NCBI GenBank assembly: GCA_027307045.1 | Contig: DAHUXR010000007.1 | Span: 1-64,000 of the forward strand | DNA: 64,000 nt | Direction of reading: 5' to 3' | Source: Acidobacteriaceae bacterium | GTDB taxonomy: Bacteria > Acidobacteriota > Terriglobia > Terriglobales > Acidobacteriaceae | Shown here: positions 1 through 64,000 of the stretch, piece by piece | Layout of the letters: each line of letters starts with the position of its first letter | How positions within the stretch are numbered: the stretch's first letter is position 1 | Position numbers and translations under genes: made by a program | Notes under the pieces: model-generated | What the model saw: only the letters and a program-made list of their open reading frames with translations | What the model was told of the DNA's origin: nothing | Databases searched by the model: none

Positions 1-195
1 AAAGCTGACAGCCGCGCAATAGGCCAGATTTTGGGATACATGGGGGATTTACAAGAAGAAGAAGGGGGCAGGCCAGTGCGTGGCATACTTGTAGCGCACA
101 GTTTCGATAAGCGCATCAAAGCCGCCGCCCGAGTAGTCCCAGGATTAGCTCTGAAAACATACTCAATAGAATTTAAGTTCTCAAATGAGAACTAA
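1..195 (+). CDS. NucS/DUF91-like endonuclease, C-terminal fragment
   Basis: The window opens inside a reading frame that runs 64 codons to a TAA at 193-195. The visible part resembles the C-terminal nuclease core of the NucS/DUF91 family (PD-(D/E)XK fold): a segment ADSRAIGQILGYMGDL, then GRPVRGILVAHSFDKR, then a closing strand LKTYSIEFKF. In that family these segments follow the catalytic E-x-K strand and carry the conserved glutamine of the GQ motif. The catalytic acidic residues would lie upstream of the window, so activity cannot be judged. NucS proteins act on branched or mismatched DNA; the family call rests on motif recognition only. Confidence 0.6.
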   Translation, partial: KADSRAIGQILGYMGDLQEEEGGRPVRGILVAHSFDKRIKAAARVVPGLALKTYSIEFKFSNEN

Positions 196-513
196 ATTGC
201 TTCTCTTAGTGGGCACCTGATTAATTGCGAATATCTCAGAGCGATCGACGCGTGTATTGAGATTAAGCCAGCATGGACGGTGCGAACGTGGAAAAAATGG
301 ACGACAAACTCAAAGCCAAAACCTAAGCCCAGGATAGCTCTCTACGCCTCGATGTCCCAGCTCAAACGATGATTCTTGTGCTCTTTGCAGCCGTGCCATT
401 AACTGCCATTCACGAAAGAATACTCGAACCTTGAGGTGGAGTTCCGTTTCGCTGAATGGCTTCTGAGATTTAAGGCTATAATCTAGTTCAGCAACTCTGG
501 AGTTTTATGTGCC
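196..513. other. Intergenic region without a recognised gene
   Basis: About 320 bases follow the nuclease fragment. Only very short open frames occur, none with a good ribosome binding site or recognisable product. The last 20 bases contain the weak GGAG-like site used for the zinc-finger reading frame. Confidence 0.5.
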
Positions 514-1006
514 GTGAACGAACTTTCAACAAAATCGGCTGCAAGCCAGATAACGCTCCCAAACCCCGCAGCATTCATCGAATGTCCGATCTGCAGAGCG
601 CTTACGAGCACAAAGAGGCTGCGAAAGCACCTGAATAAGGTGCACCTCGGAACTTTCTCCGAATGGCCTTCTCAGACGAATGATGCTGCGAGGCGCAAAC
701 CCAAACACATCGAAAGGATCGCAGCCAGTGTTCGTCTGCTGTCTGCCAAAGCGGTGAAATGCTGCATATGTGGGGTTACCGTTGACCGTTTTGAAAGACC
801 TGAAGAAACATGTGCGAGTGAGTCACTATGCACCGCGGCCTCCGGCGAGGCTCAGGAAAGCGAACGTTCCAAGTTCGCTTGGCCGACTCTTAACGTCGCC
901 AACTGCACCACGGAAGAAATTTCGTTCTGGTAAGAAGAAGGCTCGTTCATCATCCGTCTGGACTGTGCAAGGCGGGCTACCCGAGTCTAATCGCAGAAAA
1001 CATTGA
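514..1006 (+). pseudogene. Tandem C2H2 zinc-finger protein, apparently frameshifted
   Basis: The frame opened by GTG at 514 encodes a clear C2H2 finger: CPIC, an 11-residue spacer, then HLNKVH. A second finger begins with CCICGVTV in the same frame (about 757-785). Its expected histidine half, LKDLKKHVRVSH, appears only in the next frame (about 785-825), which stays open to TAA at 1006 and ends in a basic KKFRSGKKKARSS tail. Joined with a one-base correction near 780-795 this gives one protein of about 164 residues with two fingers; without it the first frame runs on to 933 through unrelated sequence. It may be a real pseudogene or a base error. Function is unknown; DNA or RNA binding is the obvious inference. 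Confidence 0.5.
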
Positions 1007-1044
1007 CTTAACTCCCGTGTCTCCGTGGTGAGAATTTCTTCCGA

Positions 1045-1074
1045 TCCGCGCCAATCCGCGTTGATCCGCGGTAG
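1045..1074 (+). repeat. 30-bp element of three 10-bp units (copy 1)
   Basis: The hexamer TCCGCG occurs at 1045, 1055 and 1065, each followed by four variable bases, giving an exact 10-bp period. Sister copies lie at 60624-60653 and 63061-63090. Just upstream, at about 1011-1038, is a CTCCGTG-rich companion stretch that resembles, inverted, the stretch at about 62995-63022. The element sits beyond the 3' end of the amidohydrolase gene. Confidence 0.7.
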
Positions 1075-1082
1075 AGATATTC

Positions 1083-2063
1083 CTAAATCCCCAGCAACCT
1101 CTTCGCATTCCCGCCCAGAATCTTCTGGCGATCGTCCTCTGAAATCCGCATGGCGTGCAGGCTTTCCAGCATCTTGGGAATACTGCCGATCTGGTGTGGA
1201 TAGTCGCTGCCGGCCAGAATCTGGCTGGCGCCGGCAAAGCTCACCGCCAGCTCAAGCGCGCGGGGATCGAAGTTGACGGTGTCGAAGTAAAACTTTTTCA
1301 GGTAAGAACTTGGCGCGCGCGAAATGTTTTTGCGGCAGTCGGCAAACGCCTCATAGCCGCGATCGAGACGCTCGGCAAGATAAGGAATCGCGCCGCCCAG
1401 GTGTCCCAGCACCCATTTGATGTTGGGGAAACGCTCAGCCACGCCGCTGAAGACGAGGCTTGCTGCGGCGAGCGTGGTGTCCATGAGGAAGCCGACGAGC
1501 GGCATGAGCCAATAGTCGAGCATGGCTTCCACGCCCACGGGATTTGTTGGATGAATATGAACGATGGCGCCGAGTTCGTTCGCGGCTTCCCAAAGCGGCC
1601 AGAAGCTTCGATCACTGAGCGCGACGCCGTTGATGTTGCTGAAAACCATTACGCCGGGAAATTTAAGCTGCTCCATGGCGCGGCGCAGTTCCGTGACCGA
1701 CGCCGCAGGATCGCAAAGCGGCAACGTAGCAAGAGAAGCGAACAGTCCACGTTTCTCGGCAACGATGCGGGCAAAAGCGTCATTCACAAGCCGTGCCAGC
1801 CGGACGGCCGCTGCGGCGCCTTCTATGTGCGTGCCGGGCGTGGTAAGAGTGATGACCTGAGTGTCAACGCCGGATTCTCTAAGTACCTGCTCGCGATATT
1901 CAATATCGCGATGGCCGGGCACAGCCACGTTGTAGTCGCCGGGATAATGCAGGCATGGATTTCCGGCCGAGTCATGCGTAATGCGCACCGCGCTCGGTCC
2001 TTGTTCAATGGCTTTGATGTATTCGGGTGGATAGAAATGGTTATGAAAGTCGATCGTTGGCAT
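1083..2063 (-). CDS. Amidohydrolase family 2 (ACMSD-like) metal-dependent hydrolase or decarboxylase
   Basis: This 326-residue protein has the hallmarks of the amidohydrolase_2 group that includes 2-amino-3-carboxymuconate-6-semialdehyde decarboxylase and gamma-resorcylate decarboxylase. The first beta strand carries DFHNHFYP, with metal ligands His7 and His9. Further ligands or catalytic residues are His169/His171 (VHIHPTNP), His221 (LGHLGG) and Asp287 (AGSDYPH). Length and motif spacing match a complete TIM-barrel enzyme with no signal peptide, so it should be cytoplasmic. Substrate cannot be told from the sequence; a carboxylated aromatic or muconate-like compound is likely from the family. 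It lies 139 bases downstream of the amino acid permease on the same strand, so the two may be co-transcribed. Confidence 0.85.
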   Translation of the reverse strand: MPTIDFHNHFYPPEYIKAIEQGPSAVRITHDSAGNPCLHYPGDYNVAVPGHRDIEYREQVLRESGVDTQVITLTTPGTHIEGAAAAVRLARLVNDAFARIVAEKRGLFASLATLPLCDPAASVTELRRAMEQLKFPGVMVFSNINGVALSDRSFWPLWEAANELGAIVHIHPTNPVGVEAMLDYWLMPLVGFLMDTTLAAASLVFSGVAERFPNIKWVLGHLGGAIPYLAERLDRGYEAFADCRKNISRAPSSYLKKFYFDTVNFDPRALELAVSFAGASQILAGSDYPHQIGSIPKMLESLHAMRISEDDRQKILGGNAKRLLGI

Positions 2064-2202
2064 GTTTTCTTAAGTTCCGAACCCTGAGCTTGCGAAGGGG
2101 AGGAATCCCTATCGTAACCAAGATCTCCCAGTTTCGCATCATTGTTTGAATTTGTTTTTATCGCCGTCGCGTAGAGACCTGGTACCGCTGCGTCTCTTTA
2201 AA

Positions 2203-3525
2203 TTACGGCGTTGCTGTTCTTTTGCTCGTATTATGCCGGGCCCAGAAAAAATATACTGGAAGCCCCATAAGAAGCAAGCCCAGACCGATGAAACTGTCTC
2301 GCGGAGCGGCCCATATCTGGTTGATGGCGATGGCAGCCGATGTGACAAAGGAAATGGCCGGCACCAGCGGATAGGCAAAAGCAAGAAACTTGGGCTTGTA
2401 CTGGCCGCGCCGGTGCAGAAGAAAAACGCCGACAGCCAGCAGCGCGAAAAACAGCCATTCGGTATAAATCACTCGGCTGAAAAGCGCGCGATAGGAATTT
2501 GTGGCCGCCAGAACGCAGCTCCACACCGCCTGCGCGGCAATCGCAAGATAGGGAGTCTGGCGTTTGGGATGGAGCGCCGCCATCCATCGAAAAGCCAGGC
2601 GATCTTGCGCCATGGCGTAATAGACTCGTGGTCCCGCCAGCGCAATCCCATTCAACGACCCGAGCGCCGACACAATAATCACCACCGTGACTGCCTTGCC
2701 GCCCACAGGACCAAGAACGCGTTCCATGGCCTCAGCCGCGACGCGCGTGGAAGCGGCCACCGAACCAAGCGGCATTACGTAAAGATACGCGGCGTTTAAG
2801 AGCGTGTAGCAGCCTGTCACGATCAACACGCCAAAGATCAAAGCGCGCGGAATGGTGCGTTCCGGATTTCGCGTTTCACCCGCCGAATATGAAACCATGT
2901 GCCAGCCACCGAACGCAAAGAGTCCCGCAGCCACGGCAAGGCCAAAAGAGGCCCAGTGCACCGGCTGGCCGGCGGATGCAATTACGTCCTGGTGCGCCGC
3001 TTTTCCCAGCGTGAAAATCAGCGCGCATAGCAATGCGACTGCGCAGATCTTTGCTGCGGTAAGAATCACCTGTACGGCGCTTCCCGGCTTCACGCCAAGA
3101 TATTGGACAAAAGAGACAAGCAGAATCGCCGCCATCGCCAGCAGCCGAATGCCGGTGTCGCCGAAACCGAAGAAATATCCCAGGTAGCGCGCCAGCACCA
3201 CCGCAATGGCAGCCAGGATGCCTGCATGCATTACAAAGAACATCGTCCATCCCCAGAGAAATCCCAGGGCCGGAGAATAAATGTGCTTCAGAAAGACATA
3301 CACGCCCCCAGTGTCCGGGAAGAGACGCGCGAGTTCCGCGCACACCAGCGCGGCGCATAGTGTGAGCACGCCTGAAACCAGCCAGGCCAAAATTACACCG
3401 CTTCGGTTTGGCACCAGCCGGGTTACTTCAGAAGGCTGCACAAAAATAGACGCGCCCACAATGATTCCCACCACCATTGATGTGGCAGCGGTAAGCCCCA
3501 TGGAGCGTCTGAGTTCAGTGGACAT
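2203..3525 (-). CDS. APC-superfamily amino acid permease
   Basis: The 440-residue product is an integral membrane transporter of the amino acid-polyamine-organocation superfamily. It begins with the typical first helix containing GLTAATSMVVGIIVGASIF, where the GxGxI-like GIIVGASIF break forms the substrate site. About 12 hydrophobic segments follow and length is normal. The closest look-alikes are LAT/SteT-type permeases and serine/threonine exchangers; the substrate is not predictable. The start ATG at 3523-3525 gives the expected short cytoplasmic N-terminus MSTELRRSM. A GTGAT-N4-ATCAC palindrome lies about 76 bases upstream and could regulate it. Confidence 0.85.
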   Translation of the reverse strand: MSTELRRSMGLTAATSMVVGIIVGASIFVQPSEVTRLVPNRSGVILAWLVSGVLTLCAALVCAELARLFPDTGGVYVFLKHIYSPALGFLWGWTMFFVMHAGILAAIAVVLARYLGYFFGFGDTGIRLLAMAAILLVSFVQYLGVKPGSAVQVILTAAKICAVALLCALIFTLGKAAHQDVIASAGQPVHWASFGLAVAAGLFAFGGWHMVSYSAGETRNPERTIPRALIFGVLIVTGCYTLLNAAYLYVMPLGSVAASTRVAAEAMERVLGPVGGKAVTVVIIVSALGSLNGIALAGPRVYYAMAQDRLAFRWMAALHPKRQTPYLAIAAQAVWSCVLAATNSYRALFSRVIYTEWLFFALLAVGVFLLHRRGQYKPKFLAFAYPLVPAISFVTSAAIAINQIWAAPRDSFIGLGLLLMGLPVYFFWARHNTSKRTATP

Positions 3526-3934
3526 GAGCGTGAAGGCCGCGTGATTCTACCACGTGATGCTCTTTTGGCTACCGTGGTTCGCGCCAGCGCTTGAAACCGC
3601 AGTGATGTTGATCACTCCCAGCGTGACAAACGTCCGGTGGAGCTGTTGTCGCAAAGTAACGTAATCAGAGTAGTCAATACGCAGTGTGCCTGGCCGATCC
3701 TAAGGACGGTCGTGCACGGTAAACGTCAATATTCATGCGTGTCATCTACATCGTCATTCTTGTTCGGACTTAAGGGTTCGCCGCTTTGCAACTGATCTAA
3801 TCTCAGCCACCCGTTACCCGCTCCCACAAGTGCTGCGACCAAAAGTCATCTTTCCCACGAACTCAATCGCGTTCACGATTAGTTTTGTCACGGCTTCCCT
3901 CGGGGCCGACTTACAGGGCCCCAAAGGAAGACGA
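3526..3934. other. Divergent intergenic region (permease / aspartic protease)
   Basis: About 410 bases separate two divergent genes and should hold both promoters. The only structured element I see is the palindrome at 3602-3615. The protease frame stays open upstream to 3830, but the ribosome binding site and signal peptide place its start at 3935. Confidence 0.5.
3602..3615. promoter_or_regulatory. FNR/CRP-type palindrome GTGAT-N4-ATCAC
   Basis: A perfect inverted repeat with arms GTGAT and ATCAC separated by four bases. The spacing is that of FNR/CRP-family operators (consensus TTGAT-N4-ATCAA for FNR). It lies 77-90 bases upstream of the permease start and has the same arms as the site at 22656-22669. 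Binding by an FNR/CRP-family protein is inferred. Confidence 0.45.
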
Positions 3935-4870
3935 ATGACGCGTTCGGCAAAAAAACTCGCAATCATTCTGCTGTTCTGTTGCTGGGCCGCATCTGCGTTC
4001 GCCGCGCCCCATTCCCAGGAATCAAGCGCCAATACTCATCTTCGCGTCCGAGTGATCGCTGGTTACTTAATGGTGGTGAGCGTTTCCATCAATGATCGCG
4101 GGCCTTTTGATTTTTTGATTGATACTGGCACCAACACCACGTTGATTGATCCGCAGCTTGCCACGGAACTCGCCTTGCAGCCTAAAGACAGGCTCACATT
4201 GGCGAGCCTCGCCAGCGCCACAGATGTACCTCGCTATTATTTCCAGACGTTCCGTGTCGGGCCTGCATCGGTTTCAAACCAGGAAGCGTTGGCGGTACCG
4301 CTCCCGCAACTCACTGCTTTGGACCACAGGATTCGGGGCGTGCTGGGCATGAATTTTCTGCTCCAGTTCTCTTTCCGTCTCGACTATGAACATCGCACGC
4401 TGGAACTTTATCCTTTCCCTGAATCCTCACAAGCGCCCACGGGTCTGCGTGTTCCCGTGGAAATCAATGAGTCACGATTGCTGATTAAGATTGAATCTGA
4501 GGCTTCTCCAACTGGAAGCTGGAAGCTGGCGCTCGATTCCGGCATTGCGCAGTTCCTGGTATTCCAGGACCGCGTCGCTGCGACGGCACGATCATGCGAA
4601 AAAGCCAATTGCCTGATGGAAGTTGCGACCAACCTGGCGGATCACCGGGCATCCACCATTCTCCTGCACGACGTATCCATTGCCGGTGCTCACCTGCCGG
4701 AAACGCAAGTCGTGGTCCTACGCAACGATCTCCAAAAACCATCCGACCATCAGGACGGATTGCTTCCGGCAGCTCCGTTCCGGTCAGTATTTTTTGATCG
4801 CACGAATGCCACGGTCATCTTCAGCCCAGTGCCCGGCCCATTTACCATGGCATCTTTCCAGCAACCCTGA
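3935..4870 (+). CDS. Secreted retropepsin-like aspartic protease
   Basis: The product (311 residues from ATG 3935, preceded by AAAGGAAG) starts with a signal peptide of about 24 residues (basic MTRSAKK, a hydrophobic stretch, cut near AFAAP). Two aspartic-protease half-sites are visible: DFLIDTGTNTTLID with catalytic Asp63, and WKLALDSGIAQ with Asp201 in DSG. A single-chain protein with both DTG and DSG loops suggests a pepsin-like pseudo-dimer within the bacterial retropepsin-like group. The product is probably periplasmic or surface-located and cleaves unknown peptides. Its 3' end faces the small basic gene on the other strand. Confidence 0.75.
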   Translation: MTRSAKKLAIILLFCCWAASAFAAPHSQESSANTHLRVRVIAGYLMVVSVSINDRGPFDFLIDTGTNTTLIDPQLATELALQPKDRLTLASLASATDVPRYYFQTFRVGPASVSNQEALAVPLPQLTALDHRIRGVLGMNFLLQFSFRLDYEHRTLELYPFPESSQAPTGLRVPVEINESRLLIKIESEASPTGSWKLALDSGIAQFLVFQDRVAATARSCEKANCLMEVATNLADHRASTILLHDVSIAGAHLPETQVVVLRNDLQKPSDHQDGLLPAAPFRSVFFDRTNATVIFSPVPGPFTMASFQQP

Positions 4871-4888
4871 TCTTTATTCAGTCCGATC

Positions 4889-5056
4889 TTACGCAGCCTT
4901 CTTCTGGCGTTTCTCTTTCGCCACCTTGGCTGCCTGCTTTCCCAGTGCAGTCCTGGTTGACTTGGGTAAATGCGCAATCGTACGTTTCTTTTTTGCCGCA
5001 CTTGCCGCCTTTTTGATGTTCTTGCGTGCCGCGTTTCTTTGTTTCTCGCTTGGCAT
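4889..5056 (-). CDS. Tiny Lys/Ala-rich basic protein
   Basis: A 55-residue protein starting MPSEKQRNAARKNIKKAA and ending in KVAKEKRQKKAA. About one residue in three is Lys or Arg and there is no Cys or Trp. The ATG at 5056 follows a strong GAGGAGA site that overlaps the stop codon of the 49-residue gene upstream, so the two are translationally linked. The frame is open 15 codons further upstream, but this site decides the start. The composition resembles histone-H1-like or nucleic-acid-binding proteins. I do not recognise a named family; DNA or RNA binding is inferred from charge alone. Confidence 0.7.
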   Translation of the reverse strand: MPSEKQRNAARKNIKKAASAAKKKRTIAHLPKSTRTALGKQAAKVAKEKRQKKAA

Positions 5057-5066
5057 GTTGTCTCCT

Positions 5067-5216
5067 CTAATGGCGTTTAAAGTATTGCACTGCGCGCTCA
5101 TGGGCCTTGGCCTTTTCCATGGTTGAAAAGGTCCCGAGGTTGCGGCGCTTGCCGGTCTTCGGATTTTTCTTGCGCGAATATAAACGGTACTCGCCTGACT
5201 TCAATTTACGAATCAT
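5067..5216 (-). CDS. Tiny basic protein, 49 residues
   Basis: ATG at 5214-5216 opens a 49-codon frame to TAG at 5067-5069, coding MIRKLKSGEYRLYSRKK at the start and ERAVQYFKRH at the end. The N-terminal half reads like a small beta-hairpin (SGEYRLYSRKKNPKTGKRRN) and the C-terminal half like one helix (EKAKAHERAVQYFKR). This type of small protein recurs in acidobacterial genomes to my recollection, but has no assigned function. It is first in a two-gene unit with the 55-residue basic protein: its stop overlaps that gene's ribosome binding site. Confidence 0.7.
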   Translation of the reverse strand: MIRKLKSGEYRLYSRKKNPKTGKRRNLGTFSTMEKAKAHERAVQYFKRH

Positions 5217-5394
5217 CTTGTCACCACCACAGTCCAGTTTTTAGGATGATCGACCGTATCCCGCGTGTCGCCTCTAGCGTGCCTGCTTTGGCTTGCATCG
5301 CTGAGCGGCGTGACGGCAAACTTATTCTGGCCACTTCGAATTTTTACAATACAGATGCAGCAACAGGGTTCTATGCTGAGGTCGGAGGGGGCAT

Positions 5395-5870
5395 ATGACA
5401 GGTACGGTCAAAGGAATACCCGCGGGCGCCTCGGCCATCATACCGAGGCTCTTCTGCCGCGACGTCGTGGCTGAAATTGTTTTTTGCCTGAAAACGTTTG
5501 GCGCGGTCGATCGTGTGCGCCGTCTGGGCCGAGATCAACGCGCCGCCCATGCGAATGCTGACTATCGATCCGTCGATGATCATGATCGAGGCCGAATGGC
5601 CTGGGTTGCCAAGCCGCCGTCCTGCTTCGGACGGCAGCTCTCCAGTGGTGATCTACGTTTATGTTGAAGATGTGGATAAGACCGTGGAGCGCGCAATCGC
5701 CGGGGGCCAAAGTGCTGTTCCCGGTGCAGAACCAGCTCTGGGGTGACCGAATCGGCTGGGTCATGGATCCCTCGGAGCATGTATGGACCATTGCCACGCG
5801 TGTCGAAGAGACCATGGAAGAGGAGCGGCAGGCCCGTTTGTCCCGCATGATGGCATCATCGAAGGAGTAG
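5395..5870 (+). pseudogene. VOC-family (glyoxalase/PhnB-like) protein, broken by two frameshifts
   Basis: ATG 5395 follows a good GGAGGGG site and starts a VOC-type sequence with AIIPRLFCRDVVAEI. The homology continues in three frames: 5395 to about 5553 (through RVRRLGRDQRAAHA), about 5553 to 5703 in the next frame (MLTIDPSMIMIEAEWPG, then VVIYVYVEDVDKTVERAIA), and about 5703 to 5870 in the third (GAKVLFPVQNQLWGDRIGW, then MDPSEHVWTIATRVEE). The joins fall at GCCCATGCGAATGCT and at the G-run 5702-5706. Spliced together these give a full-length protein of about 157 residues typical of PhnB-like VOC proteins. No single frame yields a functional product, so it is a recent pseudogene or sits on two indel errors. 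Confidence 0.8.
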
Positions 5871-6213
5871 GCAGCGTTCCGATTTTCTTGAACGGATGGC
5901 TCTGGCACGACCCATGGTTCGCTCTTGACTGCGACCAGATAGAAAGTGGGTCTTACTCTGTCCGCGACCCTGCTCTGCACTAATGTCAATCAGGGATGAA
6001 CCGCACTGTTCATTTTCGCACGTGCCATTTCGAAAGCGATCACCGCGGTTTCTCACATTAGGGCTTGTCGCGCGTCTAAGTAACGGCGCTCAAATCATTT
6101 GTACTCGCTTCGCCATGTGGCATTCGGTTTGCTCAGACGCAATATGCAAGACTCTCGATTTTGTACTACGCGGCGTGCAGTTCATCCCAGGCTTTCGAGA
6201 ATGGAGGGTCTCA
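5871..6213. other. Intergenic region
   Basis: About 340 bases between the VOC pseudogene and the recombinase-domain gene. The downstream frame is open back to 5983, but that extension has no family resemblance and a better start exists at 6214. I see no RNA gene or clear terminator here. Confidence 0.5.
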
Positions 6214-6651
6214 ATGGCAAAAGTGGAACGCATTCGTGAAGTGGTGACGGGTTCAGTTGATCTGGAGTATGTCCGCCAGAAGACTGAGGCGGGCTGGAAA
6301 CTCGTTGCCATGGAGTGGCGCCGTGAGATTACAGGCGATGAAACAGAGCAGCCGATTATCGTGGAAGACATCCCTTACGGCCTGCGCGTCGCATCCGACT
6401 GCAGCCGCCTGGAAGAAGATCCGCAAGAGCGTGGCGTACTGGTGCAGATGATGGAGTTGATCGTCCAGGATTATTCCATTACCCTGGTGGCGTCTGAGCT
6501 GAACAAACGCGGTCTGCATACTCGTAACGGCAGTCTGTGGACGCCTGTTTCTGTATTTAATATGCTCCCGCGCCTCATTGAGGTTGGGCCACACATTTTC
6601 TCCAGCGACGATTGGGAGCAACGCCGTGAACGCCTGCTGAAGATGGTCTAA
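6214..6651 (+). CDS. Stand-alone recombinase-domain protein (serine-recombinase accessory domain)
   Basis: The 145-residue protein starts at ATG 6214 behind a GGAGG site. After about 50 residues of unfamiliar sequence it matches the Recombinase domain that follows the catalytic domain in large serine recombinases: IPYGLRVASDCSRLEEDP, then LVQMMELIVQDYSITLVASELNKRG, LHTRNGSLWTPVSVFNML. The usual family signature is a GY/GL after P, an E-x-x-x-V-x-x-I helix, and an A-x-x-L-N-x-x-G-x-x-T-x-x-G-x-x-W helix-turn. The catalytic serine domain is absent, so it cannot recombine DNA; a DNA-binding or regulatory role is inferred. It ends 12 bases before the PfkB kinase and may form an operon with it. 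Confidence 0.65.
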   Translation: MAKVERIREVVTGSVDLEYVRQKTEAGWKLVAMEWRREITGDETEQPIIVEDIPYGLRVASDCSRLEEDPQERGVLVQMMELIVQDYSITLVASELNKRGLHTRNGSLWTPVSVFNMLPRLIEVGPHIFSSDDWEQRRERLLKMV

Positions 6652-6663
6652 TATGCTTTCGGC

Positions 6664-7545
6664 ATGAAAATCGTGTCCGTCGGCGAGGTGCTCTGGGATA
6701 TTCTTCCCTCCTCTGAGCATCTAGGGGGTGCGCCCTTCAACTTTGCATGGCATGCGCACAATCTGGGACATGAAGTCTGCTTTGTCAGCGCCGTTGGCAA
6801 TGATCAGCACGGGAGAGCGGCCATTGAACAAATGGTCAAGTCCAGACTGTCGGCGCGATTCATACGTCGCGTGCCCGATCAGCCTACTGGAACTGTCACG
6901 ATTGCCCTGGATTCACAGGGTTTACCGCACTATACAATCCATCGCCCCGCCGCGTATGACTTCCCTGCTCTCAGCGCGGCTGAATTTAATGCATTGGTCA
7001 ATCCCACGCCTGCCTGGATTTATTTTGGCACTCTGCAACAGATGAGCGCTCCCGCGCATGACCTCACACTGCAACTTATGGCGGCTGCCCCGGCCGCAAG
7101 TTATTTTTACGACATAAATCTCCGGGTCGGTTCTTTCACGCCTGAACTCGTCCGCACACTTGCCCGGCACGCTCACATCCTCAAGTTGAATGAGCAGGAA
7201 GTTTCCGCTCTCAAAGAGATTAGCGGGCTCCAGGGCGACTCACTTGAGCAGTTCTGCCGCAGCTGCCTTAGCGCCTTTCAGCTTGACGCTGTATGCATCA
7301 CACTGGGGTCAAAAGGCTGCGCGCTCTTGATGGACAACCAATATTTGGAAGCGCCTGGGTTTTCAGTCAAAGTCGCCGATACTATTGGGGCCGGGGATGC
7401 TTTTTCCGCAGCTCTTATTCATGGAATTAGCGCTGGATGGAGCGCTGAGCGAATTGCCACATTCGCTAATCGTATCGGCGCACTGGTTACCAGCCAGCCG
7501 GGAGGAACTCCCAAATGGACTGTGGCCGAGGCCATGGGCCTCTGA
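6664..7545 (+). CDS. PfkB-family carbohydrate kinase, fructokinase-like
   Basis: A complete 293-residue ribokinase-fold enzyme. It opens with MKIVSVGEVLWDILP, then the first PfkB signature around GGAPFNFAWHAHNLG and VGNDQHGR. The second signature near the C-terminus, ADTIGAGDAFSAALIHG, holds the anion hole GAGD with the catalytic Asp. ATP-dependent phosphorylation of a sugar is secure from the family; the GEVLWD and GGAPFN motifs favour fructokinase-type members. The start ATG at 6664 has only a weak ribosome binding site, which fits translation coupled to the gene ending at 6651. Confidence 0.85.
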   Translation: MKIVSVGEVLWDILPSSEHLGGAPFNFAWHAHNLGHEVCFVSAVGNDQHGRAAIEQMVKSRLSARFIRRVPDQPTGTVTIALDSQGLPHYTIHRPAAYDFPALSAAEFNALVNPTPAWIYFGTLQQMSAPAHDLTLQLMAAAPAASYFYDINLRVGSFTPELVRTLARHAHILKLNEQEVSALKEISGLQGDSLEQFCRSCLSAFQLDAVCITLGSKGCALLMDNQYLEAPGFSVKVADTIGAGDAFSAALIHGISAGWSAERIATFANRIGALVTSQPGGTPKWTVAEAMGL

Positions 7546-7664
7546 TTACTGTTTTCATCTGCGCCAATCCTCAGGCGTGCTTGCGATATATTGCTTGCTA
7601 CTCTGGTACAGTGTCGCTCAGACGATGTGTAGGGCACTTTTTAATTTGAGGAATTAGAAACGCC

Positions 7665-8459
7665 ATGAGGACAAGCAGCTCGGTAGTCAATTCCAATCTC
7701 CTATGGTTTGACCATCTGTCGCGAAGCCGGACACCGTTGCCGAGGCTTTTTTGTTTTCCCTATGCTGGAGGAAGCGCAGAGGTCTACCGCAGTTGGCAAC
7801 GTTGGTTTCCTGAACGAGTTGACGTGTGTCTGGTGCAGTTGCCGGGACGCGGCAAACGTATGAACGAGCCGGCTTTTACTCAGGTCGCTCCTTTAGCAAA
7901 AGCAATTGTCGATCGAATTGTCGATGAGATTAATGTTCCCTATGCTTTATACGGGCACAGCATGGGGGCCACCATTGCCTTTGAGGTGGCTCGCGAACTC
8001 GCTCGCAGGCGCTGCAACGGTCCCCGGCATCTGTTTGTCTCAGGTAATCGCGCTCCCCAGTGGCCCCGAACCGAGCCGCAGACGTTCCATCTTTCTCATG
8101 ACGAATTTGTTGCCGCACTTAAACGGCTGAACGGCACACCTACAGAGATTCTGGATAATGCTGAGCTCATGGAACTATTTAACGGCGTTTTACGAGCGGA
8201 TTTTCAGATGGTCGAAACCTATGAATACCGCACCGAGGAACGGCTCTCCTGCCCCATCACCGTCTATGGAGGCCTTGATGACACATCTTTTTCCAAGGAA
8301 AGCTGCCGCGCCTGGCAGGAACAAACCACTGCACATTGCAAACTCACAATGGTCAAGGGAGATCATTTCTTCATTCGCGACCCACAACCAAATTTCAAGT
8401 CTTCATTCCAAAAGGACGTTTTGACCGCCATTTCGACTTCGCGAACACAGGAAATTTGA
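7665..8459 (+). CDS. Type II thioesterase (GrsT/RifR-like)
   Basis: The 264-residue alpha/beta hydrolase carries the thioesterase II signatures: [17 protein letters not shown] near the N-terminus, the nucleophile elbow [18 protein letters not shown], Asp in YGGLDD and the catalytic His in KGDHFFI. Such enzymes remove wrong acyl groups from carrier proteins of non-ribosomal peptide or polyketide synthetases. The phosphopantetheinyl transferase gene begins two bases after its stop, which supports a carrier-protein context. No synthetase gene is present in the window, so it must serve a remote cluster or another acyl-carrier system. Confidence 0.85.
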
Positions 8460-8461
8460 AC

Positions 8462-9202
8462 ATGGTTTTAATCTCGGTTGGCCCGCAGAAGATTTCTACA
8501 GGCACGGTTCACATCTGGCAATTCGAAATTGCCTTGCCCAGAGAGCAGATCGAACCATATCGCAATCTTCTCTCGCAGGATGAAAATCAGCGGGCCGACC
8601 GTTTCTATTTTGATCGTGACAGAATCCGCTTCATTGCAGCCCGCGCGGCTATGCGATCGATTCTCGCGGGGTATCTGAATGTGACGCCGGAGCAAATCAT
8701 GTTTTCCTACGCTTCAAACGGAAAACCGGAGCTTGCAGGAGGATTGAGCGAGTCTGGATTGAAATTCAACCTATCGCATTCCCGCGACCGCGCCCTCCTT
8801 GGCGTAGTGAGCAACGTCTGTATTGGTGTTGATATTGAATTTATCAACCCTGAGTTTGCCAGTGATGGTGAAATAGCGCAGCGCTTCTTTGCGCCCGGAG
8901 AAGTAGCCAGGTTACGGGCGATGCCCACGACGGAACGGGCCGCCGCATTTTTCAGTTGCTGGACACGAAAGGAGGCCTATATCAAAGCGGTGGGACAAGG
9001 TTTATCACTGCCGTTGGACAGTTTTGAGGTGGCGTTTGGATCGGGAGTCGAGCCCAGCCTGCTGCGCGTTGAGGCCTCTGCTGATGAGGCAGGGCGATGG
9101 AGCATGTATAGCATTCCCGCTGCCGACGGCTACGCCGCAGCCATTCTCGTTGAAGGGAAAAATCATAAACTTGAATATCGCGAATGGGACTGGAGACAAT
9201 AA
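8462..9202 (+). CDS. 4'-phosphopantetheinyl transferase, Sfp type
   Basis: A 246-residue enzyme of the Sfp/HetI class that activates apo carrier proteins by transferring phosphopantetheine from CoA. The two fused halves are visible, with the Mg-binding GVDIEFI and the signature [20 protein letters not shown]; an earlier stretch [22 protein letters not shown] matches the CoA-binding region. The ATG at 8462 is preceded by AGGAAA and lies directly behind the thioesterase stop. The frame is open further upstream but overlaps the thioesterase. Broad specificity for NRPS or PKS carriers is usual for this class. Confidence 0.9.
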
Positions 9203-9212
9203 CAGATGGCGT

Positions 9213-10745
9213 CTAGCGATCGTAAATTTCGGTAAATAGCTTCAATCGGCACTGGTCCGCTTCGCGAAGGCTGTCAGGACATAATCTCCACGTCCAGTTG
9301 CCGCCAAGAGTGCCAGGGGTGTTCATCCGGGCTTCACTGCCAAGCCCCAGTACATCCTGCATGGGAAAGAGGACTGTGTTGGCCACGGACTTCATGACTT
9401 CGCGAATAAAGATCCAGTTTACTTCTTCATCAAATTGGGCTGCGCTGGCGCCGAAGTAATTCTGTGCATCGGCATATTCTTTTCTTACGTCAGCTTGAGT
9501 GCGCGTGCTTTGGGCCACGCCGGAACGCCACCATCCGAACATGGTGTCATTGTCATGCCCGCCGGTGTAAGCCACAAGTTGCTGCTCATAATTATGGGGA
9601 CGAAAAGTGGGCGCCTGCGGATCAGTGCTGAAAGCAAATTGCAGAATCGCCATCCCAGGATAGCCAAAGTTTTTACGGATGGCTTCCACTTCCGGCGTAA
9701 TCACGCCCAGGTTCTCGGCGACAATCGGCAATGGGCCAAGCTTGTCCGTAAGGACTTTAAAGAGTTCAGCGCCTGGACCTTTGAACCATTTGCCGTGCAT
9801 CGCAGTTGGCTCGCCCGCGGGGATTTCCCAATAGGCTTCAAAGCCGCGGAAATGATCGAGCCGCACCATGTCAAACATCCTGACCGAGGCGCGCACGCGT
9901 TCAATCCACCAGCGGTAGCCGTCATTCTTCATGACATCCCAACGATAGAGGGGATTTCCCCAGAGCTGTCCGGTGGCGCTGAAGTAATCCGGAGGGACGC
10001 CAGAAACTTTGAGGGGACTTCCCTTATCATCCAGCCAGAACATCTCTGGATGGGCCCAGACGTCGGCGCTATCCTGTGCGGCATAAATGGGAATATCCCC
10101 CATAATGCGAATCCCCTGGCGCGCACAATTCTCTCGAACCACATTCCATTGGCGAAAAAACTCGAACTGCCAGAATTTGTAAGAAGCGATTTCAGATGAG
10201 AGCTTTCCTCTCCATTTTGCGATGGCGGAGTGATCGCGCGCAGCCAGGTCCGCGTCCCAGTCTGTCCACACCTTCCCCTGATGCGCGTCTTTGGCAGCCA
10301 TGAAAAGAGCATAGTCGTCCAGCCATACCCGGTTTTCCTGGACGAATTTCCAAAAATCACTTTTGACTTCGGATGTTGCGGTGGCAAGAAACCTTGAAGC
10401 AGCTTTTCGCAGCAAGCCGAATTTCCATGGAATCACTTTGCTGAAATCCACCCGATCTGTGGGAAACTCCGGCAATGCTCGCAAGTCTTCCTTATCAAGC
10501 CATCCCTCTTCGACCAGCGTCTCCAGGCTGATCAGCAACGGATTTCCCGCGAACGCCGACAGCGATTGATAAGGTGAATCGCCGTATCCGGTTGGATTCA
10601 ACGGCAGCACCTGCCAGATTTTTATGCCTGCATCGTGCAGATAGGAACAAAAACGCAGCGCCTCCGCTCCCAATTCGCCTATCCCATAAGCGCCAGGCAA
10701 AGACGTGGGATGCAGCAGTATGCCGGCTGATCGGGGAAATATCAT
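9213..10745 (-). CDS. malQ: 4-alpha-glucanotransferase (amylomaltase)
   Basis: A 510-residue GH77 enzyme that transfers alpha-1,4-glucan segments between chains and processes maltodextrins. It begins MIFPRSAGILLHPTSLPG, the family's standard N-terminus. Catalytic regions are visible: MVRLDHFRGF with the nucleophile Asp, PIVAENLGVITPEV with the acid/base Glu, and GGHDNDTMFGWW with the transition-state Asp. Its ATG at 10745 overlaps the stop of the trehalose synthase gene as ATGA, so the two are translationally coupled. Together they link glycogen, maltose and trehalose turnover. The frame extends 14 codons upstream of this start, but the overlap and the family N-terminus fix it here. Confidence 0.93.
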   Translation of the reverse strand: MIFPRSAGILLHPTSLPGAYGIGELGAEALRFCSYLHDAGIKIWQVLPLNPTGYGDSPYQSLSAFAGNPLLISLETLVEEGWLDKEDLRALPEFPTDRVDFSKVIPWKFGLLRKAASRFLATATSEVKSDFWKFVQENRVWLDDYALFMAAKDAHQGKVWTDWDADLAARDHSAIAKWRGKLSSEIASYKFWQFEFFRQWNVVRENCARQGIRIMGDIPIYAAQDSADVWAHPEMFWLDDKGSPLKVSGVPPDYFSATGQLWGNPLYRWDVMKNDGYRWWIERVRASVRMFDMVRLDHFRGFEAYWEIPAGEPTAMHGKWFKGPGAELFKVLTDKLGPLPIVAENLGVITPEVEAIRKNFGYPGMAILQFAFSTDPQAPTFRPHNYEQQLVAYTGGHDNDTMFGWWRSGVAQSTRTQADVRKEYADAQNYFGASAAQFDEEVNWIFIREVMKSVANTVLFPMQDVLGLGSEARMNTPGTLGGNWTWRLCPDSLREADQCRLKLFTEIYDR

Positions 10746-13700
10746 TGCAGTTGTTCCAGAATCCCGTGAAGAGGAATGCGCACCCAATCCGGCCGGTGCC
10801 GAAGTTCATACTCGACTTCCATCAATCCCTTTTCCAGCGTAAAGGCATCAAGCAGGACCTTGATTTCCGGCTGGGTTTGCGGCAAACAGTCAGCGGCCCT
10901 GGCGGTTTCAAAGTATCCCCGCAGGAACAGCGCACTTACCCATTGATACCAGGCCTTGGCCCAGCGTTCCAGCCGCCAATCATCCTGCGTAGTAACAATT
11001 CCCGGGACATGATTGAAGAGTACGGCGTGCGATACATAGTGAAGTGAGCGGACCATGCTGGCAACATCTTTCATCGGCGACCGTTTGAGGCGTCGCTCAC
11101 TCATGGGCCTTGTATAGTCTCCGTCAAAATTCTTGATGATGAAATTACTGCCGCTGTAAAAGACATTTGCCAGGTGATAGTCGCCATGATGGCGCATGCG
11201 CATTCCGGAGATGCGCATGTCCCGAAGAGCGTTGAAGCGTTCCCCCAGGGTATCCTGCTGCTCCAGCACGGCCCGCGCTTCCTCATGGGCCGCACCCGAT
11301 AACTGCTCCACATGCTGGCGAAGCGCATCAAGGGACTTATTCATCTGCGCCAGAAACCCATGATAAAGACTGTGACGATAGAACTCCGTGAAAGGCTCGG
11401 GCGCAAATTCCGGCATCTCCGGATGGCCGCTGAGCGCAGCGTGCAGTTCAGCGGTGCAGCGCCCCAACAGCACCGCCGTCTCAGCATGGCCTCCCAGCAA
11501 TTCAGTGATGACGCGCGGGACCGGTTGAGAGGCCAAGGCGAACGGGGTGCCTGAGGTCAATTCTTTCAGGCGTGGATCGTCTTCGCCGATGGCCAGCGCG
11601 CGTTCAAAGAAAAGTCCCAGATGGTCCAGCGTATATGTCCAACCATCTGCTGCATTGCGAACGAAGGCTGTGAGCGTCCCGAGCGTTGTCACTTCCTCGC
11701 TCTCATCTTCCTGCCTTACGCGGTATTCGATCGCGCCTAGTGTGCGGGCAATATGAGCAAAGTTTGTGTGGTTCGTCAGGAACTCGCCAACTTCGCGGTC
11801 CGGGTTTGGTCCCGGCTCCACTTCGCGATATATGGTAAAAACAAAATCCTGTCCCAACGTTACCTGGATTTTGTGCGCATCCAGCGTTTGCGGCTGCGGC
11901 TCCAGATTGGAGCGAACGCGGCCCCAAGCCTCACGAAAAGCTCGCGTATGCGTGCCGACGATGTCTCCTTTTTCTCCCTTGATCCGGCGACGCCGCAGCA
12001 TGGCCTTTAACAATGCGTCATTGAACTGCCGGTCAAAGACCGATCCATAGAGCATCGATTGTGGATCAGGCAGGCCTTTTACCTTTGCCAGGACCGTATA
12101 AAGTTTTTCACGCAAAATCGTTTCGGCCTGTTCCCCCGCCGTCAGCGAAAGTGGGAGGGTGAACATCTCTGGTTCGCCATCAGTATATTCAACGTTTACC
12201 AGCAGGATATGCGCCAACGTCTCTGGCAAAGTGATTACGTCATGGATCCGCACTTGCCGGATCGTACGATGTTTGTTGATGAACCATGATCGCCTGCGCA
12301 AGATCATCGGAAGCAGTTTCGCGATATTATTGCGCGTGGCCGCGCTGAAAAGTTCCTGTGCATCCATTGCCAGCACCGGTATGTCTTCTGCTCGCGCCGT
12401 GACGGAAAACGATTCCTGGCTCTGTTCAACTGGCTGCAGATGAAACCACTGGAAAGCATGCGGTCCCAGGGAAAGCAGGTAGGGCTGTTCAGTGATCGCG
12501 GGAAAACGGTTGCGGCCGAAAACTTCCACGGGCACGGCTTCACGATGTCTGGACAAGTCCAGCTCCGCGCATTGCGTAAAGCGCGAAAGATTGGCTACCA
12601 CAAGAATCTTCTCGTCCTCAAACTCGCGTACAAAAGCCAATATTTTGCGGTTGGGAGGGAACAGGATTTCCATCTTCCCGCGTCCGAAGGCTGGATGTTG
12701 CTTGCGTTGCGCGATCATCCGCTTCATCCACCACAGCAGAGAGTGCGAGTTGTTATTCTGCGTCTCAACATTGAGCGCTTCGTAGTGATATTCCGGATCG
12801 ATGTTCACCGGCAGGTAAAGCTTCTGCGGATTGGCACGGGAGAATCCGGCATTGCGGTCCGGGCTCCATTGCATCGGCGTGCGAACGCCGTTGCGATCAC
12901 CCAGATAGATATTGTCGCCCATGCCGATTTCGTCGCCATAATAAAGGACCGGGGTTCCGGGCAGTGAGAGCAGCAGAGCGTTCATCAGTTCGATGCGACG
13001 GCGATCGTTTTCCAGCAGTGGCGCAAGCCGCCGGCGGATGCCCAGGTTGATCCGCATCCCACGGTCCTGCGCGTAGGTGCGGTACATGTAATCGCGCTCT
13101 TCGTCCGTCACCATCTCCAGCGTAAGTTCGTCATGGTTGCGCAGGAACATGGCCCATTGGCAATTTTCCGGGATCGGCGGCGTGATGCGCAGAATCTCCG
13201 TGATAGGGTGGCGGTCTTCCATGCGCAAGCCCATGAACAGGCGCGGCATAATGGGGAAATGAAATGCCATGTGGCATTCGTCGCCACTCCCGAAATATGC
13301 GACAGCATCTTCCGGCCACTGATTCGCTTCCGCCAGCAGCATGCGTCCTTGGTATTTTTCGTCCACATGCTTGCGCAGCTCTTTTAACGCGGTGTGGGTT
13401 TCCGGCAGGTTCTCACAGTTTGTGCCCTCGCGTTCAAACAGGTATGGCACCGCGTCAAGGCGCAGGCCGTCCACGCCCAGGTCAAACCAGAAATCCATTG
13501 CCGCAAACATGGCTTTTCGGACCTCTGGATTCTCCCAGTTGAGATCTGGCTGGTGTGAATAAAATCGATGCCAGTAATACGCCTTGGCGACTGGGTCCCA
13601 GGTCCAGTTGGAGCTTTCAAAGTCCTTAAAGATGATGCGCGCGTCGCGATACTTGTCCGACGTATCGCTCCAAACGTAAAAATCCCGCCAGCGGCTGCCT

Positions 13701-14053
13701 GCCGGCGCCCGCCGCGAACGCTGAAACCAGAGATGCTGGTCAGAGGTATGGTTTAGCACCAGTTCGGTAATCACCTTCAGGCCGCGGCGCTTTGCCTCTC
13801 GCATAAAGCGTTGGAAATCTTTCAGTGAGCCATAGGATCGGTGCACGTCCGTATAGTCGGAAATGTCATATCCGTCGTCTTTCAAGGGTGAAGGACAGAA
13901 CGGCAGAAGCCAGACCGCGGTGACGCCAAGGTCTTCCAGATACGGCAACTTCTGGGTCAATCCGCCAAAGTCACCGATCCCGTCGGTAACACTGTCGAAA
14001 AATGCCCTGACATGAACTTCGTAAATGATTGCGTCTTTATACCAATCCTGCAT
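10742..14053 (-). CDS. treS: Trehalose synthase-maltokinase fusion
   Basis: A 1103-residue, two-module protein. Residues 1 to about 550 are a GH13 trehalose synthase (maltose-trehalose isomerase): YEVHVRAFFDS at the start, DGLRLDAVPYLFERE with the nucleophile Asp, LLAEANQWPEDAV with Glu, LRNHDELTLE with the third acid. Residues from about 570 are a maltokinase (Pep2/Mak) module with the kinase-like MRHHGDYHLANVFY and IIKNFDGDYTRPMSERR stretches. The fusion isomerises trehalose to maltose and phosphorylates it to maltose 1-phosphate, the donor for GlgE alpha-glucan synthesis. GlgE is not in the window. The kinase loop reads NFDGD where many members have DFEGE. The start has no strong ribosome binding site. 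Confidence 0.92.
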   Translation of the reverse strand: MQDWYKDAIIYEVHVRAFFDSVTDGIGDFGGLTQKLPYLEDLGVTAVWLLPFCPSPLKDDGYDISDYTDVHRSYGSLKDFQRFMREAKRRGLKVITELVLNHTSDQHLWFQRSRRAPAGSRWRDFYVWSDTSDKYRDARIIFKDFESSNWTWDPVAKAYYWHRFYSHQPDLNWENPEVRKAMFAAMDFWFDLGVDGLRLDAVPYLFEREGTNCENLPETHTALKELRKHVDEKYQGRMLLAEANQWPEDAVAYFGSGDECHMAFHFPIMPRLFMGLRMEDRHPITEILRITPPIPENCQWAMFLRNHDELTLEMVTDEERDYMYRTYAQDRGMRINLGIRRRLAPLLENDRRRIELMNALLLSLPGTPVLYYGDEIGMGDNIYLGDRNGVRTPMQWSPDRNAGFSRANPQKLYLPVNIDPEYHYEALNVETQNNNSHSLLWWMKRMIAQRKQHPAFGRGKMEILFPPNRKILAFVREFEDEKILVVANLSRFTQCAELDLSRHREAVPVEVFGRNRFPAITEQPYLLSLGPHAFQWFHLQPVEQSQESFSVTARAEDIPVLAMDAQELFSAATRNNIAKLLPMILRRRSWFINKHRTIRQVRIHDVITLPETLAHILLVNVEYTDGEPEMFTLPLSLTAGEQAETILREKLYTVLAKVKGLPDPQSMLYGSVFDRQFNDALLKAMLRRRRIKGEKGDIVGTHTRAFREAWGRVRSNLEPQPQTLDAHKIQVTLGQDFVFTIYREVEPGPNPDREVGEFLTNHTNFAHIARTLGAIEYRVRQEDESEEVTTLGTLTAFVRNAADGWTYTLDHLGLFFERALAIGEDDPRLKELTSGTPFALASQPVPRVITELLGGHAETAVLLGRCTAELHAALSGHPEMPEFAPEPFTEFYRHSLYHGFLAQMNKSLDALRQHVEQLSGAAHEEARAVLEQQDTLGERFNALRDMRISGMRMRHHGDYHLANVFYSGSNFIIKNFDGDYTRPMSERRLKRSPMKDVASMVRSLHYVSHAVLFNHVPGIVTTQDDWRLERWAKAWYQWVSALFLRGYFETARAADCLPQTQPEIKVLLDAFTLEKGLMEVEYELRHRPDWVRIPLHGILEQLQ

Positions 14054-14552
14054 GCGGTCCGAGTGAACTGATTAGGACTATTAAATTGTATCTGGAGTTG
14101 GCTCCTGAGGACGGCAACCCGAACCGCCGGAAGTCTTTACCTGTCCCCTTGTGCGGACACCCACAATGAATTCCGCCTTTTGCGCTATAGAAACGGGCAT
14201 CCGTCCAGACTGGCGGCCTGCCGAAAATTGCCTGGAATTCACGGTTGTGGCCCACCTGCTATTTGTCTTGTCGAGAGCTGCTGATTTTTAACGATTTATC
14301 CCCAAATTGAATTCAGAAACACAATTTGAAGCATTAAAACTTTACAAAAAGTCGATTGACAGGGGATTCAGTATGGATTATTACGGTGCTTTAAAACCCG
14401 ATGCCAAGTGAGTGAGAGATTGCATGCGCGGTGCGATGTCTCGAATTGGTGATGAGGTATTTTCCCCCTCCGGCTTGCTCCTCTTAGCATTTTGCTCCGG
14501 CTACCCCCATGGCCGGTTTGCACTTGGCATTGCGACCTTCGAGGAGTCTCGG
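14054..14552. other. Divergent promoter region upstream of treS and the AraC-type gene
   Basis: About 500 bases, with an AT-rich core around 14280-14350. The rightward frame is open from 14412, but the ribosome binding site selects 14553. No RNA gene is recognised. Confidence 0.5.
14356..14384 (+). promoter_or_regulatory. Candidate sigma-70 promoter for the AraC-type gene
   Basis: A perfect -35 hexamer TTGACA at 14356-14361 is followed after 17 bases by TATTAC (14379-14384), four matches of six to TATAAT. It would start transcription near 14391, giving a long leader before the ATG at 14553. Confidence 0.45.
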
Positions 14553-14876
14553 ATGCCGGACGATTACCGAATTCGCAAAGTGTTGGAGTCCCTGGAAGAT
14601 GATCCAGCAACAAGCGTTCAGAAACTTGCCACCTTGGTAAACCTCAGCAGTTCGCGGTTGGGACACCTATTCAAACTTCAGATGGGCGTTGATCTGAACC
14701 ATTTTCTGGCGAACCAACGGCTGCAGAAAGCAGCGGAACTCTTACGGCACACCGAGCTCTCGATCAAGGAGATTGCCGTCCGCGTTGGTTATCATCATTC
14801 ATCCAGCTTTGATCGTGGATTTCAACACAAGTTTGGCGTTCCTCCGGCGGATTTCCGTAGAAGAAATCGTCTTTAG
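14553..14876 (+). CDS. AraC-type DNA-binding protein (HTH domain only), paralogue 1
   Basis: From ATG 14553, behind GAGGAG, the product is 107 residues and consists almost only of the AraC/XylS double helix-turn-helix. The first HTH is around VQKLATLVNLSSSRLGHLFK; the linker helix is HFLANQRLQKAAELL; the second HTH and signature are LSIKEIAVRVGYHHSSSFDR and FQHKFGVPPADFRRR. There is no ligand-binding N-terminal domain, as in MarA/SoxS-type regulators, so activity probably depends on amount or on a partner. It is clearly related to the protein at 15314-15799. An upstream in-frame start at 14412 would add 47 residues of unfamiliar sequence. Confidence 0.85.
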   Translation: MPDDYRIRKVLESLEDDPATSVQKLATLVNLSSSRLGHLFKLQMGVDLNHFLANQRLQKAAELLRHTELSIKEIAVRVGYHHSSSFDRGFQHKFGVPPADFRRRNRL

Positions 14877-15313
14877 AGGGATGACGATTCTCCTTTGGAT
14901 TCCGCCCTCCCCTTCCAAACACCCTAGTTCATATTGGAAAATTCTTACTTTCAGCGTCCAAAGCTAAGGAATAGCCGCAAATGCTAAGCAATACTGATTG
15001 ACTAGGCTTTCTTATTCTTGTGAAATCCCTAAACATCGTGCAGCGATGTGGGTCCGAAGAACGTCATCACCGACAAGCGCTGGGGCACAGGGTTTGCCCA
15101 CTTTGAACCCGTTACAAAATCGAAGCTGATCTCGACGGATAAGAATCGGCTCGATAAAGAAACCACTTCTCCACCAGGGAATAAGGGAAGGCAGTCTGCA
15201 ACAGATTGCCGGCGGATTGTTAAGACACTGATTCATCAAAAAACCGTCGCCGGTTTACACCAAACCATTTCGTCGCACGCTGAGGACGAAGTCTGGATGG
15301 TGAAGGGGCTTCC
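14877..15313. other. Intergenic region between the two AraC-type genes
   Basis: About 440 bases. A plus-strand open frame at 15048-15383 overlaps the next gene and resembles nothing I know. I see no structured RNA or terminator. Confidence 0.45.
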
Positions 15314-15799
15314 ATGGGTACGAATCAGTCTTCTGCCAAGAAGAACGGAGCAAGAACTACTTCGTTCAATCCTGAACTCATAAAAACAGCCGTGTGCAGT
15401 GGAGCTGCCAAATGCAATGGGTTGGCGCCAGGCTCGCTGATCCCGGTAGTCGAGGATTGCCGGCTGCGCAAAGTGCTGCAGATGATTGCGTCCGATTCAC
15501 CGCAGAAGATTCAGGACCTGGCTCTGGAATGCAATTTGAGCGAGTCACACCTGCAACACCTGTTCAAAGAATGCACCGGCCTGGGACTTGGACGGCTGCT
15601 GGCTGATCAAAGAATGCAGCGCGCGGCCAAGCTGCTGGGACAAACCAATCTCAGCATCAAGGAGATTGCGTGGACCGTTGGCTATGAACATACCTCAAGC
15701 TTTACTCGCGCGTTCGAACGCCATTTCCGCGAAGCACCGCGATGCTTCCGGCAACGGCAAGAGCGCACGAACGGCAATGGCAGAAAAGAGCAGCCTTAA
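15314..15799 (+). CDS. AraC-type DNA-binding protein, paralogue 2
   Basis: The 161-residue product starts at ATG 15314 behind AAGGGG. An unfamiliar N-terminal stretch of about 48 residues precedes an AraC-type double HTH: DCRLRKVLQMIASDSPQKIQ, then LALECNLSESHLQHLFKE, LLADQRMQRAAKLLGQ, LSIKEIAWTVGYEHTSSFTR and FERHFREAPRCFRQR. The arrangement matches the upstream paralogue almost helix by helix (both have RKVL before the first HTH and LSIKEIA in the second), which suggests a tandem duplication. It lies 405 bases upstream of the multicopper oxidase and could regulate that cluster, but no binding site is proven. Confidence 0.85.
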   Translation: MGTNQSSAKKNGARTTSFNPELIKTAVCSGAAKCNGLAPGSLIPVVEDCRLRKVLQMIASDSPQKIQDLALECNLSESHLQHLFKECTGLGLGRLLADQRMQRAAKLLGQTNLSIKEIAWTVGYEHTSSFTRAFERHFREAPRCFRQRQERTNGNGRKEQP

Positions 15800-16204
15800 C
15801 AAGCTCATTGAGAAACTCCGCGGAAACCGCATGGAAGCAGGGTAATAGCACGCCCTGACAGATTCCGGAGAATGAACTTTCATTTCGACCGTTTCCGCCA
15901 CAGAAGCAATCCATAGCGTTCAGTCTGGACGCAACTGCCCCGTTGCTACATCCGAGCTTTTCGAAATCAGGTAGGGTAATCGAAATCATCCGTATTTCTC
16001 GTTCGGATTCGAGAGCACCCGCACAAAATGCTAACAAAAAGATAAATCAGCTAACGCTTCAGTGTTCGCGAGAAACGAGGAGAGACTAGTCTGTCGACTC
16101 TGGTGCAAGGCCGCATGCTGCTTGATGGAGATAAACCTCGCACCGGTATCCGCAAATTTTTGAAACATGGTTGTCAAGGCGGCTAAACGCAGAGGAGGCA
16201 AGTC
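15800..16204. other. Leader region of the multicopper oxidase cluster
   Basis: About 405 bases ahead of the oxidase gene. No convincing gene is present on either strand. Bases 16098-16142 contain a weak stem with GGTGC and GCACC ends. The strong AGAGGAGG site at about 16190-16197 serves the oxidase. Confidence 0.45.
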
Positions 16205-18196
16205 ATGTACTTCAACGTATTCGGCGAAAAAGTTTCCAGGAGACGCTACAAAGAGATGTGTGAGGCCGCCAAGAACCGGCGCGAACTGATCGCCGCCGGT
16301 CTCACCAGCCGGCGCGACCTCTTTAAGATGGGGCTGTTGACAGCAAGCGGTATGTTGGTAGCCAAGAGCGGCTTGAGCGCCCGGGCGTACGGGCAAACAC
16401 AGACGAATAACCCTCCCAGTTCAGGCGGGACCAATACAAGCCCTGGGACAAACCAGAATTGCGTGCCCGGCAACCAGACGGCAAGCCCGCCGACTCGGGC
16501 ATTCATCTCCCCGCTGCCGATCATTCCACTGGCCCGGACGGTTTCAGCGCTTTCGCCCACGCCGACCGAAAATCCGAACACCGCCGCTGGTGAAGTTCGC
16601 GCCGCTCCCTTTCAGGCGCCACAGATCGATTCCACCAGGTTCCCGGTGGTTCCTGCCACCCTTTACAAGTTTACCCAGAAGCAGTTCACCACCTCGGGGA
16701 TGTCTCCGGACCTGCCGGCACAGACCCTCTGGGGGTTCGACGATGGCACCGGACCGCGCAGCCCTGGGCCGACCTACCAGGCCTTTTATGGCAGGCCTCA
16801 GCTCACCCGCAACGTGAATGCGCTGCCGAATATAAATCAGGTCAACAACACCGGCTTTGGAATGCCTTCGGTTTCCACCCATCTGCACAACGCGCACAAT
16901 CCTTCAGAGAGTGACGGCAACCCGTGCGACTTCTACCCCGCGGGACACTTCTGCGATCAGTACTATCCCAACGTGCTGGCCGGCTTCAACTCCGACCATG
17001 CGCCTAACGGCGACATCAGCGAATCGCTGAGCACGCTGTGGTATCACGATCACCGTATTGACTTCACCTCGCAGAACACCTACAAGGGTCTGGCCGGCTT
17101 CTATTGCCTGTTCAACCAGTTTGACACCGGCAGCGACCAAACCGGATTCCGCCTGCCCAGCTTCCCACAGCACGATATTCCGCTGATGTTCAACGACAAA
17201 GTGTTCGACCCCACCACCGGCCAGTTGGTATTCGATCTATTCAACCTGGACGGCATCCTGGGCGACAAGTTCCTGGTCAACGGCGTGATCCAGCCGTTCC
17301 TCAACGTGGAGCCGCGCCGGTATCGTTTCCGCATGCTCGACACCGGTCCCTCCCGCTTCTACGAGTTCTTCCTGACCGGCAATGTAGGTGGAGCAGGCTC
17401 GCCCACGACCAATCCATACTTCCTGATCGGCACCGATGGCAACCTGATTCCCAATCCCATCCAGGTGCAGAGCGTACGCATCGGCCCGGCGGAACGCGTG
17501 GATGTCATCATCGACTTCAGCAAGTTCGCCGGCAAGACGCTATATCTTGAGAACCGCCTGAACCAGCTCAACGGCCAGGGCCCCGCAGCCGTCGACAGTC
17601 AGCTTGCTCCTCAGAACAGCTCTACAACCGAGTGCAGCGGGGTTCTCAATAGTGCAAACCAGGGAGCCATTAAGCCAGCGGGCGCCGGCGACCTGATCCT
17701 GAAGTTCAATGTGAGCGGCACGGCATGCATCGACAACAGTGTGGATCCGGCGACCAATCCATCCTTTTACCAGTTGCCGTCCACCACGGCGACGCCGCGC
17801 ATTGTCCGCACCTTCAAGTTTGACCGCTTGAACGGGCAATGGTCGATCAACGGGCAGTTCATGGACTGCAATCAATTCCGCTTCGCGGTACAGCAGAACA
17901 GCGCGGAGCACTGGCTACTTACCAACCTTACGGGCGATTGGACGCACCCCGTCCACATCCACCTGGAGGAGCACCAGATCATGAACCGCAACAGGGTTGC
18001 GCCAACCGTGCCCACGGACCTCGGGCGCAAAGACGTTACCCAGTTGCATCCCAACGAGCGCGTGGAGCTGTTCTTCCGCTTCCGCGACTGGCTGGGCAAG
18101 TACCCGATCCACTGCCATAACGTGGTGCATGAAGACCACGCCATGATGGCGCTCTGGCACGTTGTACCACAGGGCGACAATGTGGCGGTGCCGTAA
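16205..18196 (+). CDS. Tat-exported multicopper oxidase, CotA/laccase-like
   Basis: The 663-residue protein has a long N-terminal extension followed by a twin-arginine signal (TSRRDLFKMG and a hydrophobic stretch near residues 34-60), so it is exported folded. All four copper-binding blocks are present: THLHNAH with His226 and His228, LWYHDH with His281 and His283, HPVHIHLEEH from residue 581, and PIHCHNVVHEDHAMM with Cys637, His642 and Met647 as type 1 copper ligands. The block LWYHDHRIDFTSQNTYKGLA resembles spore-coat CotA and phenoxazinone synthase rather than CueO. Metal, bilirubin or phenolic oxidation is possible; the substrate is unknown. A SCO-like gene follows 66 bases on. Confidence 0.9.
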   Translation: MYFNVFGEKVSRRRYKEMCEAAKNRRELIAAGLTSRRDLFKMGLLTASGMLVAKSGLSARAYGQTQTNNPPSSGGTNTSPGTNQNCVPGNQTASPPTRAFISPLPIIPLARTVSALSPTPTENPNTAAGEVRAAPFQAPQIDSTRFPVVPATLYKFTQKQFTTSGMSPDLPAQTLWGFDDGTGPRSPGPTYQAFYGRPQLTRNVNALPNINQVNNTGFGMPSVSTHLHNAHNPSESDGNPCDFYPAGHFCDQYYPNVLAGFNSDHAPNGDISESLSTLWYHDHRIDFTSQNTYKGLAGFYCLFNQFDTGSDQTGFRLPSFPQHDIPLMFNDKVFDPTTGQLVFDLFNLDGILGDKFLVNGVIQPFLNVEPRRYRFRMLDTGPSRFYEFFLTGNVGGAGSPTTNPYFLIGTDGNLIPNPIQVQSVRIGPAERVDVIIDFSKFAGKTLYLENRLNQLNGQGPAAVDSQLAPQNSSTTECSGVLNSANQGAIKPAGAGDLILKFNVSGTACIDNSVDPATNPSFYQLPSTTATPRIVRTFKFDRLNGQWSINGQFMDCNQFRFAVQQNSAEHWLLTNLTGDWTHPVHIHLEEHQIMNRNRVAPTVPTDLGRKDVTQLHPNERVELFFRFRDWLGKYPIHCHNVVHEDHAMMALWHVVPQGDNVAVP

Positions 18197-18262
18197 CAAA
18201 GACGAGAGAAAGTGCGTCCCCGCACACCAACCGTGTGCGGGGCGCGGAAGGGAGATTCGATC

Positions 18263-18922
18263 ATGCCTGATGTTTCACGTAGAAAGTTCCTGGGCTTGAC
18301 GGCAGCCGCGCCCCTGGCGGCCATGGCTCTTGCCAAAGGCGCAGCGGCGGAGACCGCGAAAGTCTGGCCCACGGTGACCGAGGAATCCGCGCGCCGACGT
18401 CTCCAGCAACTCAATCTGCCCAATCTTCCCCTCGTCACTCATGAGGGTAAGCGGGTCTTGTTCTATGACGATCTAGTCAAGGACAAGGCCGTTTCCTTCA
18501 ATTTCTTCTTCGCCAACTGCGACGAAGTTTGCCCGTTAGTGATGGCCAACCTGGCCAGGGTGCAAAAGCTGCTGGGGAATCAGGTGGGCCGCAAGTTTTT
18601 CATGTATTCGCTGACCCTGAAACCGGAGGAGGACACGGTCGAGGTGCTCAGACACCATCGCGCAATGTATGGCGCTGGGCCGGGCTGGACCTTTCTCACG
18701 GGCAAGCCGGACGACATGGAAAAGCTGCGGAGGGCGATTGGGTTCTCGTATCCCGATCCAGCCATCGACAAGGACAAGACCCAACACATTGGGAACGTTC
18801 GCTACGGCAATGAACCACTGATGTACTGGTCCGCTTGCCCGGGGATGGCGCATCCGAACTTTATAGCAGAATCGCTGGCGTGGATGATTCATCCTGACCA
18901 AAGCCGGGTACAGGCGTCCTGA
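18263..18922 (+). CDS. SCO1/SenC-like copper/thiol protein
   Basis: A 219-residue exported thioredoxin-fold protein. It begins with a twin-arginine-like signal (SRRKFLGLTAAAPLAAMALA). The SCO motif C-x3-C is present as NCDEVCP (Cys86 and Cys90). A histidine in KTQHIGNVRYGNEPL sits where SCO proteins have their third copper ligand. Such proteins deliver copper or reduce cysteines during assembly of copper oxidases, which suits its place behind the multicopper oxidase. ATG 18263 follows GGAAGGGAGA; an earlier start at 18212 lacks this support. A second C-x-G motif (SACPGMAH) is unusual for SCO. Confidence 0.82.
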   Translation: MPDVSRRKFLGLTAAAPLAAMALAKGAAAETAKVWPTVTEESARRRLQQLNLPNLPLVTHEGKRVLFYDDLVKDKAVSFNFFFANCDEVCPLVMANLARVQKLLGNQVGRKFFMYSLTLKPEEDTVEVLRHHRAMYGAGPGWTFLTGKPDDMEKLRRAIGFSYPDPAIDKDKTQHIGNVRYGNEPLMYWSACPGMAHPNFIAESLAWMIHPDQSRVQAS

Positions 18923-19011
18923 TACTGATGTTGGATACAGACAGGGCTGTGGTTGTCAAACAGATTCTTCATTCCGGGCCGCTAACGCGCGGCCTCAGGG
19001 AGGACAAAGTT

Positions 19012-20370
19012 GTGAAAAGCCTATTGAAAGCAACGTTTCTTTGCATTTTCGTCTTCGCGGTGGCGGGGCTCATGACCGCACAAACTGGCGCGCCGATTTC
19101 GAGTTTCCCCCGGTTTAACCCTGGGCCTTGCGATTTCAGCAACCAGTTCTACAATGACAATGGCCTTGACGCAAGCGCCACTGCCGAACTGAATTCTGAA
19201 CCCGACGGACGCTTCGGGACCTTCCGGCAAACCGGGCCGCCGGCCACCGGCAGCCAAGTGAACTGGGTGGCAGACAGCACCAATTGTGCCGCGAAAGACC
19301 CCACTCGCAGGAATTTCCGCATCCTGGCCACCACTGGAGGTAACTCTGACGATGGCAACAGCCCCTTTAGCTGTGCGGATCAAGGTGGCGCTTTTGCTAC
19401 GCCTCCCTGCGCCGGCCAGCCCGGCATACCGGAGACCGTTGAGTTCATCTCCATCCTCGCGTTTATACACAACCAGAACGCCTTTATTGGATCACCGGGC
19501 GCTGTCCAACAAAGCTACTCGCGCACGGTAGGCGCCATCAACGGTGGGCTTGATGGGGTCCAGCAGAATGCCGGCGAAACCATTTCCCTCACTCCGGGTA
19601 CCGACGCAGGTGGGAATACCACAGGTCTCAACCCGCGGGGCATCAGCACGCAATATCTGGTCAGCAATTTTGAGGCTTATGCGGCGCAGAACCAGTTTCT
19701 GCCTAATGGTCAATTTGCCGCCGGCCCCTGCTCTGTGGGTATGAACGCCAACCAGGGACGCACCGTTCCAAACCCCTGCTTTCCGGTGAACGACACCTTC
19801 GTCAACGGCCACACGCTCTCGAATGTTGCCACTCCGAATCTCCGCCAGGATTGGAGATTTGCCACCAATCGCAACGCTATGGACGGCAGCGATAACAACT
19901 GCATCAGTACCGATCCCACCGTGTGCCCGAACGGCGTCCACGATAGCCCGTTCGGCTATTTCTGCGACGACCTGCTTGGCATGTGGGTCCTCACCTATTT
20001 CTGGTTCCTGCAGCCGCCGAACACCACTGATCCGGTCTGTGGCCCCATATTCCATGCGATCGGTAGTGCCAACGGCTTTAGCCCGGATGGATTCCCGGTC
20101 ATATTGACCGCTCACGAACTCAACGACGAGCTTGAGGCCAATAACTGCGGAGCGGAAGGCCAGGAAGATCCGGGAGGCACCGATGGCGGTGCGGCCTGGC
20201 TGGTTTGTCCGGCGCTTCCTGACCCACGCAACGGAGGCATAACCACCGATGCGTTCCTGGACGTGGTTCGCAATAGGAACGGCAACGCGATCGATACGTT
20301 CGTGCTCAATCAATTCAGCTGCCTGCAGAAGGGCGGGAAGTTCTGTTTTGAGTCTGCTCCGGGGCAGTAA
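19012..20370 (+). CDS. Secreted Cys-rich protein of unknown function
   Basis: From GTG 19012, after GGGAGG, the product is 452 residues with a clear signal peptide (VKSLLKATFLCIFVFAVAGL, cut near MTAQT). The mature part is rich in Asn, Asp, Gly and Pro and has about 14 cysteines, mostly scattered singles such as GPCDF, STNCAA, PPCAG, NPCFP, YFCDDL and NNCGAE, suggesting disulfide bonds. I recognise no domain and no haem motif. It is third in the oxidase-SCO unit and closed by a terminator, so a role with the oxidase (substrate binding, metal loading or surface attachment) is plausible but unproven. An ATG at 18928 would give a longer form that hides the signal peptide. Confidence 0.7.
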   Translation: MKSLLKATFLCIFVFAVAGLMTAQTGAPISSFPRFNPGPCDFSNQFYNDNGLDASATAELNSEPDGRFGTFRQTGPPATGSQVNWVADSTNCAAKDPTRRNFRILATTGGNSDDGNSPFSCADQGGAFATPPCAGQPGIPETVEFISILAFIHNQNAFIGSPGAVQQSYSRTVGAINGGLDGVQQNAGETISLTPGTDAGGNTTGLNPRGISTQYLVSNFEAYAAQNQFLPNGQFAAGPCSVGMNANQGRTVPNPCFPVNDTFVNGHTLSNVATPNLRQDWRFATNRNAMDGSDNNCISTDPTVCPNGVHDSPFGYFCDDLLGMWVLTYFWFLQPPNTTDPVCGPIFHAIGSANGFSPDGFPVILTAHELNDELEANNCGAEGQEDPGGTDGGAAWLVCPALPDPRNGGITTDAFLDVVRNRNGNAIDTFVLNQFSCLQKGGKFCFESAPGQ

Positions 20371-20398
20371 CCAGAAAAGTTGTACTCCCCGCACTTTA

Positions 20399-20433
20399 CC
20401 CCTGGCTGGCAAGCCCAGCCGGGGGTGGTTTTT
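20399..20433 (+). terminator. Rho-independent terminator after the oxidase cluster
   Basis: An 11-bp stem (CCCCTGGCTGG at 20399-20409 with CCAGCCGGGG at 20415-20424, one T-G pair) around a five-base loop is followed by GTGG and TTTTT. It closes the unit 16205-20370. Confidence 0.8.
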
Positions 20434-20455
20434 CTAATGCGTTGAATATAATGTC

Positions 20456-21820
20456 ATGGCCAAACAGGGTACCCAGATGACCAGGCCTGCGGGCAGCAAA
20501 ACCTCTCGTCGCAATTTCCTCAAATTAGCGGCCGCCGGCGCTTTCGGCCCATTCTTCCTTTTTTCACCCCACGCTTTGGCCAGCCAGAAGACTTTGAAGA
20601 TCGCCAAGTGGGCGCACTTTCTCCCCGAGTTTGACGAATGGTTTGTAAACGTGATGGCCTCGGACTGGGGCAAACAGAACAACACCAAAGTAACTGTTGA
20701 CCTCATTCCGGTGGAGGAGATTCGCGACCGCGCATTCGCCGAGGTCAAAGCCGGAAAAGGGCATGACATATTTATCTTTCCCTGGCCCCCAGCCGAATAC
20801 CACCAGCACGTGATCGATCATGGTGGCATCTACCAGATGCTCGCTTCCAAATACGGGGCCATCCAGCAGCTCGCGTTCCGGTCCACCCTACATCCCAAAA
20901 CAAGGAAATACTTCGCCTTCGCCGATTTTTGGATACCCGCCCCGGTACATTTCTTTCAGGACTATTGGGCTCAGGTTGGTATGCCCCTTGGGCCGAGCCA
21001 TTATGTCGGCCTGTTTAACGGCAGCAAGCAGCTGCGCGACAAGCTGGGCATCCCCTGCGGCCTCGCGTTCAGCCCAACCCTGGAGGGTAATGTAACGCTG
21101 CATACCATCCTTTACTCCCACCGCGCGTGGATTTTGGATGCGTCTGGAAACGTAATCTTTAACAAAAATGCTTATGCGGTGCAGACCCTCAAGTACATTC
21201 AGCTTCTCTATAAGGAATCGGGCACGCCGGAGCAGCTCACCTGGGGGAGCGGCGGCAGTGTGCGCGCCATGCTGGGACACAAGACTTCCGCCGCCATCAA
21301 TGCCATCAGCCTGCTGCGCGCGGCCGAGAAACAGGGCCCGGACCTGGCCAGGAAGATTTCGCTTCAGCCGCCCCTGATGGGCGCGGGCGGAATGGGAGTC
21401 ACCGGGTTGCCTCATGCCACCAATTGCTCGGCGGTGTGGAACTTTACGCAGGACCAGGCTGGAGCCAGTAAATTCCTGGCCGACATGGTGGACACTTCAC
21501 GCGCCGGCTATGAGAAAAGCCTGGGCTGCAATTTTCCCATTTATCCAAAAACGCTCCCGGATTTAGTCGTTCGCCTGCAGAAAGATCCCCAGGCTGATCC
21601 CCCTGACAAGTACATGGCCCTCAAAGATGCGCTGCACTGGACACCGAACCTTGGCGTGCCCGGATTTGCGACGCCGGCCTACATGGAGATTTTTAACGGT
21701 TCGGTGGTCCCTAGAATGGTGGCGAAGGTCTTGAAAGGCGAGCATAGCGCGGAAGAAGCCGCTGCCGCGGGCGCGGCTGAAATGCAGCGCATCGCGGATA
21801 AATGGAAACAAGTCGTTTGA
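20456..21820 (+). CDS. Tat-exported extracellular solute-binding protein (family 1), orphan
   Basis: A 454-residue protein with a twin-arginine signal (TSRRNFLKLAAAGAF) and the body of a family 1 (maltose/oligosaccharide type) ABC binding protein: KIAKWAHFLPEFDEWFVNVM, GHDIFIFPWPPAEYH and a long C-terminal helical lobe. No permease or ATPase gene is near, so it either feeds a remote transporter or has become a periplasmic binding or redox-partner protein. The start is uncertain: TATAAT at 20447-20452 lies only four bases before ATG 20456, so the transcript may begin near 20459 and use ATG 20477 (behind AGGG), which still keeps the Tat motif. Confidence 0.82.
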   Translation: MAKQGTQMTRPAGSKTSRRNFLKLAAAGAFGPFFLFSPHALASQKTLKIAKWAHFLPEFDEWFVNVMASDWGKQNNTKVTVDLIPVEEIRDRAFAEVKAGKGHDIFIFPWPPAEYHQHVIDHGGIYQMLASKYGAIQQLAFRSTLHPKTRKYFAFADFWIPAPVHFFQDYWAQVGMPLGPSHYVGLFNGSKQLRDKLGIPCGLAFSPTLEGNVTLHTILYSHRAWILDASGNVIFNKNAYAVQTLKYIQLLYKESGTPEQLTWGSGGSVRAMLGHKTSAAINAISLLRAAEKQGPDLARKISLQPPLMGAGGMGVTGLPHATNCSAVWNFTQDQAGASKFLADMVDTSRAGYEKSLGCNFPIYPKTLPDLVVRLQKDPQADPPDKYMALKDALHWTPNLGVPGFATPAYMEIFNGSVVPRMVAKVLKGEHSAEEAAAAGAAEMQRIADKWKQVV

Positions 21821-21899
21821 TACATCGAAGGAAGTTGATGCTGAAGGACGCCAACGAAATCAGCCCGCACGAGAATTGAGAATATTGGGAGGCACGTTT

Positions 21900-22472
21900 A
21901 TGCGCAGGCAGAAGATTACGTCCATATTTTTGATAATGGCCTTTGTCACATCCGTCTTTGCCCTGCCGACGGTGACTGTACTTCGCAAATCACCTGAGTT
22001 CGCCATTGCTGATTCCTCGGGCAGGACCACGCAGCTTTCCAGTTTCAAAGGCAAAGTGGTGGTCATGGAATTTCTTTTCGTCAAATCCCAGCACTGCATG
22101 CGCGTTGCCGCGACGCTAAACAAGCTGAACGCTGAACTGGGGCCGAGGGGCTTCCAGCCGGTGGGCATCGTCTTTGATCCGCCGAATACAGCGGAGACTG
22201 GCGAGCAGCTTCTGCCGGTGGTAGTGAATTCCCTGAAGCTTACTTATCCTCTGGGATATGCGTCGAAGAATGACGTGGACAATTATCTGGGCCGCAACGG
22301 AAACGAAGTTCTGAACATCCCGCAGGTTGTGGTCATTGATCGCGCTGGGATGATTCGCGCCACCAGCGGCGGGCGTGGCGGCGATCCGGCTTTGGAAGAC
22401 GAGAACTCCTTGCGCACCCTGATCAACGGCTTGCTGAATGAAGGGGGCTCCACCGGCGCCAAAAAGAAATAG
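21900..22472 (+). CDS. Exported redoxin (AhpC/TSA-thioredoxin fold)
   Basis: The 190-residue product starts at ATG 21900 behind GGGAGG and has a signal peptide (RRQKITSIFLIMAFVTSVFA). The body is redoxin-like: SPEFAIADSSGRTTQLSSFK, GKVVVMEFLFVKSQHC, GFQPVGIVFDPPNT, IPQVVVIDRAGMI. Where TlpA/ResA proteins have C-x2-C, this one has S-Q-H-C, so it has a single active cysteine and cannot act as an ordinary disulfide reductase. It may be a one-Cys peroxidase or a bacterioferritin-comigratory-like protein placed outside the membrane. It follows the solute-binding protein by 79 bases. Confidence 0.75.
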   Translation: MRRQKITSIFLIMAFVTSVFALPTVTVLRKSPEFAIADSSGRTTQLSSFKGKVVVMEFLFVKSQHCMRVAATLNKLNAELGPRGFQPVGIVFDPPNTAETGEQLLPVVVNSLKLTYPLGYASKNDVDNYLGRNGNEVLNIPQVVVIDRAGMIRATSGGRGGDPALEDENSLRTLINGLLNEGGSTGAKKK

Positions 22473-22789
22473 ACTCCGCTTCCATAACCGCCAAGCCTCA
22501 TTGAACCCGTCCGTACAAACACCCATAAATCGGGCCAGAGCCGGGAACCTTCCTGCCTGTATGAAAGACAGCGAATTCGGAAAGCCTCATTATTTTCTGC
22601 ATTCCAGCCCTCTTCGACCCTTAACGCGAAGGTGCCGGGGTCCTCAACTGCAAGCGTGATCTACATCACACGCGCGATTCCCGCTTTTACGTAATATTGC
22701 GTCACGGTCGCAGGTATCACAGCGCGGATGTGATCGGCGGAGATGTTAATTCCGGTTTTGATGGTACTTAAATTGAGCAAGGAGCTTCC
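22473..22789. other. Promoter region of the cytochrome cluster
   Basis: About 317 bases with no gene on either strand. The palindrome at 22656-22669 is the main element. A Shine-Dalgarno site AAGGAG precedes the next gene. Confidence 0.55.
22656..22669. promoter_or_regulatory. FNR/CRP-type palindrome GTGAT-N4-ATCAC
   Basis: A perfect inverted repeat with the same arms and spacing as the one at 3602-3615, about 120 bases before the haem protein gene at 22790. An FNR/CRP-family regulator responding to oxygen, nitric oxide or redox state would fit the respiratory genes that follow; this is inferred. Confidence 0.5.
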
Positions 22790-24400
22790 ATGAGGACGAA
22801 ATCCATCAGTACTCGATATCGGTTAGGGTGCATCTGCTTGCTGTTTTTTCTCGCGTTTCCGGCCGTGAGCCATGCGATCCCCGCTTTTGCTCGCCAATAC
22901 CAGACTTCATGCGCGACATGCCATTCTGATTTTCCTAAACTGAATGACTTCGGCAAGGCATTCAAAGACGCCGGTTTTAAGTTCCCGACCGATGATGAAG
23001 GCTTTTTAAAGGTTCCTCCGGTCCTGCTGGGCGCGCCGGCCCAAAAAGAGCTTTTTCCCAAAGCAATTTGGCCGGGCACGATCCCTGGCTTGCCTCCGAT
23101 AGGGCTGCGGATGAACACATTCTTCCAGAAGACCAGCGGCAATCGTGGAAAGTTTGACGCGCTTGTTCCTCCCGGCACGGTTGCACCATTTATTCCGAAG
23201 ACGGATTTCAGTTCCGGACTGTTCAGCATTTTTACCGCCGGTAACTTTGGCAGCGATATCGCGTTCTGGGTGGATTCTGACATGAACGTCGGTGGCGACA
23301 ATACAGCCGGCGGACTGGGCGATGGCTACCTGAAATTCGTGAACATCGGCCGCCTGCTTAAGATGAAAAAGGACTCGCTCAGCTTGCGTGTGGGACGATT
23401 CGAACTCGATCTTCCTTTCAGCCAGGCTCGCAACATCAATATCAGCGGTTATGACATCTTTGATCAGGCCAACATCGGCAACCAAAACCCGGCATTCGCG
23501 CAGAAAAACGTCAATAACCAGCTAACGATGGCTGATGCGATGAATGGAATCGAGTTCAGTGGAGGCCACCAATACGGCGGCTACCACTACTCCATCGCTT
23601 TTATCGATCAGAACACCAGCGGCCTCAACCAGGCGTCCAACAACAGTGACTTTGTACCGTCGCCTGCCGGATTCGCGTCTGATTCCAACTTCAAAGATAT
23701 TTACGCTCGCGTTTCCTATCGCTTCAATCTGGAGCACGATCCGGCCAGCCGCAATGCCATACAAGCAGCAGGATCATCAGGCCCGCGCGACCACACATAC
23801 ATAAACCTGGGTAGCTATTACTTTTACGGCCGCTCGGTGCAGCGCTTCAGCGGGGAAACCTTGCTCGGTGATCCTGCGGTCTTGACTGCCAGAGAACCGT
23901 TTTACCGCGCAGGCGGCGATTTCAGCTTTAACTATCGCGCACTCAACGTTTACGGGCTCTTCATGTACGGACATGACGTGAATCAGCTACCCATCGATGC
24001 CACGGGCACTCTGGTTCCATTGCCACTTGATCCCGCTACACCGACCGTAACTGGGTTCGTTCACGGACGTCCGGCAAGTTTTACTGGTGGCTTTGTACAG
24101 GCTGATTACCTGATTCATCCCTGGCTGATGGCCATCATGCGATGGGACGCCGTCAACTCCGGAGAAGACCAACTCAACAGTCTAGCCGGCGCCGCGCCGC
24201 TTACTTTCCACACCACACGCAATCGCATCACGCCGGGAATACAGTTCCTGATTCACGCCAACATCAAAGCTTCATTTGAATATCAGTTCCGCCCGCAACA
24301 GAGTGTAACCATTATCACTAACCCCATTACCGGGTTGCCAACGTCAATTGAGCCGTTCCGTACGAACGCGGCCGTGGTGGCGCTGGAATGGGTGTACTAA
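22790..24400 (+). CDS. Haem-binding outer-membrane-like protein (cytochrome-porin type)
   Basis: A 536-residue exported protein. Signal peptide residues 1-29 end at SHA. Directly after it lies one c-type haem site, SCATCH (Cys41, Cys44, His45), in AFARQYQTSCATCHSDFPKLNDFGKAF. The remaining 480 residues alternate short polar and hydrophobic stretches and end in VVALEWVY, with a terminal aromatic, as in outer-membrane beta-barrels. Proteins of this shape occur with multihaem cytochromes in Acidobacteriota and may pass electrons across the outer membrane. It starts at ATG 22790 behind AAGGAG and is followed by a cupredoxin gene. Confidence 0.72.
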   Translation: MRTKSISTRYRLGCICLLFFLAFPAVSHAIPAFARQYQTSCATCHSDFPKLNDFGKAFKDAGFKFPTDDEGFLKVPPVLLGAPAQKELFPKAIWPGTIPGLPPIGLRMNTFFQKTSGNRGKFDALVPPGTVAPFIPKTDFSSGLFSIFTAGNFGSDIAFWVDSDMNVGGDNTAGGLGDGYLKFVNIGRLLKMKKDSLSLRVGRFELDLPFSQARNINISGYDIFDQANIGNQNPAFAQKNVNNQLTMADAMNGIEFSGGHQYGGYHYSIAFIDQNTSGLNQASNNSDFVPSPAGFASDSNFKDIYARVSYRFNLEHDPASRNAIQAAGSSGPRDHTYINLGSYYFYGRSVQRFSGETLLGDPAVLTAREPFYRAGGDFSFNYRALNVYGLFMYGHDVNQLPIDATGTLVPLPLDPATPTVTGFVHGRPASFTGGFVQADYLIHPWLMAIMRWDAVNSGEDQLNSLAGAAPLTFHTTRNRITPGIQFLIHANIKASFEYQFRPQQSVTIITNPITGLPTSIEPFRTNAAVVALEWVY

Positions 24401-24423
24401 ATACCTTTGGAGAGGATGCAATT

Positions 24424-24996
24424 ATGAAAACAAAATACTTAGTGTTAGTCTCAGTTCTCGCCCTGCTAGCCGCACAGATGTCCTTTGCCGGTAGCCTCAA
24501 AGGCAAGGTCGCCCCTGGAAAATCGGTGGTTTATTTGGAATCGACTGCTCCGGTGCCAGTCACCACAGACAAGCCAGTCACCATGGACCAAAAGGGCCTA
24601 AGCTTCCAGCCCCATGTGATGGTGATTCAGTTGGGAACCACCGTGGAATTCCTGAACAGTGACAAGGTTCAGCACAATGTTTTCTGGCCGTCGATTTCCG
24701 GCGACAAGAAGAAGACCCACAACATGGGAACATGGCCGCAGGGACAAAAGAAGGCATTTAAGTTCAACGATCCCGGCGTGGTAACGTTGCTTTGCAATGT
24801 TCACCCTGAAATGGCCGGCTACATTATCGTCTCCCCAACTCCCTACTTTGCCGAGACCGATGCAAATGGCGCTTATACCATAGCCAACGTTCCTGACGGT
24901 CAGTACACTGTCAACGCATGGCATGAAGGCAAAAAACTTCAGTCCAAGAAAATAACCGTAACCGGCGATACTTCAGCCGACTTCACACTGCAGTAA
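24424..24996 (+). CDS. Exported cupredoxin (plastocyanin-like) with carboxypeptidase-regulatory-like end
   Basis: The 190-residue protein starts at ATG 24424 (after GGAGAGG) with a signal peptide ending at SFA. A type 1 copper site is complete: His84 in QHNVFWPS and Cys124, His127, Met130 in LLCNVHPEM. The C-terminal 50 residues (ETDANGAYTIANVPDGQYTV) resemble a carboxypeptidase-regulatory-like beta fold. Such small blue copper proteins shuttle electrons in the periplasm. Its place between the haem barrel and the Rieske/cytochrome b operon suggests that it links them. Confidence 0.82.
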   Translation: MKTKYLVLVSVLALLAAQMSFAGSLKGKVAPGKSVVYLESTAPVPVTTDKPVTMDQKGLSFQPHVMVIQLGTTVEFLNSDKVQHNVFWPSISGDKKKTHNMGTWPQGQKKAFKFNDPGVVTLLCNVHPEMAGYIIVSPTPYFAETDANGAYTIANVPDGQYTVNAWHEGKKLQSKKITVTGDTSADFTLQ

Positions 24997-25005
24997 GAGA
25001 CGTAA

Positions 25006-25029
25006 GCGGGACAGCCCCGGCTGTCCCGC
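25006..25029 (+). other. Perfect 10-bp intercistronic hairpin
   Basis: GCGGGACAGC (25006-25015) and GCTGTCCCGC (25020-25029) form a perfect stem with loop CCCG. No T-tract follows, so it is probably an RNA-stability or partial-termination element between the cupredoxin and the flavoprotein operon rather than a full terminator. Confidence 0.6.
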
Positions 25030-25055
25030 CAATACCCAGGGGGGAAAGAGACGTC

Positions 25056-27005
25056 ATGCAGAAGCGTTTTGAAAACAAAACTGTGGATCGGGACTGGCTG
25101 AACACTAACTTCCCATGCATGATGGCTTGCCCTGCTCACACCAACGCAGGGCGATATGTGGCTCTGATTGCGGAAGGCAGGTTTGAAGAGGCCTACCGCT
25201 TCGCGCGCGATCCCAATCCCCTGGCCAGCATATGCGGACGCGTCTGCGCTCATCCTTGCGAGAGCGCCTGCCGCCGCGGTGAAATCGACAAACCCATTCA
25301 GATCCGCGCCCTCAAGCGTTTTCTTACTGAGCGTCACGGCCCCGAATCTAAACACTTCAAGCCTTCACCGGTTGAAAAACAGCCGGCTCTGCCATTCAAG
25401 ATTGCCATCATTGGCGCGGGCCCGGTCGGCCTCTCTGCGGCGCATGATCTTGCTTTGATGGGATATCCCGTCACTATCTTTGAGGCCGCAGCCGTCCCAG
25501 GAGGCATGCTCTATCTGGGAATTCCTGAATATCGCCTTCCGCGCGATGTCGTGGAAGCGCAGGTCAGAGAGATTCTGGAAACCGGCGATGTCACGCTTAA
25601 ATTGAACCAGCGCGCCGGCAAGGATTTTTCTGTGGAAGACCTCCGCGCGCAGGGCTTTGATGCCGTGCTGATCGCTGTGGGCGCGCATCGTAGCCGCGAT
25701 CTTTCCATTCCCGGAGTCGATCTGGATGGCGTCTATAAAGGCATTGATTTTCTTCTGAACGTGAATCTGGGATACAAGTTCACCATCGGCAAAAAAGTAG
25801 TTGTGATCGGCGGCGGCAATGTCGCCATGGACGTAGCACGCTCCGCGGCCCGCGAAGTCGTGCGGCAGCATGAAATCCCGACTGAAGAATGGTCCAAAAA
25901 CATCAGCGCCGTTGCCTCGCACGAAATGGTAGATATTTCCCTTTCCGCGCTGCGCATGGGCGCCAGCGAGGTGCACATTGTCTGCATCGAACGCCGCGAC
26001 GAAATCCCCGCAGCGCTGGAAGAAGTGGAAGAAGCTGAAACCGAAGGCGTGATCATCCATGCCGGGTTCGGGCCGAACAAGGTGATCGGCAAAAATGGCC
26101 GCGTCACGGCGCTTGAAACCCTCCGCACCAGCCGCGTGTTTGACGAGAACGGAAGATTCAGTCCTCAGTTTGCGGCCGGAAGCGAATCACTTGTGGAATG
26201 TGACACGGTGATCATGGCCATCGGCCAGACTCCCAACCTGGATTTTCTCGGCAAGGATAGCAACATTGAAGTGTCGTCCCGCGGACTGATTTCCGTGGAT
26301 CGCAGCAACCTTATGACGTCAGTCCCCGGCATCTTTGCCGGAGGCGATTGCGTTTTTGGCCCGCGCCTGATCATTGATAGCGTGGCGGACGGCAAGCGTG
26401 CTGCCGTGGGTATTGACGAATTTCTGCGTGGACAGAAACATGCCGATCCCATTCTTGAAGTTGAAGTCTTTGACATGCATCAAATGATCACCAACTACAT
26501 GGAGATCGCGCGTAAGTCTGTTCCCATGCTGCCGCTGGAACGGCGCACCGGCGTGACTGAAGTGGAAATAGGCTTCGACGAACAGACAGCCATTGAAGAG
26601 GCCCAACGCTGCCTGCACTGCTGGATCAATACCGTGTTCGAAGGCACCGAGGTCGATGGCAGCGAGTGCGTGCTTTGCGGCGGCTGTGTGGACGTTTGCC
26701 CTGAGCAGTGCCTAGAGCTTGTTCCGCTGGAGAACTTTGAGTTTCCGGAGCCAGTGCTTGCGCACCTGGAACAGAACGAGAGTGCATACGAGGTCGAGTT
26801 GCGCGGACTAAGGCCGCAGGAACTGGCAATGGGCACGCTGACCGGTGCGGTGATGGTGAAGGACGAGACGCGCTGCATCCGTTGCGGGCTGTGCGCCATG
26901 CGTTGTCCTGTAAAAGAAATCACGATGGAGGCGTTCCATTTCAGGTCGTCCGAAAACACCGGACTGATCCCCATCCAGTCATTCGATTTGAGGAGCAGCA
27001 AATGA
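25056..27005 (+). CDS. NAD(P)H-dependent flavin/FeS oxidoreductase, GltD/NfnB-like with ferredoxin domain
   Basis: A 649-residue cytoplasmic-type enzyme with three parts. The N-terminus is a GltD FeS domain (FPCMMACPAHTNAGRYV, CGRVCAHPCESACRRGEID). The middle is the FAD/NAD(P) Rossmann pair (IAIIGAGPVGLSAAHDLALM; VVVIGGGNVAMDVARSAA; FAGGDCVFGPRLI). The C-terminus holds two [4Fe-4S] ferredoxin motifs (CVLCGGCVDVCP and CIRCGLCAMRCP). It resembles glutamate synthase small subunits and NfnB/SudB electron-transfer subunits, but no glutamate synthase large subunit is near. Its stop overlaps the Rieske start as ATGA, so it belongs to the cytochrome b complex operon and probably exchanges electrons between NAD(P)H or ferredoxin and that complex. 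Confidence 0.88.
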   Translation: MQKRFENKTVDRDWLNTNFPCMMACPAHTNAGRYVALIAEGRFEEAYRFARDPNPLASICGRVCAHPCESACRRGEIDKPIQIRALKRFLTERHGPESKHFKPSPVEKQPALPFKIAIIGAGPVGLSAAHDLALMGYPVTIFEAAAVPGGMLYLGIPEYRLPRDVVEAQVREILETGDVTLKLNQRAGKDFSVEDLRAQGFDAVLIAVGAHRSRDLSIPGVDLDGVYKGIDFLLNVNLGYKFTIGKKVVVIGGGNVAMDVARSAAREVVRQHEIPTEEWSKNISAVASHEMVDISLSALRMGASEVHIVCIERRDEIPAALEEVEEAETEGVIIHAGFGPNKVIGKNGRVTALETLRTSRVFDENGRFSPQFAAGSESLVECDTVIMAIGQTPNLDFLGKDSNIEVSSRGLISVDRSNLMTSVPGIFAGGDCVFGPRLIIDSVADGKRAAVGIDEFLRGQKHADPILEVEVFDMHQMITNYMEIARKSVPMLPLERRTGVTEVEIGFDEQTAIEEAQRCLHCWINTVFEGTEVDGSECVLCGGCVDVCPEQCLELVPLENFEFPEPVLAHLEQNESAYEVELRGLRPQELAMGTLTGAVMVKDETRCIRCGLCAMRCPVKEITMEAFHFRSSENTGLIPIQSFDLRSSK

Positions 27006-27520
27006 GCGACGTGAAAACACAGGTCCAGGAAACGCCTGTCGGCGCGACCGCCAAGGACGAAAAATGCAAAGACTGCGGCCGCAGGGAATTCTTTGCCAAA
27101 GTCGGTATGGGATCGCTGGCCGTGGCCGCAGCCGGCGCTGGCTTATTTTCCTACGAATTCTTCTCTCCCAACGTGCTGTTTGAAGCTCCTCCGATCGTCA
27201 AGGCGGGAAAGCCGGACGAGTTCCCTCAAGGCTCGGTTACGCTGGACCCCAAGAGCGCAATTTATATCATCAACGGAAATAAAGGATTCTACGCTTTGAG
27301 CGCCATCTGCACTCATCTGGGCTGCCTTACTGCGTGGAAACCTGAGTTGGACTTGATCGCATGCCCATGCCACGGCAGCCGCTTTAATCGCGATGGCGTA
27401 AAGGTGGCGGGGCCGGCGCCGGAACCCCTTCCCTGGCTGAAGACCTGGCTGGCCGAAGACGGCAACCTGATGGTCGATCGTTCAACCACGTTGAAAGAAC
27501 CGGAATACGTGAAGGTATAA
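27002..27520 (+). CDS. Rieske [2Fe-2S] protein of a cytochrome bc/b6-type complex
   Basis: The 172-residue protein starts at ATG 27002, overlapping the preceding stop. After a twin-arginine-like signal/anchor ([10 protein letters not shown] and a hydrophobic stretch, residues 27-50) comes a Rieske domain with cluster ligands Cys103 and His105 in CTHLGC and Cys121 and His124 in CPCHGSRF, plus the disulfide Cys108/Cys123. The spacing is that of high-potential quinol-oxidising Rieske proteins. An extra CKDC motif precedes the anchor. It would carry electrons from quinol to the cytochrome c subunit. The cytochrome b gene starts two bases after its stop. Confidence 0.93.
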
Positions 27521-27522
27521 GC

Positions 27523-28266
27523 ATGGCCACCACTATCAAATCAGAGTTCGAGCGGATCAGGAACACGGAAGTCTGGCGCACGATATTCCGCAGCGGCAGC
27601 GGCTCCAGCAATCTGCATCGCTCCCAGGCCGTTCAGCAGAATATCTTTCTTCATCTTTTTTCTGTCAAAGTCCGTTCGCGGGCTCTTGAGTTCAGTCCCA
27701 CGTGGTATCTCGGTGCGCTCACCTTGAGCACGTTCTTCATCCTGATCGCCACCGGCATTTTGCTCATGTTTTATTACCACCCATCGGTGCCGCAGGCTTA
27801 TGCGGACATGAAGGACCTGCAATTTGTGGTCGCTTCCGGCGTGTTTCTGCGTAACCTGCATCGCTGGTCGGCCCATGCAATGGTGTTCCTGGTATTTGCG
27901 CACATGTTCAAGGTTTTTTATCGCGGGGCATATCGGCCGCCGCGACAATTCAACTGGGTGATCGGAGTATTCCTTCTGCTCATCACTCTGCTGCTCAGTT
28001 ATACCGGCTACCTTTTGCCTTGGGACCAGTTGGCGTTCTGGGCTGTCACCGTCGGCTCCAACATCGCTAAAGCTGTGCCGCTCATGGGAAAACAGATTCG
28101 CTTCCTGATGCTGGGCGGAAATGAAGTGAACGCCAATGCCCTGCTCCGCTTTTACGTGCTGCACTGCGTGATCCTGCCGCTGGCCGCAATTCTGCTCGTC
28201 GGTGTGCACTTCTGGCGAATCCGTAAAGACGGCGGCCTGTATGTTCCGGAGAAGAAACAACTATGA
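27523..28266 (+). CDS. Cytochrome b, N-terminal half (b6-type)
   Basis: A 247-residue membrane protein with four helices carrying the two haem b sites. The histidine pairs are His in NLHRWSAH with His in VFAHMFKVF, and His in [11 protein letters not shown] with His in [13 protein letters not shown]. The second pair has 14 intervening residues, as in b6-type proteins, not 13 as in mitochondrial-type cytochrome b. Splitting into two genes is also b6-like. It ends with the ATGA overlap to the C-terminal half. It oxidises quinol and moves electrons across the membrane between the haems. Confidence 0.93.
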
Positions 28267-28985
28267 CCGACGGACCCAAGATGAAACCTGAGCTGAAGAT
28301 GCAAGCTGAAGTGCAGTCTGACGTGCGCAAGAACCCGCGCCGTATCGCTTTCATCCTGCGCCGCTCTTCTCCGTACGTAAAAGCGCAGGACGACGGCCGC
28401 GTCATGACGTACCCAACGGCGCTGGCACGATTCATTATTGCCCTGGAAGTCGCGTTCGTGCTGCTGGTATGGATTTCATTGCTGGCCAATGCGCCGCTGG
28501 AAGGCATTGCTGATCCCATGCACACGCCCAATCCAGCCAAAGCGCCCTGGTACTTTCTGGGACTGCAGGAACTTCTGCACTATTTTCCGCCGATGGTCGC
28601 CGGTGTGCTCGTCCCTGGGTTGGTGGTGGGCGCGCTTATTGTGATTCCTTATTTCAACATCAACATTGAAGGTGAAAGCCTCTGGGCAAGGGACCGCAAG
28701 CGGCGACTGATGATCGTCGGCGTCGCGCTTGTCTTGTTCTGCATATTTCTTCTGGTGTTCGACGTGATCGTAGCCCTGGTGCCGACAATCCTCATCGGCG
28801 GCCTGATGTTGTGGTCGGCACGTTTTTCGCCGGAGTCGCCCAAATTATTTCATCGCTGGCTGGCTTCGAAGCCGCTTTCTTTCTGGATCATGTCCTGGTT
28901 TCTGGTTGAACTGACGATTCTTACGGTAGTGGGCACGTTCTTCCGCGGCCCAGGATGGAGTTGGGTATTGCCGTGGCAAAGCTAA
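28263..28985 (+). CDS. Cytochrome b, C-terminal half (subunit IV-like)
   Basis: The 240-residue product has an N-terminal soluble arm and four hydrophobic helices and completes the split cytochrome b. At the Qo site, where b6f and bc1 complexes have PEWY, it reads [18 protein letters not shown] is kept, but the acidic residue just before it is replaced by Pro. The next acidic residue is the Glu in LQELL. A changed proton exit from the quinol site is inferred. It starts within the stop of the N-terminal half and is followed by the octahaem cytochrome gene. Confidence 0.9.
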
Positions 28986-29005
28986 TACAAGGATGGAGAG
29001 CCTAA

Positions 29006-31060
29006 GTGGACGATAACAACAAACCCGGCCCGCTGCGCAGCCGCCCCACACTGCGAGAGCTGGCTTATTTTGGCGGCGTAAGTTTGGTGCTGCTGGTCTC
29101 ATTGGCCATTGCACCGGCCAAGAACTATTTCAGTGACTGGCGTCATTATCAAAAGTCATATTTAAAGATCGCTGCTGAGCGCCAGAGCGGTACTCTGGTG
29201 CGTAGCTTTCATGGTGGCATTCGCCAGACATGGATTGCCAAGTTGGGTGTCGTCGATCGTTGCGAAAGCTGCCACGTCAACATGAATGGAGCGCTCGTCG
29301 GCGCGACTGCACAGCCATTTCGCAAACATCCGCCGATTCCTCATGAGATTGACCAGTTTGGCTGCGTCACGTGCCATCGTGGGCAAGGCCCGGCAACGTC
29401 AGTGGAAGAGGCCCACTACACTACCGAAGCCTGGGAACAGCCGTTGCTCCCGGCAAAGTATTTGGAGTCAGGATGCGGCCAGTGTCATCTTGGTCCTCTC
29501 GAAGGCGCGCCAAAGCTCAGCGAAGGCCGCAACCTGCTTTCGAGCATGGGCTGCGTGCATTGCCACAATGTCTCACAGCCGGATGGCAATCAGCTCACCC
29601 CGGGCGATAATCCGCCGCCGCTGACGCACATCGCGGAAAAGACCAGCCGCGAATGGATCTATGCCTGGATCAAGAACCCTCAGGCGTACGCGGCGTCGGC
29701 CAGTATGCCCAACTTCCTGCTCAATGATCAGGATGCGGCAGACATCTCGGCTTTCCTGATGGCCCAAAGCACTCCGTCCGCGGCCTCAAAAGTTAAGATC
29801 AAGCCCGTGGCCGCCGCGTCCCCGAGCGGCGCCGATGCCGCGACAGAAGCAACCACGCTGTATGGCGCATCGTTCTGCTCTTCCTGCCACGCGGTGCAGA
29901 ATGAAGCCGGTAATCTTGTCGGCGGCAATTTTGGTCCGGAGCTGACGCGGGTAGGCAACAAAGTAAATCCGGATTGGCTGCGCCGCTGGCTCAACAATCC
30001 TGCCGCCTATCATCCTGACACCCGCATGCCGCACTACCGGATGGATGACAAACAGGTCGCTTTGCTTTCCACTTTCCTGCTGGCGAAAAAAGATAACGAC
30101 TTGCTGGCCAATGTCCATCTCTCGCCTTCCACCGCGGACAGCGTCGCCCACGGTAAAAAGCTGGTTACCGAAGCGGGCTGTGCGGCATGCCACCAGATCA
30201 ACGGCGTGAATCCGCCGCAGAATTTTGCTCCTGACCTTACACGAGTCGGCAGCCGGGCGCTGGCACAAGTGGTGTTTGCTCCGGGCATGAAGCACAACCT
30301 GCCGGATTACATCGCGGCCAAGATCCATGATCCGCGCTCTTTTGGTCCTGGCCTGAAGATGCCGAAGTTTACGCTGACTGATTCGCAAACTGACGCGCTG
30401 GCTACGGCCCTTCTCGCTCAGACTGACCGCGCTGCGACTTATCCTAAGGAGTTGATCATCAGCGGCGCACGCCCCTCGAACTATCATCCCGGCGGCGATG
30501 CCGGCAAGCTCATGGACGATCTCCGCTGCCTGAGCTGCCACGCCATTAATGGCAACGGCGGTGACATGGCGCCGGACCTGACATGGGAAGGCAGCGCTGT
30601 ACAGCGCGCATGGCTGGAAGAATTTCTCAAGAACCCCAACACACTGCGACCGGCGCTGATCCGCCGCATGCCCAAGTTCAACCTGAACCCACGAGAAATC
30701 AAGACGCTCGCCGACTATATCAGCGTGGCCTATCAGGGGCCCGGCTTTGATTCGCAAACGCTGGACACTCATTCACTCAATGCAGACTCAGCCGCGCGGG
30801 GCAAGCAGCTCTTCTATTCCAAATATGGCTGCCAGTCCTGCCACATTGCCGACTACAAGAATGACAAAGGTTATGTGGGACCAGCGCTCACCAGCGTTGG
30901 CACGCGATTAACGCCGGTATGGACGTACAAGTGGTTGAAAGATCCCAACGCACTCCGCGCAGGAACGCTGATGCCGAATTTTGGTTTGAAGGATGAGGAG
31001 GCCCGCGATCTGACCGCCTTCCTGATGACTTTGAAAGCAAAACAAGGAGGTGGCAAATGA
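29006..31060 (+). CDS. Membrane-anchored octahaem cytochrome c
   Basis: A 684-residue protein with one N-terminal membrane helix (residues 21-37) and eight C-x2-CH haem sites at Cys86, 120, 157, 183, 291, 392, 508 and 609. The last five head class I cytochrome domains with a repeated plan: CxxCH, then a PELTRVG- or PDLTRVG-like segment, a W-x-x-x-W-x-x-x-P helix, and a likely Met ligand in MPNF, MPHY or MPKF. The first three haems form a separate N-terminal cluster. It would replace cytochrome c1/f as electron acceptor of the Rieske protein. Start is GTG 29006 after GGAG. The stop overlaps the next ATG. Confidence 0.93.
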   Translation: MDDNNKPGPLRSRPTLRELAYFGGVSLVLLVSLAIAPAKNYFSDWRHYQKSYLKIAAERQSGTLVRSFHGGIRQTWIAKLGVVDRCESCHVNMNGALVGATAQPFRKHPPIPHEIDQFGCVTCHRGQGPATSVEEAHYTTEAWEQPLLPAKYLESGCGQCHLGPLEGAPKLSEGRNLLSSMGCVHCHNVSQPDGNQLTPGDNPPPLTHIAEKTSREWIYAWIKNPQAYAASASMPNFLLNDQDAADISAFLMAQSTPSAASKVKIKPVAAASPSGADAATEATTLYGASFCSSCHAVQNEAGNLVGGNFGPELTRVGNKVNPDWLRRWLNNPAAYHPDTRMPHYRMDDKQVALLSTFLLAKKDNDLLANVHLSPSTADSVAHGKKLVTEAGCAACHQINGVNPPQNFAPDLTRVGSRALAQVVFAPGMKHNLPDYIAAKIHDPRSFGPGLKMPKFTLTDSQTDALATALLAQTDRAATYPKELIISGARPSNYHPGGDAGKLMDDLRCLSCHAINGNGGDMAPDLTWEGSAVQRAWLEEFLKNPNTLRPALIRRMPKFNLNPREIKTLADYISVAYQGPGFDSQTLDTHSLNADSAARGKQLFYSKYGCQSCHIADYKNDKGYVGPALTSVGTRLTPVWTYKWLKDPNALRAGTLMPNFGLKDEEARDLTAFLMTLKAKQGGGK

Positions 31061-31773
31061 AGCGCCTTGGCCTCTTGATCTTTGCTGCTGCACTGCTGCT
31101 GGCCGGCTGCCGGCATTCCTCACCGCAAACCCCCAAGCCCGCAGCTTATGGAACTCAGATCACTGAAGTCAGCGGCGGCAAGCAACTGGCCCAGGTCGGC
31201 TCACCGTTGCCACAGCCACTGGTTCTTCAAGTCAATGGCGCAGACGGCAATCCCGTGACCGGAGCGCTAGTCACGTTCCACGGCGATGGAGTCCAGTTCA
31301 CGCCAGCGCAGGCGTTGACTGATTCCAGTGGCCAGGTCACTGTTGAGGCGCAACTGGGATACAATCCGGGTGACTATCAGGTAACCGCGGAAACGCCGAA
31401 ATCCGGTGGAGGCGCGGCCAGCATGAGCCTGCGTGAGATTGCTCTGGGTTATGAACAGACAGTTGGCAGGATGTTGAATGACAAGTATTGTATCCGCTGC
31501 CATGATCCGGAATCGACGCCGGAGCGCGTGTCAAATCTTGATAATCTTTCACCCGCGCCGCACCAGTTCACTGACGGCGCAACGCTGAACAGGATATCCG
31601 ATGCCGATCTTACAAATATGATCGCTCATGGCGGACCTGCGCTGAACAAATCGCCACAGATGCCAGCTTATGGCGCAACGTTGAAACCGGCTGAAATCAA
31701 AGCCATGCTTTCTTACATTCGCACTATTGCCGATCCCCCGTACCAGACCCCCGGAGTGAAATATGGGAAATAG
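31057..31773 (+). CDS. Haem c lipoprotein with Ig-like domain
   Basis: A 238-residue lipoprotein: signal peptide with lipobox LLLAGC and lipidated Cys18. Residues about 45-125 form an Ig-like (Big_1-type) domain (GNPVTGALVTFHGDGV, TDSSGQVTVEAQLG). The C-terminal cytochrome has one haem site CIRCH (Cys145, Cys148, His149) and a likely Met ligand in SPQMPAYG. It probably sits on the outer face of a membrane and takes electrons from the octahaem protein. It overlaps both neighbours (31057-31060 and 31763-31773), so it is translated as part of the operon. Confidence 0.88.
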   Translation: MKRLGLLIFAAALLLAGCRHSSPQTPKPAAYGTQITEVSGGKQLAQVGSPLPQPLVLQVNGADGNPVTGALVTFHGDGVQFTPAQALTDSSGQVTVEAQLGYNPGDYQVTAETPKSGGGAASMSLREIALGYEQTVGRMLNDKYCIRCHDPESTPERVSNLDNLSPAPHQFTDGATLNRISDADLTNMIAHGGPALNKSPQMPAYGATLKPAEIKAMLSYIRTIADPPYQTPGVKYGK

Positions 31774-33055
31774 ATATTTTATTCGTGTGCTTATCGTCGC
31801 GCTCGCCCTTGGCGGAATTTCTTCCGCACAGGTGTTGTCATTGGGTAAGGTGAACGATCCGGTTTCCAAGCGCTTGCAAAAGCAATATTTTGCACAGCTG
31901 CAGCAGATCTCAAGAGAAGCGACAACGATCCATTTCCCGTATCCGTTTTACTTCAGCCAGATGCTGGACATTGACGAAGCGCGGCAAAAACAATTACCTC
32001 AAGGATCAATCCGCTTCGATCAATTCAATGGCCAGACCGTTCTAGCAATTTCCGGCAACTACTACATTTCTTATTCGTCCAGTCAACTAAACGGCAACCA
32101 GCGCGCGCGCAAAACCTACGAAGACGTGGTGTTGCCGCTGCTCAAAGCCGCTGTAACCCACACAGACCGCAGCGTGCCTTTCGAAGCTTACGCTTTTGAA
32201 GTTTCACACCACGTCCGCAATAAAGTGCTCAAAGTCAACACAGAGGGCGCGGAAAACCTGATGATCCTGTTTCCGCGGGCGGTTGCATATAAGCTGGTTC
32301 GCGCGAAAGACACGGAATCACAGCAAAGCGCCCTGCTGGAGAGCGAAGTCTATCTGAATGGCGAGCCGTTCACGCTGTGGCTCACCGGAGATGATGCGCC
32401 CAACGACGTAAAAGACAGTTACCTGGCGCGGCATGGCCATGGCGATGCAACCAAGACTTCATCAACCACAATTGAGCCAGTCGAACCCGGAACGCTGGTC
32501 AGCACAAACCTTGTCTCGGAGTCGGAACTGGCCCGCACCGTCCGTGAGCGCAGAAACGCACCGCAAGATACTTCTCCGGCAAGGCTGGACAAACTGCGAC
32601 TAACGTATGATTCAACGCTGCAACGCCTTGTCCCTGAGATGAAACAACAAGCGCGCTTTGTGGACTACGCGCCGCCATCCTTTATTGCCTTCCATAATGG
32701 AGCCTATCTTCAGCTGAGCATGAATACTGATCTGGAGCAGCCGGCAGGTTCGTCGCAATACCGCATTGCCGCAATGGCTTTTGATAGCCACATCTCGCAC
32801 GTCCTGCGGCCAGTGACAAAATATTTCCATGACAACCCGCAGTTTGATGGCGTTGATTTCACCACCACGGTGCACCAATCCGCGCAACCTAGCAGTTTGT
32901 CGGTAGAGTTCGTGGTTCCCTTCTCCGCGCTGACTTGCTATGAGAAATATGATTGCACCGGCCAGGAACTGATCAACCGCAGCATTATTCTTATCAACGG
33001 AGAGCGGGTGGCATTGGACCTGCAACGAGCAGAAGTGGACTTGATCGCTAAATAG
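31763..33055 (+). CDS. Secreted protein of unknown function, last gene of the cytochrome operon
   Basis: The 430-residue product has a signal peptide (NRYFIRVLIVALALGGISSA) and no cysteine cluster, haem or copper motif. The sequence has mixed alpha/beta character, with segments such as FPYPFYFSQMLDIDEARQ and LSVEFVVPFSALTCYEKYD; only a few scattered Cys occur. I do not recognise a family. It overlaps the lipoprotein gene by 11 bases, so it is surely in the operon. Assembly factor or periplasmic partner are guesses. Confidence 0.7.
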   Translation: MGNRYFIRVLIVALALGGISSAQVLSLGKVNDPVSKRLQKQYFAQLQQISREATTIHFPYPFYFSQMLDIDEARQKQLPQGSIRFDQFNGQTVLAISGNYYISYSSSQLNGNQRARKTYEDVVLPLLKAAVTHTDRSVPFEAYAFEVSHHVRNKVLKVNTEGAENLMILFPRAVAYKLVRAKDTESQQSALLESEVYLNGEPFTLWLTGDDAPNDVKDSYLARHGHGDATKTSSTTIEPVEPGTLVSTNLVSESELARTVRERRNAPQDTSPARLDKLRLTYDSTLQRLVPEMKQQARFVDYAPPSFIAFHNGAYLQLSMNTDLEQPAGSSQYRIAAMAFDSHISHVLRPVTKYFHDNPQFDGVDFTTTVHQSAQPSSLSVEFVVPFSALTCYEKYDCTGQELINRSIILINGERVALDLQRAEVDLIAK

Positions 33056-33103
33056 GCTTGATAGCAGTTGATGAATCCCTGGACGGGTTATTTAAGGCAA
33101 AGG

Positions 33104-33134
33104 CAAGCGCCACAAAAATCGCTGTGACGCTTTT
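33104..33134 (+). terminator. Possible terminator after the cytochrome operon
   Basis: An imperfect stem of CAAGCGCCAC with GTGACGCTT (one mismatch) around a loop of about 10 bases ends in TTTT, about 50 bases after the last stop of the operon. Confidence 0.4.
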
Positions 33135-33287
33135 GCGGTTTATGCTACTTGTGCGGACCGGAGCTGCGCGACCACGTCCTGAGAAGTAAGATCGAGATGC
33201 CATCTTCGGTGCTCATCTACTTTGCTGAGGTTTCGGGACTTTTGCGACGATTCCATGTTTGACCTCTATGCCGCAGCACGGGTGCCG

Positions 33288-34463
33288 CTATCCGGTAGAG
33301 ATCTTCAATGCCTGCGCGATAACATCAATATATTTCAGCCCGGAACCGGTATTGAAGAGCACGACTTTGTCCGTTGGCTTCAGATAACCTTCACGCAGCA
33401 ATCGCTGATACGCAGGCAGGCAGGCGGCCCCTTCAGGCGAAGCAAACAGCCCTTCTTTGCCGGCCCATTCTTGTACTCCCGCCAGAATCTCCTCGTCCGA
33501 TACTGACACCGCTGTCCCGCCGCTCTGCTTCAGGATGTCGAGAATAATGTAATCAGCGTAAGGCTTAGGCACGCGCAACCCGGCAGCAGATGTTTGCGCT
33601 CCCTGCCACACCTCAGCTACGGGCTTATGTTCATTCCAGGCTTTTACTACCGGAGCGCAGCCGGCGGCCTGCACAACGATCATCTTTGGGCGTTTGTAGC
33701 TGCCTGTCTTCTTGAGCCAGCCGAGTTGCTCCATCTCGTCGAAGGCCTTCCACATGCCAATCAGTCCCACGCCGCCGCCGGTCGGATAAAAGATGGCGTC
33801 GGGCAGTTCCCAGTTGAGTTGTTCTGCCACTTCATAGCCCATGGTCTTTTTGCCCTCAACGCGGAACGGTTCTTTGAGGGTCGAGATATCAAACCAGCCT
33901 TCAGCCTGTTTGCGCTCATTCACCATGCGTGCGCAGTCAGAGATCAAACCGTCCACCAACGTGACGTGCGCGCCATAAGACTTGCATTCGACGAGGTTCG
34001 CCAGAGGCACATCCTTGGGCATGAAGATATGGGCTTCAATCCCCGCGGCAGCGCAATATGCGGCAAGAGCGCTGGCGGCATTGCCAGCAGACGGCACCGC
34101 CAGTTTCTTTAGTCCGTATTGCCGTGCCATGGTCACGGCAGCGCAGAGACCACGGGCCTTGAATGATCCGGTTGGGTTGAGGCCCTCATCCTTTATATAG
34201 ACGTTGGGGTTCTCGCGGCTGGGCAGCATGGGCGTGAAGCCTTCGCCCAGAGTAACAGGCACATCGCCGGGAAGAACTTCACGGTAGCGCCACATGGTGG
34301 CGGGACGTCCGCGAAGAGAATCCGGCGTGAACTTGCCTTTCAGTGAGGCGAGATCAAAGCGCACATAAAGCGAGCCGCCATCTTTGGGACAAATGGTTTG
34401 CGGCTGCGCGCCGCTGATATGTTCTCCGCATTTGGAGCATTCAAGGTATGCGATCTGGGCCAT
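33288..34463 (-). CDS. thrC: Threonine synthase
   Basis: A 391-residue PLP enzyme that converts O-phosphohomoserine to threonine. The N-terminus has the zinc-ribbon-like segment seen in this subgroup (YLECSKCGEHISG, then TICPKDGG). The PLP lysine lies in GLNPTGSFKARG, followed by PSAGNAASALAAYCAAAG and a Gly-rich phosphate loop (FYPTGGGVGLIGMW). ATG 34463 gives the family N-terminus MAQIAYLEC; the frame is open far upstream, but that part is the overlap with the DUF1684 gene. It is third in a minus-strand unit with the SYLF and DUF1684 genes. Confidence 0.92.
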   Translation of the reverse strand: MAQIAYLECSKCGEHISGAQPQTICPKDGGSLYVRFDLASLKGKFTPDSLRGRPATMWRYREVLPGDVPVTLGEGFTPMLPSRENPNVYIKDEGLNPTGSFKARGLCAAVTMARQYGLKKLAVPSAGNAASALAAYCAAAGIEAHIFMPKDVPLANLVECKSYGAHVTLVDGLISDCARMVNERKQAEGWFDISTLKEPFRVEGKKTMGYEVAEQLNWELPDAIFYPTGGGVGLIGMWKAFDEMEQLGWLKKTGSYKRPKMIVVQAAGCAPVVKAWNEHKPVAEVWQGAQTSAAGLRVPKPYADYIILDILKQSGGTAVSVSDEEILAGVQEWAGKEGLFASPEGAACLPAYQRLLREGYLKPTDKVVLFNTGSGLKYIDVIAQALKISTG

Positions 34464-34488
34464 GCTTGAGAGTTTAACAAACGGGTGC

Positions 34489-35370
34489 TTAGTGATACCT
34501 TTTCTCGCCTGCGGGTATTTCCACCGGCAACCTGTTTCGCGCGGTGGGCAAAGGGCAGGTTGCATACGGGTTATAGGCGCAGGGTGGGTTGTAGGCCTTG
34601 TTGAAATCAATCTCGACCTTTCCATCCTTCGGCGGATCAGCATCAAGAAAGCGCGCTGCCTGATAAGTGTCTTTCTTGCTGGTGAGATCGCGAAAAACAA
34701 TAAACAGCCCGCCGGAGCCGTTGTCTTCCGCGTCGAGGCGATATTCTTTGCCGCCAAGAGTGAAAGCTACATAGCCGAAAAAGTAAGTTGGCCCACGATC
34801 TCCGAGCATGTTCTTGATTTCAACTTCGCGCGGCTTGGGATAGGCGACAAAGCGGGCATTGAAGCGATAGGCTTCATTCACCGGATACCAGTGCAGGCCC
34901 TTGAAGTTCTTACGCAGTTCACTATTCTTGTCTTTCACTCGGATGGCATAACGCTTGCCGCTGGCGTGGACAAAGAAAACCAAATCACCAATGGCCAGGC
35001 GGTCCACTTTAGAGTCAGGACGCAGTTCCATGCTTTCGACAGGCTTACCGGCCAGTGTGATTGGCACGCCAGGATTCACATGAATGACAGTCTTGCCTGC
35101 ATGAAAATCGAAATAGCCGGCCTTGGCCGGAACGTAACTATAGGGCAGCACAATTGCATTACTGCTGTCATATCCAAAGGTGTTTTCTCCTTCATGCAGC
35201 CACAATAGAGCGGAAACGGTGAGCCATCCATCATCGGCTTTCAGCGTTGCTTCATAAGACTGTCGCCATTTTTCCACGGATTGCTGGTAAGGAGAAATTT
35301 CTATCGCACCAAGACATACACTGGTAGACAGCAACAGCCATGCAAAGTGAGTACGCGAGAGCAGGCGCAT
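34489..35370 (-). CDS. DUF1684 domain protein, exported
   Basis: The 293-residue product has a signal peptide (SRTHFAWLLLSTSVCLGA) and matches DUF1684 proteins: YQQSVEKWRQSYEATLKADDGWL, WLHEGENTFGYDSSN, VFFVHASGKRYAIRVKDKNS and the C-terminal DFNKAYNPPCAYNPYATC, with RNRLPVEIPAGEK. The family's function is unknown; the PPCAYNP block is its hallmark. It starts three bases after the stop of the SYLF gene and uses a ribosome binding site inside that gene, so the two are coupled. Confidence 0.85.
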   Translation of the reverse strand: MRLLSRTHFAWLLLSTSVCLGAIEISPYQQSVEKWRQSYEATLKADDGWLTVSALLWLHEGENTFGYDSSNAIVLPYSYVPAKAGYFDFHAGKTVIHVNPGVPITLAGKPVESMELRPDSKVDRLAIGDLVFFVHASGKRYAIRVKDKNSELRKNFKGLHWYPVNEAYRFNARFVAYPKPREVEIKNMLGDRGPTYFFGYVAFTLGGKEYRLDAEDNGSGGLFIVFRDLTSKKDTYQAARFLDADPPKDGKVEIDFNKAYNPPCAYNPYATCPLPTARNRLPVEIPAGEKRYH

Positions 35371-35373
35371 GAA

Positions 35374-36105
35374 TTATTTCTTCTCCTCGGCTCCCGCTTC
35401 GCGCAGAGATTTGGGATCAGATAAGTTCCTGGGCGACGCTTTCTGCAGCGTGTTCACCATGAGGCGTCCAGCGGCTGGCGTTCCTACTCTGTGGCCAATC
35501 ACAACGTCCCGCGCAGAAACCTTTCTGCCATAAACTTTTTCCGTGGCGCTGTTGTCAGGACGAAGAGTTGATCCATCGAGAGAGATGCCGGCAAACAGCC
35601 CGCGTGAGCGTGAATAAGTAAGAATTTCAGCGTGCATCAGGACGTCAGTGGCAGCCTGGGCATCTCGGCCTTTTGGCCCGGCGGCTGCAGCCGCGTCAGC
35701 GCCCAGCTTGACCTTGCTCTTCAGGATGGAATCAATCCCTTTGGGATTGACCACAAGCAGCACAAAGTCAGTAGCCTGTCCGCCCAGTTGGAACCCGATG
35801 TTGCCGCCTTCCAGCGCAACCATTGCAGGCGGCCCCCATGCTCCGGTAAACGTGCCTCCGCCGCGGCACGTCATGGCGCCACGACCATAGTTCGCGCCAA
35901 CACCCAGGGCAAGTTTTTTCACTGAGGGAATCACGATCACGCATTCTGATTTGTCCAGAACTGTCTTGGGAATGTTGTCTGGGATGTTCAGGATTTCCAT
36001 CAGGACTTCGCCGGCATGGCGGAGGCGATCGGCTTCATGCTGCTGTGCCTGCGCGCCGGTACAAAGCAGAAATGCTGCGACTGCGAAACTGAAAATCTTC
36101 TTCAT
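35374..36105 (-). CDS. SYLF-domain (Ysc84-like) lipid-binding protein, exported
   Basis: From ATG 36105, behind GAGGA, the protein has 243 residues and a signal peptide (KKIFSFAVAAFLLCTGAQA). The SYLF domain is complete: KTVLDKSECVIVIPSVKKL, GGNYGRG-like GVGANYGRGAMTCRGGG, GGNIGFQLGGQATDFVLLV and LTYSRSRGLFAGISLDGS. SYLF proteins bind phosphoinositides in eukaryotes; in bacteria they are secreted with unclear roles. First gene of the unit leading to thrC. Confidence 0.88.
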   Translation of the reverse strand: MKKIFSFAVAAFLLCTGAQAQQHEADRLRHAGEVLMEILNIPDNIPKTVLDKSECVIVIPSVKKLALGVGANYGRGAMTCRGGGTFTGAWGPPAMVALEGGNIGFQLGGQATDFVLLVVNPKGIDSILKSKVKLGADAAAAAGPKGRDAQAATDVLMHAEILTYSRSRGLFAGISLDGSTLRPDNSATEKVYGRKVSARDVVIGHRVGTPAAGRLMVNTLQKASPRNLSDPKSLREAGAEEKK

Positions 36106-36229
36106 GTCTGTTCCTCTTTTCAGATAGCTTTTGAGCCCCTGCAACTTCCCAACAAGACTGACGGCATTTCACAATTTCAGGCTGCGACCGTTTGCGATCA
36201 TATAAACTTTATCACTTCTGGAGGAGCAG

Positions 36230-38272
36230 ATGCGGCTACGAGCACGAGTCTTATGGTTTCTGTTAATCCCCGCGATTTTAGTGTCATTAGCACAGGCCCG
36301 CGTCGTCCGGGTTGAGATTACCTCGCGTGGAGACATACAGGACGCCAAGCCATTTGGAAACGCCGGCGCCTATGAAAAAATCGTTGGGCGCGTGTACTTC
36401 GCCGTTGATCCATTGAACCTGCACAACCGGCAGATTGTTGATCTCGATAAAGCTCCGCGCAATGCACATGGCGAAGTCGAGTTCTCTGCCGATCTTTATC
36501 TGCTTAAGCCTAAAGACATAGCCAAGGGAAACCAGGCAGTGCTCTTTGAAGTCTCGAACCGCGGCGGGCGTGGAATTCTCTCGCTTGTAAATGGCCGCGA
36601 CGGGGAGTTTGGCGACGCCTTTCTCATGCGCCAGGGATACACAATCGCGTGGGTAGGGTGGGAGTTTGATCTTTCCAGCCAGGGCGAACACCTGCGGCTC
36701 ACCGCACCTATAGCGTACGATCCTGGCGGAAAGGAAATTCACGGCCTTGTACGCACCGATTTCACGCCGGCAGAGAAGCGCGACGACATGCCGCTGGGAC
36801 ACATTCTGCTCGGCCCGCACGGTGGCAATAGCTATCCCGTGGATGACCCGGCGAGCGAAAGGAATAGATTGACAGTGAGAGATACGCCTGCCGGAGCCAG
36901 GAAAATGATTCCCCGCTCTGAATGGAGTTTCGGTCACATTCTTGACGGCCAGCTTACACCCGATCCACATTACGTTCATTTGGACAGCGGTTTTGTTCCG
37001 GGCCGGATTTACGAACTGGTGTACACAGCCAAAAACCCGGCAGTCGTCGGTGTGGGACTGGCTGCCGTGCGAGATTTTCTCTCCTACTTAAAATACGATC
37101 CGCAAGCAACTGCGCCGGTGAAACGTGCCTATGCCGTTGGAATTTCGCAGAGCGGGCGCTTTCTGCGTCACTTTATCTACCAGAACTTCAACGCCGATGA
37201 GCAAGGCCGACAGGTGATGGATGGCGTGATCGCTCACGTTGCGGGAGCGGGGCGAGGAAGTTTCAACCATCGCTTTGCGCAGCCTTCGCGCGATGCACAG
37301 CCGATGTCCAGCCTCTTCTTCCCCACTGATCTCTTCCCTTTCACGGACTTGCCCGAAAAAGATCCCGATACCGGCGACAAGGCAGGTTTGCTGGATGCGG
37401 TTACAAAATCGAGGACTATACCGAAGATTTTTTACACCAATACATCGTACGAATACTGGGGACGCGCTGCATCTTTGATTCATACGACTGCAGACGGGAA
37501 GCAGGACGCGCCGCCGGCGCCGAACACGCGCATTTATTTCCTGGCCGGACTGGAACACTTTACCGTGCCATTTCCGCCGGAGAAACGCGTGGGAGGAAAT
37601 CCTGACTACACCGCGCAACAGAAAGCCAATCCCAATCCGATTCAGTGGTACTGGCGCGCACTGATCACAGATATGGACCAGTGGGTCAAGAACGGCAAGG
37701 AGCCGCCGCCGAGCACATATCCAAAAATCGGGGGTAAGACCTTGGTCCCGCTTGAGCAATATAGGTTTCCCAGGATTCCTGGCGTGAATACGCCGCATGA
37801 GGTAAGTCTGGCTTACCACCTCGACCGGGAAGTGAAATTTAGAAGGTTGGGCGCCCATGAGGATGAAGTTATTACTGTCGAGCCTCCGCGGGTCGGCAAT
37901 CCCTTTGGCGTGCTTGTCCCGCAGAGTGACGCAGACGGCAACGATCTGGGTGGCGTAAGACTGCCTGAGCTGCAAGTCCCACTCGCGACATGTACGGGAT
38001 GGAACCTGCGTGATCCGAGTATTGGCGCGCCGGAGCAGCGCGTGAGTTTTCTGGGATCGTGGATCCCGCTGGCAAAAACGGCAGCGGAGCGCAAGAAGTC
38101 GGGCGATCCTAGGTTGTCGATTGCCGAGCGGTACAAATCACAGCAGGAATACATGAGCAAGTTTGAGCAAGCAACGAAGAAGCTCATCGAGCAGCGGTTC
38201 CTGCTGCAAGAAGATCTAGCCGCGATTTTGGAGCGAGGCAAGCTGGAGTGGAAGACAATCGTGGGAGAATAG
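36230..38272 (+). CDS. Large exported alpha/beta hydrolase (Abhydrolase_10-like)
   Basis: A 680-residue protein with a signal peptide (ARVLWFLLIPAILVSLAQA). It fits the alpha/beta hydrolase-domain family found in soil bacteria: EITSRGDIQDAKPFGNAGAYEKI, LFEVSNRGGRG, WVGWEFDLSSQG, the nucleophile region YAVGISQSGRFLRHFIYQNFN and HVAGAGRGSFNHRFAQP. The GISQSG elbow holds the likely Ser nucleophile. Ester hydrolysis is the best guess; the natural substrate is unknown. The GNAT gene starts four bases after its stop. Confidence 0.8.
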   Translation: MRLRARVLWFLLIPAILVSLAQARVVRVEITSRGDIQDAKPFGNAGAYEKIVGRVYFAVDPLNLHNRQIVDLDKAPRNAHGEVEFSADLYLLKPKDIAKGNQAVLFEVSNRGGRGILSLVNGRDGEFGDAFLMRQGYTIAWVGWEFDLSSQGEHLRLTAPIAYDPGGKEIHGLVRTDFTPAEKRDDMPLGHILLGPHGGNSYPVDDPASERNRLTVRDTPAGARKMIPRSEWSFGHILDGQLTPDPHYVHLDSGFVPGRIYELVYTAKNPAVVGVGLAAVRDFLSYLKYDPQATAPVKRAYAVGISQSGRFLRHFIYQNFNADEQGRQVMDGVIAHVAGAGRGSFNHRFAQPSRDAQPMSSLFFPTDLFPFTDLPEKDPDTGDKAGLLDAVTKSRTIPKIFYTNTSYEYWGRAASLIHTTADGKQDAPPAPNTRIYFLAGLEHFTVPFPPEKRVGGNPDYTAQQKANPNPIQWYWRALITDMDQWVKNGKEPPPSTYPKIGGKTLVPLEQYRFPRIPGVNTPHEVSLAYHLDREVKFRRLGAHEDEVITVEPPRVGNPFGVLVPQSDADGNDLGGVRLPELQVPLATCTGWNLRDPSIGAPEQRVSFLGSWIPLAKTAAERKKSGDPRLSIAERYKSQQEYMSKFEQATKKLIEQRFLLQEDLAAILERGKLEWKTIVGE

Positions 38273-38275
38273 TGT

Positions 38276-38863
38276 ATGCACGGAATACGTGCGCTGCCCG
38301 GCCGGCCAGCATATCCGTTTATCGAGCAAACTTATTCCCACCAACTGGAGATGGTGCGGCCTTCTTCTTTTGGATTAGTCGAGGCGCCTTCGCTTCCGGA
38401 TGGTTATGCCCTCCGCCAACTTCGCAGCGGAGATGAAGTCCCGTACAACGATCTCTTCCATCTGGCCTTCGCCGATGAAGGCCGATTCCAGGAAACGATC
38501 GAAAGGACGCTGCCTGGCGGCTTCTTTGTGGTTGACCACGTGACCTCGCATGAGCTTGTAGCTTCATGTGTGGCGATGCGCGGCAGCAGTTCGCCTCGTC
38601 ACGTTCAAGGACAACTGGGTTGGCTGGTCACTGATCCGTCACACACGCGAAAGGGCTTGGGGACGATCGTCTCCGCATCGGTGACGAACCGATTAGTTGC
38701 GGAGGGCTATCAGCGCCCATTTCTTGGAACGGAAGACTTTAGGATTGCCGCAATTTCAATTTACCTTGATCTTGGATGGCGTCCTCACATTTACCGCGAC
38801 GATATGGAGCCTCGCTGGCGGAGCATCTATGGCTACCTGGGACGCGAGTTCCTGAGAGACTGA
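38276..38863 (+). CDS. GNAT-family acetyltransferase
   Basis: The 195-residue product contains one GNAT fold: YALRQLRSGDEVPYNDLF at the start, the acetyl-CoA loop around LGWLVTDPSHTRKGLGTIVS, and the end-strand pattern FLGTEDFRIAAISIYLDLG. The acceptor is unknown. ATG 38276 has GGGAGA just upstream and follows the hydrolase stop by three bases, so the two genes form an operon. Confidence 0.85.
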   Translation: MHGIRALPGRPAYPFIEQTYSHQLEMVRPSSFGLVEAPSLPDGYALRQLRSGDEVPYNDLFHLAFADEGRFQETIERTLPGGFFVVDHVTSHELVASCVAMRGSSSPRHVQGQLGWLVTDPSHTRKGLGTIVSASVTNRLVAEGYQRPFLGTEDFRIAAISIYLDLGWRPHIYRDDMEPRWRSIYGYLGREFLRD

Positions 38864-38951
38864 CACTTGATCCCTCACGATTTGTACAACAACCCTCTGT
38901 TTGCGATATGATTCGCGGTCAGCCTTCCTATTACCCGCAGGAGTATTCCCG

Positions 38952-41900
38952 ATGAAGACACTGTTTAAGATGATTTTTGTATTGGTCCTGGCGTTGTGCG
39001 TTCCCGCATTACTCATGGCCCAGAGCAAGACCGGCGATCGCACCAAGAAAAGCGGCAGCGGAAACGCGCAAAAGCCGTTGGCAAATTCGGAGAAAAAAAC
39101 GTCTGATGCTGGTGACAAAGACGCAAAATCCACAACGCCAACCAGGCTTGAGGACAACAAGTCCAAAGACCCACTGGAGAATGTGAAGTTCCGCAACCTG
39201 GGGCCGGCGGTTGGTGGCGGGCGCGTGACGTCGGTCGTCGGTATTCCCGGGCGGCCTAACGTGTATTACGTGGGAGCGGCGGGCGGCGGCGTTTTCATGA
39301 CGCAGGATGGCGGCCTCTCATGGAAGCCAATCTTTGAGAAAGAACCCACAGCTTCCATTGGAGCCATTGCGATTGCGCCTTCCAACCCGAACCTGATCTG
39401 GGTGGGAACCGGCGAGAAGAATATCCGCAATGACGTGATTACTGGCAAGGGAATCTTCTTCTCTCCTGACGCGGGAACCACGTGGAAACATATGGGCCTG
39501 CGCGATGCCGGGCAGATCTCAAACATCGCAATTGATCCGCGCGATCCCAACACTGTCTTCGTCGGCGTGCTGGGCCATGCGTGGGGACCGAACGCCGATC
39601 GCGGCGTTTTCCGGACCACAGATGGCGGCAAAACCTGGCAGAAGGTCCTGTTCATTGACGAAGACACAGGCGCAAGCTCGCTGATCATGGACCCGGGCAA
39701 TCCCATGGTGCTCTTTGCCGGAATGTGGCGGGTTCGGCGTTATCCCTGGGCGCTTGAATCGGGCGGGACCAGCGGCGGCATCTTCCGGTCGACCGACGGC
39801 GGCAATACGTGGAAGAAGCTGACAGAAGGCCTGCCGACAGAGCCTACAGGCCGCATCGGACTGGGCGCAGCGCCCAGCAACCCCCGGCACGTTTATGCGC
39901 TGGTGGAAAACAAGAAAGGCACGCTCTACGACACCAACGATCTTGGTGACCATTGGAAAATGGTGAGCAATAACCACAATCTTGCAGCACGTGGATTTTA
40001 TTTCAGCGAACTAGAAGTTGCGCCGAATGACGAGAACAAAGTTTATTTCATGTCATTCAACGTAATGCTTTCTGAGGATGGCGGTAAAACTGCGCGCAAC
40101 ACCACACCTCGCGTCCATGTGGACCATCACGCCTTGTGGATCGATCCGGAGAACCCAAACCGGATCATCAACGGCAATGACGGCGGCGTTTATGTGAGTG
40201 GTGACGCTGGCAAGACCTGGCGCTATCTGGACAACCTGCCGATCGAGCAGTTCTATTCCGTTGCCGACGACGATGAGACACCCTACAACCTCTGCGGCGG
40301 CCTGCAGGACAACAATGGCTGGTGTGGACCTTCGAACAGCCTGAGCCGCGGCGGCATCAGCGGCTTTGAGTGGTACACGGTGACCGGCGGCGATGGCGAA
40401 TACGTTGTCCCAGCGCGCGGCAAGGGTACACATGTGGTTTATACCGATTCGCAGAATGGGTCGATCCAGCGCGTGAGCAATGATACGGGCATGTCAAACT
40501 TCATCCGTCCGTACTTGCAGGGCGTGCAGTCCATGAAGCCGTCAGATCTAAAGTATCGGTTTAACTGGACGTCGCCGATAGCGGTTTCTATGACCAATCC
40601 GAATGAAGTCTATCTGGGCGGCAACGTGTTGTTCCGGTCCACCGATGGCGGAAAAAACTGGAATCCGATCAGTCCGGACCTTACTCGCAACGACAAGACG
40701 AAACAGCAAAGCAGCGGCGGCCCGATCTGGCTGGACCTGAGCGGCGCGGAAACAGTTGGCGCGATTCTTTCCATGTCGATTTCACCGGTGGATCCCAAGA
40801 CGATCTGGGTGGGCACGGACGATGGTCTGGCGCAGGTGACACGCGATGGCGGCCAAAACTGGACGAACGCGACTGCCAATATCGCGAACCTGCCGCAGTG
40901 GGGCCGTCTGCAACAGATTGAGGCTTCACCCATCGATGCCAACACCGCATATATCGCAGTGGACTTCCACGAGGTGGAAAATAACAAGCCATACGTTTAC
41001 AAGACCCACGATGGCGGCAAGACGTGGACTTCAATTGCAGCCGGCCTGCCTCAAGAGGATCCCGCGCGCGTGATTCGCGAAGATCCGAACAAGAAGGGCT
41101 TTCTGGTGCTGGGCACGGACACAAGCCTGTTCTATTCGAGTGACGACGGCGCGCATTGGACGCAGATCAAGAGCGACTTCCCCACTGCCTCAGTCTATGA
41201 CATCAAGTTCATCAAGAAGTCACATGACCTGGTGGTGGCGACGCACGGACGGGGCCTGTTCGTTCTGGATGACATCACGCCGCTGGAAGAAAGCGGCTCC
41301 GAATTGGCGCGGAGTGATTTCCACTTGTTCCCTTTGTCTCCTGCTATTAATTGGCACAACTGGAACAAGCACGGCTTTGCCAGCGGCGGATATGTTGCCC
41401 CCAATCCAATGAGCGGCGCCGTGATCACTTACTGGCTGCCAAATGAAATAAAAGAAGATGCCGGTGGACCGCCCAGGCGCAGGCCCAACGGCGAGACAGC
41501 GGTAAAGATCACCGTGACGGACAGCAGCGGGCAGGTGGTCCGCACCATGTATGGACCAACAAAGTACGGCCTGAATCGTGTGGCGTGGAGCCTGCGTTAT
41601 GACGGGCCAAAGAAGCTGAATTTCCTGCCTCCGCCGGAAGGGTTGGGCGACCAGGATTTCTTCTTTGATCCCGGCATCGGGCCAAATGCATTGCCGGGGA
41701 CATACAAAGTGGCGGTAACCGTAAACGGCAAAACGGAAACGCAAACGGTCGATGTCCAGACTGATCCGCGTTTTAAGTTTGACCCGGAAGGCATGCGGGC
41801 GCAGTTAAAGCTGGGATTGGAACTGCGCGATGAGGTCTCAGCCTTACATGAAGCTCTGAACCGGCTCAACGGCCTGCACAAACAGATCACCAGCCTGCAA

Positions 41901-42359
41901 GAACTGCTGGGCACCGAGGAAGGACAGCAAGACGGCGCGACCAGCGCTCCCTACAAACCAGTATTGGAGGAGGCGAAGGCACTGGACAAGAAAATCGCAT
42001 CCATCCAGGAACCGCTCTATAACAATGACGTTCAACCCGGCAGCCAGGATGATATCCACTATCTGCAACGCTTCCAGAACCGCCTGCAAGGGGTAATGCG
42101 CGGCGTAATGGGTGGTCCCGGGGAAGCGCCGAGTCCGCTGCTGGTTTCGGAGGCGGCAGAGGTCCACAAAGAACTGGAAACTCAACTGGCGCAGGTGAAC
42201 ACTTTCCTGACCACTGAAGTCACGGCGTTCAATAAGAAGGCGGCGGAACACGGTTCGAGCACGCTGTTCGCGGGCGGGCCCATCCAGATCAAATCCGGCG
42301 CGGGAGCGGCGTCAAGCGCCAGCACCGGCCAGGACGAAGAGCAGGACGAGCAGGACTAA
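38952..42359 (+). CDS. Secreted Asp-box beta-propeller protein (VPS10/BNR-like), paralogue 1
   Basis: From ATG 38952 (after CAGGAG) the product is 1135 residues with a signal peptide (KMIFVLVLALCVPALLMA). The body is a ring of Asp-box (BNR) repeats of the form S/T-x-D-G/A-G-x-x-W: TQDGGLSW, SPDAGTTW, TTDGGKTW, STDGGNTW, SGDAGKTW, STDGGKNW, TRDGGQNW, THDGGKTW, SSDDGAHW. That is typical of sialidase/sortilin-type propellers, here probably two, followed by a beta domain and a C-terminal coiled region ending in GQDEEQDEQD. It is homologous to the protein at 47520-50705. Glycosidase or peptide-binding activity is not established. Confidence 0.85.
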   Translation: MKTLFKMIFVLVLALCVPALLMAQSKTGDRTKKSGSGNAQKPLANSEKKTSDAGDKDAKSTTPTRLEDNKSKDPLENVKFRNLGPAVGGGRVTSVVGIPGRPNVYYVGAAGGGVFMTQDGGLSWKPIFEKEPTASIGAIAIAPSNPNLIWVGTGEKNIRNDVITGKGIFFSPDAGTTWKHMGLRDAGQISNIAIDPRDPNTVFVGVLGHAWGPNADRGVFRTTDGGKTWQKVLFIDEDTGASSLIMDPGNPMVLFAGMWRVRRYPWALESGGTSGGIFRSTDGGNTWKKLTEGLPTEPTGRIGLGAAPSNPRHVYALVENKKGTLYDTNDLGDHWKMVSNNHNLAARGFYFSELEVAPNDENKVYFMSFNVMLSEDGGKTARNTTPRVHVDHHALWIDPENPNRIINGNDGGVYVSGDAGKTWRYLDNLPIEQFYSVADDDETPYNLCGGLQDNNGWCGPSNSLSRGGISGFEWYTVTGGDGEYVVPARGKGTHVVYTDSQNGSIQRVSNDTGMSNFIRPYLQGVQSMKPSDLKYRFNWTSPIAVSMTNPNEVYLGGNVLFRSTDGGKNWNPISPDLTRNDKTKQQSSGGPIWLDLSGAETVGAILSMSISPVDPKTIWVGTDDGLAQVTRDGGQNWTNATANIANLPQWGRLQQIEASPIDANTAYIAVDFHEVENNKPYVYKTHDGGKTWTSIAAGLPQEDPARVIREDPNKKGFLVLGTDTSLFYSSDDGAHWTQIKSDFPTASVYDIKFIKKSHDLVVATHGRGLFVLDDITPLEESGSELARSDFHLFPLSPAINWHNWNKHGFASGGYVAPNPMSGAVITYWLPNEIKEDAGGPPRRRPNGETAVKITVTDSSGQVVRTMYGPTKYGLNRVAWSLRYDGPKKLNFLPPPEGLGDQDFFFDPGIGPNALPGTYKVAVTVNGKTETQTVDVQTDPRFKFDPEGMRAQLKLGLELRDEVSALHEALNRLNGLHKQITSLQELLGTEEGQQDGATSAPYKPVLEEAKALDKKIASIQEPLYNNDVQPGSQDDIHYLQRFQNRLQGVMRGVMGGPGEAPSPLLVSEAAEVHKELETQLAQVNTFLTTEVTAFNKKAAEHGSSTLFAGGPIQIKSGAGAASSASTGQDEEQDEQD

Positions 42360-42382
42360 CTCGGATTGGAGATCCAACTAAC

Positions 42383-42414
42383 AGGCGCGGCCGCTCTGGT
42401 CGCGCCTTTGTTTT
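42383..42414 (+). terminator. Rho-independent terminator
   Basis: AGGCGCG (42383-42389) and CGCGCCT (42401-42407) form a perfect stem followed by TTGTTTT. It closes the propeller gene. Its sequence is nearly the same as the hairpin at 46500-46528. Confidence 0.75.
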
Positions 42415-42443
42415 GCGCAAAACTCATGCCTAAATTTGCAGCA

Positions 42444-44417
42444 TTATTTTACTGAAGTGAGAACTGAAGACGAGTTTGATCGAGTTTCTTCGCCGGAATT
42501 ACGGCGCATATGGCCGCTACGGTGACGCCATTCGTTGGCGCGGAAGGTTCGCTGTGGCTGTTCGGCCTGAAACTTTTCACCGATTACAACACCAAGCTGA
42601 TGGGCGCTGCCCTGAAGAACATTGAGATTTTCAGAAGTAAACGCATCAGGTTGCAGGGCATACACAGAAAGGACTCCAACAGTGCAGCCTGCATAGGACA
42701 AAGGCACGGCTAAAGCTGAGCACAGCGCAAAGCTTCGCGACCCTTCAAGGCCGGGTTCAACCTTGGGATTGCCATTGATGATGTAGTTTCCGGTTTCGGC
42801 CACCCAGCCAGCCAGTCCCTGTCCGTTGCGAATTCGCAAAGAAGAGAGGTGGCGAACGTTCTCGCCCATAACAAAACGCGGAATAAGTACGTCCTCCTGC
42901 AGCGCAAAGACTGCCATCGCATCAAAAGGCACCAGATGACGAAGGCGTAGGACAGCCGCAGAAAGCGTCTCATCAAGAGTCAGAGGATCCTCAGTCCGGT
43001 TGAGTACGTCAGTTAGCTTCAATCCTGGCTGCGATTGAGCGGAAGGCGCAGCGCTGGCGGCAAAGCCCGCATCGGGCGCAGCACCGCGTTCGACCTTTAC
43101 GTCGAGTGAGAGCTTGGGACGTTCCTCAGGCGCTTGCGAGCGCGCCAGATGCTCTAATTCTATGTATCGCGCCTGCAAAGCGGCGACAACGCGGGGATCG
43201 AACGCTTTCCCCGACTCGCGAACAACGTGTGCCATGGCTTCATCCAGCGGCAAAGCACGGCGGTACTGCCGGTCGGAAGCAAGCGCGTCGAGGCAATCAA
43301 CGGCAGAGAGAATGCGCGCGCCAATAGGAATGGCTTCACCGGAAATACCATCCGGATAACCGCTGCCGTCCCACTTTTCATGATGGGAGTGCACAATGGG
43401 CGCAACCGGATAGGGGAACCTGACCTGTTCAACAATTTCCGCGCCCACAATGGGGTGAATCTTCATTTTCTCAAATTCTTCAGGCGTCAATTTGCCCGGC
43501 TTGGAAATAATTGACTCGGGAACAGCAAGCTTGCCGATATCGTGGAGCACGGATGCAGCTTGCAAGGCCTGCAGTTCCGATGGCGATAACCCAAGGTCCT
43601 TACCCAGTTCCATCGCATAAACGCGCACACGCTGAAGATGATCTCCGGTGGTATGGTCTTTGGCTTCAATTGCCAGCGCCAAAGTTTCAATCGTGCGCAT
43701 GTTCAAGGAAGCCAGGTCTTCAAGATGCCGCTTCTCGTCTTCCCATCGTCCAAGATGCATGCAGTATGAACGGTAGATCGCGTAGACGGCCGGCAAAACC
43801 AGGATCGACATTTCCCACCCGGCCAGCCGGTTCACAAACTGGATAAGGCCTGCGATTGCTGCGCCAATCAGATAATAAGGAAACGTCCAGGAGTAACCTG
43901 TATCCCATTTGTTGATGATCGAAGTGTTCTCCGCCAATGCCACAACGGCTGCAACGGGAAAGCTATTCAACAGGAAGTAAACGACCGCCGCCACAAGCAG
44001 CGGCAAGGGAGCGCGCGAGTGGAAGACGTGACTGAATAGCACCACGTAAGTCCAATAGGCGGCCGTGATGGCCAGCGACACTTGAGAAAGATTGAAGGCG
44101 AAATGCACAAAACTGAGCCGCTTTTTCGTCCGCCAGAAACACTGGACTATTGTGGCAACCAGAGCCAGGGCAAGCGTCTCAGAGATCGTCATATTGCAGA
44201 TGCCGACGAGGAAGAAAACGAAGTTTACGGATACTGTGCCTTCAGACGCGGGCAGAACCGTTTTCAATGCAGAAGCCACAACAGTGAGCAGAAGATAGGA
44301 AGGAAACAGGAAGGTATGGCTACTCCGCCATGGAAGCACACCGGTGAGCAGACTCAGCGCGCCAAATGCGCACACCAGAAATACGAACGGTCTCGCCCGA
44401 ACCGGAATTCCGGACAT
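42444..44417 (-). CDS. Membrane HD-GYP phosphodiesterase with GAF domain
   Basis: A 657-residue protein in three parts. Residues 1-220 hold about seven membrane helices (a sensor of MASE type or similar). Residues about 235-420 are an HD-GYP domain: HTTGDH at 255-260, HDIGKL (His292, Asp293), HHEKWDGSGYP (His345, His346, GYP 353-355) and PIGARILSAVDCLDAL. Residues about 468-620 are a GAF domain. HD-GYP domains hydrolyse cyclic di-GMP (or cGAMP in some clades), so it should lower the second-messenger level in response to a membrane or cytosolic signal. The residue set looks complete. It lies between the two propeller genes on the opposite strand. Confidence 0.9.
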   Translation of the reverse strand: MSGIPVRARPFVFLVCAFGALSLLTGVLPWRSSHTFLFPSYLLLTVVASALKTVLPASEGTVSVNFVFFLVGICNMTISETLALALVATIVQCFWRTKKRLSFVHFAFNLSQVSLAITAAYWTYVVLFSHVFHSRAPLPLLVAAVVYFLLNSFPVAAVVALAENTSIINKWDTGYSWTFPYYLIGAAIAGLIQFVNRLAGWEMSILVLPAVYAIYRSYCMHLGRWEDEKRHLEDLASLNMRTIETLALAIEAKDHTTGDHLQRVRVYAMELGKDLGLSPSELQALQAASVLHDIGKLAVPESIISKPGKLTPEEFEKMKIHPIVGAEIVEQVRFPYPVAPIVHSHHEKWDGSGYPDGISGEAIPIGARILSAVDCLDALASDRQYRRALPLDEAMAHVVRESGKAFDPRVVAALQARYIELEHLARSQAPEERPKLSLDVKVERGAAPDAGFAASAAPSAQSQPGLKLTDVLNRTEDPLTLDETLSAAVLRLRHLVPFDAMAVFALQEDVLIPRFVMGENVRHLSSLRIRNGQGLAGWVAETGNYIINGNPKVEPGLEGSRSFALCSALAVPLSYAGCTVGVLSVYALQPDAFTSENLNVLQGSAHQLGVVIGEKFQAEQPQRTFRANEWRHRSGHMRRNSGEETRSNSSSVLTSVK

Positions 44418-44653
44418 TTTCTCTCCAACATCTAATCAGGGCACAAGATTGTCTGGCGCATTTTCAGCCCAAAGGCATCGGCCAGCAAGAGGACTTTAGT
44501 AACTGCATCCGAGAGGGCGTCAGCTGTGACGTCTCTGTCACATGGCGGTGACAACGCGCGAACCCTCGCGTTACCGCTCCTATGGTTCGACCACACCAAT
44601 GTCTTTATTTGCAACAAGTTACAGAGATTCCAGCATTGGCCCGGCAAGTGCAA

Positions 44654-44680
44654 ACTAAAGTCATAGTACTTACTAAAGTC
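44654..44680 (+). promoter_or_regulatory. Direct repeat ACTAAAGTC upstream of the subtilase gene
   Basis: ACTAAAGTC occurs at 44654-44662 and again at 44672-44680, 18 bases apart (about two helix turns), 17 bases before the ATG. The overlap with the leader suggests an operator or a repeated promoter element; no regulator is known. Confidence 0.4.
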
Positions 44681-44696
44681 TTAGGCAGGGTCCCCA

Positions 44697-46469
44697 ATGA
44701 TGAAAAGAATCTTGATTCTCGCTCTGGCACTTTTGGCGCCACTATCGATGTTCGGAGACAGCAGCAAGATTTCGCCCGACTTGCAGAACTCAAGTTCCAC
44801 GGGCCAGATGCAGCAGGTAGTGGTCCAATACGCGCCAGGCACTCAACTGAGTTGCAGCGGCTTGCTGGGGCTGGTGGGCTGCGTCGTAAATGACGTGCTT
44901 AAGCTGGGCGGCACCATCCTCGGCCAGCTACCAATCGTGAATGGATTAGTGGCATCTCTGGACTATAACGGGATTGTATCTCTCTCAAATCAGTCCAACG
45001 TTGTATACATCAGCAAAGACCGGCCTCTTACTCCATTCTTTGACAACGCAGCGCCGGCGGTGAACGCATCGGCAGCCTGGCAATCAAACTATACCGGAGC
45101 GGGAATTGGCGTAGCGCTGATTGATAGTGGGGTGAACAATCACCCGGATTTGGCGACAACGGGTCTGCTGCCTCTTTCACGGATCGTTTACAACAAGAGC
45201 TTTGTACCGGGCGACTCCAGCGCGGCGGACGCCTACGGCCATGGCACGCACATTGCCGGACTGATTGGGGGCAACGGAATAAGCTCAACCGGGCTCATCT
45301 ATTCAAATACCTTTCGAGGCATTGCGCCGGGAGTGCAGATCGTGAACCTGCGGGTGCTCGACGCGAACGGGAGCGCGACGGACAGCTCGGTGATTGCAGC
45401 CCTTAACCAGGCGGTGGCCCTCAAGTCGCAATACAACATCCGGGTAATCAATCTTTCGCTTGGACGCGGGGTATTTGAGACCTACAAGCTGGATCCGCTT
45501 TGCCAGGCCGTAGAAAAGGCATGGAAGAGCGGGATTGTTGTTGTGGTGGCAGCCGGCAATAATGGGCGCTACCTGCCCACCAGCGGATACGCCACTGTAA
45601 CGTCCCCGGGGAATGACCCTTATGTTCTTACCGTGGGCGCAATGAAACCAATGGGAACGCCCCAGCGCTCAGATGATTTGATCGCCAGCTACAGTTCAAA
45701 AGGGCCCACAATGCTTGACCATGTGGTAAAGCCTGACTTGGTAGCGCCGGGAAACCTTCTGGTGTCAACGGAAACCAGTAATACAAATCTGTATAACACG
45801 GAGTTGAGCAACCGAGTGCCTTACGGCGCTTATGTCTATGGCGGATCATCAAGCCCTTCAAAAGTGTATTTTGAATTGAGCGGCACCAGCATGGCAACGG
45901 GGGTGGTGAGCGGCGCAGTGGCTGACCTTTTGCAGGCGCATCCGTCTTTAACGCCCGATCAGGTAAAAGCCAGGCTGATGAAGACCGCTTCCAAGGCGTT
46001 CCCGAATACCAGCAGCGTTTATGATGCCGCCAGCGGCATTACTTACACCAGCCAATATGACATCTTCACCGTTGGAGCCGGCTATGTTGACCTTGCAGCC
46101 GCGCTGGCCAGCAATGACTTGCCGAGCGGCACAGCAATGTCACCGACGGCAATTTACGATTTGAGCACCGGAAATGTTCGCCTGACCAGTGATTCCTCAT
46201 CTGTGTGGGGCACTTCACAAACATGGTCCGGACCTGCGGTTTGGGGCACTACACAGTTTACCGGTAGTTCGATCATGTGGGGTGCAACCTCTTCAAGTGG
46301 TTCATCCATTATGTGGGGCGCCAACGGCTTATGGGGCAGTTCCATCATGTGGGGTGCCAACACATCTTCAGGATTCTCCACAATTTGGAGCAACAGCATC
46401 ATGTGGGGCGCCAGTGGACAGTGGGCCAGCAGCATCATGTGGGGTGCCAGCGCAGATAAAGGGGAGTAG
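44697..46469 (+). CDS. S8 serine peptidase (subtilase) with C-terminal hexad Trp-Gly repeat
   Basis: The 590-residue protein has a signal peptide (residues 1-20), a propeptide-like part, and a subtilisin catalytic domain with Asp143 (VALIDSGVN), His182 (GHGTHIAG), Asn288 (AAGNNG) and Ser398 (LSGTSMATG). After residue 500 comes a tail with Trp at 504, 510, 516, 528, 540, 546, 552, 564, 570, 576 and 582: an exact six-residue lattice, with Ser or Thr at the skipped positions, and Gly usually next (W-G-A/S/T-x-x-I/M). That suggests a short beta-solenoid or a repeated surface-binding strip. It is probably secreted or surface-attached; the tail may anchor it. A terminator follows. Confidence 0.92.
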   Translation: MMKRILILALALLAPLSMFGDSSKISPDLQNSSSTGQMQQVVVQYAPGTQLSCSGLLGLVGCVVNDVLKLGGTILGQLPIVNGLVASLDYNGIVSLSNQSNVVYISKDRPLTPFFDNAAPAVNASAAWQSNYTGAGIGVALIDSGVNNHPDLATTGLLPLSRIVYNKSFVPGDSSAADAYGHGTHIAGLIGGNGISSTGLIYSNTFRGIAPGVQIVNLRVLDANGSATDSSVIAALNQAVALKSQYNIRVINLSLGRGVFETYKLDPLCQAVEKAWKSGIVVVVAAGNNGRYLPTSGYATVTSPGNDPYVLTVGAMKPMGTPQRSDDLIASYSSKGPTMLDHVVKPDLVAPGNLLVSTETSNTNLYNTELSNRVPYGAYVYGGSSSPSKVYFELSGTSMATGVVSGAVADLLQAHPSLTPDQVKARLMKTASKAFPNTSSVYDAASGITYTSQYDIFTVGAGYVDLAAALASNDLPSGTAMSPTAIYDLSTGNVRLTSDSSSVWGTSQTWSGPAVWGTTQFTGSSIMWGATSSSGSSIMWGANGLWGSSIMWGANTSSGFSTIWSNSIMWGASGQWASSIMWGASADKGE

Positions 46470-46499
46470 CGACAGAGCTTTAAAGTCCGAGTTTGGTTA

Positions 46500-46528
46500 A
46501 GGCGCGGCCGCTGAGGTCACGCCTTTTT
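46500..46528 (+). terminator. Rho-independent terminator
   Basis: AGGCGCG (46500-46506) and CACGCCT (46518-46524) pair with one mismatch and are followed by TTTTT. It closes the subtilase gene and shares most of its sequence with the hairpin at 42383-42414. Confidence 0.7.
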
Positions 46529-46708
46529 CTTGGCAGCCTTCCGGTCCAGAGGACACGGGAATTTCTGTACAATTGGGTGAATTTCCATTCAGCATGAAAT
46601 GGCGGGCTAACGAAGGCATTCCAAATACGTCTAAATAAATTTCACAACCCTAAAATCCAGCGCGTTAGGTCAGCCCTGAACCCCTGCAGAATCTGAAGGA
46701 GCAATCAA

Positions 46709-47476
46709 GTGAGCGTACTACGCAGCATTTTGGCAAGTCTCGTTTGTTTCATCGCACTGAACGGCTACGCCCAGACTGCCGAGGAACTGGTGGCGAAAAA
46801 TCTGCAAGCCAAAGGCGGAGTGGAGAAGATCAAGGCGATCAAGTCACTCCGCATGATCGGTGATTTTGATGCGGGAGGTTTCAAAGCCACCGTGGGCGAA
46901 CTAAGCAGGCGTCCGGACATGGTGAAAGAAACCTTTACCCTTCAGGGAATGACCCAGGTCCAGGCATATGACGGGTCGAGCGGGTGGCAGATCTCGCCGT
47001 TCGGCGGCCGCAAGGACCCGGAGATGCTGGGTGAAGATGACGTTCGTGGCCTTGCGGAGGATGCAGACTTTGATGGCCCCCTGGTGGATGCCGCGGCCAA
47101 AGGCAACAAAATCGAATATCTGGGCCACGACCAGGTGGATGGCGATGATGCTTACAAATTGAAAGTCACGCTGAAAAACGGCGACATCTTTTACTACTAT
47201 CTTGACCCGGACACGTACATTGAAATTCAGGTTGAAAAACAGCAGTTTATCCGCGGCTCAGTGCGTGAGAGCGTGACGATGCTGGGGTCATACAAGCCGG
47301 TGAATGGCGTGATGTATCCGTTTTTCATTGAGAGCGGGCCCAAGGACAACCCGGAACGGCGCGGAAAAATTACGGTGACCAAGATGGAAGCGAATGTGCC
47401 CATTGAGAACAGTGAATTCAAGATGCCCGCCGCTCCTGCCGCGTCTCCTGCCGCCAAGTCCACACCCAAACAATGA
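46709..47476 (+). CDS. Exported LolA/outer-membrane lipoprotein-sorting-like protein
   Basis: The 255-residue product starts at GTG 46709 behind AAGGAG and has a signal peptide (RSILASLVCFIALNGYA). The mature part resembles LolA-fold proteins found next to secreted hydrolases: TAEELVAKNLQAKGGVEKIK at the start, strands such as YKLKVTLKNGDIFYYYLDP, DTYIEIQVEKQQF, and GVMYPFFIESGP at the end. Lipoprotein or lipid binding is the family role; here it is only inferred. It lies 43 bases upstream of the second propeller gene and is likely co-transcribed with it. Confidence 0.7.
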   Translation: MSVLRSILASLVCFIALNGYAQTAEELVAKNLQAKGGVEKIKAIKSLRMIGDFDAGGFKATVGELSRRPDMVKETFTLQGMTQVQAYDGSSGWQISPFGGRKDPEMLGEDDVRGLAEDADFDGPLVDAAAKGNKIEYLGHDQVDGDDAYKLKVTLKNGDIFYYYLDPDTYIEIQVEKQQFIRGSVRESVTMLGSYKPVNGVMYPFFIESGPKDNPERRGKITVTKMEANVPIENSEFKMPAAPAASPAAKSTPKQ

Positions 47477-47519
47477 GCGCATAAAAACACGTACTGGATA
47501 TTTTGAGAGGAATTTCATA

Positions 47520-50500
47520 ATGATGCTTGCCCGCTATACCTTCTTTCCTGTGCGCTCGACCGCTGCGTTTGCACTCCTGTGTGCTCTTTGCCTGGCCGTT
47601 TCAGCTCAAACGCCCGCGCCGGTGAGATACGATTCCGGCACCATCTCCGGATTGGCGGCAAGAAACATTGGCTCCGCCACCATGGGTGGACGAATTTCCG
47701 CCATCGACGCCGTGGATGAAAATGGCAAGATCACTGCATTTGTGGGATCAGCCAGCGGAGGCGTATGGAAGTCCATCAATGGCGCCACAACTTTCAAGCC
47801 GGTGTTTGACCGTGAACCTGTACAGTCGATCGGAGCAGTAACCATTGATCCTTCAAATCACAAAAATGTCTGGGTGGGAACAGGAGAAAGCTGGACCAGA
47901 AACAGCGTTTCCATCGGCAATGGGATTTACAAATCGACCGATGGCGGCGAGAACTGGACCAACATGGGATTGAAAGACTCAGAACACATCGCGCGCATCC
48001 TGGTTGATCCCAAAGACAGCAACACAGTGTATGCCTGCGCCACAGGGCATCTGTGGAACGACAATGATGAGCGTGGCGTTTACAGGACGACTGACGGCGG
48101 CACGAATTGGAAAAAAGTATTGGCCGGAGCCAATGGCTCAACCGGCTGCGGTATGCTGACTGCAAATGCCCAGGAGCCGAAAACGATTTACGCGTCCATG
48201 TGGGACTTCCGCCGCCAGGGATGGACGTTTCGTTCTGGCGGGCCGGGCAGCGGACTATTCAAGAGCACAGATGGCGGCGACCACTGGACGGAAATCGCGC
48301 CCAGCAACAGCCAGGGACTGCCGGAAAAGCCCTACGGAAGAATTGCTCTGGCAGTAGCGCCTTCCAAGCCAAACGTGGTTTACGCCATGATCGAAAGCAA
48401 GCAGAGCGCGCTCTACCGCTCAGACGACGCGGGCAAAAGCTGGAAAAAACTGGATGCCAGCCAGTACATGGTGTGGCGTCCGTTTTATTTTGCCAACCTG
48501 ATTGTTGACCCCAAGAATGAAAACAAGCTCTTTAAAGTAGACCTGGTGCTGCTGGTCAGCGTCGATGGCGGACGCAGCTTCAGTTCAACAGCAAACACGC
48601 ACAGTGACAACCACACCGTGTGGATTGACCCAAGCAATACCAACTTGGTTTATGACGGTGATGACGGCGGATTCTGGAGCAGCACTGACGGCGGCACCCG
48701 TTGGGCACGCGCATGGAACCTGCCAACCGCGCAGTTCTATCACGTAAGCGTTGATAATGCGAACCCATATCACGTTTATGGCGGGCTGCAGGACAACAGC
48801 ACATGGGTAGGCGATTCATCGTATCCCGGCGGCATTACCAATTCGCGATGGGAGAATGTCCTTGGTGGTGACGGTTTCTGGGCATTTGAAGACCCGGCTG
48901 ATCCGGACTACATATACGCGGAATCGCAGGGCGGAGAAATCGGAAGAGTCAATCGGCACACGCTGAGCGGTCAGGGCATTAAGCCACAGCCGCAATACAA
49001 CGAAAAGAAGCTGCGCTTCAACTGGAACACGCCGATCCACATGAGCCCGAATGAAAAAGGGACGATTTATATTGGCGCACAGTTCCTTTTCCGTTCGCGC
49101 GACCACGGCCATTCATGGGAACGCATCTCCCCCGACCTTTCCACCAACGATCCGGAGAAGCAGAAGCAGGAGGAGTCCGGCGGCATTACCGTGGACAACT
49201 CTGCGGCAGAAATGCACACGTCAATCTATTCAATCAGCGAGTCGCCAAAAAATGGCCAGTTGATCTGGGTGGGTACCGACGACGGCAACCTGCAGATTAC
49301 GCGCGATGGCGGAAAGCACTGGACCAATGTGGTGGACAAAGTCCCGAACCTGGGCAAGAACTCGTGGGTATCCACGGTAATTGCCAGCCATTTCAATGAA
49401 GGTACGGCATACGCCACGTTTGATCGCCACACCTTTGGCGACATGAAGCCCTATATCTACAAGACAACCGATTTCGGCAATACGTGGACTCCGCTGGTGA
49501 GCGACGCCAGCGGCGTGACTGGATATGCGCACGTCATCACTGAAGACACGGTCGACTCCAACCTGCTATTCCTGGGAACCGAGTTTGGCTTATGGATCTC
49601 CATTGATGGAGGCAAGCAATGGGCGCAATACAAGGGCAGCGGATTCCCTGCCGTGGCAGTGCGTGACATTGTTATTCAGCCGCGCGAGTCTGATTTGGTA
49701 TTGGCCACGCACGGGCGCGGCATCTGGATCATTGATGACATTTCGTCGTTGCGCGCGCTCACGCCGGACTTGATGGCCCAGGACGCCGTGCTGCTGGATT
49801 CCACCAGCATACAGTACCTGAATTCCAATGGCGGCTGGCCGGAAGGAGATGCCACATTCTCAGGTCCAAGCCGCACACAAGACGCCTTCATCACCTACTA
49901 CCAGAAAGGTCGCCATATTTTCGGCGATATGAAAATCGAAATTATCGACCTGAATGGAAAGGTGATGGACACCATCGCGGGCAGCAAACATCGCGGCATC
50001 AATCGGACAACGTGGTCAATGCGGCTGAAACCGCCTACCGTTCCGCCTGCTGCCAGCGCGGCGTTCGGCGCCTCCACGGGACCGCGCGTTTTGCCGGGAA
50101 CCTACACCGTAAAAATGACCAAGGGCGATAAGGTTTACACGTCAAAGCTCAAACTGGTGCTGGATCCGCGCGCGCCCTATGACGAACAGGACCGCCACCA
50201 GCAATTTGATCTGGTGATGAAACTCTACAACATGATGGGACGCATGAGCTTTGCCGTGGATTCCATGGTGAATCTGCGCGATGCTGCCAATGCGCGCACA
50301 GCTAAACTGCCGGCCAACGATCCTTTGCGCAAGATTGTGCAGGAGCTTGCGCAACAGGCTGATGCACTGCGCTCCAAGATTGTGGCAACCAAGGAAGGCG
50401 GCGCAATCACGGGTGAAGAGCGCATCCGCGAATACCTGACCAGCGTTTACAGCGACGTGAACAGCTACGATGGCAAGCCCACCAACTCGCAAATCGAGCG

Positions 50501-50705
50501 CACGGACGCGCTGGGGCGTGAACTGGATGACGTTATTAAAGAGCTGGATCAACTTACAACCAAACAGCTGCCGGCCATCAATTCCGGCCTGCAGAAGATG
50601 AAGCTAGGGCCCATCCAGCCTCTGACGCAACAGCAATGGGAGAAAATGCACACGGGAAATACTGGCTCGCAACCGGGAATGATGGGGATGCGAGAGCGCG
50701 ACTAG
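47520..50705 (+). CDS. Secreted Asp-box beta-propeller protein (VPS10/BNR-like), paralogue 2
   Basis: From ATG 47520 (behind GAGAGGA) the product is 1061 residues with a signal peptide ending near AVSAQ. Repeated Asp boxes include STDGGENW, TTDGGTNW, STDGGDHW, SDDAGKSW, STDGGTRW, SRDHGHSW, TRDGGKHW, TTDFGNTW and SIDGGKQW. The same order of motifs as in the protein at 38952 (WVGTGE early, YGGLQDN in the middle, ATHGRGIWIIDD near the end of the propellers) marks them as paralogues. A C-terminal helical part follows. Function is unknown beyond a secreted propeller. Confidence 0.85.
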   Translation: MMLARYTFFPVRSTAAFALLCALCLAVSAQTPAPVRYDSGTISGLAARNIGSATMGGRISAIDAVDENGKITAFVGSASGGVWKSINGATTFKPVFDREPVQSIGAVTIDPSNHKNVWVGTGESWTRNSVSIGNGIYKSTDGGENWTNMGLKDSEHIARILVDPKDSNTVYACATGHLWNDNDERGVYRTTDGGTNWKKVLAGANGSTGCGMLTANAQEPKTIYASMWDFRRQGWTFRSGGPGSGLFKSTDGGDHWTEIAPSNSQGLPEKPYGRIALAVAPSKPNVVYAMIESKQSALYRSDDAGKSWKKLDASQYMVWRPFYFANLIVDPKNENKLFKVDLVLLVSVDGGRSFSSTANTHSDNHTVWIDPSNTNLVYDGDDGGFWSSTDGGTRWARAWNLPTAQFYHVSVDNANPYHVYGGLQDNSTWVGDSSYPGGITNSRWENVLGGDGFWAFEDPADPDYIYAESQGGEIGRVNRHTLSGQGIKPQPQYNEKKLRFNWNTPIHMSPNEKGTIYIGAQFLFRSRDHGHSWERISPDLSTNDPEKQKQEESGGITVDNSAAEMHTSIYSISESPKNGQLIWVGTDDGNLQITRDGGKHWTNVVDKVPNLGKNSWVSTVIASHFNEGTAYATFDRHTFGDMKPYIYKTTDFGNTWTPLVSDASGVTGYAHVITEDTVDSNLLFLGTEFGLWISIDGGKQWAQYKGSGFPAVAVRDIVIQPRESDLVLATHGRGIWIIDDISSLRALTPDLMAQDAVLLDSTSIQYLNSNGGWPEGDATFSGPSRTQDAFITYYQKGRHIFGDMKIEIIDLNGKVMDTIAGSKHRGINRTTWSMRLKPPTVPPAASAAFGASTGPRVLPGTYTVKMTKGDKVYTSKLKLVLDPRAPYDEQDRHQQFDLVMKLYNMMGRMSFAVDSMVNLRDAANARTAKLPANDPLRKIVQELAQQADALRSKIVATKEGGAITGEERIREYLTSVYSDVNSYDGKPTNSQIERTDALGRELDDVIKELDQLTTKQLPAINSGLQKMKLGPIQPLTQQQWEKMHTGNTGSQPGMMGMRERD

Positions 50706-50710
50706 GGATA

Positions 50711-50744
50711 AAAGAGGAGGAGTTCCGGCGCGGAGCTCCTCTTT
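50711..50744. terminator. Bidirectional terminator between propeller gene and enolase
   Basis: A perfect 9-bp stem (AAAGAGGAG at 50711-50719 with CTCCTCTTT at 50736-50744) lies between two convergent genes. A-rich and T-rich ends let it serve both strands; it ends three bases before the enolase stop. Confidence 0.7.
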
Positions 50745-50746
50745 GG

Positions 50747-52141
<1,395 letters not shown>

Positions 52142-52197
52142 TCACGCGTTTGCCCGACTTCTGTTATGGTGAAAGTTTACTTCAGGAGATCATTCCC

Positions 52198-52497
52198 ATG
52201 ACAATTCAGCAGCAGCCGAACATCCGCCTGGTCAACGCACCCGATTATCGCGACACCTACGCCAACTCAATACAGATCCGCGTGAGCGTTTGGGACTTTC
52301 TGCTGGTTTTTGGCCGCTTGCAGCCTGTGACGGCACAGGAGGTCGAGGTGCAGAATTTTCAGGGCATCTACCTGAGTCCGCAACAGGCCAAGGCATTGTT
52401 GACTATCCTGGAGCAGAATGTACGCCAGTATGAAGGCACGTTTGGCGAAATCAAGCTCGATCCCAATATCACGGCGCAGCAAAGCCAAATCAACTAG
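52198..52497 (+). CDS. DUF3467 domain protein
   Basis: The 99-residue product starts at ATG 52198 behind CAGGAG and matches DUF3467 in length and pattern: VNAPDYRDTYANSIQIRVS, WDFLLVFGRLQP, GIYLSPQQAKALLTILEQN and VRQYEGTFGEI. The family function is unknown. It lies between the divergent enolase gene and a glycosyltransferase gene on the same strand. Confidence 0.8.
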   Translation: MTIQQQPNIRLVNAPDYRDTYANSIQIRVSVWDFLLVFGRLQPVTAQEVEVQNFQGIYLSPQQAKALLTILEQNVRQYEGTFGEIKLDPNITAQQSQIN

Positions 52498-52531
52498 AAT
52501 CGCGGACACCTTCCGGTGAGATGCTTAGCCA

Positions 52532-54085
52532 TTGATCACGTCACGAACTAACGAAGCGCCAGAGTTCTCGTTCCGGCGGCTTTATCCGCTGATCTTTGTC
52601 ATCATTTTTTTACTGCACGCGCCGCTTTTGCGGCTTCCCTTTTTCTGGGACGAAGCTGGCTTCTATGTCCCTGCCGCTTACGATCTTGCGCATTCTCACA
52701 CTCTGATCGCCAAAACCACGCTCGATACGGGCCATCCGCCACTTTCCGCTGCTTACCTTGCATTGTGGTTCACCACCAGCGGATGGAAGCCTGCCGTGGC
52801 GCGCGTGGCCATGCTGCTGCTGGCAGCCTTTGCCCTGACCAATGTCTTTCTGCTCGCGCGAAGACTCGTAGGTACCGGCGTCGCGGTGGTCACGACCATT
52901 GCCACGGCCGTGTATCCAATCTTTTTTGTGCAGAGTTCCTTGACGCACGCCGATCTCATGGCTGCTGCATTCACGCTTTGGGGAATTAGGCTTCATATCG
53001 AAGATCGAACATGGCCCAGCCAGCTTGCATTTTGCCTTGCTGTCCTGAGCAAAGAAACTGCGGTCATCACGCCGCTTGCACTCGCGCTTTGGGCAATCTT
53101 GTCTCGTCGCGATGACAAGGTACGCCGCGCCGCGATTTTGCTCATTCCGGTTCTTCCCTTGCTGGCTTGGCTGGCTTATCACCACCACGCCACCGGAAGA
53201 TTTTTTGGCAACGCCGATTTCTACCAGTACAACGTGACCCAGACGCTGAGCCCGCTGAGGTTTGTTTTAGCGCTGGTGCAACGCGTCTGGCATCTCTTTG
53301 GAACCATGAACATGCTGGCGCTTACCGCGGCCACCATGGTCGCAATGTTTTTTCCGCCGGTCACTGATTCAACCGGCGATTCCACCGTCGTGCGTCCGCG
53401 CATCGCCGTGCCGGTCCAACTGCAGTTTGCTCTCATCATGCTGGCGCATCTGCTCACGTTTTCGCTGCTCGGCGGAGCGCTACTCACGCGCTACTTATTG
53501 CCTATGTATCCACTGGTAATCATGCTCGGCATGTCAACTCTGCACCGGCGCATCAGCCGATGGGAATGGCCCGCGGCCTTGATGGTGATCGTCTTTGTGC
53601 TGGGACTCTTTTTTGATCCGCCTTACCGCTTTGCACCAGAAGACAACCTTACCTATAAAGACTTCGTCGATCTGCACTTTAAAGCTGCAAAGTTTTTGGA
53701 AGAGCACGAACAAAACTCCACCATCCTTACCGCTTGGCCGGCGACTGATGAACTCACTCGTCCGTATCTAGGCTATGTGAAGCAATCATTTCAATTTGTT
53801 CAGGTACATGATTTTACTGTTGAGGAAATGATCAAAGCCCGGCAGATGCGCTCTAGTTATCAGGTAGCTTATTTGTTCTCGACCAAGGTTGACATGCCGC
53901 CAATGATCCATTTCGAGCACTGGGAGAAACTTAACCGACGTTTCTTTGGTTCCCATGTGGACGTGTCACCAGAGTTAGCAGCGGAATTCCTTCATGGAAA
54001 AATCGTGTTTCTGGCGCGTAGCAAAGCCGAGTGGGTGGCGATTCTGGAAATGGACCAGCCATCCTCGGTGGCATCGTCCCGTTAA
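52532..54085 (+). CDS. GT39-like membrane glycosyltransferase (ArnT/PMT fold)
   Basis: A 517-residue protein with about 10-12 membrane helices. The first luminal loop carries the GT-C acidic motif FFWDEAGFYVPAAYDLAH, with Asp-Glu as in ArnT/PMT enzymes; HTLIAKTTLDTGHPPLSAAYL follows. Such enzymes transfer a sugar from a polyprenyl phosphate to an outside acceptor (lipid A, protein or lipid). The start is TTG 52532 behind a weak GGTGAG; no ATG occurs nearby in frame. Confidence 0.75.
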   Translation: MITSRTNEAPEFSFRRLYPLIFVIIFLLHAPLLRLPFFWDEAGFYVPAAYDLAHSHTLIAKTTLDTGHPPLSAAYLALWFTTSGWKPAVARVAMLLLAAFALTNVFLLARRLVGTGVAVVTTIATAVYPIFFVQSSLTHADLMAAAFTLWGIRLHIEDRTWPSQLAFCLAVLSKETAVITPLALALWAILSRRDDKVRRAAILLIPVLPLLAWLAYHHHATGRFFGNADFYQYNVTQTLSPLRFVLALVQRVWHLFGTMNMLALTAATMVAMFFPPVTDSTGDSTVVRPRIAVPVQLQFALIMLAHLLTFSLLGGALLTRYLLPMYPLVIMLGMSTLHRRISRWEWPAALMVIVFVLGLFFDPPYRFAPEDNLTYKDFVDLHFKAAKFLEEHEQNSTILTAWPATDELTRPYLGYVKQSFQFVQVHDFTVEEMIKARQMRSSYQVAYLFSTKVDMPPMIHFEHWEKLNRRFFGSHVDVSPELAAEFLHGKIVFLARSKAEWVAILEMDQPSSVASSR

Positions 54086-54149
54086 ACGAGGGGCCTTTAT
54101 CGACACAAACCAATGCTCGCTGATACTGCCGTTTGAACATTCGCACAGA

Positions 54150-54176
54150 CGCAGCCTGCCGGGAAGACAGGCTGCG
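54150..54176 (+). other. Perfect 9-bp hairpin after the glycosyltransferase gene
   Basis: CGCAGCCTG (54150-54158) and CAGGCTGCG (54168-54176) form a perfect stem. No T-tract follows, so it may be a weak terminator or mRNA 3' end structure. Confidence 0.5.
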
Positions 54177-54319
54177 CACATCCCTAGCTATGAAAGTATT
54201 CTGGCCACCAATGCAGGTACATTTGCGCTGTACCAGAAATAAGCAAACACCAGTCCCGCCGATTCAATCACCCGAAACCGCCACTGCCGTTTCATGACCC
54301 TTTACCTCTCCCGCTTTTC

Positions 54320-54550
54320 CTAGCCTCTGGCCTCAACTTCCACACGTGCATGGGCAAAAGGCTGTTTCTCAATGGGGGAGAGAACACGCATCTTTTTCCA
54401 GTCGTAAGCAAACTCGGTACCACAGTCGAGACACACCACATACGTTCCTGTAAGCGTGGCGGCCTCGCAGCGGCGCTGTCCTGGCTTGCTGGTCTGGGGA
54501 AAGCTGATTCGTTTATGCCAGCATCCGAACAAAGCGTCAAAGATCTTCAC
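54320..54550 (-). CDS. Small zinc-ribbon-like protein, 76 residues
   Basis: GTG 54550 behind GGGAGGAG opens a 76-codon frame. The product contains one C-x2-C knuckle in TYVVCLDCGTEFAYDW and earlier a Cys in LFGCWHKRISFP and RRCEAA, which may complete a metal site. I recall similar small proteins in Acidobacteriota, but the family is unnamed. The strong ribosome binding site and the Cys pattern support a real gene. Metal binding is inferred. Confidence 0.75.
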   Translation of the reverse strand: MKIFDALFGCWHKRISFPQTSKPGQRRCEAATLTGTYVVCLDCGTEFAYDWKKMRVLSPIEKQPFAHARVEVEARG

Positions 54551-54943
54551 AAACTCCTCCCGGCTGTTGCATCAAGCTAATCGCTCTTTACAGCCTCACT
54601 TCTACCTTGGGTTCTTCTTCAGGATCATCAAGCCCTTCAGGCCCGAGACCTTCGTTACTGTAAGTAGTGGTCTCTGCCTCGATTTCGTTTCACTTGATTT
54701 CCACATCCCAATGACACAAATTGTCATTGGTTTGTATTACGAACATCGCTTTCAATAGGTTGAACGCAGGTATTCTGGATTTGTTGCATTAAGTTTCGTT
54801 GTCGCCGCAGATACTTGAGCTACGCGATCTTAGGAATCAATGGATTAAAACGCGGAAAGAATTCTGGTCAGGAAACCCAACGACGTTAAACCAAGGCATT
54901 CGAGCCCTCTAAATCGAGCTGATTGATAAAATTACCCTGACGC
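54551..54943. other. Intergenic region upstream of the GH43-like gene
   Basis: About 390 bases with fairly AT-rich sequence and no recognised gene. The next gene has no obvious ribosome binding site, so its start is less certain than most. Confidence 0.4.
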
Positions 54944-55840
54944 ATGGAAATCATTGATCCCAACGCTGTAGGACGCCGATCAAAAGACGCCAGCCGACCC
55001 TGGACATGGTCCATTGCCATGTATTCCGGCCCATCGCCCGTGCGCATGGGCGCTGCTCCCGGTGCTTCCAACCCAGTTATTTCCGCCGCCGACGTCAGTG
55101 ACGTTCCCGCCCGCTTCGTCGCTGATCCATTCATGCTCTATGTCGACGGCCTTTGGCACATGTTTTTTGAGGTCTTGAATAACCAGTCCAACAAGGGCGA
55201 CATTGGCCGCGCCACCAGCCATGACGGCCTCACCTGGCGTTACGAACGAATCGTCCTGCAGGAGCCGTTTCATCTTTCGTATCCATACGTGTTCCGCTGG
55301 AACGACGATTTCTATATGACCCCGGAAACGCTCGGCGCAAATGCCGTGCGCCTTTATCGGGCCACGTCATTCCCCGATCAATGGACTCTCGTCAAAGACC
55401 TGATTCCCGGCCCTCACGCTGATCCTTCAATCTTCCAGCACGGCGGAAAATGGTGGCTCTTCACCTGTCCAACGCCTCACAAGCATGACACGCTGGCTCT
55501 TTATTCCGCTAACGATCCGGCTTCCACCTGGACTGAACATCCTTCCAGCCCCATCATTGCCGGCAATAAATCCGTCGCCCGGCCAGGCGGTCGCGTGCTC
55601 GACTATGATGGTCGCCTTCTTCGCTTTACCCAGGATTGTTATCCCACATATGGCAAGCAGGTGAGAGCATTTGAGATCACCGAATTCACCGCGACAACCT
55701 ACAAAGAGCATGAGGTAAAAGAGTCGCCTATCCTCGTACCCGACGGCAGTTCATGGAATGCTTCCGGCATGCACCATATTGATCCGCATCGGATCAATGG
55801 ATCATGGCTGGCCTGTGTCGATGGGCTCGTCGATTTCTAA
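54944..55840 (+). CDS. GH43-like five-bladed beta-propeller protein
   Basis: The 298-residue product has the look of the GH43/GH62-type five-bladed fold found in bacterial sugar-active proteins and in the glucosamine inositolphosphorylceramide transferase group: ARFVADPFMLYVDGLWHMFFE at the start, SHDGLTWRYERIVL, HLSYPYVFRWNDDFYMTPET, GPHADPSIFQHGGKWWLF and SARPGG-like SVARPGGRVLDYDGRLLRF. The DPF and DPS aspartates are likely active-site residues. Substrate is unknown. No signal peptide; start ATG 54944 is provisional. Confidence 0.7.
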   Translation: MEIIDPNAVGRRSKDASRPWTWSIAMYSGPSPVRMGAAPGASNPVISAADVSDVPARFVADPFMLYVDGLWHMFFEVLNNQSNKGDIGRATSHDGLTWRYERIVLQEPFHLSYPYVFRWNDDFYMTPETLGANAVRLYRATSFPDQWTLVKDLIPGPHADPSIFQHGGKWWLFTCPTPHKHDTLALYSANDPASTWTEHPSSPIIAGNKSVARPGGRVLDYDGRLLRFTQDCYPTYGKQVRAFEITEFTATTYKEHEVKESPILVPDGSSWNASGMHHIDPHRINGSWLACVDGLVDF

Positions 55841-55855
55841 AGTCATACTAAGCCG

Positions 55856-57049
55856 TCATTCAGGCTTCGCTGTCTTGCTGCACTCAGCCTGAAAAGAATG
55901 AGACGCCAGATCAACACACACAATTTCGGCTTTAAATGATCCCACGCGGCGATTCGCGCCAAACGTGATTCCCGGCAGCAGGCCAGTCCTGAAATCGCGC
56001 ATCTGCTCCAGCGTCTGAATCAATTTTTCTCGAGTTACGTTTTTGCCGGCGCGCGCCAGCGCTTCCACCAGAATCTTTGCGGCGCAATACGCTGAAATCT
56101 GGACCAATCGGTGGTCGCTGGCAAGATTGTGGCTGCTGAGAAAATAATCGAACTCATCCACCGCTCCCATTTCCGGCTGCAGTTGCGGATAGGCGGCAAA
56201 TATCTTGCCCTGAAAACGCGCCGGGGCCCCAAGGATGCTTTCATCGAGCAGCGGCCCCAGCACAAAAAATCTTGGGGCCCATTCCGCTTTGTCGGCTGCC
56301 TGTATCCATGGCCCAAGCTGCTCTCCGTCTCCGATAAAAAAGACGCGCTCGATTCCCTGCTCGTGCAGATCGCTGATAATCTCCGCGCCCTTCGCCGCAG
56401 AAAACACAACCTCCTGTGGCTTTTCGACGCTCAGCTCTTTCCATGTTGCCTGCATCGCTGCGGCCACGTCGGTTTGCAGCTTGCTATCGGCGACTACGAC
56501 TGCGGTCTTCTCCATGGCCGCTTTTTCCTGTGCCGCGGCAAAGCGAACTAGCTCCTGCTCCAGTTGCTGAAAGCCGGGAAGGAGATAGAACACTTCGCGA
56601 TTCACTGGATCGCTTGGCACGGAAAGCGCCAGCAGCCCGACGAGCGGGATTTTGCTTGCGTGCGCCACCGCAGCCAGCTTTTGCTCCGCATCAGGGACAA
56701 ATGGAGCCACCATGGCAAATACCGGGGCAGCGGCCAGACGTTTTGCACTTTTCAGCGTGGCGGCGCTGTTCCCGCCCGATTCATCAAAGCGAAGCACTAT
56801 CCGTCGGCCATAAACTCCGCCGCGCTGGTTCAAGTCGTCAAAATATGCGGTCAAGACTGCTTTCACCGCACTGCCGGTTTCTGCATTTTCGCCCGTCAGT
56901 GGACCCAGACTTCCAATCGTGATGCTATTCGCCGTAATGCCCGGCTGAGGTGGCGTGGGCTGCTTTGCCTGTAGTGCGTGTATGCGCATGTCTGCTGCGC
57001 CTGCATTGCAGCACAACATCATGCTTAGAAATGCCGCCGACAATTTCAT
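55856..57049 (-). CDS. Branched-chain-type periplasmic binding protein (Peripla_BP_6), orphan
   Basis: From ATG 57049 the product is 397 residues with a signal peptide (KLSAAFLSMMLCCNAGA). The body is a LivJ-type binding protein: ITIGSLGPLTGENAETGSAVK at the start, YFDDLNQRGGVYGRRIVLRF, SKIPLVGLLALSVP, and a C-terminal lobe with AYCAAKILVEALARAGKN. No permease or ATPase gene lies nearby, so the partner transporter must be elsewhere. A TTG at 57067 would extend it by six residues. It starts 34 bases beyond the tRNA-Arg gene on the same strand. Confidence 0.85.
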   Translation of the reverse strand: MKLSAAFLSMMLCCNAGAADMRIHALQAKQPTPPQPGITANSITIGSLGPLTGENAETGSAVKAVLTAYFDDLNQRGGVYGRRIVLRFDESGGNSAATLKSAKRLAAAPVFAMVAPFVPDAEQKLAAVAHASKIPLVGLLALSVPSDPVNREVFYLLPGFQQLEQELVRFAAAQEKAAMEKTAVVVADSKLQTDVAAAMQATWKELSVEKPQEVVFSAAKGAEIISDLHEQGIERVFFIGDGEQLGPWIQAADKAEWAPRFFVLGPLLDESILGAPARFQGKIFAAYPQLQPEMGAVDEFDYFLSSHNLASDHRLVQISAYCAAKILVEALARAGKNVTREKLIQTLEQMRDFRTGLLPGITFGANRRVGSFKAEIVCVDLASHSFQAECSKTAKPE

Positions 57050-57082
57050 TGTCCAATGCAAGAGCAAAGCCTTCCTGAATTC

Positions 57083-57159
57083 TGGTGACCCTGGCAGGAG
57101 TCGAACCTGCGACCTGCGGTTTAGGAAACCGTCGCTCTATCCATCTGAGCTACAGGGCC
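57083..57159 (-). tRNA. tRNA-Arg(CCT)
   Basis: On the minus strand a complete cloverleaf runs from GGCCCTG to CAGGGTC and an encoded ACCA. D stem GCTC/GAGC, T stem GCAGG/CCTGC with TTCGACT loop, and anticodon loop TTCCTAA giving anticodon CCT, which reads AGG (arginine). The acceptor stem has one G-T pair; the first anticodon-stem pair is A-C mismatched. Confidence 0.95.
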
Positions 57160-57212
57160 ACTCCACCATTTTAACCCGTAATATCAGCTCCAGGCGGTGT
57201 GCCATCTCTTGC

Positions 57213-58136
57213 TCACTTCGCCCGCGGATGCGTCCTGTCGTAGACTTCCATCACGTGCGTAATCGATAGCTGCGTATACTTCTGCGTGGTCGCAAGCCGC
57301 TCATGCCCCAGTAGCTCCTGGATAGACCGTAGATCAGCGCCTTCCGTCAGCATGTGCGATCCAAAAGCATGCCGTAAGGTATGCGGATGCACGTCCTGCG
57401 GCAGACCTCTGGAAACGGCGATTTTTTTCACGATGCGTCCCACGCTCCGCGTCGTAAGCGGCCCGCCCCGCTGATTGATGAACAGCCGGCGCGTGTTCTT
57501 GCGCGTTGCCTGCAACACTTTCTTTCGCGCCTCTCGATACGCCTCCAGCGCTTCCACCGCCGCGCCTTCCAGAGGCACGTAGCGCTGCTTCTTCCCTTTT
57601 CCCCGAACCAGAACCACCCCATTCGCCTCTTCAATATCGCCCAGCTCCACGCCCACCAGCTCTGAGTTGCGCAGCCCGCACCCATACAGCAGTTCAATGA
57701 TCGCGCGATCACGCTCAGGAAACGCCGCACTCTCCGGCATGGCGGTGTTCAGCAGCCCGTTGATCTCTTCCATCGTCGGGACGCGTGGCAGCTTCTTTGG
57801 CAGCTTAGGAGAAGACACCAGCTTGGCCGGGTTCTGGCTAACAATACCTTCTCTCCCCAGCCATTTGTATATTGACCGCAGCGCCGCCAGCGCCCGCGCC
57901 ACGGAAACTTTGCTCAGCCCACAGCCATGCAGATGTGAGAGAAATCCCCGGATCGTTATGTGGTCAATCTCCTTCCATCTAGCTTGCGGCCCCAGATATT
58001 CGGCAAAGCGGCCCAGTTCGTTGCTATACGCGCGCAGCGTATGCTCCGACGCATTCCGCTCTCCGCGCAACGACTCCAGAAACTTGTTGATGCCGCGTTG
58101 GATCTCCGTGCTCACCCGTCTTTCCTGCTGTTTCAT
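57213..58136 (-). CDS. xerC: Tyrosine recombinase XerC
   Basis: A 307-residue tyrosine recombinase. N-terminal SAM-like core-binding domain: [20 protein letters not shown], then the catalytic domain with Arg in [12 protein letters not shown], Lys in [24 protein letters not shown] with His and Arg, and [17 protein letters not shown] leading to the nucleophile Tyr. Family role: chromosome dimer resolution at dif with XerD. It starts inside the xerD stop (ATGA overlap), so the two are translationally coupled. Which of the pair is XerC is assigned from the HTLRHAF form and gene order. Confidence 0.88.
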
Positions 58137-59089
58137 GGTTTCCCCGTTGTGCCGGTCCTCTTGCCTCGCGGATGAAAGTTGCGATACACAGTCTTCAGCC
58201 TATCCAGCGCCACATGCGTATAAATCTGGCTGGTGGAAATATCGGCATGGCCCAGGATCGTCTGCACTGTTCGCAAGTCGGCGCCATTTTCCACCATGTG
58301 CGTGGCGCAGCTATGGCGCAACATGTGCGGGCTGGCGTGCCTTCCGGAAGCGGACGCATCTTTCACCATCTGCCACACCCATTGCCGCGTCATCCGCCCG
58401 CCACCGCGACGCACAAACAGCAGGGATGAAATCTTTCCCTTCAGCAGTGCTTCCCGGCCATCGGCAAGATACGCGCTGATTCGCTCCTGCGCCGCTTTCC
58501 CAATCGGCACAATCCGCTCCTTGTCGCCCTTGCCGCGTACCAATATGTAGCCCAGTTCCAGCTTTAAATCTTCCAGCTTCACGTTGATGATCTCAGAAAC
58601 CCGCAGCCCGCCCGCGTAAAACACCTCCAGCATGGTCTGGTCGCGCTGGGCCAGAGCGGCAGAAAGTTTGGAATCGCCCGCTTGCCCCGCGGACTCCATC
58701 ATGGAATCGATCTCGCTTGCCGCCAGTGACTTCGGCAGCACCTTCCACTGTTTGGGCGAGTCAATGTCCAGCGTTGGGTCCTGCTTGATGATCCGGTCCA
58801 GCAGGAGATATTTGTAGAAATGCCGCAGCGTGGAGAGCTTGCGCGCCACTGACCGGTCTTTTACTCCATTGGCAAACAACTGGCTCAGAAACCCTCGCAC
58901 ATCTTCCCGTGTTGCCTTGTCCAGATCGCGCCGGCGGGCCGCCAGAAACTCGGCAAACTGAATTACGTCAGACTTGTAGGCAGCCACGGTCAACTGCGTC
59001 AGTCCTTTCTCCACTTTCAGGTAGTCAAGAAAGCTCTTCACCAGTGGATCATCACGATCATCGCTCTTTCGCTTGTTATCAGACCTCAT
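58133..59089 (-). CDS. xerD: Tyrosine recombinase XerD
   Basis: The 318-residue product has the XerD layout: N-terminal core-binding domain ([20 protein letters not shown]), then [46 protein letters not shown] and [20 protein letters not shown] with the nucleophile Tyr. It partners XerC at dif. Start ATG 59089 gives a short charged N-terminus [14 protein letters not shown]. The C-terminus overlaps xerC by four bases. Confidence 0.88.
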
Positions 59090-59672
59090 AACTCTCTCTC
59101 AGTATCCTGCCTGCCGATTCCCCGGCAAATAGCTCTGCTGGTTCCATTTGTCATCGAATACAAATTGTTCTGGTCTTGCGCTCGATGGCTAAGACTTGGC
59201 TTTTCATTTTTAGTCCTGCTCCGCATCCGTCTGGGTTAATCCGTCGTGAAATTTTGCTTTCCGATCTCGTAACAGGCTGAATCTGGGGAGCCCTGGATAC
59301 CCTACCCCCTCCCTCTATCCCCATTTCTAAAGGACTTACACGTTTCCTCCCCAGCTATCCCCATGACCCAGTGTTGCAAACAAAAGTACTTATCTAAAAG
59401 CTCCCCATTTCATCCCCATTCGTGATGCAAACAAAGGGTTTATTTCGCTCCGTATCCAGTTTGCCGATTCCCTTAGAATACGCGCCCACTTTGTTATTTC
59501 AGCGCCTGGTTCGGCGCAGAATTATTATATCGTATTTTGTTCGCCAAGCAAGGGTAGCTTTTGGTAGTGGTGCCATTGAATCCTGCGTTTAACATTCGGG
59601 GTTCGGCCTGTCGAAAACTAGAGCCTTGGCATAACGATCGCAGTAAGCTAACGCTAAGGAGGTAAGAGAAAG
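59090..59672. other. Repeat-bearing intergenic region upstream of xerD
   Basis: About 580 bases with no gene. Part of it (59300-59440) has TATCCCCAT-like and TGCAAACAAA motifs in near-repeat; the rest is AT-rich near 59510-59560. A strong ribosome binding site AAGGAGG ends the region. Confidence 0.5.
59356..59435 (+). repeat. Imperfect repeat of TCCCCAT / GTG-TGCAAACAAA
   Basis: CTATCCCCAT at 59355-59364 is followed by GTGTTGCAAACAAA at 59371-59384; CATCCCCAT at 59411-59419 is followed by GTGATGCAAACAAA at 59422-59435. Another TATCCCCAT lies at 59316-59324 and TCCCCAT at 59402-59408. The second unit is shorter, so this is a diverged tandem duplication or repeated regulator-binding site. Confidence 0.5.
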
Positions 59673-59984
59673 ATGGGAGCTCTGGACAGAACGGAAAAAG
59701 CGATTAACGACCTGATCGCGAAGGAAGCCGCCGCGATGAAGAAGCATCGCGAGAAGGCGAATGCTCTTGACGCGCGCGCCGATGATCTGGTCGCGCGGGC
59801 CGTACTGCATGGCGGCGATCTCGGACAGGATCTCATGGATCGTGCGGACTCGTTCAGAGAAAGGGCGCGTAATGAACGAGCGGAAGCCGACGAGGAAGAG
59901 GGAAAGATCAAGGGGAAGCGTGAGACGCTGGATAAAATCCGTGCTCTGTGGGCCAGGAAAAAGTCCATTCCGACGCCTGATTGA
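59673..59984 (+). CDS. Small coiled-coil protein, 103 residues
   Basis: ATG 59673 lies behind a consensus AAGGAGG site. The product is almost entirely charged helix (KAINDLIAKEAAAMKKHREK, then ADSFRERARNERAEADEEE), with no Cys and no membrane segment; a coiled coil is likely. I know no family. A gene this well initiated is probably expressed; function is unknown. Confidence 0.7.
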   Translation: MGALDRTEKAINDLIAKEAAAMKKHREKANALDARADDLVARAVLHGGDLGQDLMDRADSFRERARNERAEADEEEGKIKGKRETLDKIRALWARKKSIPTPD

Positions 59985-60135
59985 TCGGCCGGTTTCCATC
60001 TGATGGGGGAGCGACTGGGCTCATTCGTCCGCCGGTCGGTCACTCTGCACCACTGCCCACTGACCCTCTCTTTTCTGCATCTCCGCCCCTTGTGCATCAT
60101 CTACTCCGGTACACTTCTATTGCCACAGGAGAACC

Positions 60136-60570
60136 ATGTCTAATAAACCGCAGTCTTACGCCAGCCATGCCAAGATTGATCCCGCTTTCCATTTCTTTGT
60201 CCTGCCCGTCCTGCTGATCAATATTTTCGTCGTTGCATATCTTCTGTTTGGTCATCCCGGAATCGGCGGTGTATGGCTGCTGTTGGTCTCGCTGGCCTTG
60301 TTTGTCCTCGCCGGACGGCTCCGCAGTTGGGCCACGCACCTCCAGGACCGCGTGATTCGCGTGGAAGAGCGTATTCGCCTCGCGGCCATCCTGCCGGAGC
60401 CTTTGCGCCCACGTATCGTAGAGTTATCGGATTCGCAAATCGTCGGACTGCGCTTTGCCTCGGACGCCGAGTTGCCCGCCCTTTTCCAGCGCGCAATCGA
60501 TGAAAAGCTCAGCCGCTCTGACATCAAGAAAGCTATCACGAACTGGCGCCCGGATTATTCGCGGGTCTGA
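60136..60570 (+). CDS. DUF6526 family membrane protein
   Basis: The 144-residue protein starts at ATG 60136 behind CAGGAG and matches DUF6526: QSYASHAKIDPAFHFFVLP, two membrane helices (LPVLLINIFVVAYLLFG; WLLLVSLALFVLAG), LQDRVIRVEERIRLAAILPE and the C-terminal KAITNWRPDYSRV. The family function is unknown; the charged C-terminal half should face the cytoplasm. It is followed by a 10-bp-unit repeat and the M28 peptidase gene. Confidence 0.8.
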   Translation: MSNKPQSYASHAKIDPAFHFFVLPVLLINIFVVAYLLFGHPGIGGVWLLLVSLALFVLAGRLRSWATHLQDRVIRVEERIRLAAILPEPLRPRIVELSDSQIVGLRFASDAELPALFQRAIDEKLSRSDIKKAITNWRPDYSRV

Positions 60571-60623
60571 CATCGGAACAAACTCGTTGTCTCGAAACAA
60601 ATCCTTCTTGGATAAGGGCTTGA

Positions 60624-60653
60624 TCAGCGTTTTTCTGCGTAAATCTGCGGCAA
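60624..60653 (+). repeat. 30-bp element of three 10-bp units (copy 2)
   Basis: TCAGCG at 60624, TCTGCG at 60634 and TCTGCG at 60644, each followed by four bases, with exact 10-bp period. It matches the elements at 1045-1074 and 63061-63090 in layout. It lies between the DUF6526 and M28 peptidase genes. Confidence 0.6.
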
Positions 60654-60725
60654 ACTCCTCTTGTTTTTGCTCCGAGGCTCTCCGCCTCATATACAATTTC
60701 CGTTCTTGTTCACAGGAGCCTTCGC

Positions 60726-62984
60726 ATGCGCCGTGTTCTGTTCATCGCCCTTATCTCCCTGATCACCCTGCTTCCGGTTTCCGGCGCTAGCCCTGACGAG
60801 GAAGCTCTCTTCGGCTTCACCTCCGCCACGTCGCACACGGAGCGTGATTGGGAAAACAAGTTCCGCGCCATCCCCGATCCCAAACTCATGAGGGATTACA
60901 TGCAGCGGCTCAGCGCACGGCCTCATCACGTTGGCTCGCCTTATGACAAGCAGAATGCCGAGTGGATTCTCTCGCAATTCAAGTCATGGGGGCTGGACGC
61001 GCAGATTGAGCAGTTTGATGTACTATTCCCCACGCCCAAAGAGCGTGTGCTCGAACTCACAGAGCCCACGCGCTACACGGCTAAGCTGCAGGAGCCGCCC
61101 GTCGCCGGCGATCCCACGTCGAACCAGCAGAGCGAGCAACTACCCACCTATAACGCTTACTCGATAGACGGTGACGTGACGGGCAAGCTCGTTTACGTGA
61201 ATTACGGCTTGCCGCGCGACTATGAAGAGCTTGACCGTCTTGGCGTTTCGGTCAAGGGCGCAATCGTGATTGCGCGCTATGGCAATTCATGGCGCGGTAT
61301 CAAGCCCAAGGTCGCGGCGGAACACGGTGCCATCGGCTGCATCATTTATTCCGATCCCCGCGACGACGGCTACTTTCAGGGCGACGTTTTTCCTGACGGC
61401 CCCATGCGCAATGAAAACGGCGTACAGCGCGGCAGCGTCATGGATATGCCCGTCTATCCCGGCGACCCCACTACTCCCGGTGTTGGCTCCAAGGGCGATG
61501 TAAAACGCCTGGCGCTCAAAGACATTCCAACGCTCACCAAAATTCCCACGCTGCCAATTTCTTATGGCGACGCCAAACCTCTTCTCGCCGCGCTGAAAGG
61601 CCCCGTTGCGCCGGAAAGTTTTCGCGGGGCGCTTCCGCTCACGTATCACGTTGGCCCCGGTCCGGCCAAAGTCCATCTCAAAGTCGCTTTCAACTGGGAC
61701 ATCAAGCCGGTGTATGACGTGGTTTTCAAAATTCAAGGCTCGGAGTCGCCTGATCAGTGGATCGTGCGCGGCAATCACCACGATGGATGGGTGAATGGCG
61801 CTGAAGATCCCATCTCTGGCCAGATTGCATTGCTGGAAGAAGCGCGCTCTCTTGGCCAACTGCTTAAGCAGGGCTGGAAGCCCAAACGCACGATTGTCTA
61901 TTGCGCGTGGGACGGTGAAGAGCCCATGCTGCTGGGATCGACGGAATGGGCTGAGTACCACGGCGACGAACTCAAGCAGCACGCCGCGCTCTACATCAAT
62001 ACTGACGGCAATGGCCGAGGCTTTCTTGCTGTGGAAGGCTCGCACTCGCTGGAGAAATTCGTCAACACGGTGGCGCGGGACATTACCGATCCAGAGAAAA
62101 ATATTTCTGTGTGGAAGCGCAGTCAGGCTGCCCGGCTTACCATGGGCGGCCCGGAAGATCGTAAAGACGCGCGTGCCCGCCCCGATCTTCGTATCGCCGC
62201 GCTCGGTTCCGGCAGCGACTACACCACCTTTCTCGACCATCTGGGCGTCGCATCGCTCAACGTGTCCTTTACTGGTGAGGACGATGGCGGCATCTATCAC
62301 TCAATCTATGACGACTTCTACTGGTTCACGAAGTTTTCCGATAAAGACTTTGTCTACGGTCGCGCGCTCTCGCAAACCGTCGGGACCATGGTGCTGCGCT
62401 TTGCCGATGCCGACGTCCTGCCATATGACTTTGCGGATTTTGCCGACACCATCCACAAATACAATGACGAACTCAAGAAGCTGCTCAAGGACAAGCAGGA
62501 ACAAATCCACGATCGCAACCAGGATATAGACGATGGCGTTTACAGCGCCGTTTCCGATCCGCGACGCCCGACCGTCGCTCCGCCGAAGGAAGAAGTCCCG
62601 CCGTTCCTGAACTTTGCCCCGCTGGATAATGCGCAGAACGCCCTTGATCGCAGCTCGCAGCGTTACTCCAAAGCGCTGAAGTCGTTCAACAACGCCAACA
62701 GCTCGGAGCAATTGCAAGAGCTCAACGCGAAATTGATCCAGGCAGAACGCAAACTCACTAACCCTGATGGCCTCCCGCGCCGTCCCTGGTTCAAGCACCT
62801 GATCTATGCGCCGGGTTTCTATACAGGTTACGGCGCCAAGACCCTTCCGGGCGTGCGTGAAGGCATTGAAGAGAAGCGCTATCAGGAAGCGGACAAAGAA
62901 ATCGCGAGGGTAGCCAAGGCGCTGCAGGATTATGCCGATGCGGTTGACTCAGCCGCAGCGGACTTGGAGAAAGCCGGACACTAA
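60726..62984 (+). CDS. Secreted M28-family peptidase (glutamate carboxypeptidase II-like)
   Basis: A 752-residue protein with a signal peptide (LFIALISLITLLPVSGASP) and the three-part layout of glutamate carboxypeptidase II: a PA-domain-like insertion (GDVTGKLVYVNYGLPRDY, KGAIVIARYGNSWRG, GAIGCIIYSDPRDDGY), a zinc peptidase core and a C-terminal dimerisation-like helical domain. Zinc and catalytic residues lie in RGNHHDGWVNGAEDP, AWDGEEPMLLGSTEW, INTDGNG and YHSIYDDFYW. Such enzymes release C-terminal amino acids from small peptides. ATG 60726 is behind CAGGAG. It adds to the secreted peptidase load of this region. Confidence 0.9.
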   Translation: MRRVLFIALISLITLLPVSGASPDEEALFGFTSATSHTERDWENKFRAIPDPKLMRDYMQRLSARPHHVGSPYDKQNAEWILSQFKSWGLDAQIEQFDVLFPTPKERVLELTEPTRYTAKLQEPPVAGDPTSNQQSEQLPTYNAYSIDGDVTGKLVYVNYGLPRDYEELDRLGVSVKGAIVIARYGNSWRGIKPKVAAEHGAIGCIIYSDPRDDGYFQGDVFPDGPMRNENGVQRGSVMDMPVYPGDPTTPGVGSKGDVKRLALKDIPTLTKIPTLPISYGDAKPLLAALKGPVAPESFRGALPLTYHVGPGPAKVHLKVAFNWDIKPVYDVVFKIQGSESPDQWIVRGNHHDGWVNGAEDPISGQIALLEEARSLGQLLKQGWKPKRTIVYCAWDGEEPMLLGSTEWAEYHGDELKQHAALYINTDGNGRGFLAVEGSHSLEKFVNTVARDITDPEKNISVWKRSQAARLTMGGPEDRKDARARPDLRIAALGSGSDYTTFLDHLGVASLNVSFTGEDDGGIYHSIYDDFYWFTKFSDKDFVYGRALSQTVGTMVLRFADADVLPYDFADFADTIHKYNDELKKLLKDKQEQIHDRNQDIDDGVYSAVSDPRRPTVAPPKEEVPPFLNFAPLDNAQNALDRSSQRYSKALKSFNNANSSEQLQELNAKLIQAERKLTNPDGLPRRPWFKHLIYAPGFYTGYGAKTLPGVREGIEEKRYQEADKEIARVAKALQDYADAVDSAAADLEKAGH

Positions 62985-63060
62985 AAACAATTCTCAACGC
63001 GGGGACGCGGAGGCGCGGAGAAAAGCAGGAGCCATGCCAAACCTCGCTTCGTTTTGAAGG

Positions 63061-63090
63061 TCCGCGTTTATCAGCGTTGATCCACGGTAA
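63061..63090 (+). repeat. 30-bp element of three 10-bp units (copy 3), providing a stop codon
   Basis: TCCGCG at 63061, TCAGCG at 63071 and TCCACG at 63081, each followed by four bases. The TCA at 63071-63073 is the complement of the ketopantoate reductase stop codon, so the end of that protein (VDQR) is encoded inside the repeat. An A-type companion stretch rich in CGCGGAG lies at about 62995-63022. Confidence 0.65.
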
Positions 63091-64000
63091 GGTTTTGTGT
63101 TGAAACCTCAATCGCTGCTGCGGCAGTATCATGCACAGGCGTTTCCACGCCGCACGCTCTGCCCAGCCGTGACACTGCGCCGCTGAGGTCATCAATTTCC
63201 GTAGGCCGTCCAGCTTCAAGGTCGATCAGCAGGCTCGGTTTCATGGCATCCGGCAGACCGTCGATGATCTTCATTGTGCGATCCGCTTCGTCGTCCGCTA
63301 ATGCAACTTTCCTTGCGCGGGCAACGCTAATGACTTCACGCACAGCGCGCTCGATCAGCAAATGACCGAGCTTGGTTGCGCGAAGCGGCCCAATGGCGGT
63401 GCGTGACAATCCGCACGCCGCAGCCATGGATGCGATGAAAGCAAATTTTCTCCACAGGTCGGCTGTGATGTCAGCAGAAACACTTGCGTCCACGCCGGCG
63501 TCTCGAAGAGTTTGCGCGATGGCAGCGATGCGCTGCTTGCGCTCGGGCCGTGATTGTTGCAACTCTCCGAGCACCACGCGTTGAAAAGAGCTGAGTCGTT
63601 CAAAGACACCCGGCGCGGTGCGCACAACACTGATCGCCGTGAGTCCGCCAACCAACTGCGCCTGTGGTACTCCGTTGGCAATAAGTTGGTCCACCACTTC
63701 AACGCCATTGAGCAGCGGCACAATCAATGCTCCTTGTCCGGCCAGAAAGGCCGCAGCGGGTGCAATCTGGGCGAGCGAATAGTTCTTCACGGCCACCAGT
63801 GCGCAGTCCACGGCGCTGAAATCTTTTACGTTGTCGCTTGCCTGGACGGGAACGATGAAAGATCCTTCGGGAGTTTGGACTCCCAGCCCGCGTTCCCGCA
63901 GCGCAGCCAGGTTGGACGTTCGCGCGAGAACGCAAACTTCGTGACCATTTTTAGCCAGCAGGCCACCGTAATATCCGCCCACGCCGCCCGCTCCCAGAAT
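63071..64000 (-). CDS. panE: 2-dehydropantoate 2-reductase, N-terminus beyond the window
   Basis: The minus-strand frame runs from the window end to TGA at 63071-63073; 310 residues are visible. The first visible residues ILGAGGVGGYYGGLLA are the Rossmann dinucleotide loop, so only a few N-terminal residues are missing. Family features follow: VCVLARTSNLAAL, CALVAVKNYSLAQIAP, VPLLNGVEVVDQLIANG, the catalytic-lysine region DLWRKFAFIASMAAACGL and the C-terminal SLLIDLEAGRPTEIDDLSG. It reduces ketopantoate with NADPH in pantothenate/CoA synthesis, or a related substrate, as this family is broad. The last few codons lie inside a dispersed repeat. Confidence 0.88.
   Translation of the reverse strand: MLGAGGVGGYYGGLLAKNGHEVCVLARTSNLAALRERGLGVQTPEGSFIVPVQASDNVKDFSAVDCALVAVKNYSLAQIAPAAAFLAGQGALIVPLLNGVEVVDQLIANGVPQAQLVGGLTAISVVRTAPGVFERLSSFQRVVLGELQQSRPERKQRIAAIAQTLRDAGVDASVSADITADLWRKFAFIASMAAACGLSRTAIGPLRATKLGHLLIERAVREVISVARARKVALADDEADRTMKIIDGLPDAMKPSLLIDLEAGRPTEIDDLSGAVSRLGRACGVETPVHDTAAAAIEVSTQNLTVDQR

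Follow-up and report, generated by a model that had tools for sequence, protein, structure and literature searches.

The nearest solved S8 subtilase with a C-terminal extension is Tk-SP (3afg, 9ues). It has the catalytic domain, the propeptide layout and PF00082 in common with the protease described here, but it lacks the Trp-Gly hexad array of the latter, and no match of Tk-SP to the window tail was found. A six-residue period is known from the left-handed β-helix hexapeptide proteins LpxA/LpxD and YdcK, which also share with the tail the Gly and Asn/Asp beside a hydrophobic position. In the tail, however, Trp replaces Ile/Val/Leu, and neither a Hexapep match nor a confident fold is present. 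The RRNPPA tandem pheromone propeptides Phr3T and Phr105 (PMC11343458) resemble the array in their repeated short peptides, the involvement of extracellular proteases and, in the general model, Opp-type import; here, in contrast, the repeats lie within the protease itself, the phyla are different and no cytoplasmic Rap-type receptor was identified. The fourth point of comparison is the group of MASE9-containing GGDEF, HD-GYP and histidine kinase proteins, whose domain type and outputs are also those of the gene product encoded next to the protease. A full-text literature search on MASE9 returned nothing relevant and no published secreted-protease partner, and a search with the repeat, its motif letters and acidobacterial subtilases returned no description of the tail. 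None of the Pfam and NCBIfam models covers the tail.

The analyzed window is a stretch of 64,000 nucleotides. The following features are considered.

44697..46469, + strand: S8 subtilase gene, 590 aa (open reading frame), with a signal sequence/propeptide-like region (about residues 1-110), the catalytic domain and the Trp-Gly hexad tail
45096..46007, + strand: catalytic S8 domain, residues 134-437 (PF00082, E 6e-52)
46197..46466, + strand: C-terminal tail, residues 501-590, with 11 Trp at a six-residue step (from the Trp positions)
46245..46262, + strand: TTQFTG, residues 517-522, corresponding to a conserved V-F-x-x-G element at which many relatives show a one-residue phase shift
44637..44652, + strand: sigma-54-like promoter TGGCCCGGCAAGTGCA, 9/11 consensus positions with GG/GC present, lying 60 nt upstream of the S8 start codon
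42444..44417, - strand: divergent neighbor, 657 aa, with a MASE9-like membrane domain (PF20972, residues 74-215), HD_5 of the HD-GYP type (PF13487, 249-410) and GAF (PF13185, 479-612)
43773..44201, - strand: MASE9 sensor region of the divergent neighbor (PF20972, E 1.7e-4)

The HD-GYP/subtilase pair is flanked by genes at 38901-42359 and 47394-50705, each of which encodes a Sortilin-Vps10/BNR protein about 1100 aa long.

The protease and its Trp-Gly tail

The PF00082 match scored 177 bits against a cut-off of 21.8. The residues D143 (DSG), H182 (GHGTH), N288 (AAGN) and S398 (GTSM) were invariant in 47 aligned sequences, and by its PF00082 match and its Asp/His/Ser triad with Asn the protein is assigned to the S8 peptidases. 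The AF2 model of the catalytic domain was confident, and pro-Tk-SP (3afg) was its closest structure in Foldseek. A hydrophobic stretch is present at the N terminus; from sequence, the protease is predicted to be exported and active.

The protein contains 13 Trp, at residues 128, 276, 504, 510, 516, 528, 540, 546, 552, 564, 570, 576 and 582. The original prediction of an exact six-residue lattice was borne out: from 504 to 582, each of the 11 tail Trp falls on a multiple of six (p = 8.3e-11 for one shared phase among 79 positions). It had also stated that Thr or Ser occupies the skipped lattice positions, which holds for T522, S534 and S558, and that Gly usually follows Trp, which is the case for 8/11 (Ser follows two and Ala one). 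The 92 tail residues include 23 Ser, 15 Gly and 11 Trp, and charge is nearly absent. Only five good unit copies are found in the window tail, whose units are not identical to each other. Tandem Repeats Finder reported no DNA repeat at the tail even at a minimum score of 30, and the tail Ser residues are spread over six different codons; the window tail is thus not a product of fresh DNA slippage.

Scanning of genome contigs yielded 66 relatives. About 50 belong to Acidobacteriota and carry a Trp-Gly tail; the Bacillota relatives among the 66 end without one. The repeat unit is [S/N/D/T/G]-[A/V/I]-[V/I/L/M]-W-G-[D/N/T/S/A]. In the common layout, three hexads precede the V-F-x-x-G element, followed by two or three hexads, a T-T-x-G-F filler, further hexads and a C-terminal G-[ED] motif. 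The filler holds the Trp spacing at 12, and fillers are unrelated in sequence and are not copies of the unit. Among 417 Trp-Trp spacings in 56 tails, 292 were 6, 60 were 12 and 20 were 13, the last falling mostly at the V-F-x-x-G element. The absence of any insertion that breaks the phase, noted earlier, holds for the window copy and does not extend to its homologues: relative L003, 79% identical to the window protein, has one spacing of 13, and only 14/56 tails keep a single phase throughout. Phase-breaking indels are present in the other 42/56, which have mixed phases, and the breaks cluster at the V-F-x-x-G element (13-residue steps) and at linkers (19-30). The claim that the six-residue period is under constraint is nevertheless supported, as 352/372 spacings of 12 or less (about 95%) equal 6 or 12 and the units stay alike despite synonymous divergence.

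In 297 Acidobacteriota genomes searched with a codon-blind array pattern, such arrays were found in several distant families. An S8 domain precedes the array in 10/10 proteins scanned (nine from the codon-blind search plus L065). In a second phylum, that of L065 and probably Armatimonadota, the family occurs in 25/151 genomes, where the arrays include WGDNAV and WGDQAL. No real array was found in 249 Bacillota genomes, where the single match was rejected as a simple DNA repeat. Most pattern matches in viral contigs were rejected because they arose from reading frames open by chance or belonged to different repeat families. KAGWGIEAG-like hexad arrays in viral contigs L129, L150, L152, L164 and L221 apparently form a separate repeat family. 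Tandem pairs of W-tail subtilase genes occur at L018, L026, L034, L035, L046, L251 and L259, several with differing units, and at L052 (3914-5588) and L017 (5742-7567) such genes are split between two frames, through gene breakage or faulty assembly. The tail is a C-terminal repeat region under selection in one subfamily of presumably secreted S8 peptidases.

Units of the same protein have similar amino-acid sequences, while their synonymous sites have mostly diverged by about 0.5-1.0 per site. In several proteins all units share one and the same five-residue core (identical cores occur in L013, L015, L026 and L052), at about 0.7-1.0 synonymous differences per site in a crude count. Between relatives the whole unit changes: SIMWGA (window) becomes SVMWGT (L003), SNALWG (L004) corresponds to SNVLWG (L005) and NSAVWG (L016) to DSAVWG (L022). 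When five units of the window protein and L003 were matched by flanking anchors, I→V and A→T were found in 5/5. The Ser codon class was retained in the same 5/5, a result from only five units with a chance of about 0.1, and it argues against gene conversion as the sole cause of unit uniformity. Gene conversion may act in this way, and the runs of identical 18-nt units in L016, which represent recent 18-nt duplications, are in its favor. Since these duplications stand beside unit uniformity despite synonymous divergence, turnover and selection both act on the arrays. At the C233 locus, which carries the second W-tail S8 gene of the window genome, the units of the orthologues differ mutually and are retained position by position. 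With uniform repeat units alongside diverging synonymous sites, the arrays constitute a natural experiment in the maintenance of unit uniformity.

Linkage to MASE9 sensors and sigma-54-like sites

The divergent neighbor in the window matched PF20972 with 22.4 bits, just under the cut-off of 24.3. The MASE9 match at L002 was also just under the Pfam cut-off; the family profile built here was strong for MASE9, and the MASE9 neighbors at the paralogue locus and at others exceeded the PF20972 cut-off. MASE9 was matched three times in the window genome: next to the window S8 gene, next to the second W-tail S8 gene, and 6.6 kb from that second gene. A MASE9-like gene flanks the protease at 23/51 acidobacterial loci (L003-L053, many contigs being incomplete) versus 0/11 tail-less Bacillota relatives, and the two genes are mostly divergent, with MASE9 upstream, or codirectional. 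Among 61 related genomes, 16 encode both families, 2 W-tail S8 alone, 3 MASE9 alone and 40 neither (Fisher 6e-10, kinship ignored). In the same genomes 19/31 MASE9 matches have a W-tail S8 gene no more than 10 kb away, again in counts that ignore kinship. The second phylum repeats the pairing (L247, L252, L255). A weak correlation of unit type with MASE9 distance persists after S8 distance is taken into account (partial Mantel r 0.21, p 0.027). The outputs of the MASE9 partner vary and comprise HD_5 plus GAF, HD_5 plus GAF plus GGDEF, a histidine kinase or none.

Sigma-54-like sites were found upstream of 14/47 W-tail S8 relatives versus 1.1 expected, and of none on the reverse strand. The gene order at C233 is a PilZ sigma-54 activator, MASE9-HD_5-GAF-GGDEF, two permeases, SBP_bac_5, an ABC ATPase, the W-tail S8 protease, MASE9 alone and an M50 peptidase. 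Parts of this order recur at many loci, and the fuller loci add an oligopeptide ABC importer and the PilZ-sigma-54 activator. Sigma-54 activators with a C-terminal PilZ domain lie beside the protease cassette at L260 (2564-3841) and L264 (2346-3836). Such PilZ-bearing activators possibly provide a direct c-di-GMP link to sigma-54 transcription.

Candidate roles of the array

The constant elements of these loci are the S8 domain, the Trp-Gly array and, most often, MASE9, whereas the outputs vary; recognition of the array by MASE9 would be the simplest mechanism that joins them. We tentatively propose that the array is an extracytoplasmic recognition element for a MASE9 partner within an undescribed protease-signaling system. 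Outside the cytoplasm the array would act as a multivalent element for recognition or docking, and its reader would be the MASE9 membrane domain in the neighboring signaling protein (HD-GYP/GGDEF, histidine kinase or MASE9 alone). The presence or state of the protease would thereby be coupled to c-di-GMP or kinase signaling, and sigma-54 activators downstream of that signaling would control the protease and, at fuller loci, the oligopeptide importer. Physical binding of the tail to MASE9 and the direction of signaling are inferred. Linkage of the genes alone would also be expected if a secreted protease were simply co-regulated with a peptide importer. Moreover, many tail-bearing loci have no MASE9 gene within about 4 kb, and in distant Acidobacteriota the neighbor of the W-tail S8 gene is often another regulator, namely a sigma-54 activator with other inputs or a GGDEF/HD_5 protein. 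Of the roles considered in the original prediction, an anchor, understood broadly as docking to a membrane partner, is favored by the MASE9 linkage, whereas an autotransport or sorting signal found no support: Pfam detected only S8 in the protein, and no translocator or sorting family was among the NCBIfam matches.

A self-folding β-solenoid, either a left-handed β-helix or a new hexad type with Trp ladders, would have no connection to MASE9 and would provide a structural domain or one that binds the envelope or a substrate. As the explanation of the array it appears doubtful, although a solenoid fold as such is compatible with MASE9 docking and the two are not exclusive. The period of six, the unrelated fillers that hold exactly 12 and the conserved V-F-x-x-G element are all in line with a solenoid. 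Structure prediction with AF2, however, gave pLDDT values of only 29-39 at residues 522-590 of the window protein, modeled with 47 homologues, and of 20-38 in the tail of L016, the most regular relative with 15 hexads. These values are disorder-like and tell in part against the suggested fold. Because AF2 over-predicts β-solenoids for repeats (PMC11795689), its negative result carries some weight, which is limited by the small alignments. Hexapep (PF00132) matched none of five tails at E up to 10, and other Pfam matches were weak and mixed. In PDB searches the regular tails of relatives retrieved mainly left-handed β-helix proteins, mostly weakly (best E 8e-5), and the one reversed tail used as a control retrieved none; the window tail likewise matched no left-handed β-helix protein. 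In a permutation control against six own-genome helix proteins, the native unit order ranked 14-80 among 60-120 orders. Since permuted orders scored like the native one, the matches of the relatives' tails are not specific; cyclic reorderings scored equally, and the PDB matches with their clean reversed control were rejected as specific evidence for a left-handed β-helix. The earlier suggestion of a compact helix of this type is accordingly not upheld by the pLDDT values, the Hexapep search or the permutation control. In viral contig L209 (13884-14354), hexads VWGNAQVWGNAR match the left-handed β-helix protein YdcK (2f9c) with E 1e-13, and this β-helix family does carry Trp-Gly-Asn hexads.

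Improbable in our estimate is a multi-copy precursor of Trp-Gly hexapeptide signals carried on the protease, from which proteolysis would free peptides to be sensed by the adjacent MASE9 protein or imported by the oligopeptide transporter. Tandem pheromone propeptides cut by extracellular proteases provide a precedent (PMC11343458). The units are identical or nearly so within several proteins and differ between species, as in the 5/5 replacements between the window protein and L003 with their retained Ser codon class, and the tail is predicted to be unfolded. The neighbors include an oligopeptide importer, a site-2-type protease and membrane sensors, but the importer may be simply nutritional. 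No spacer or cleavage motif is present between the units, conserved non-repeat elements and the C-terminal G-[ED] motif accompany them, the orthologues of the paralogue hold different units at fixed positions, and the window tail offers only its five good copies. If this reading were true, Acidobacteriota and the second phylum would possess a cell-cell signaling system that feeds c-di-GMP and sigma-54 control.

A low-complexity extension of little function, its phase held mainly by 18-nt slippage, would account for the identical 18-nt runs of L016, the freely varying copy number and the low pLDDT, but has a similarly small probability, given that W-G is kept across two phyla while synonymous sites diverge, that fillers hold the spacing of 12 without being unit copies and that the tail is confined to one S8 subfamily with linked sensors.

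Docking of the Trp-Gly array to MASE9 remains our tentative preference. Should MASE9 indeed recognize the tail, an orphan sensor domain of the membrane would gain a candidate ligand. The pair would then form a testable protease-to-c-di-GMP circuit in soil bacteria, in which cell-cell signaling is poorly known.
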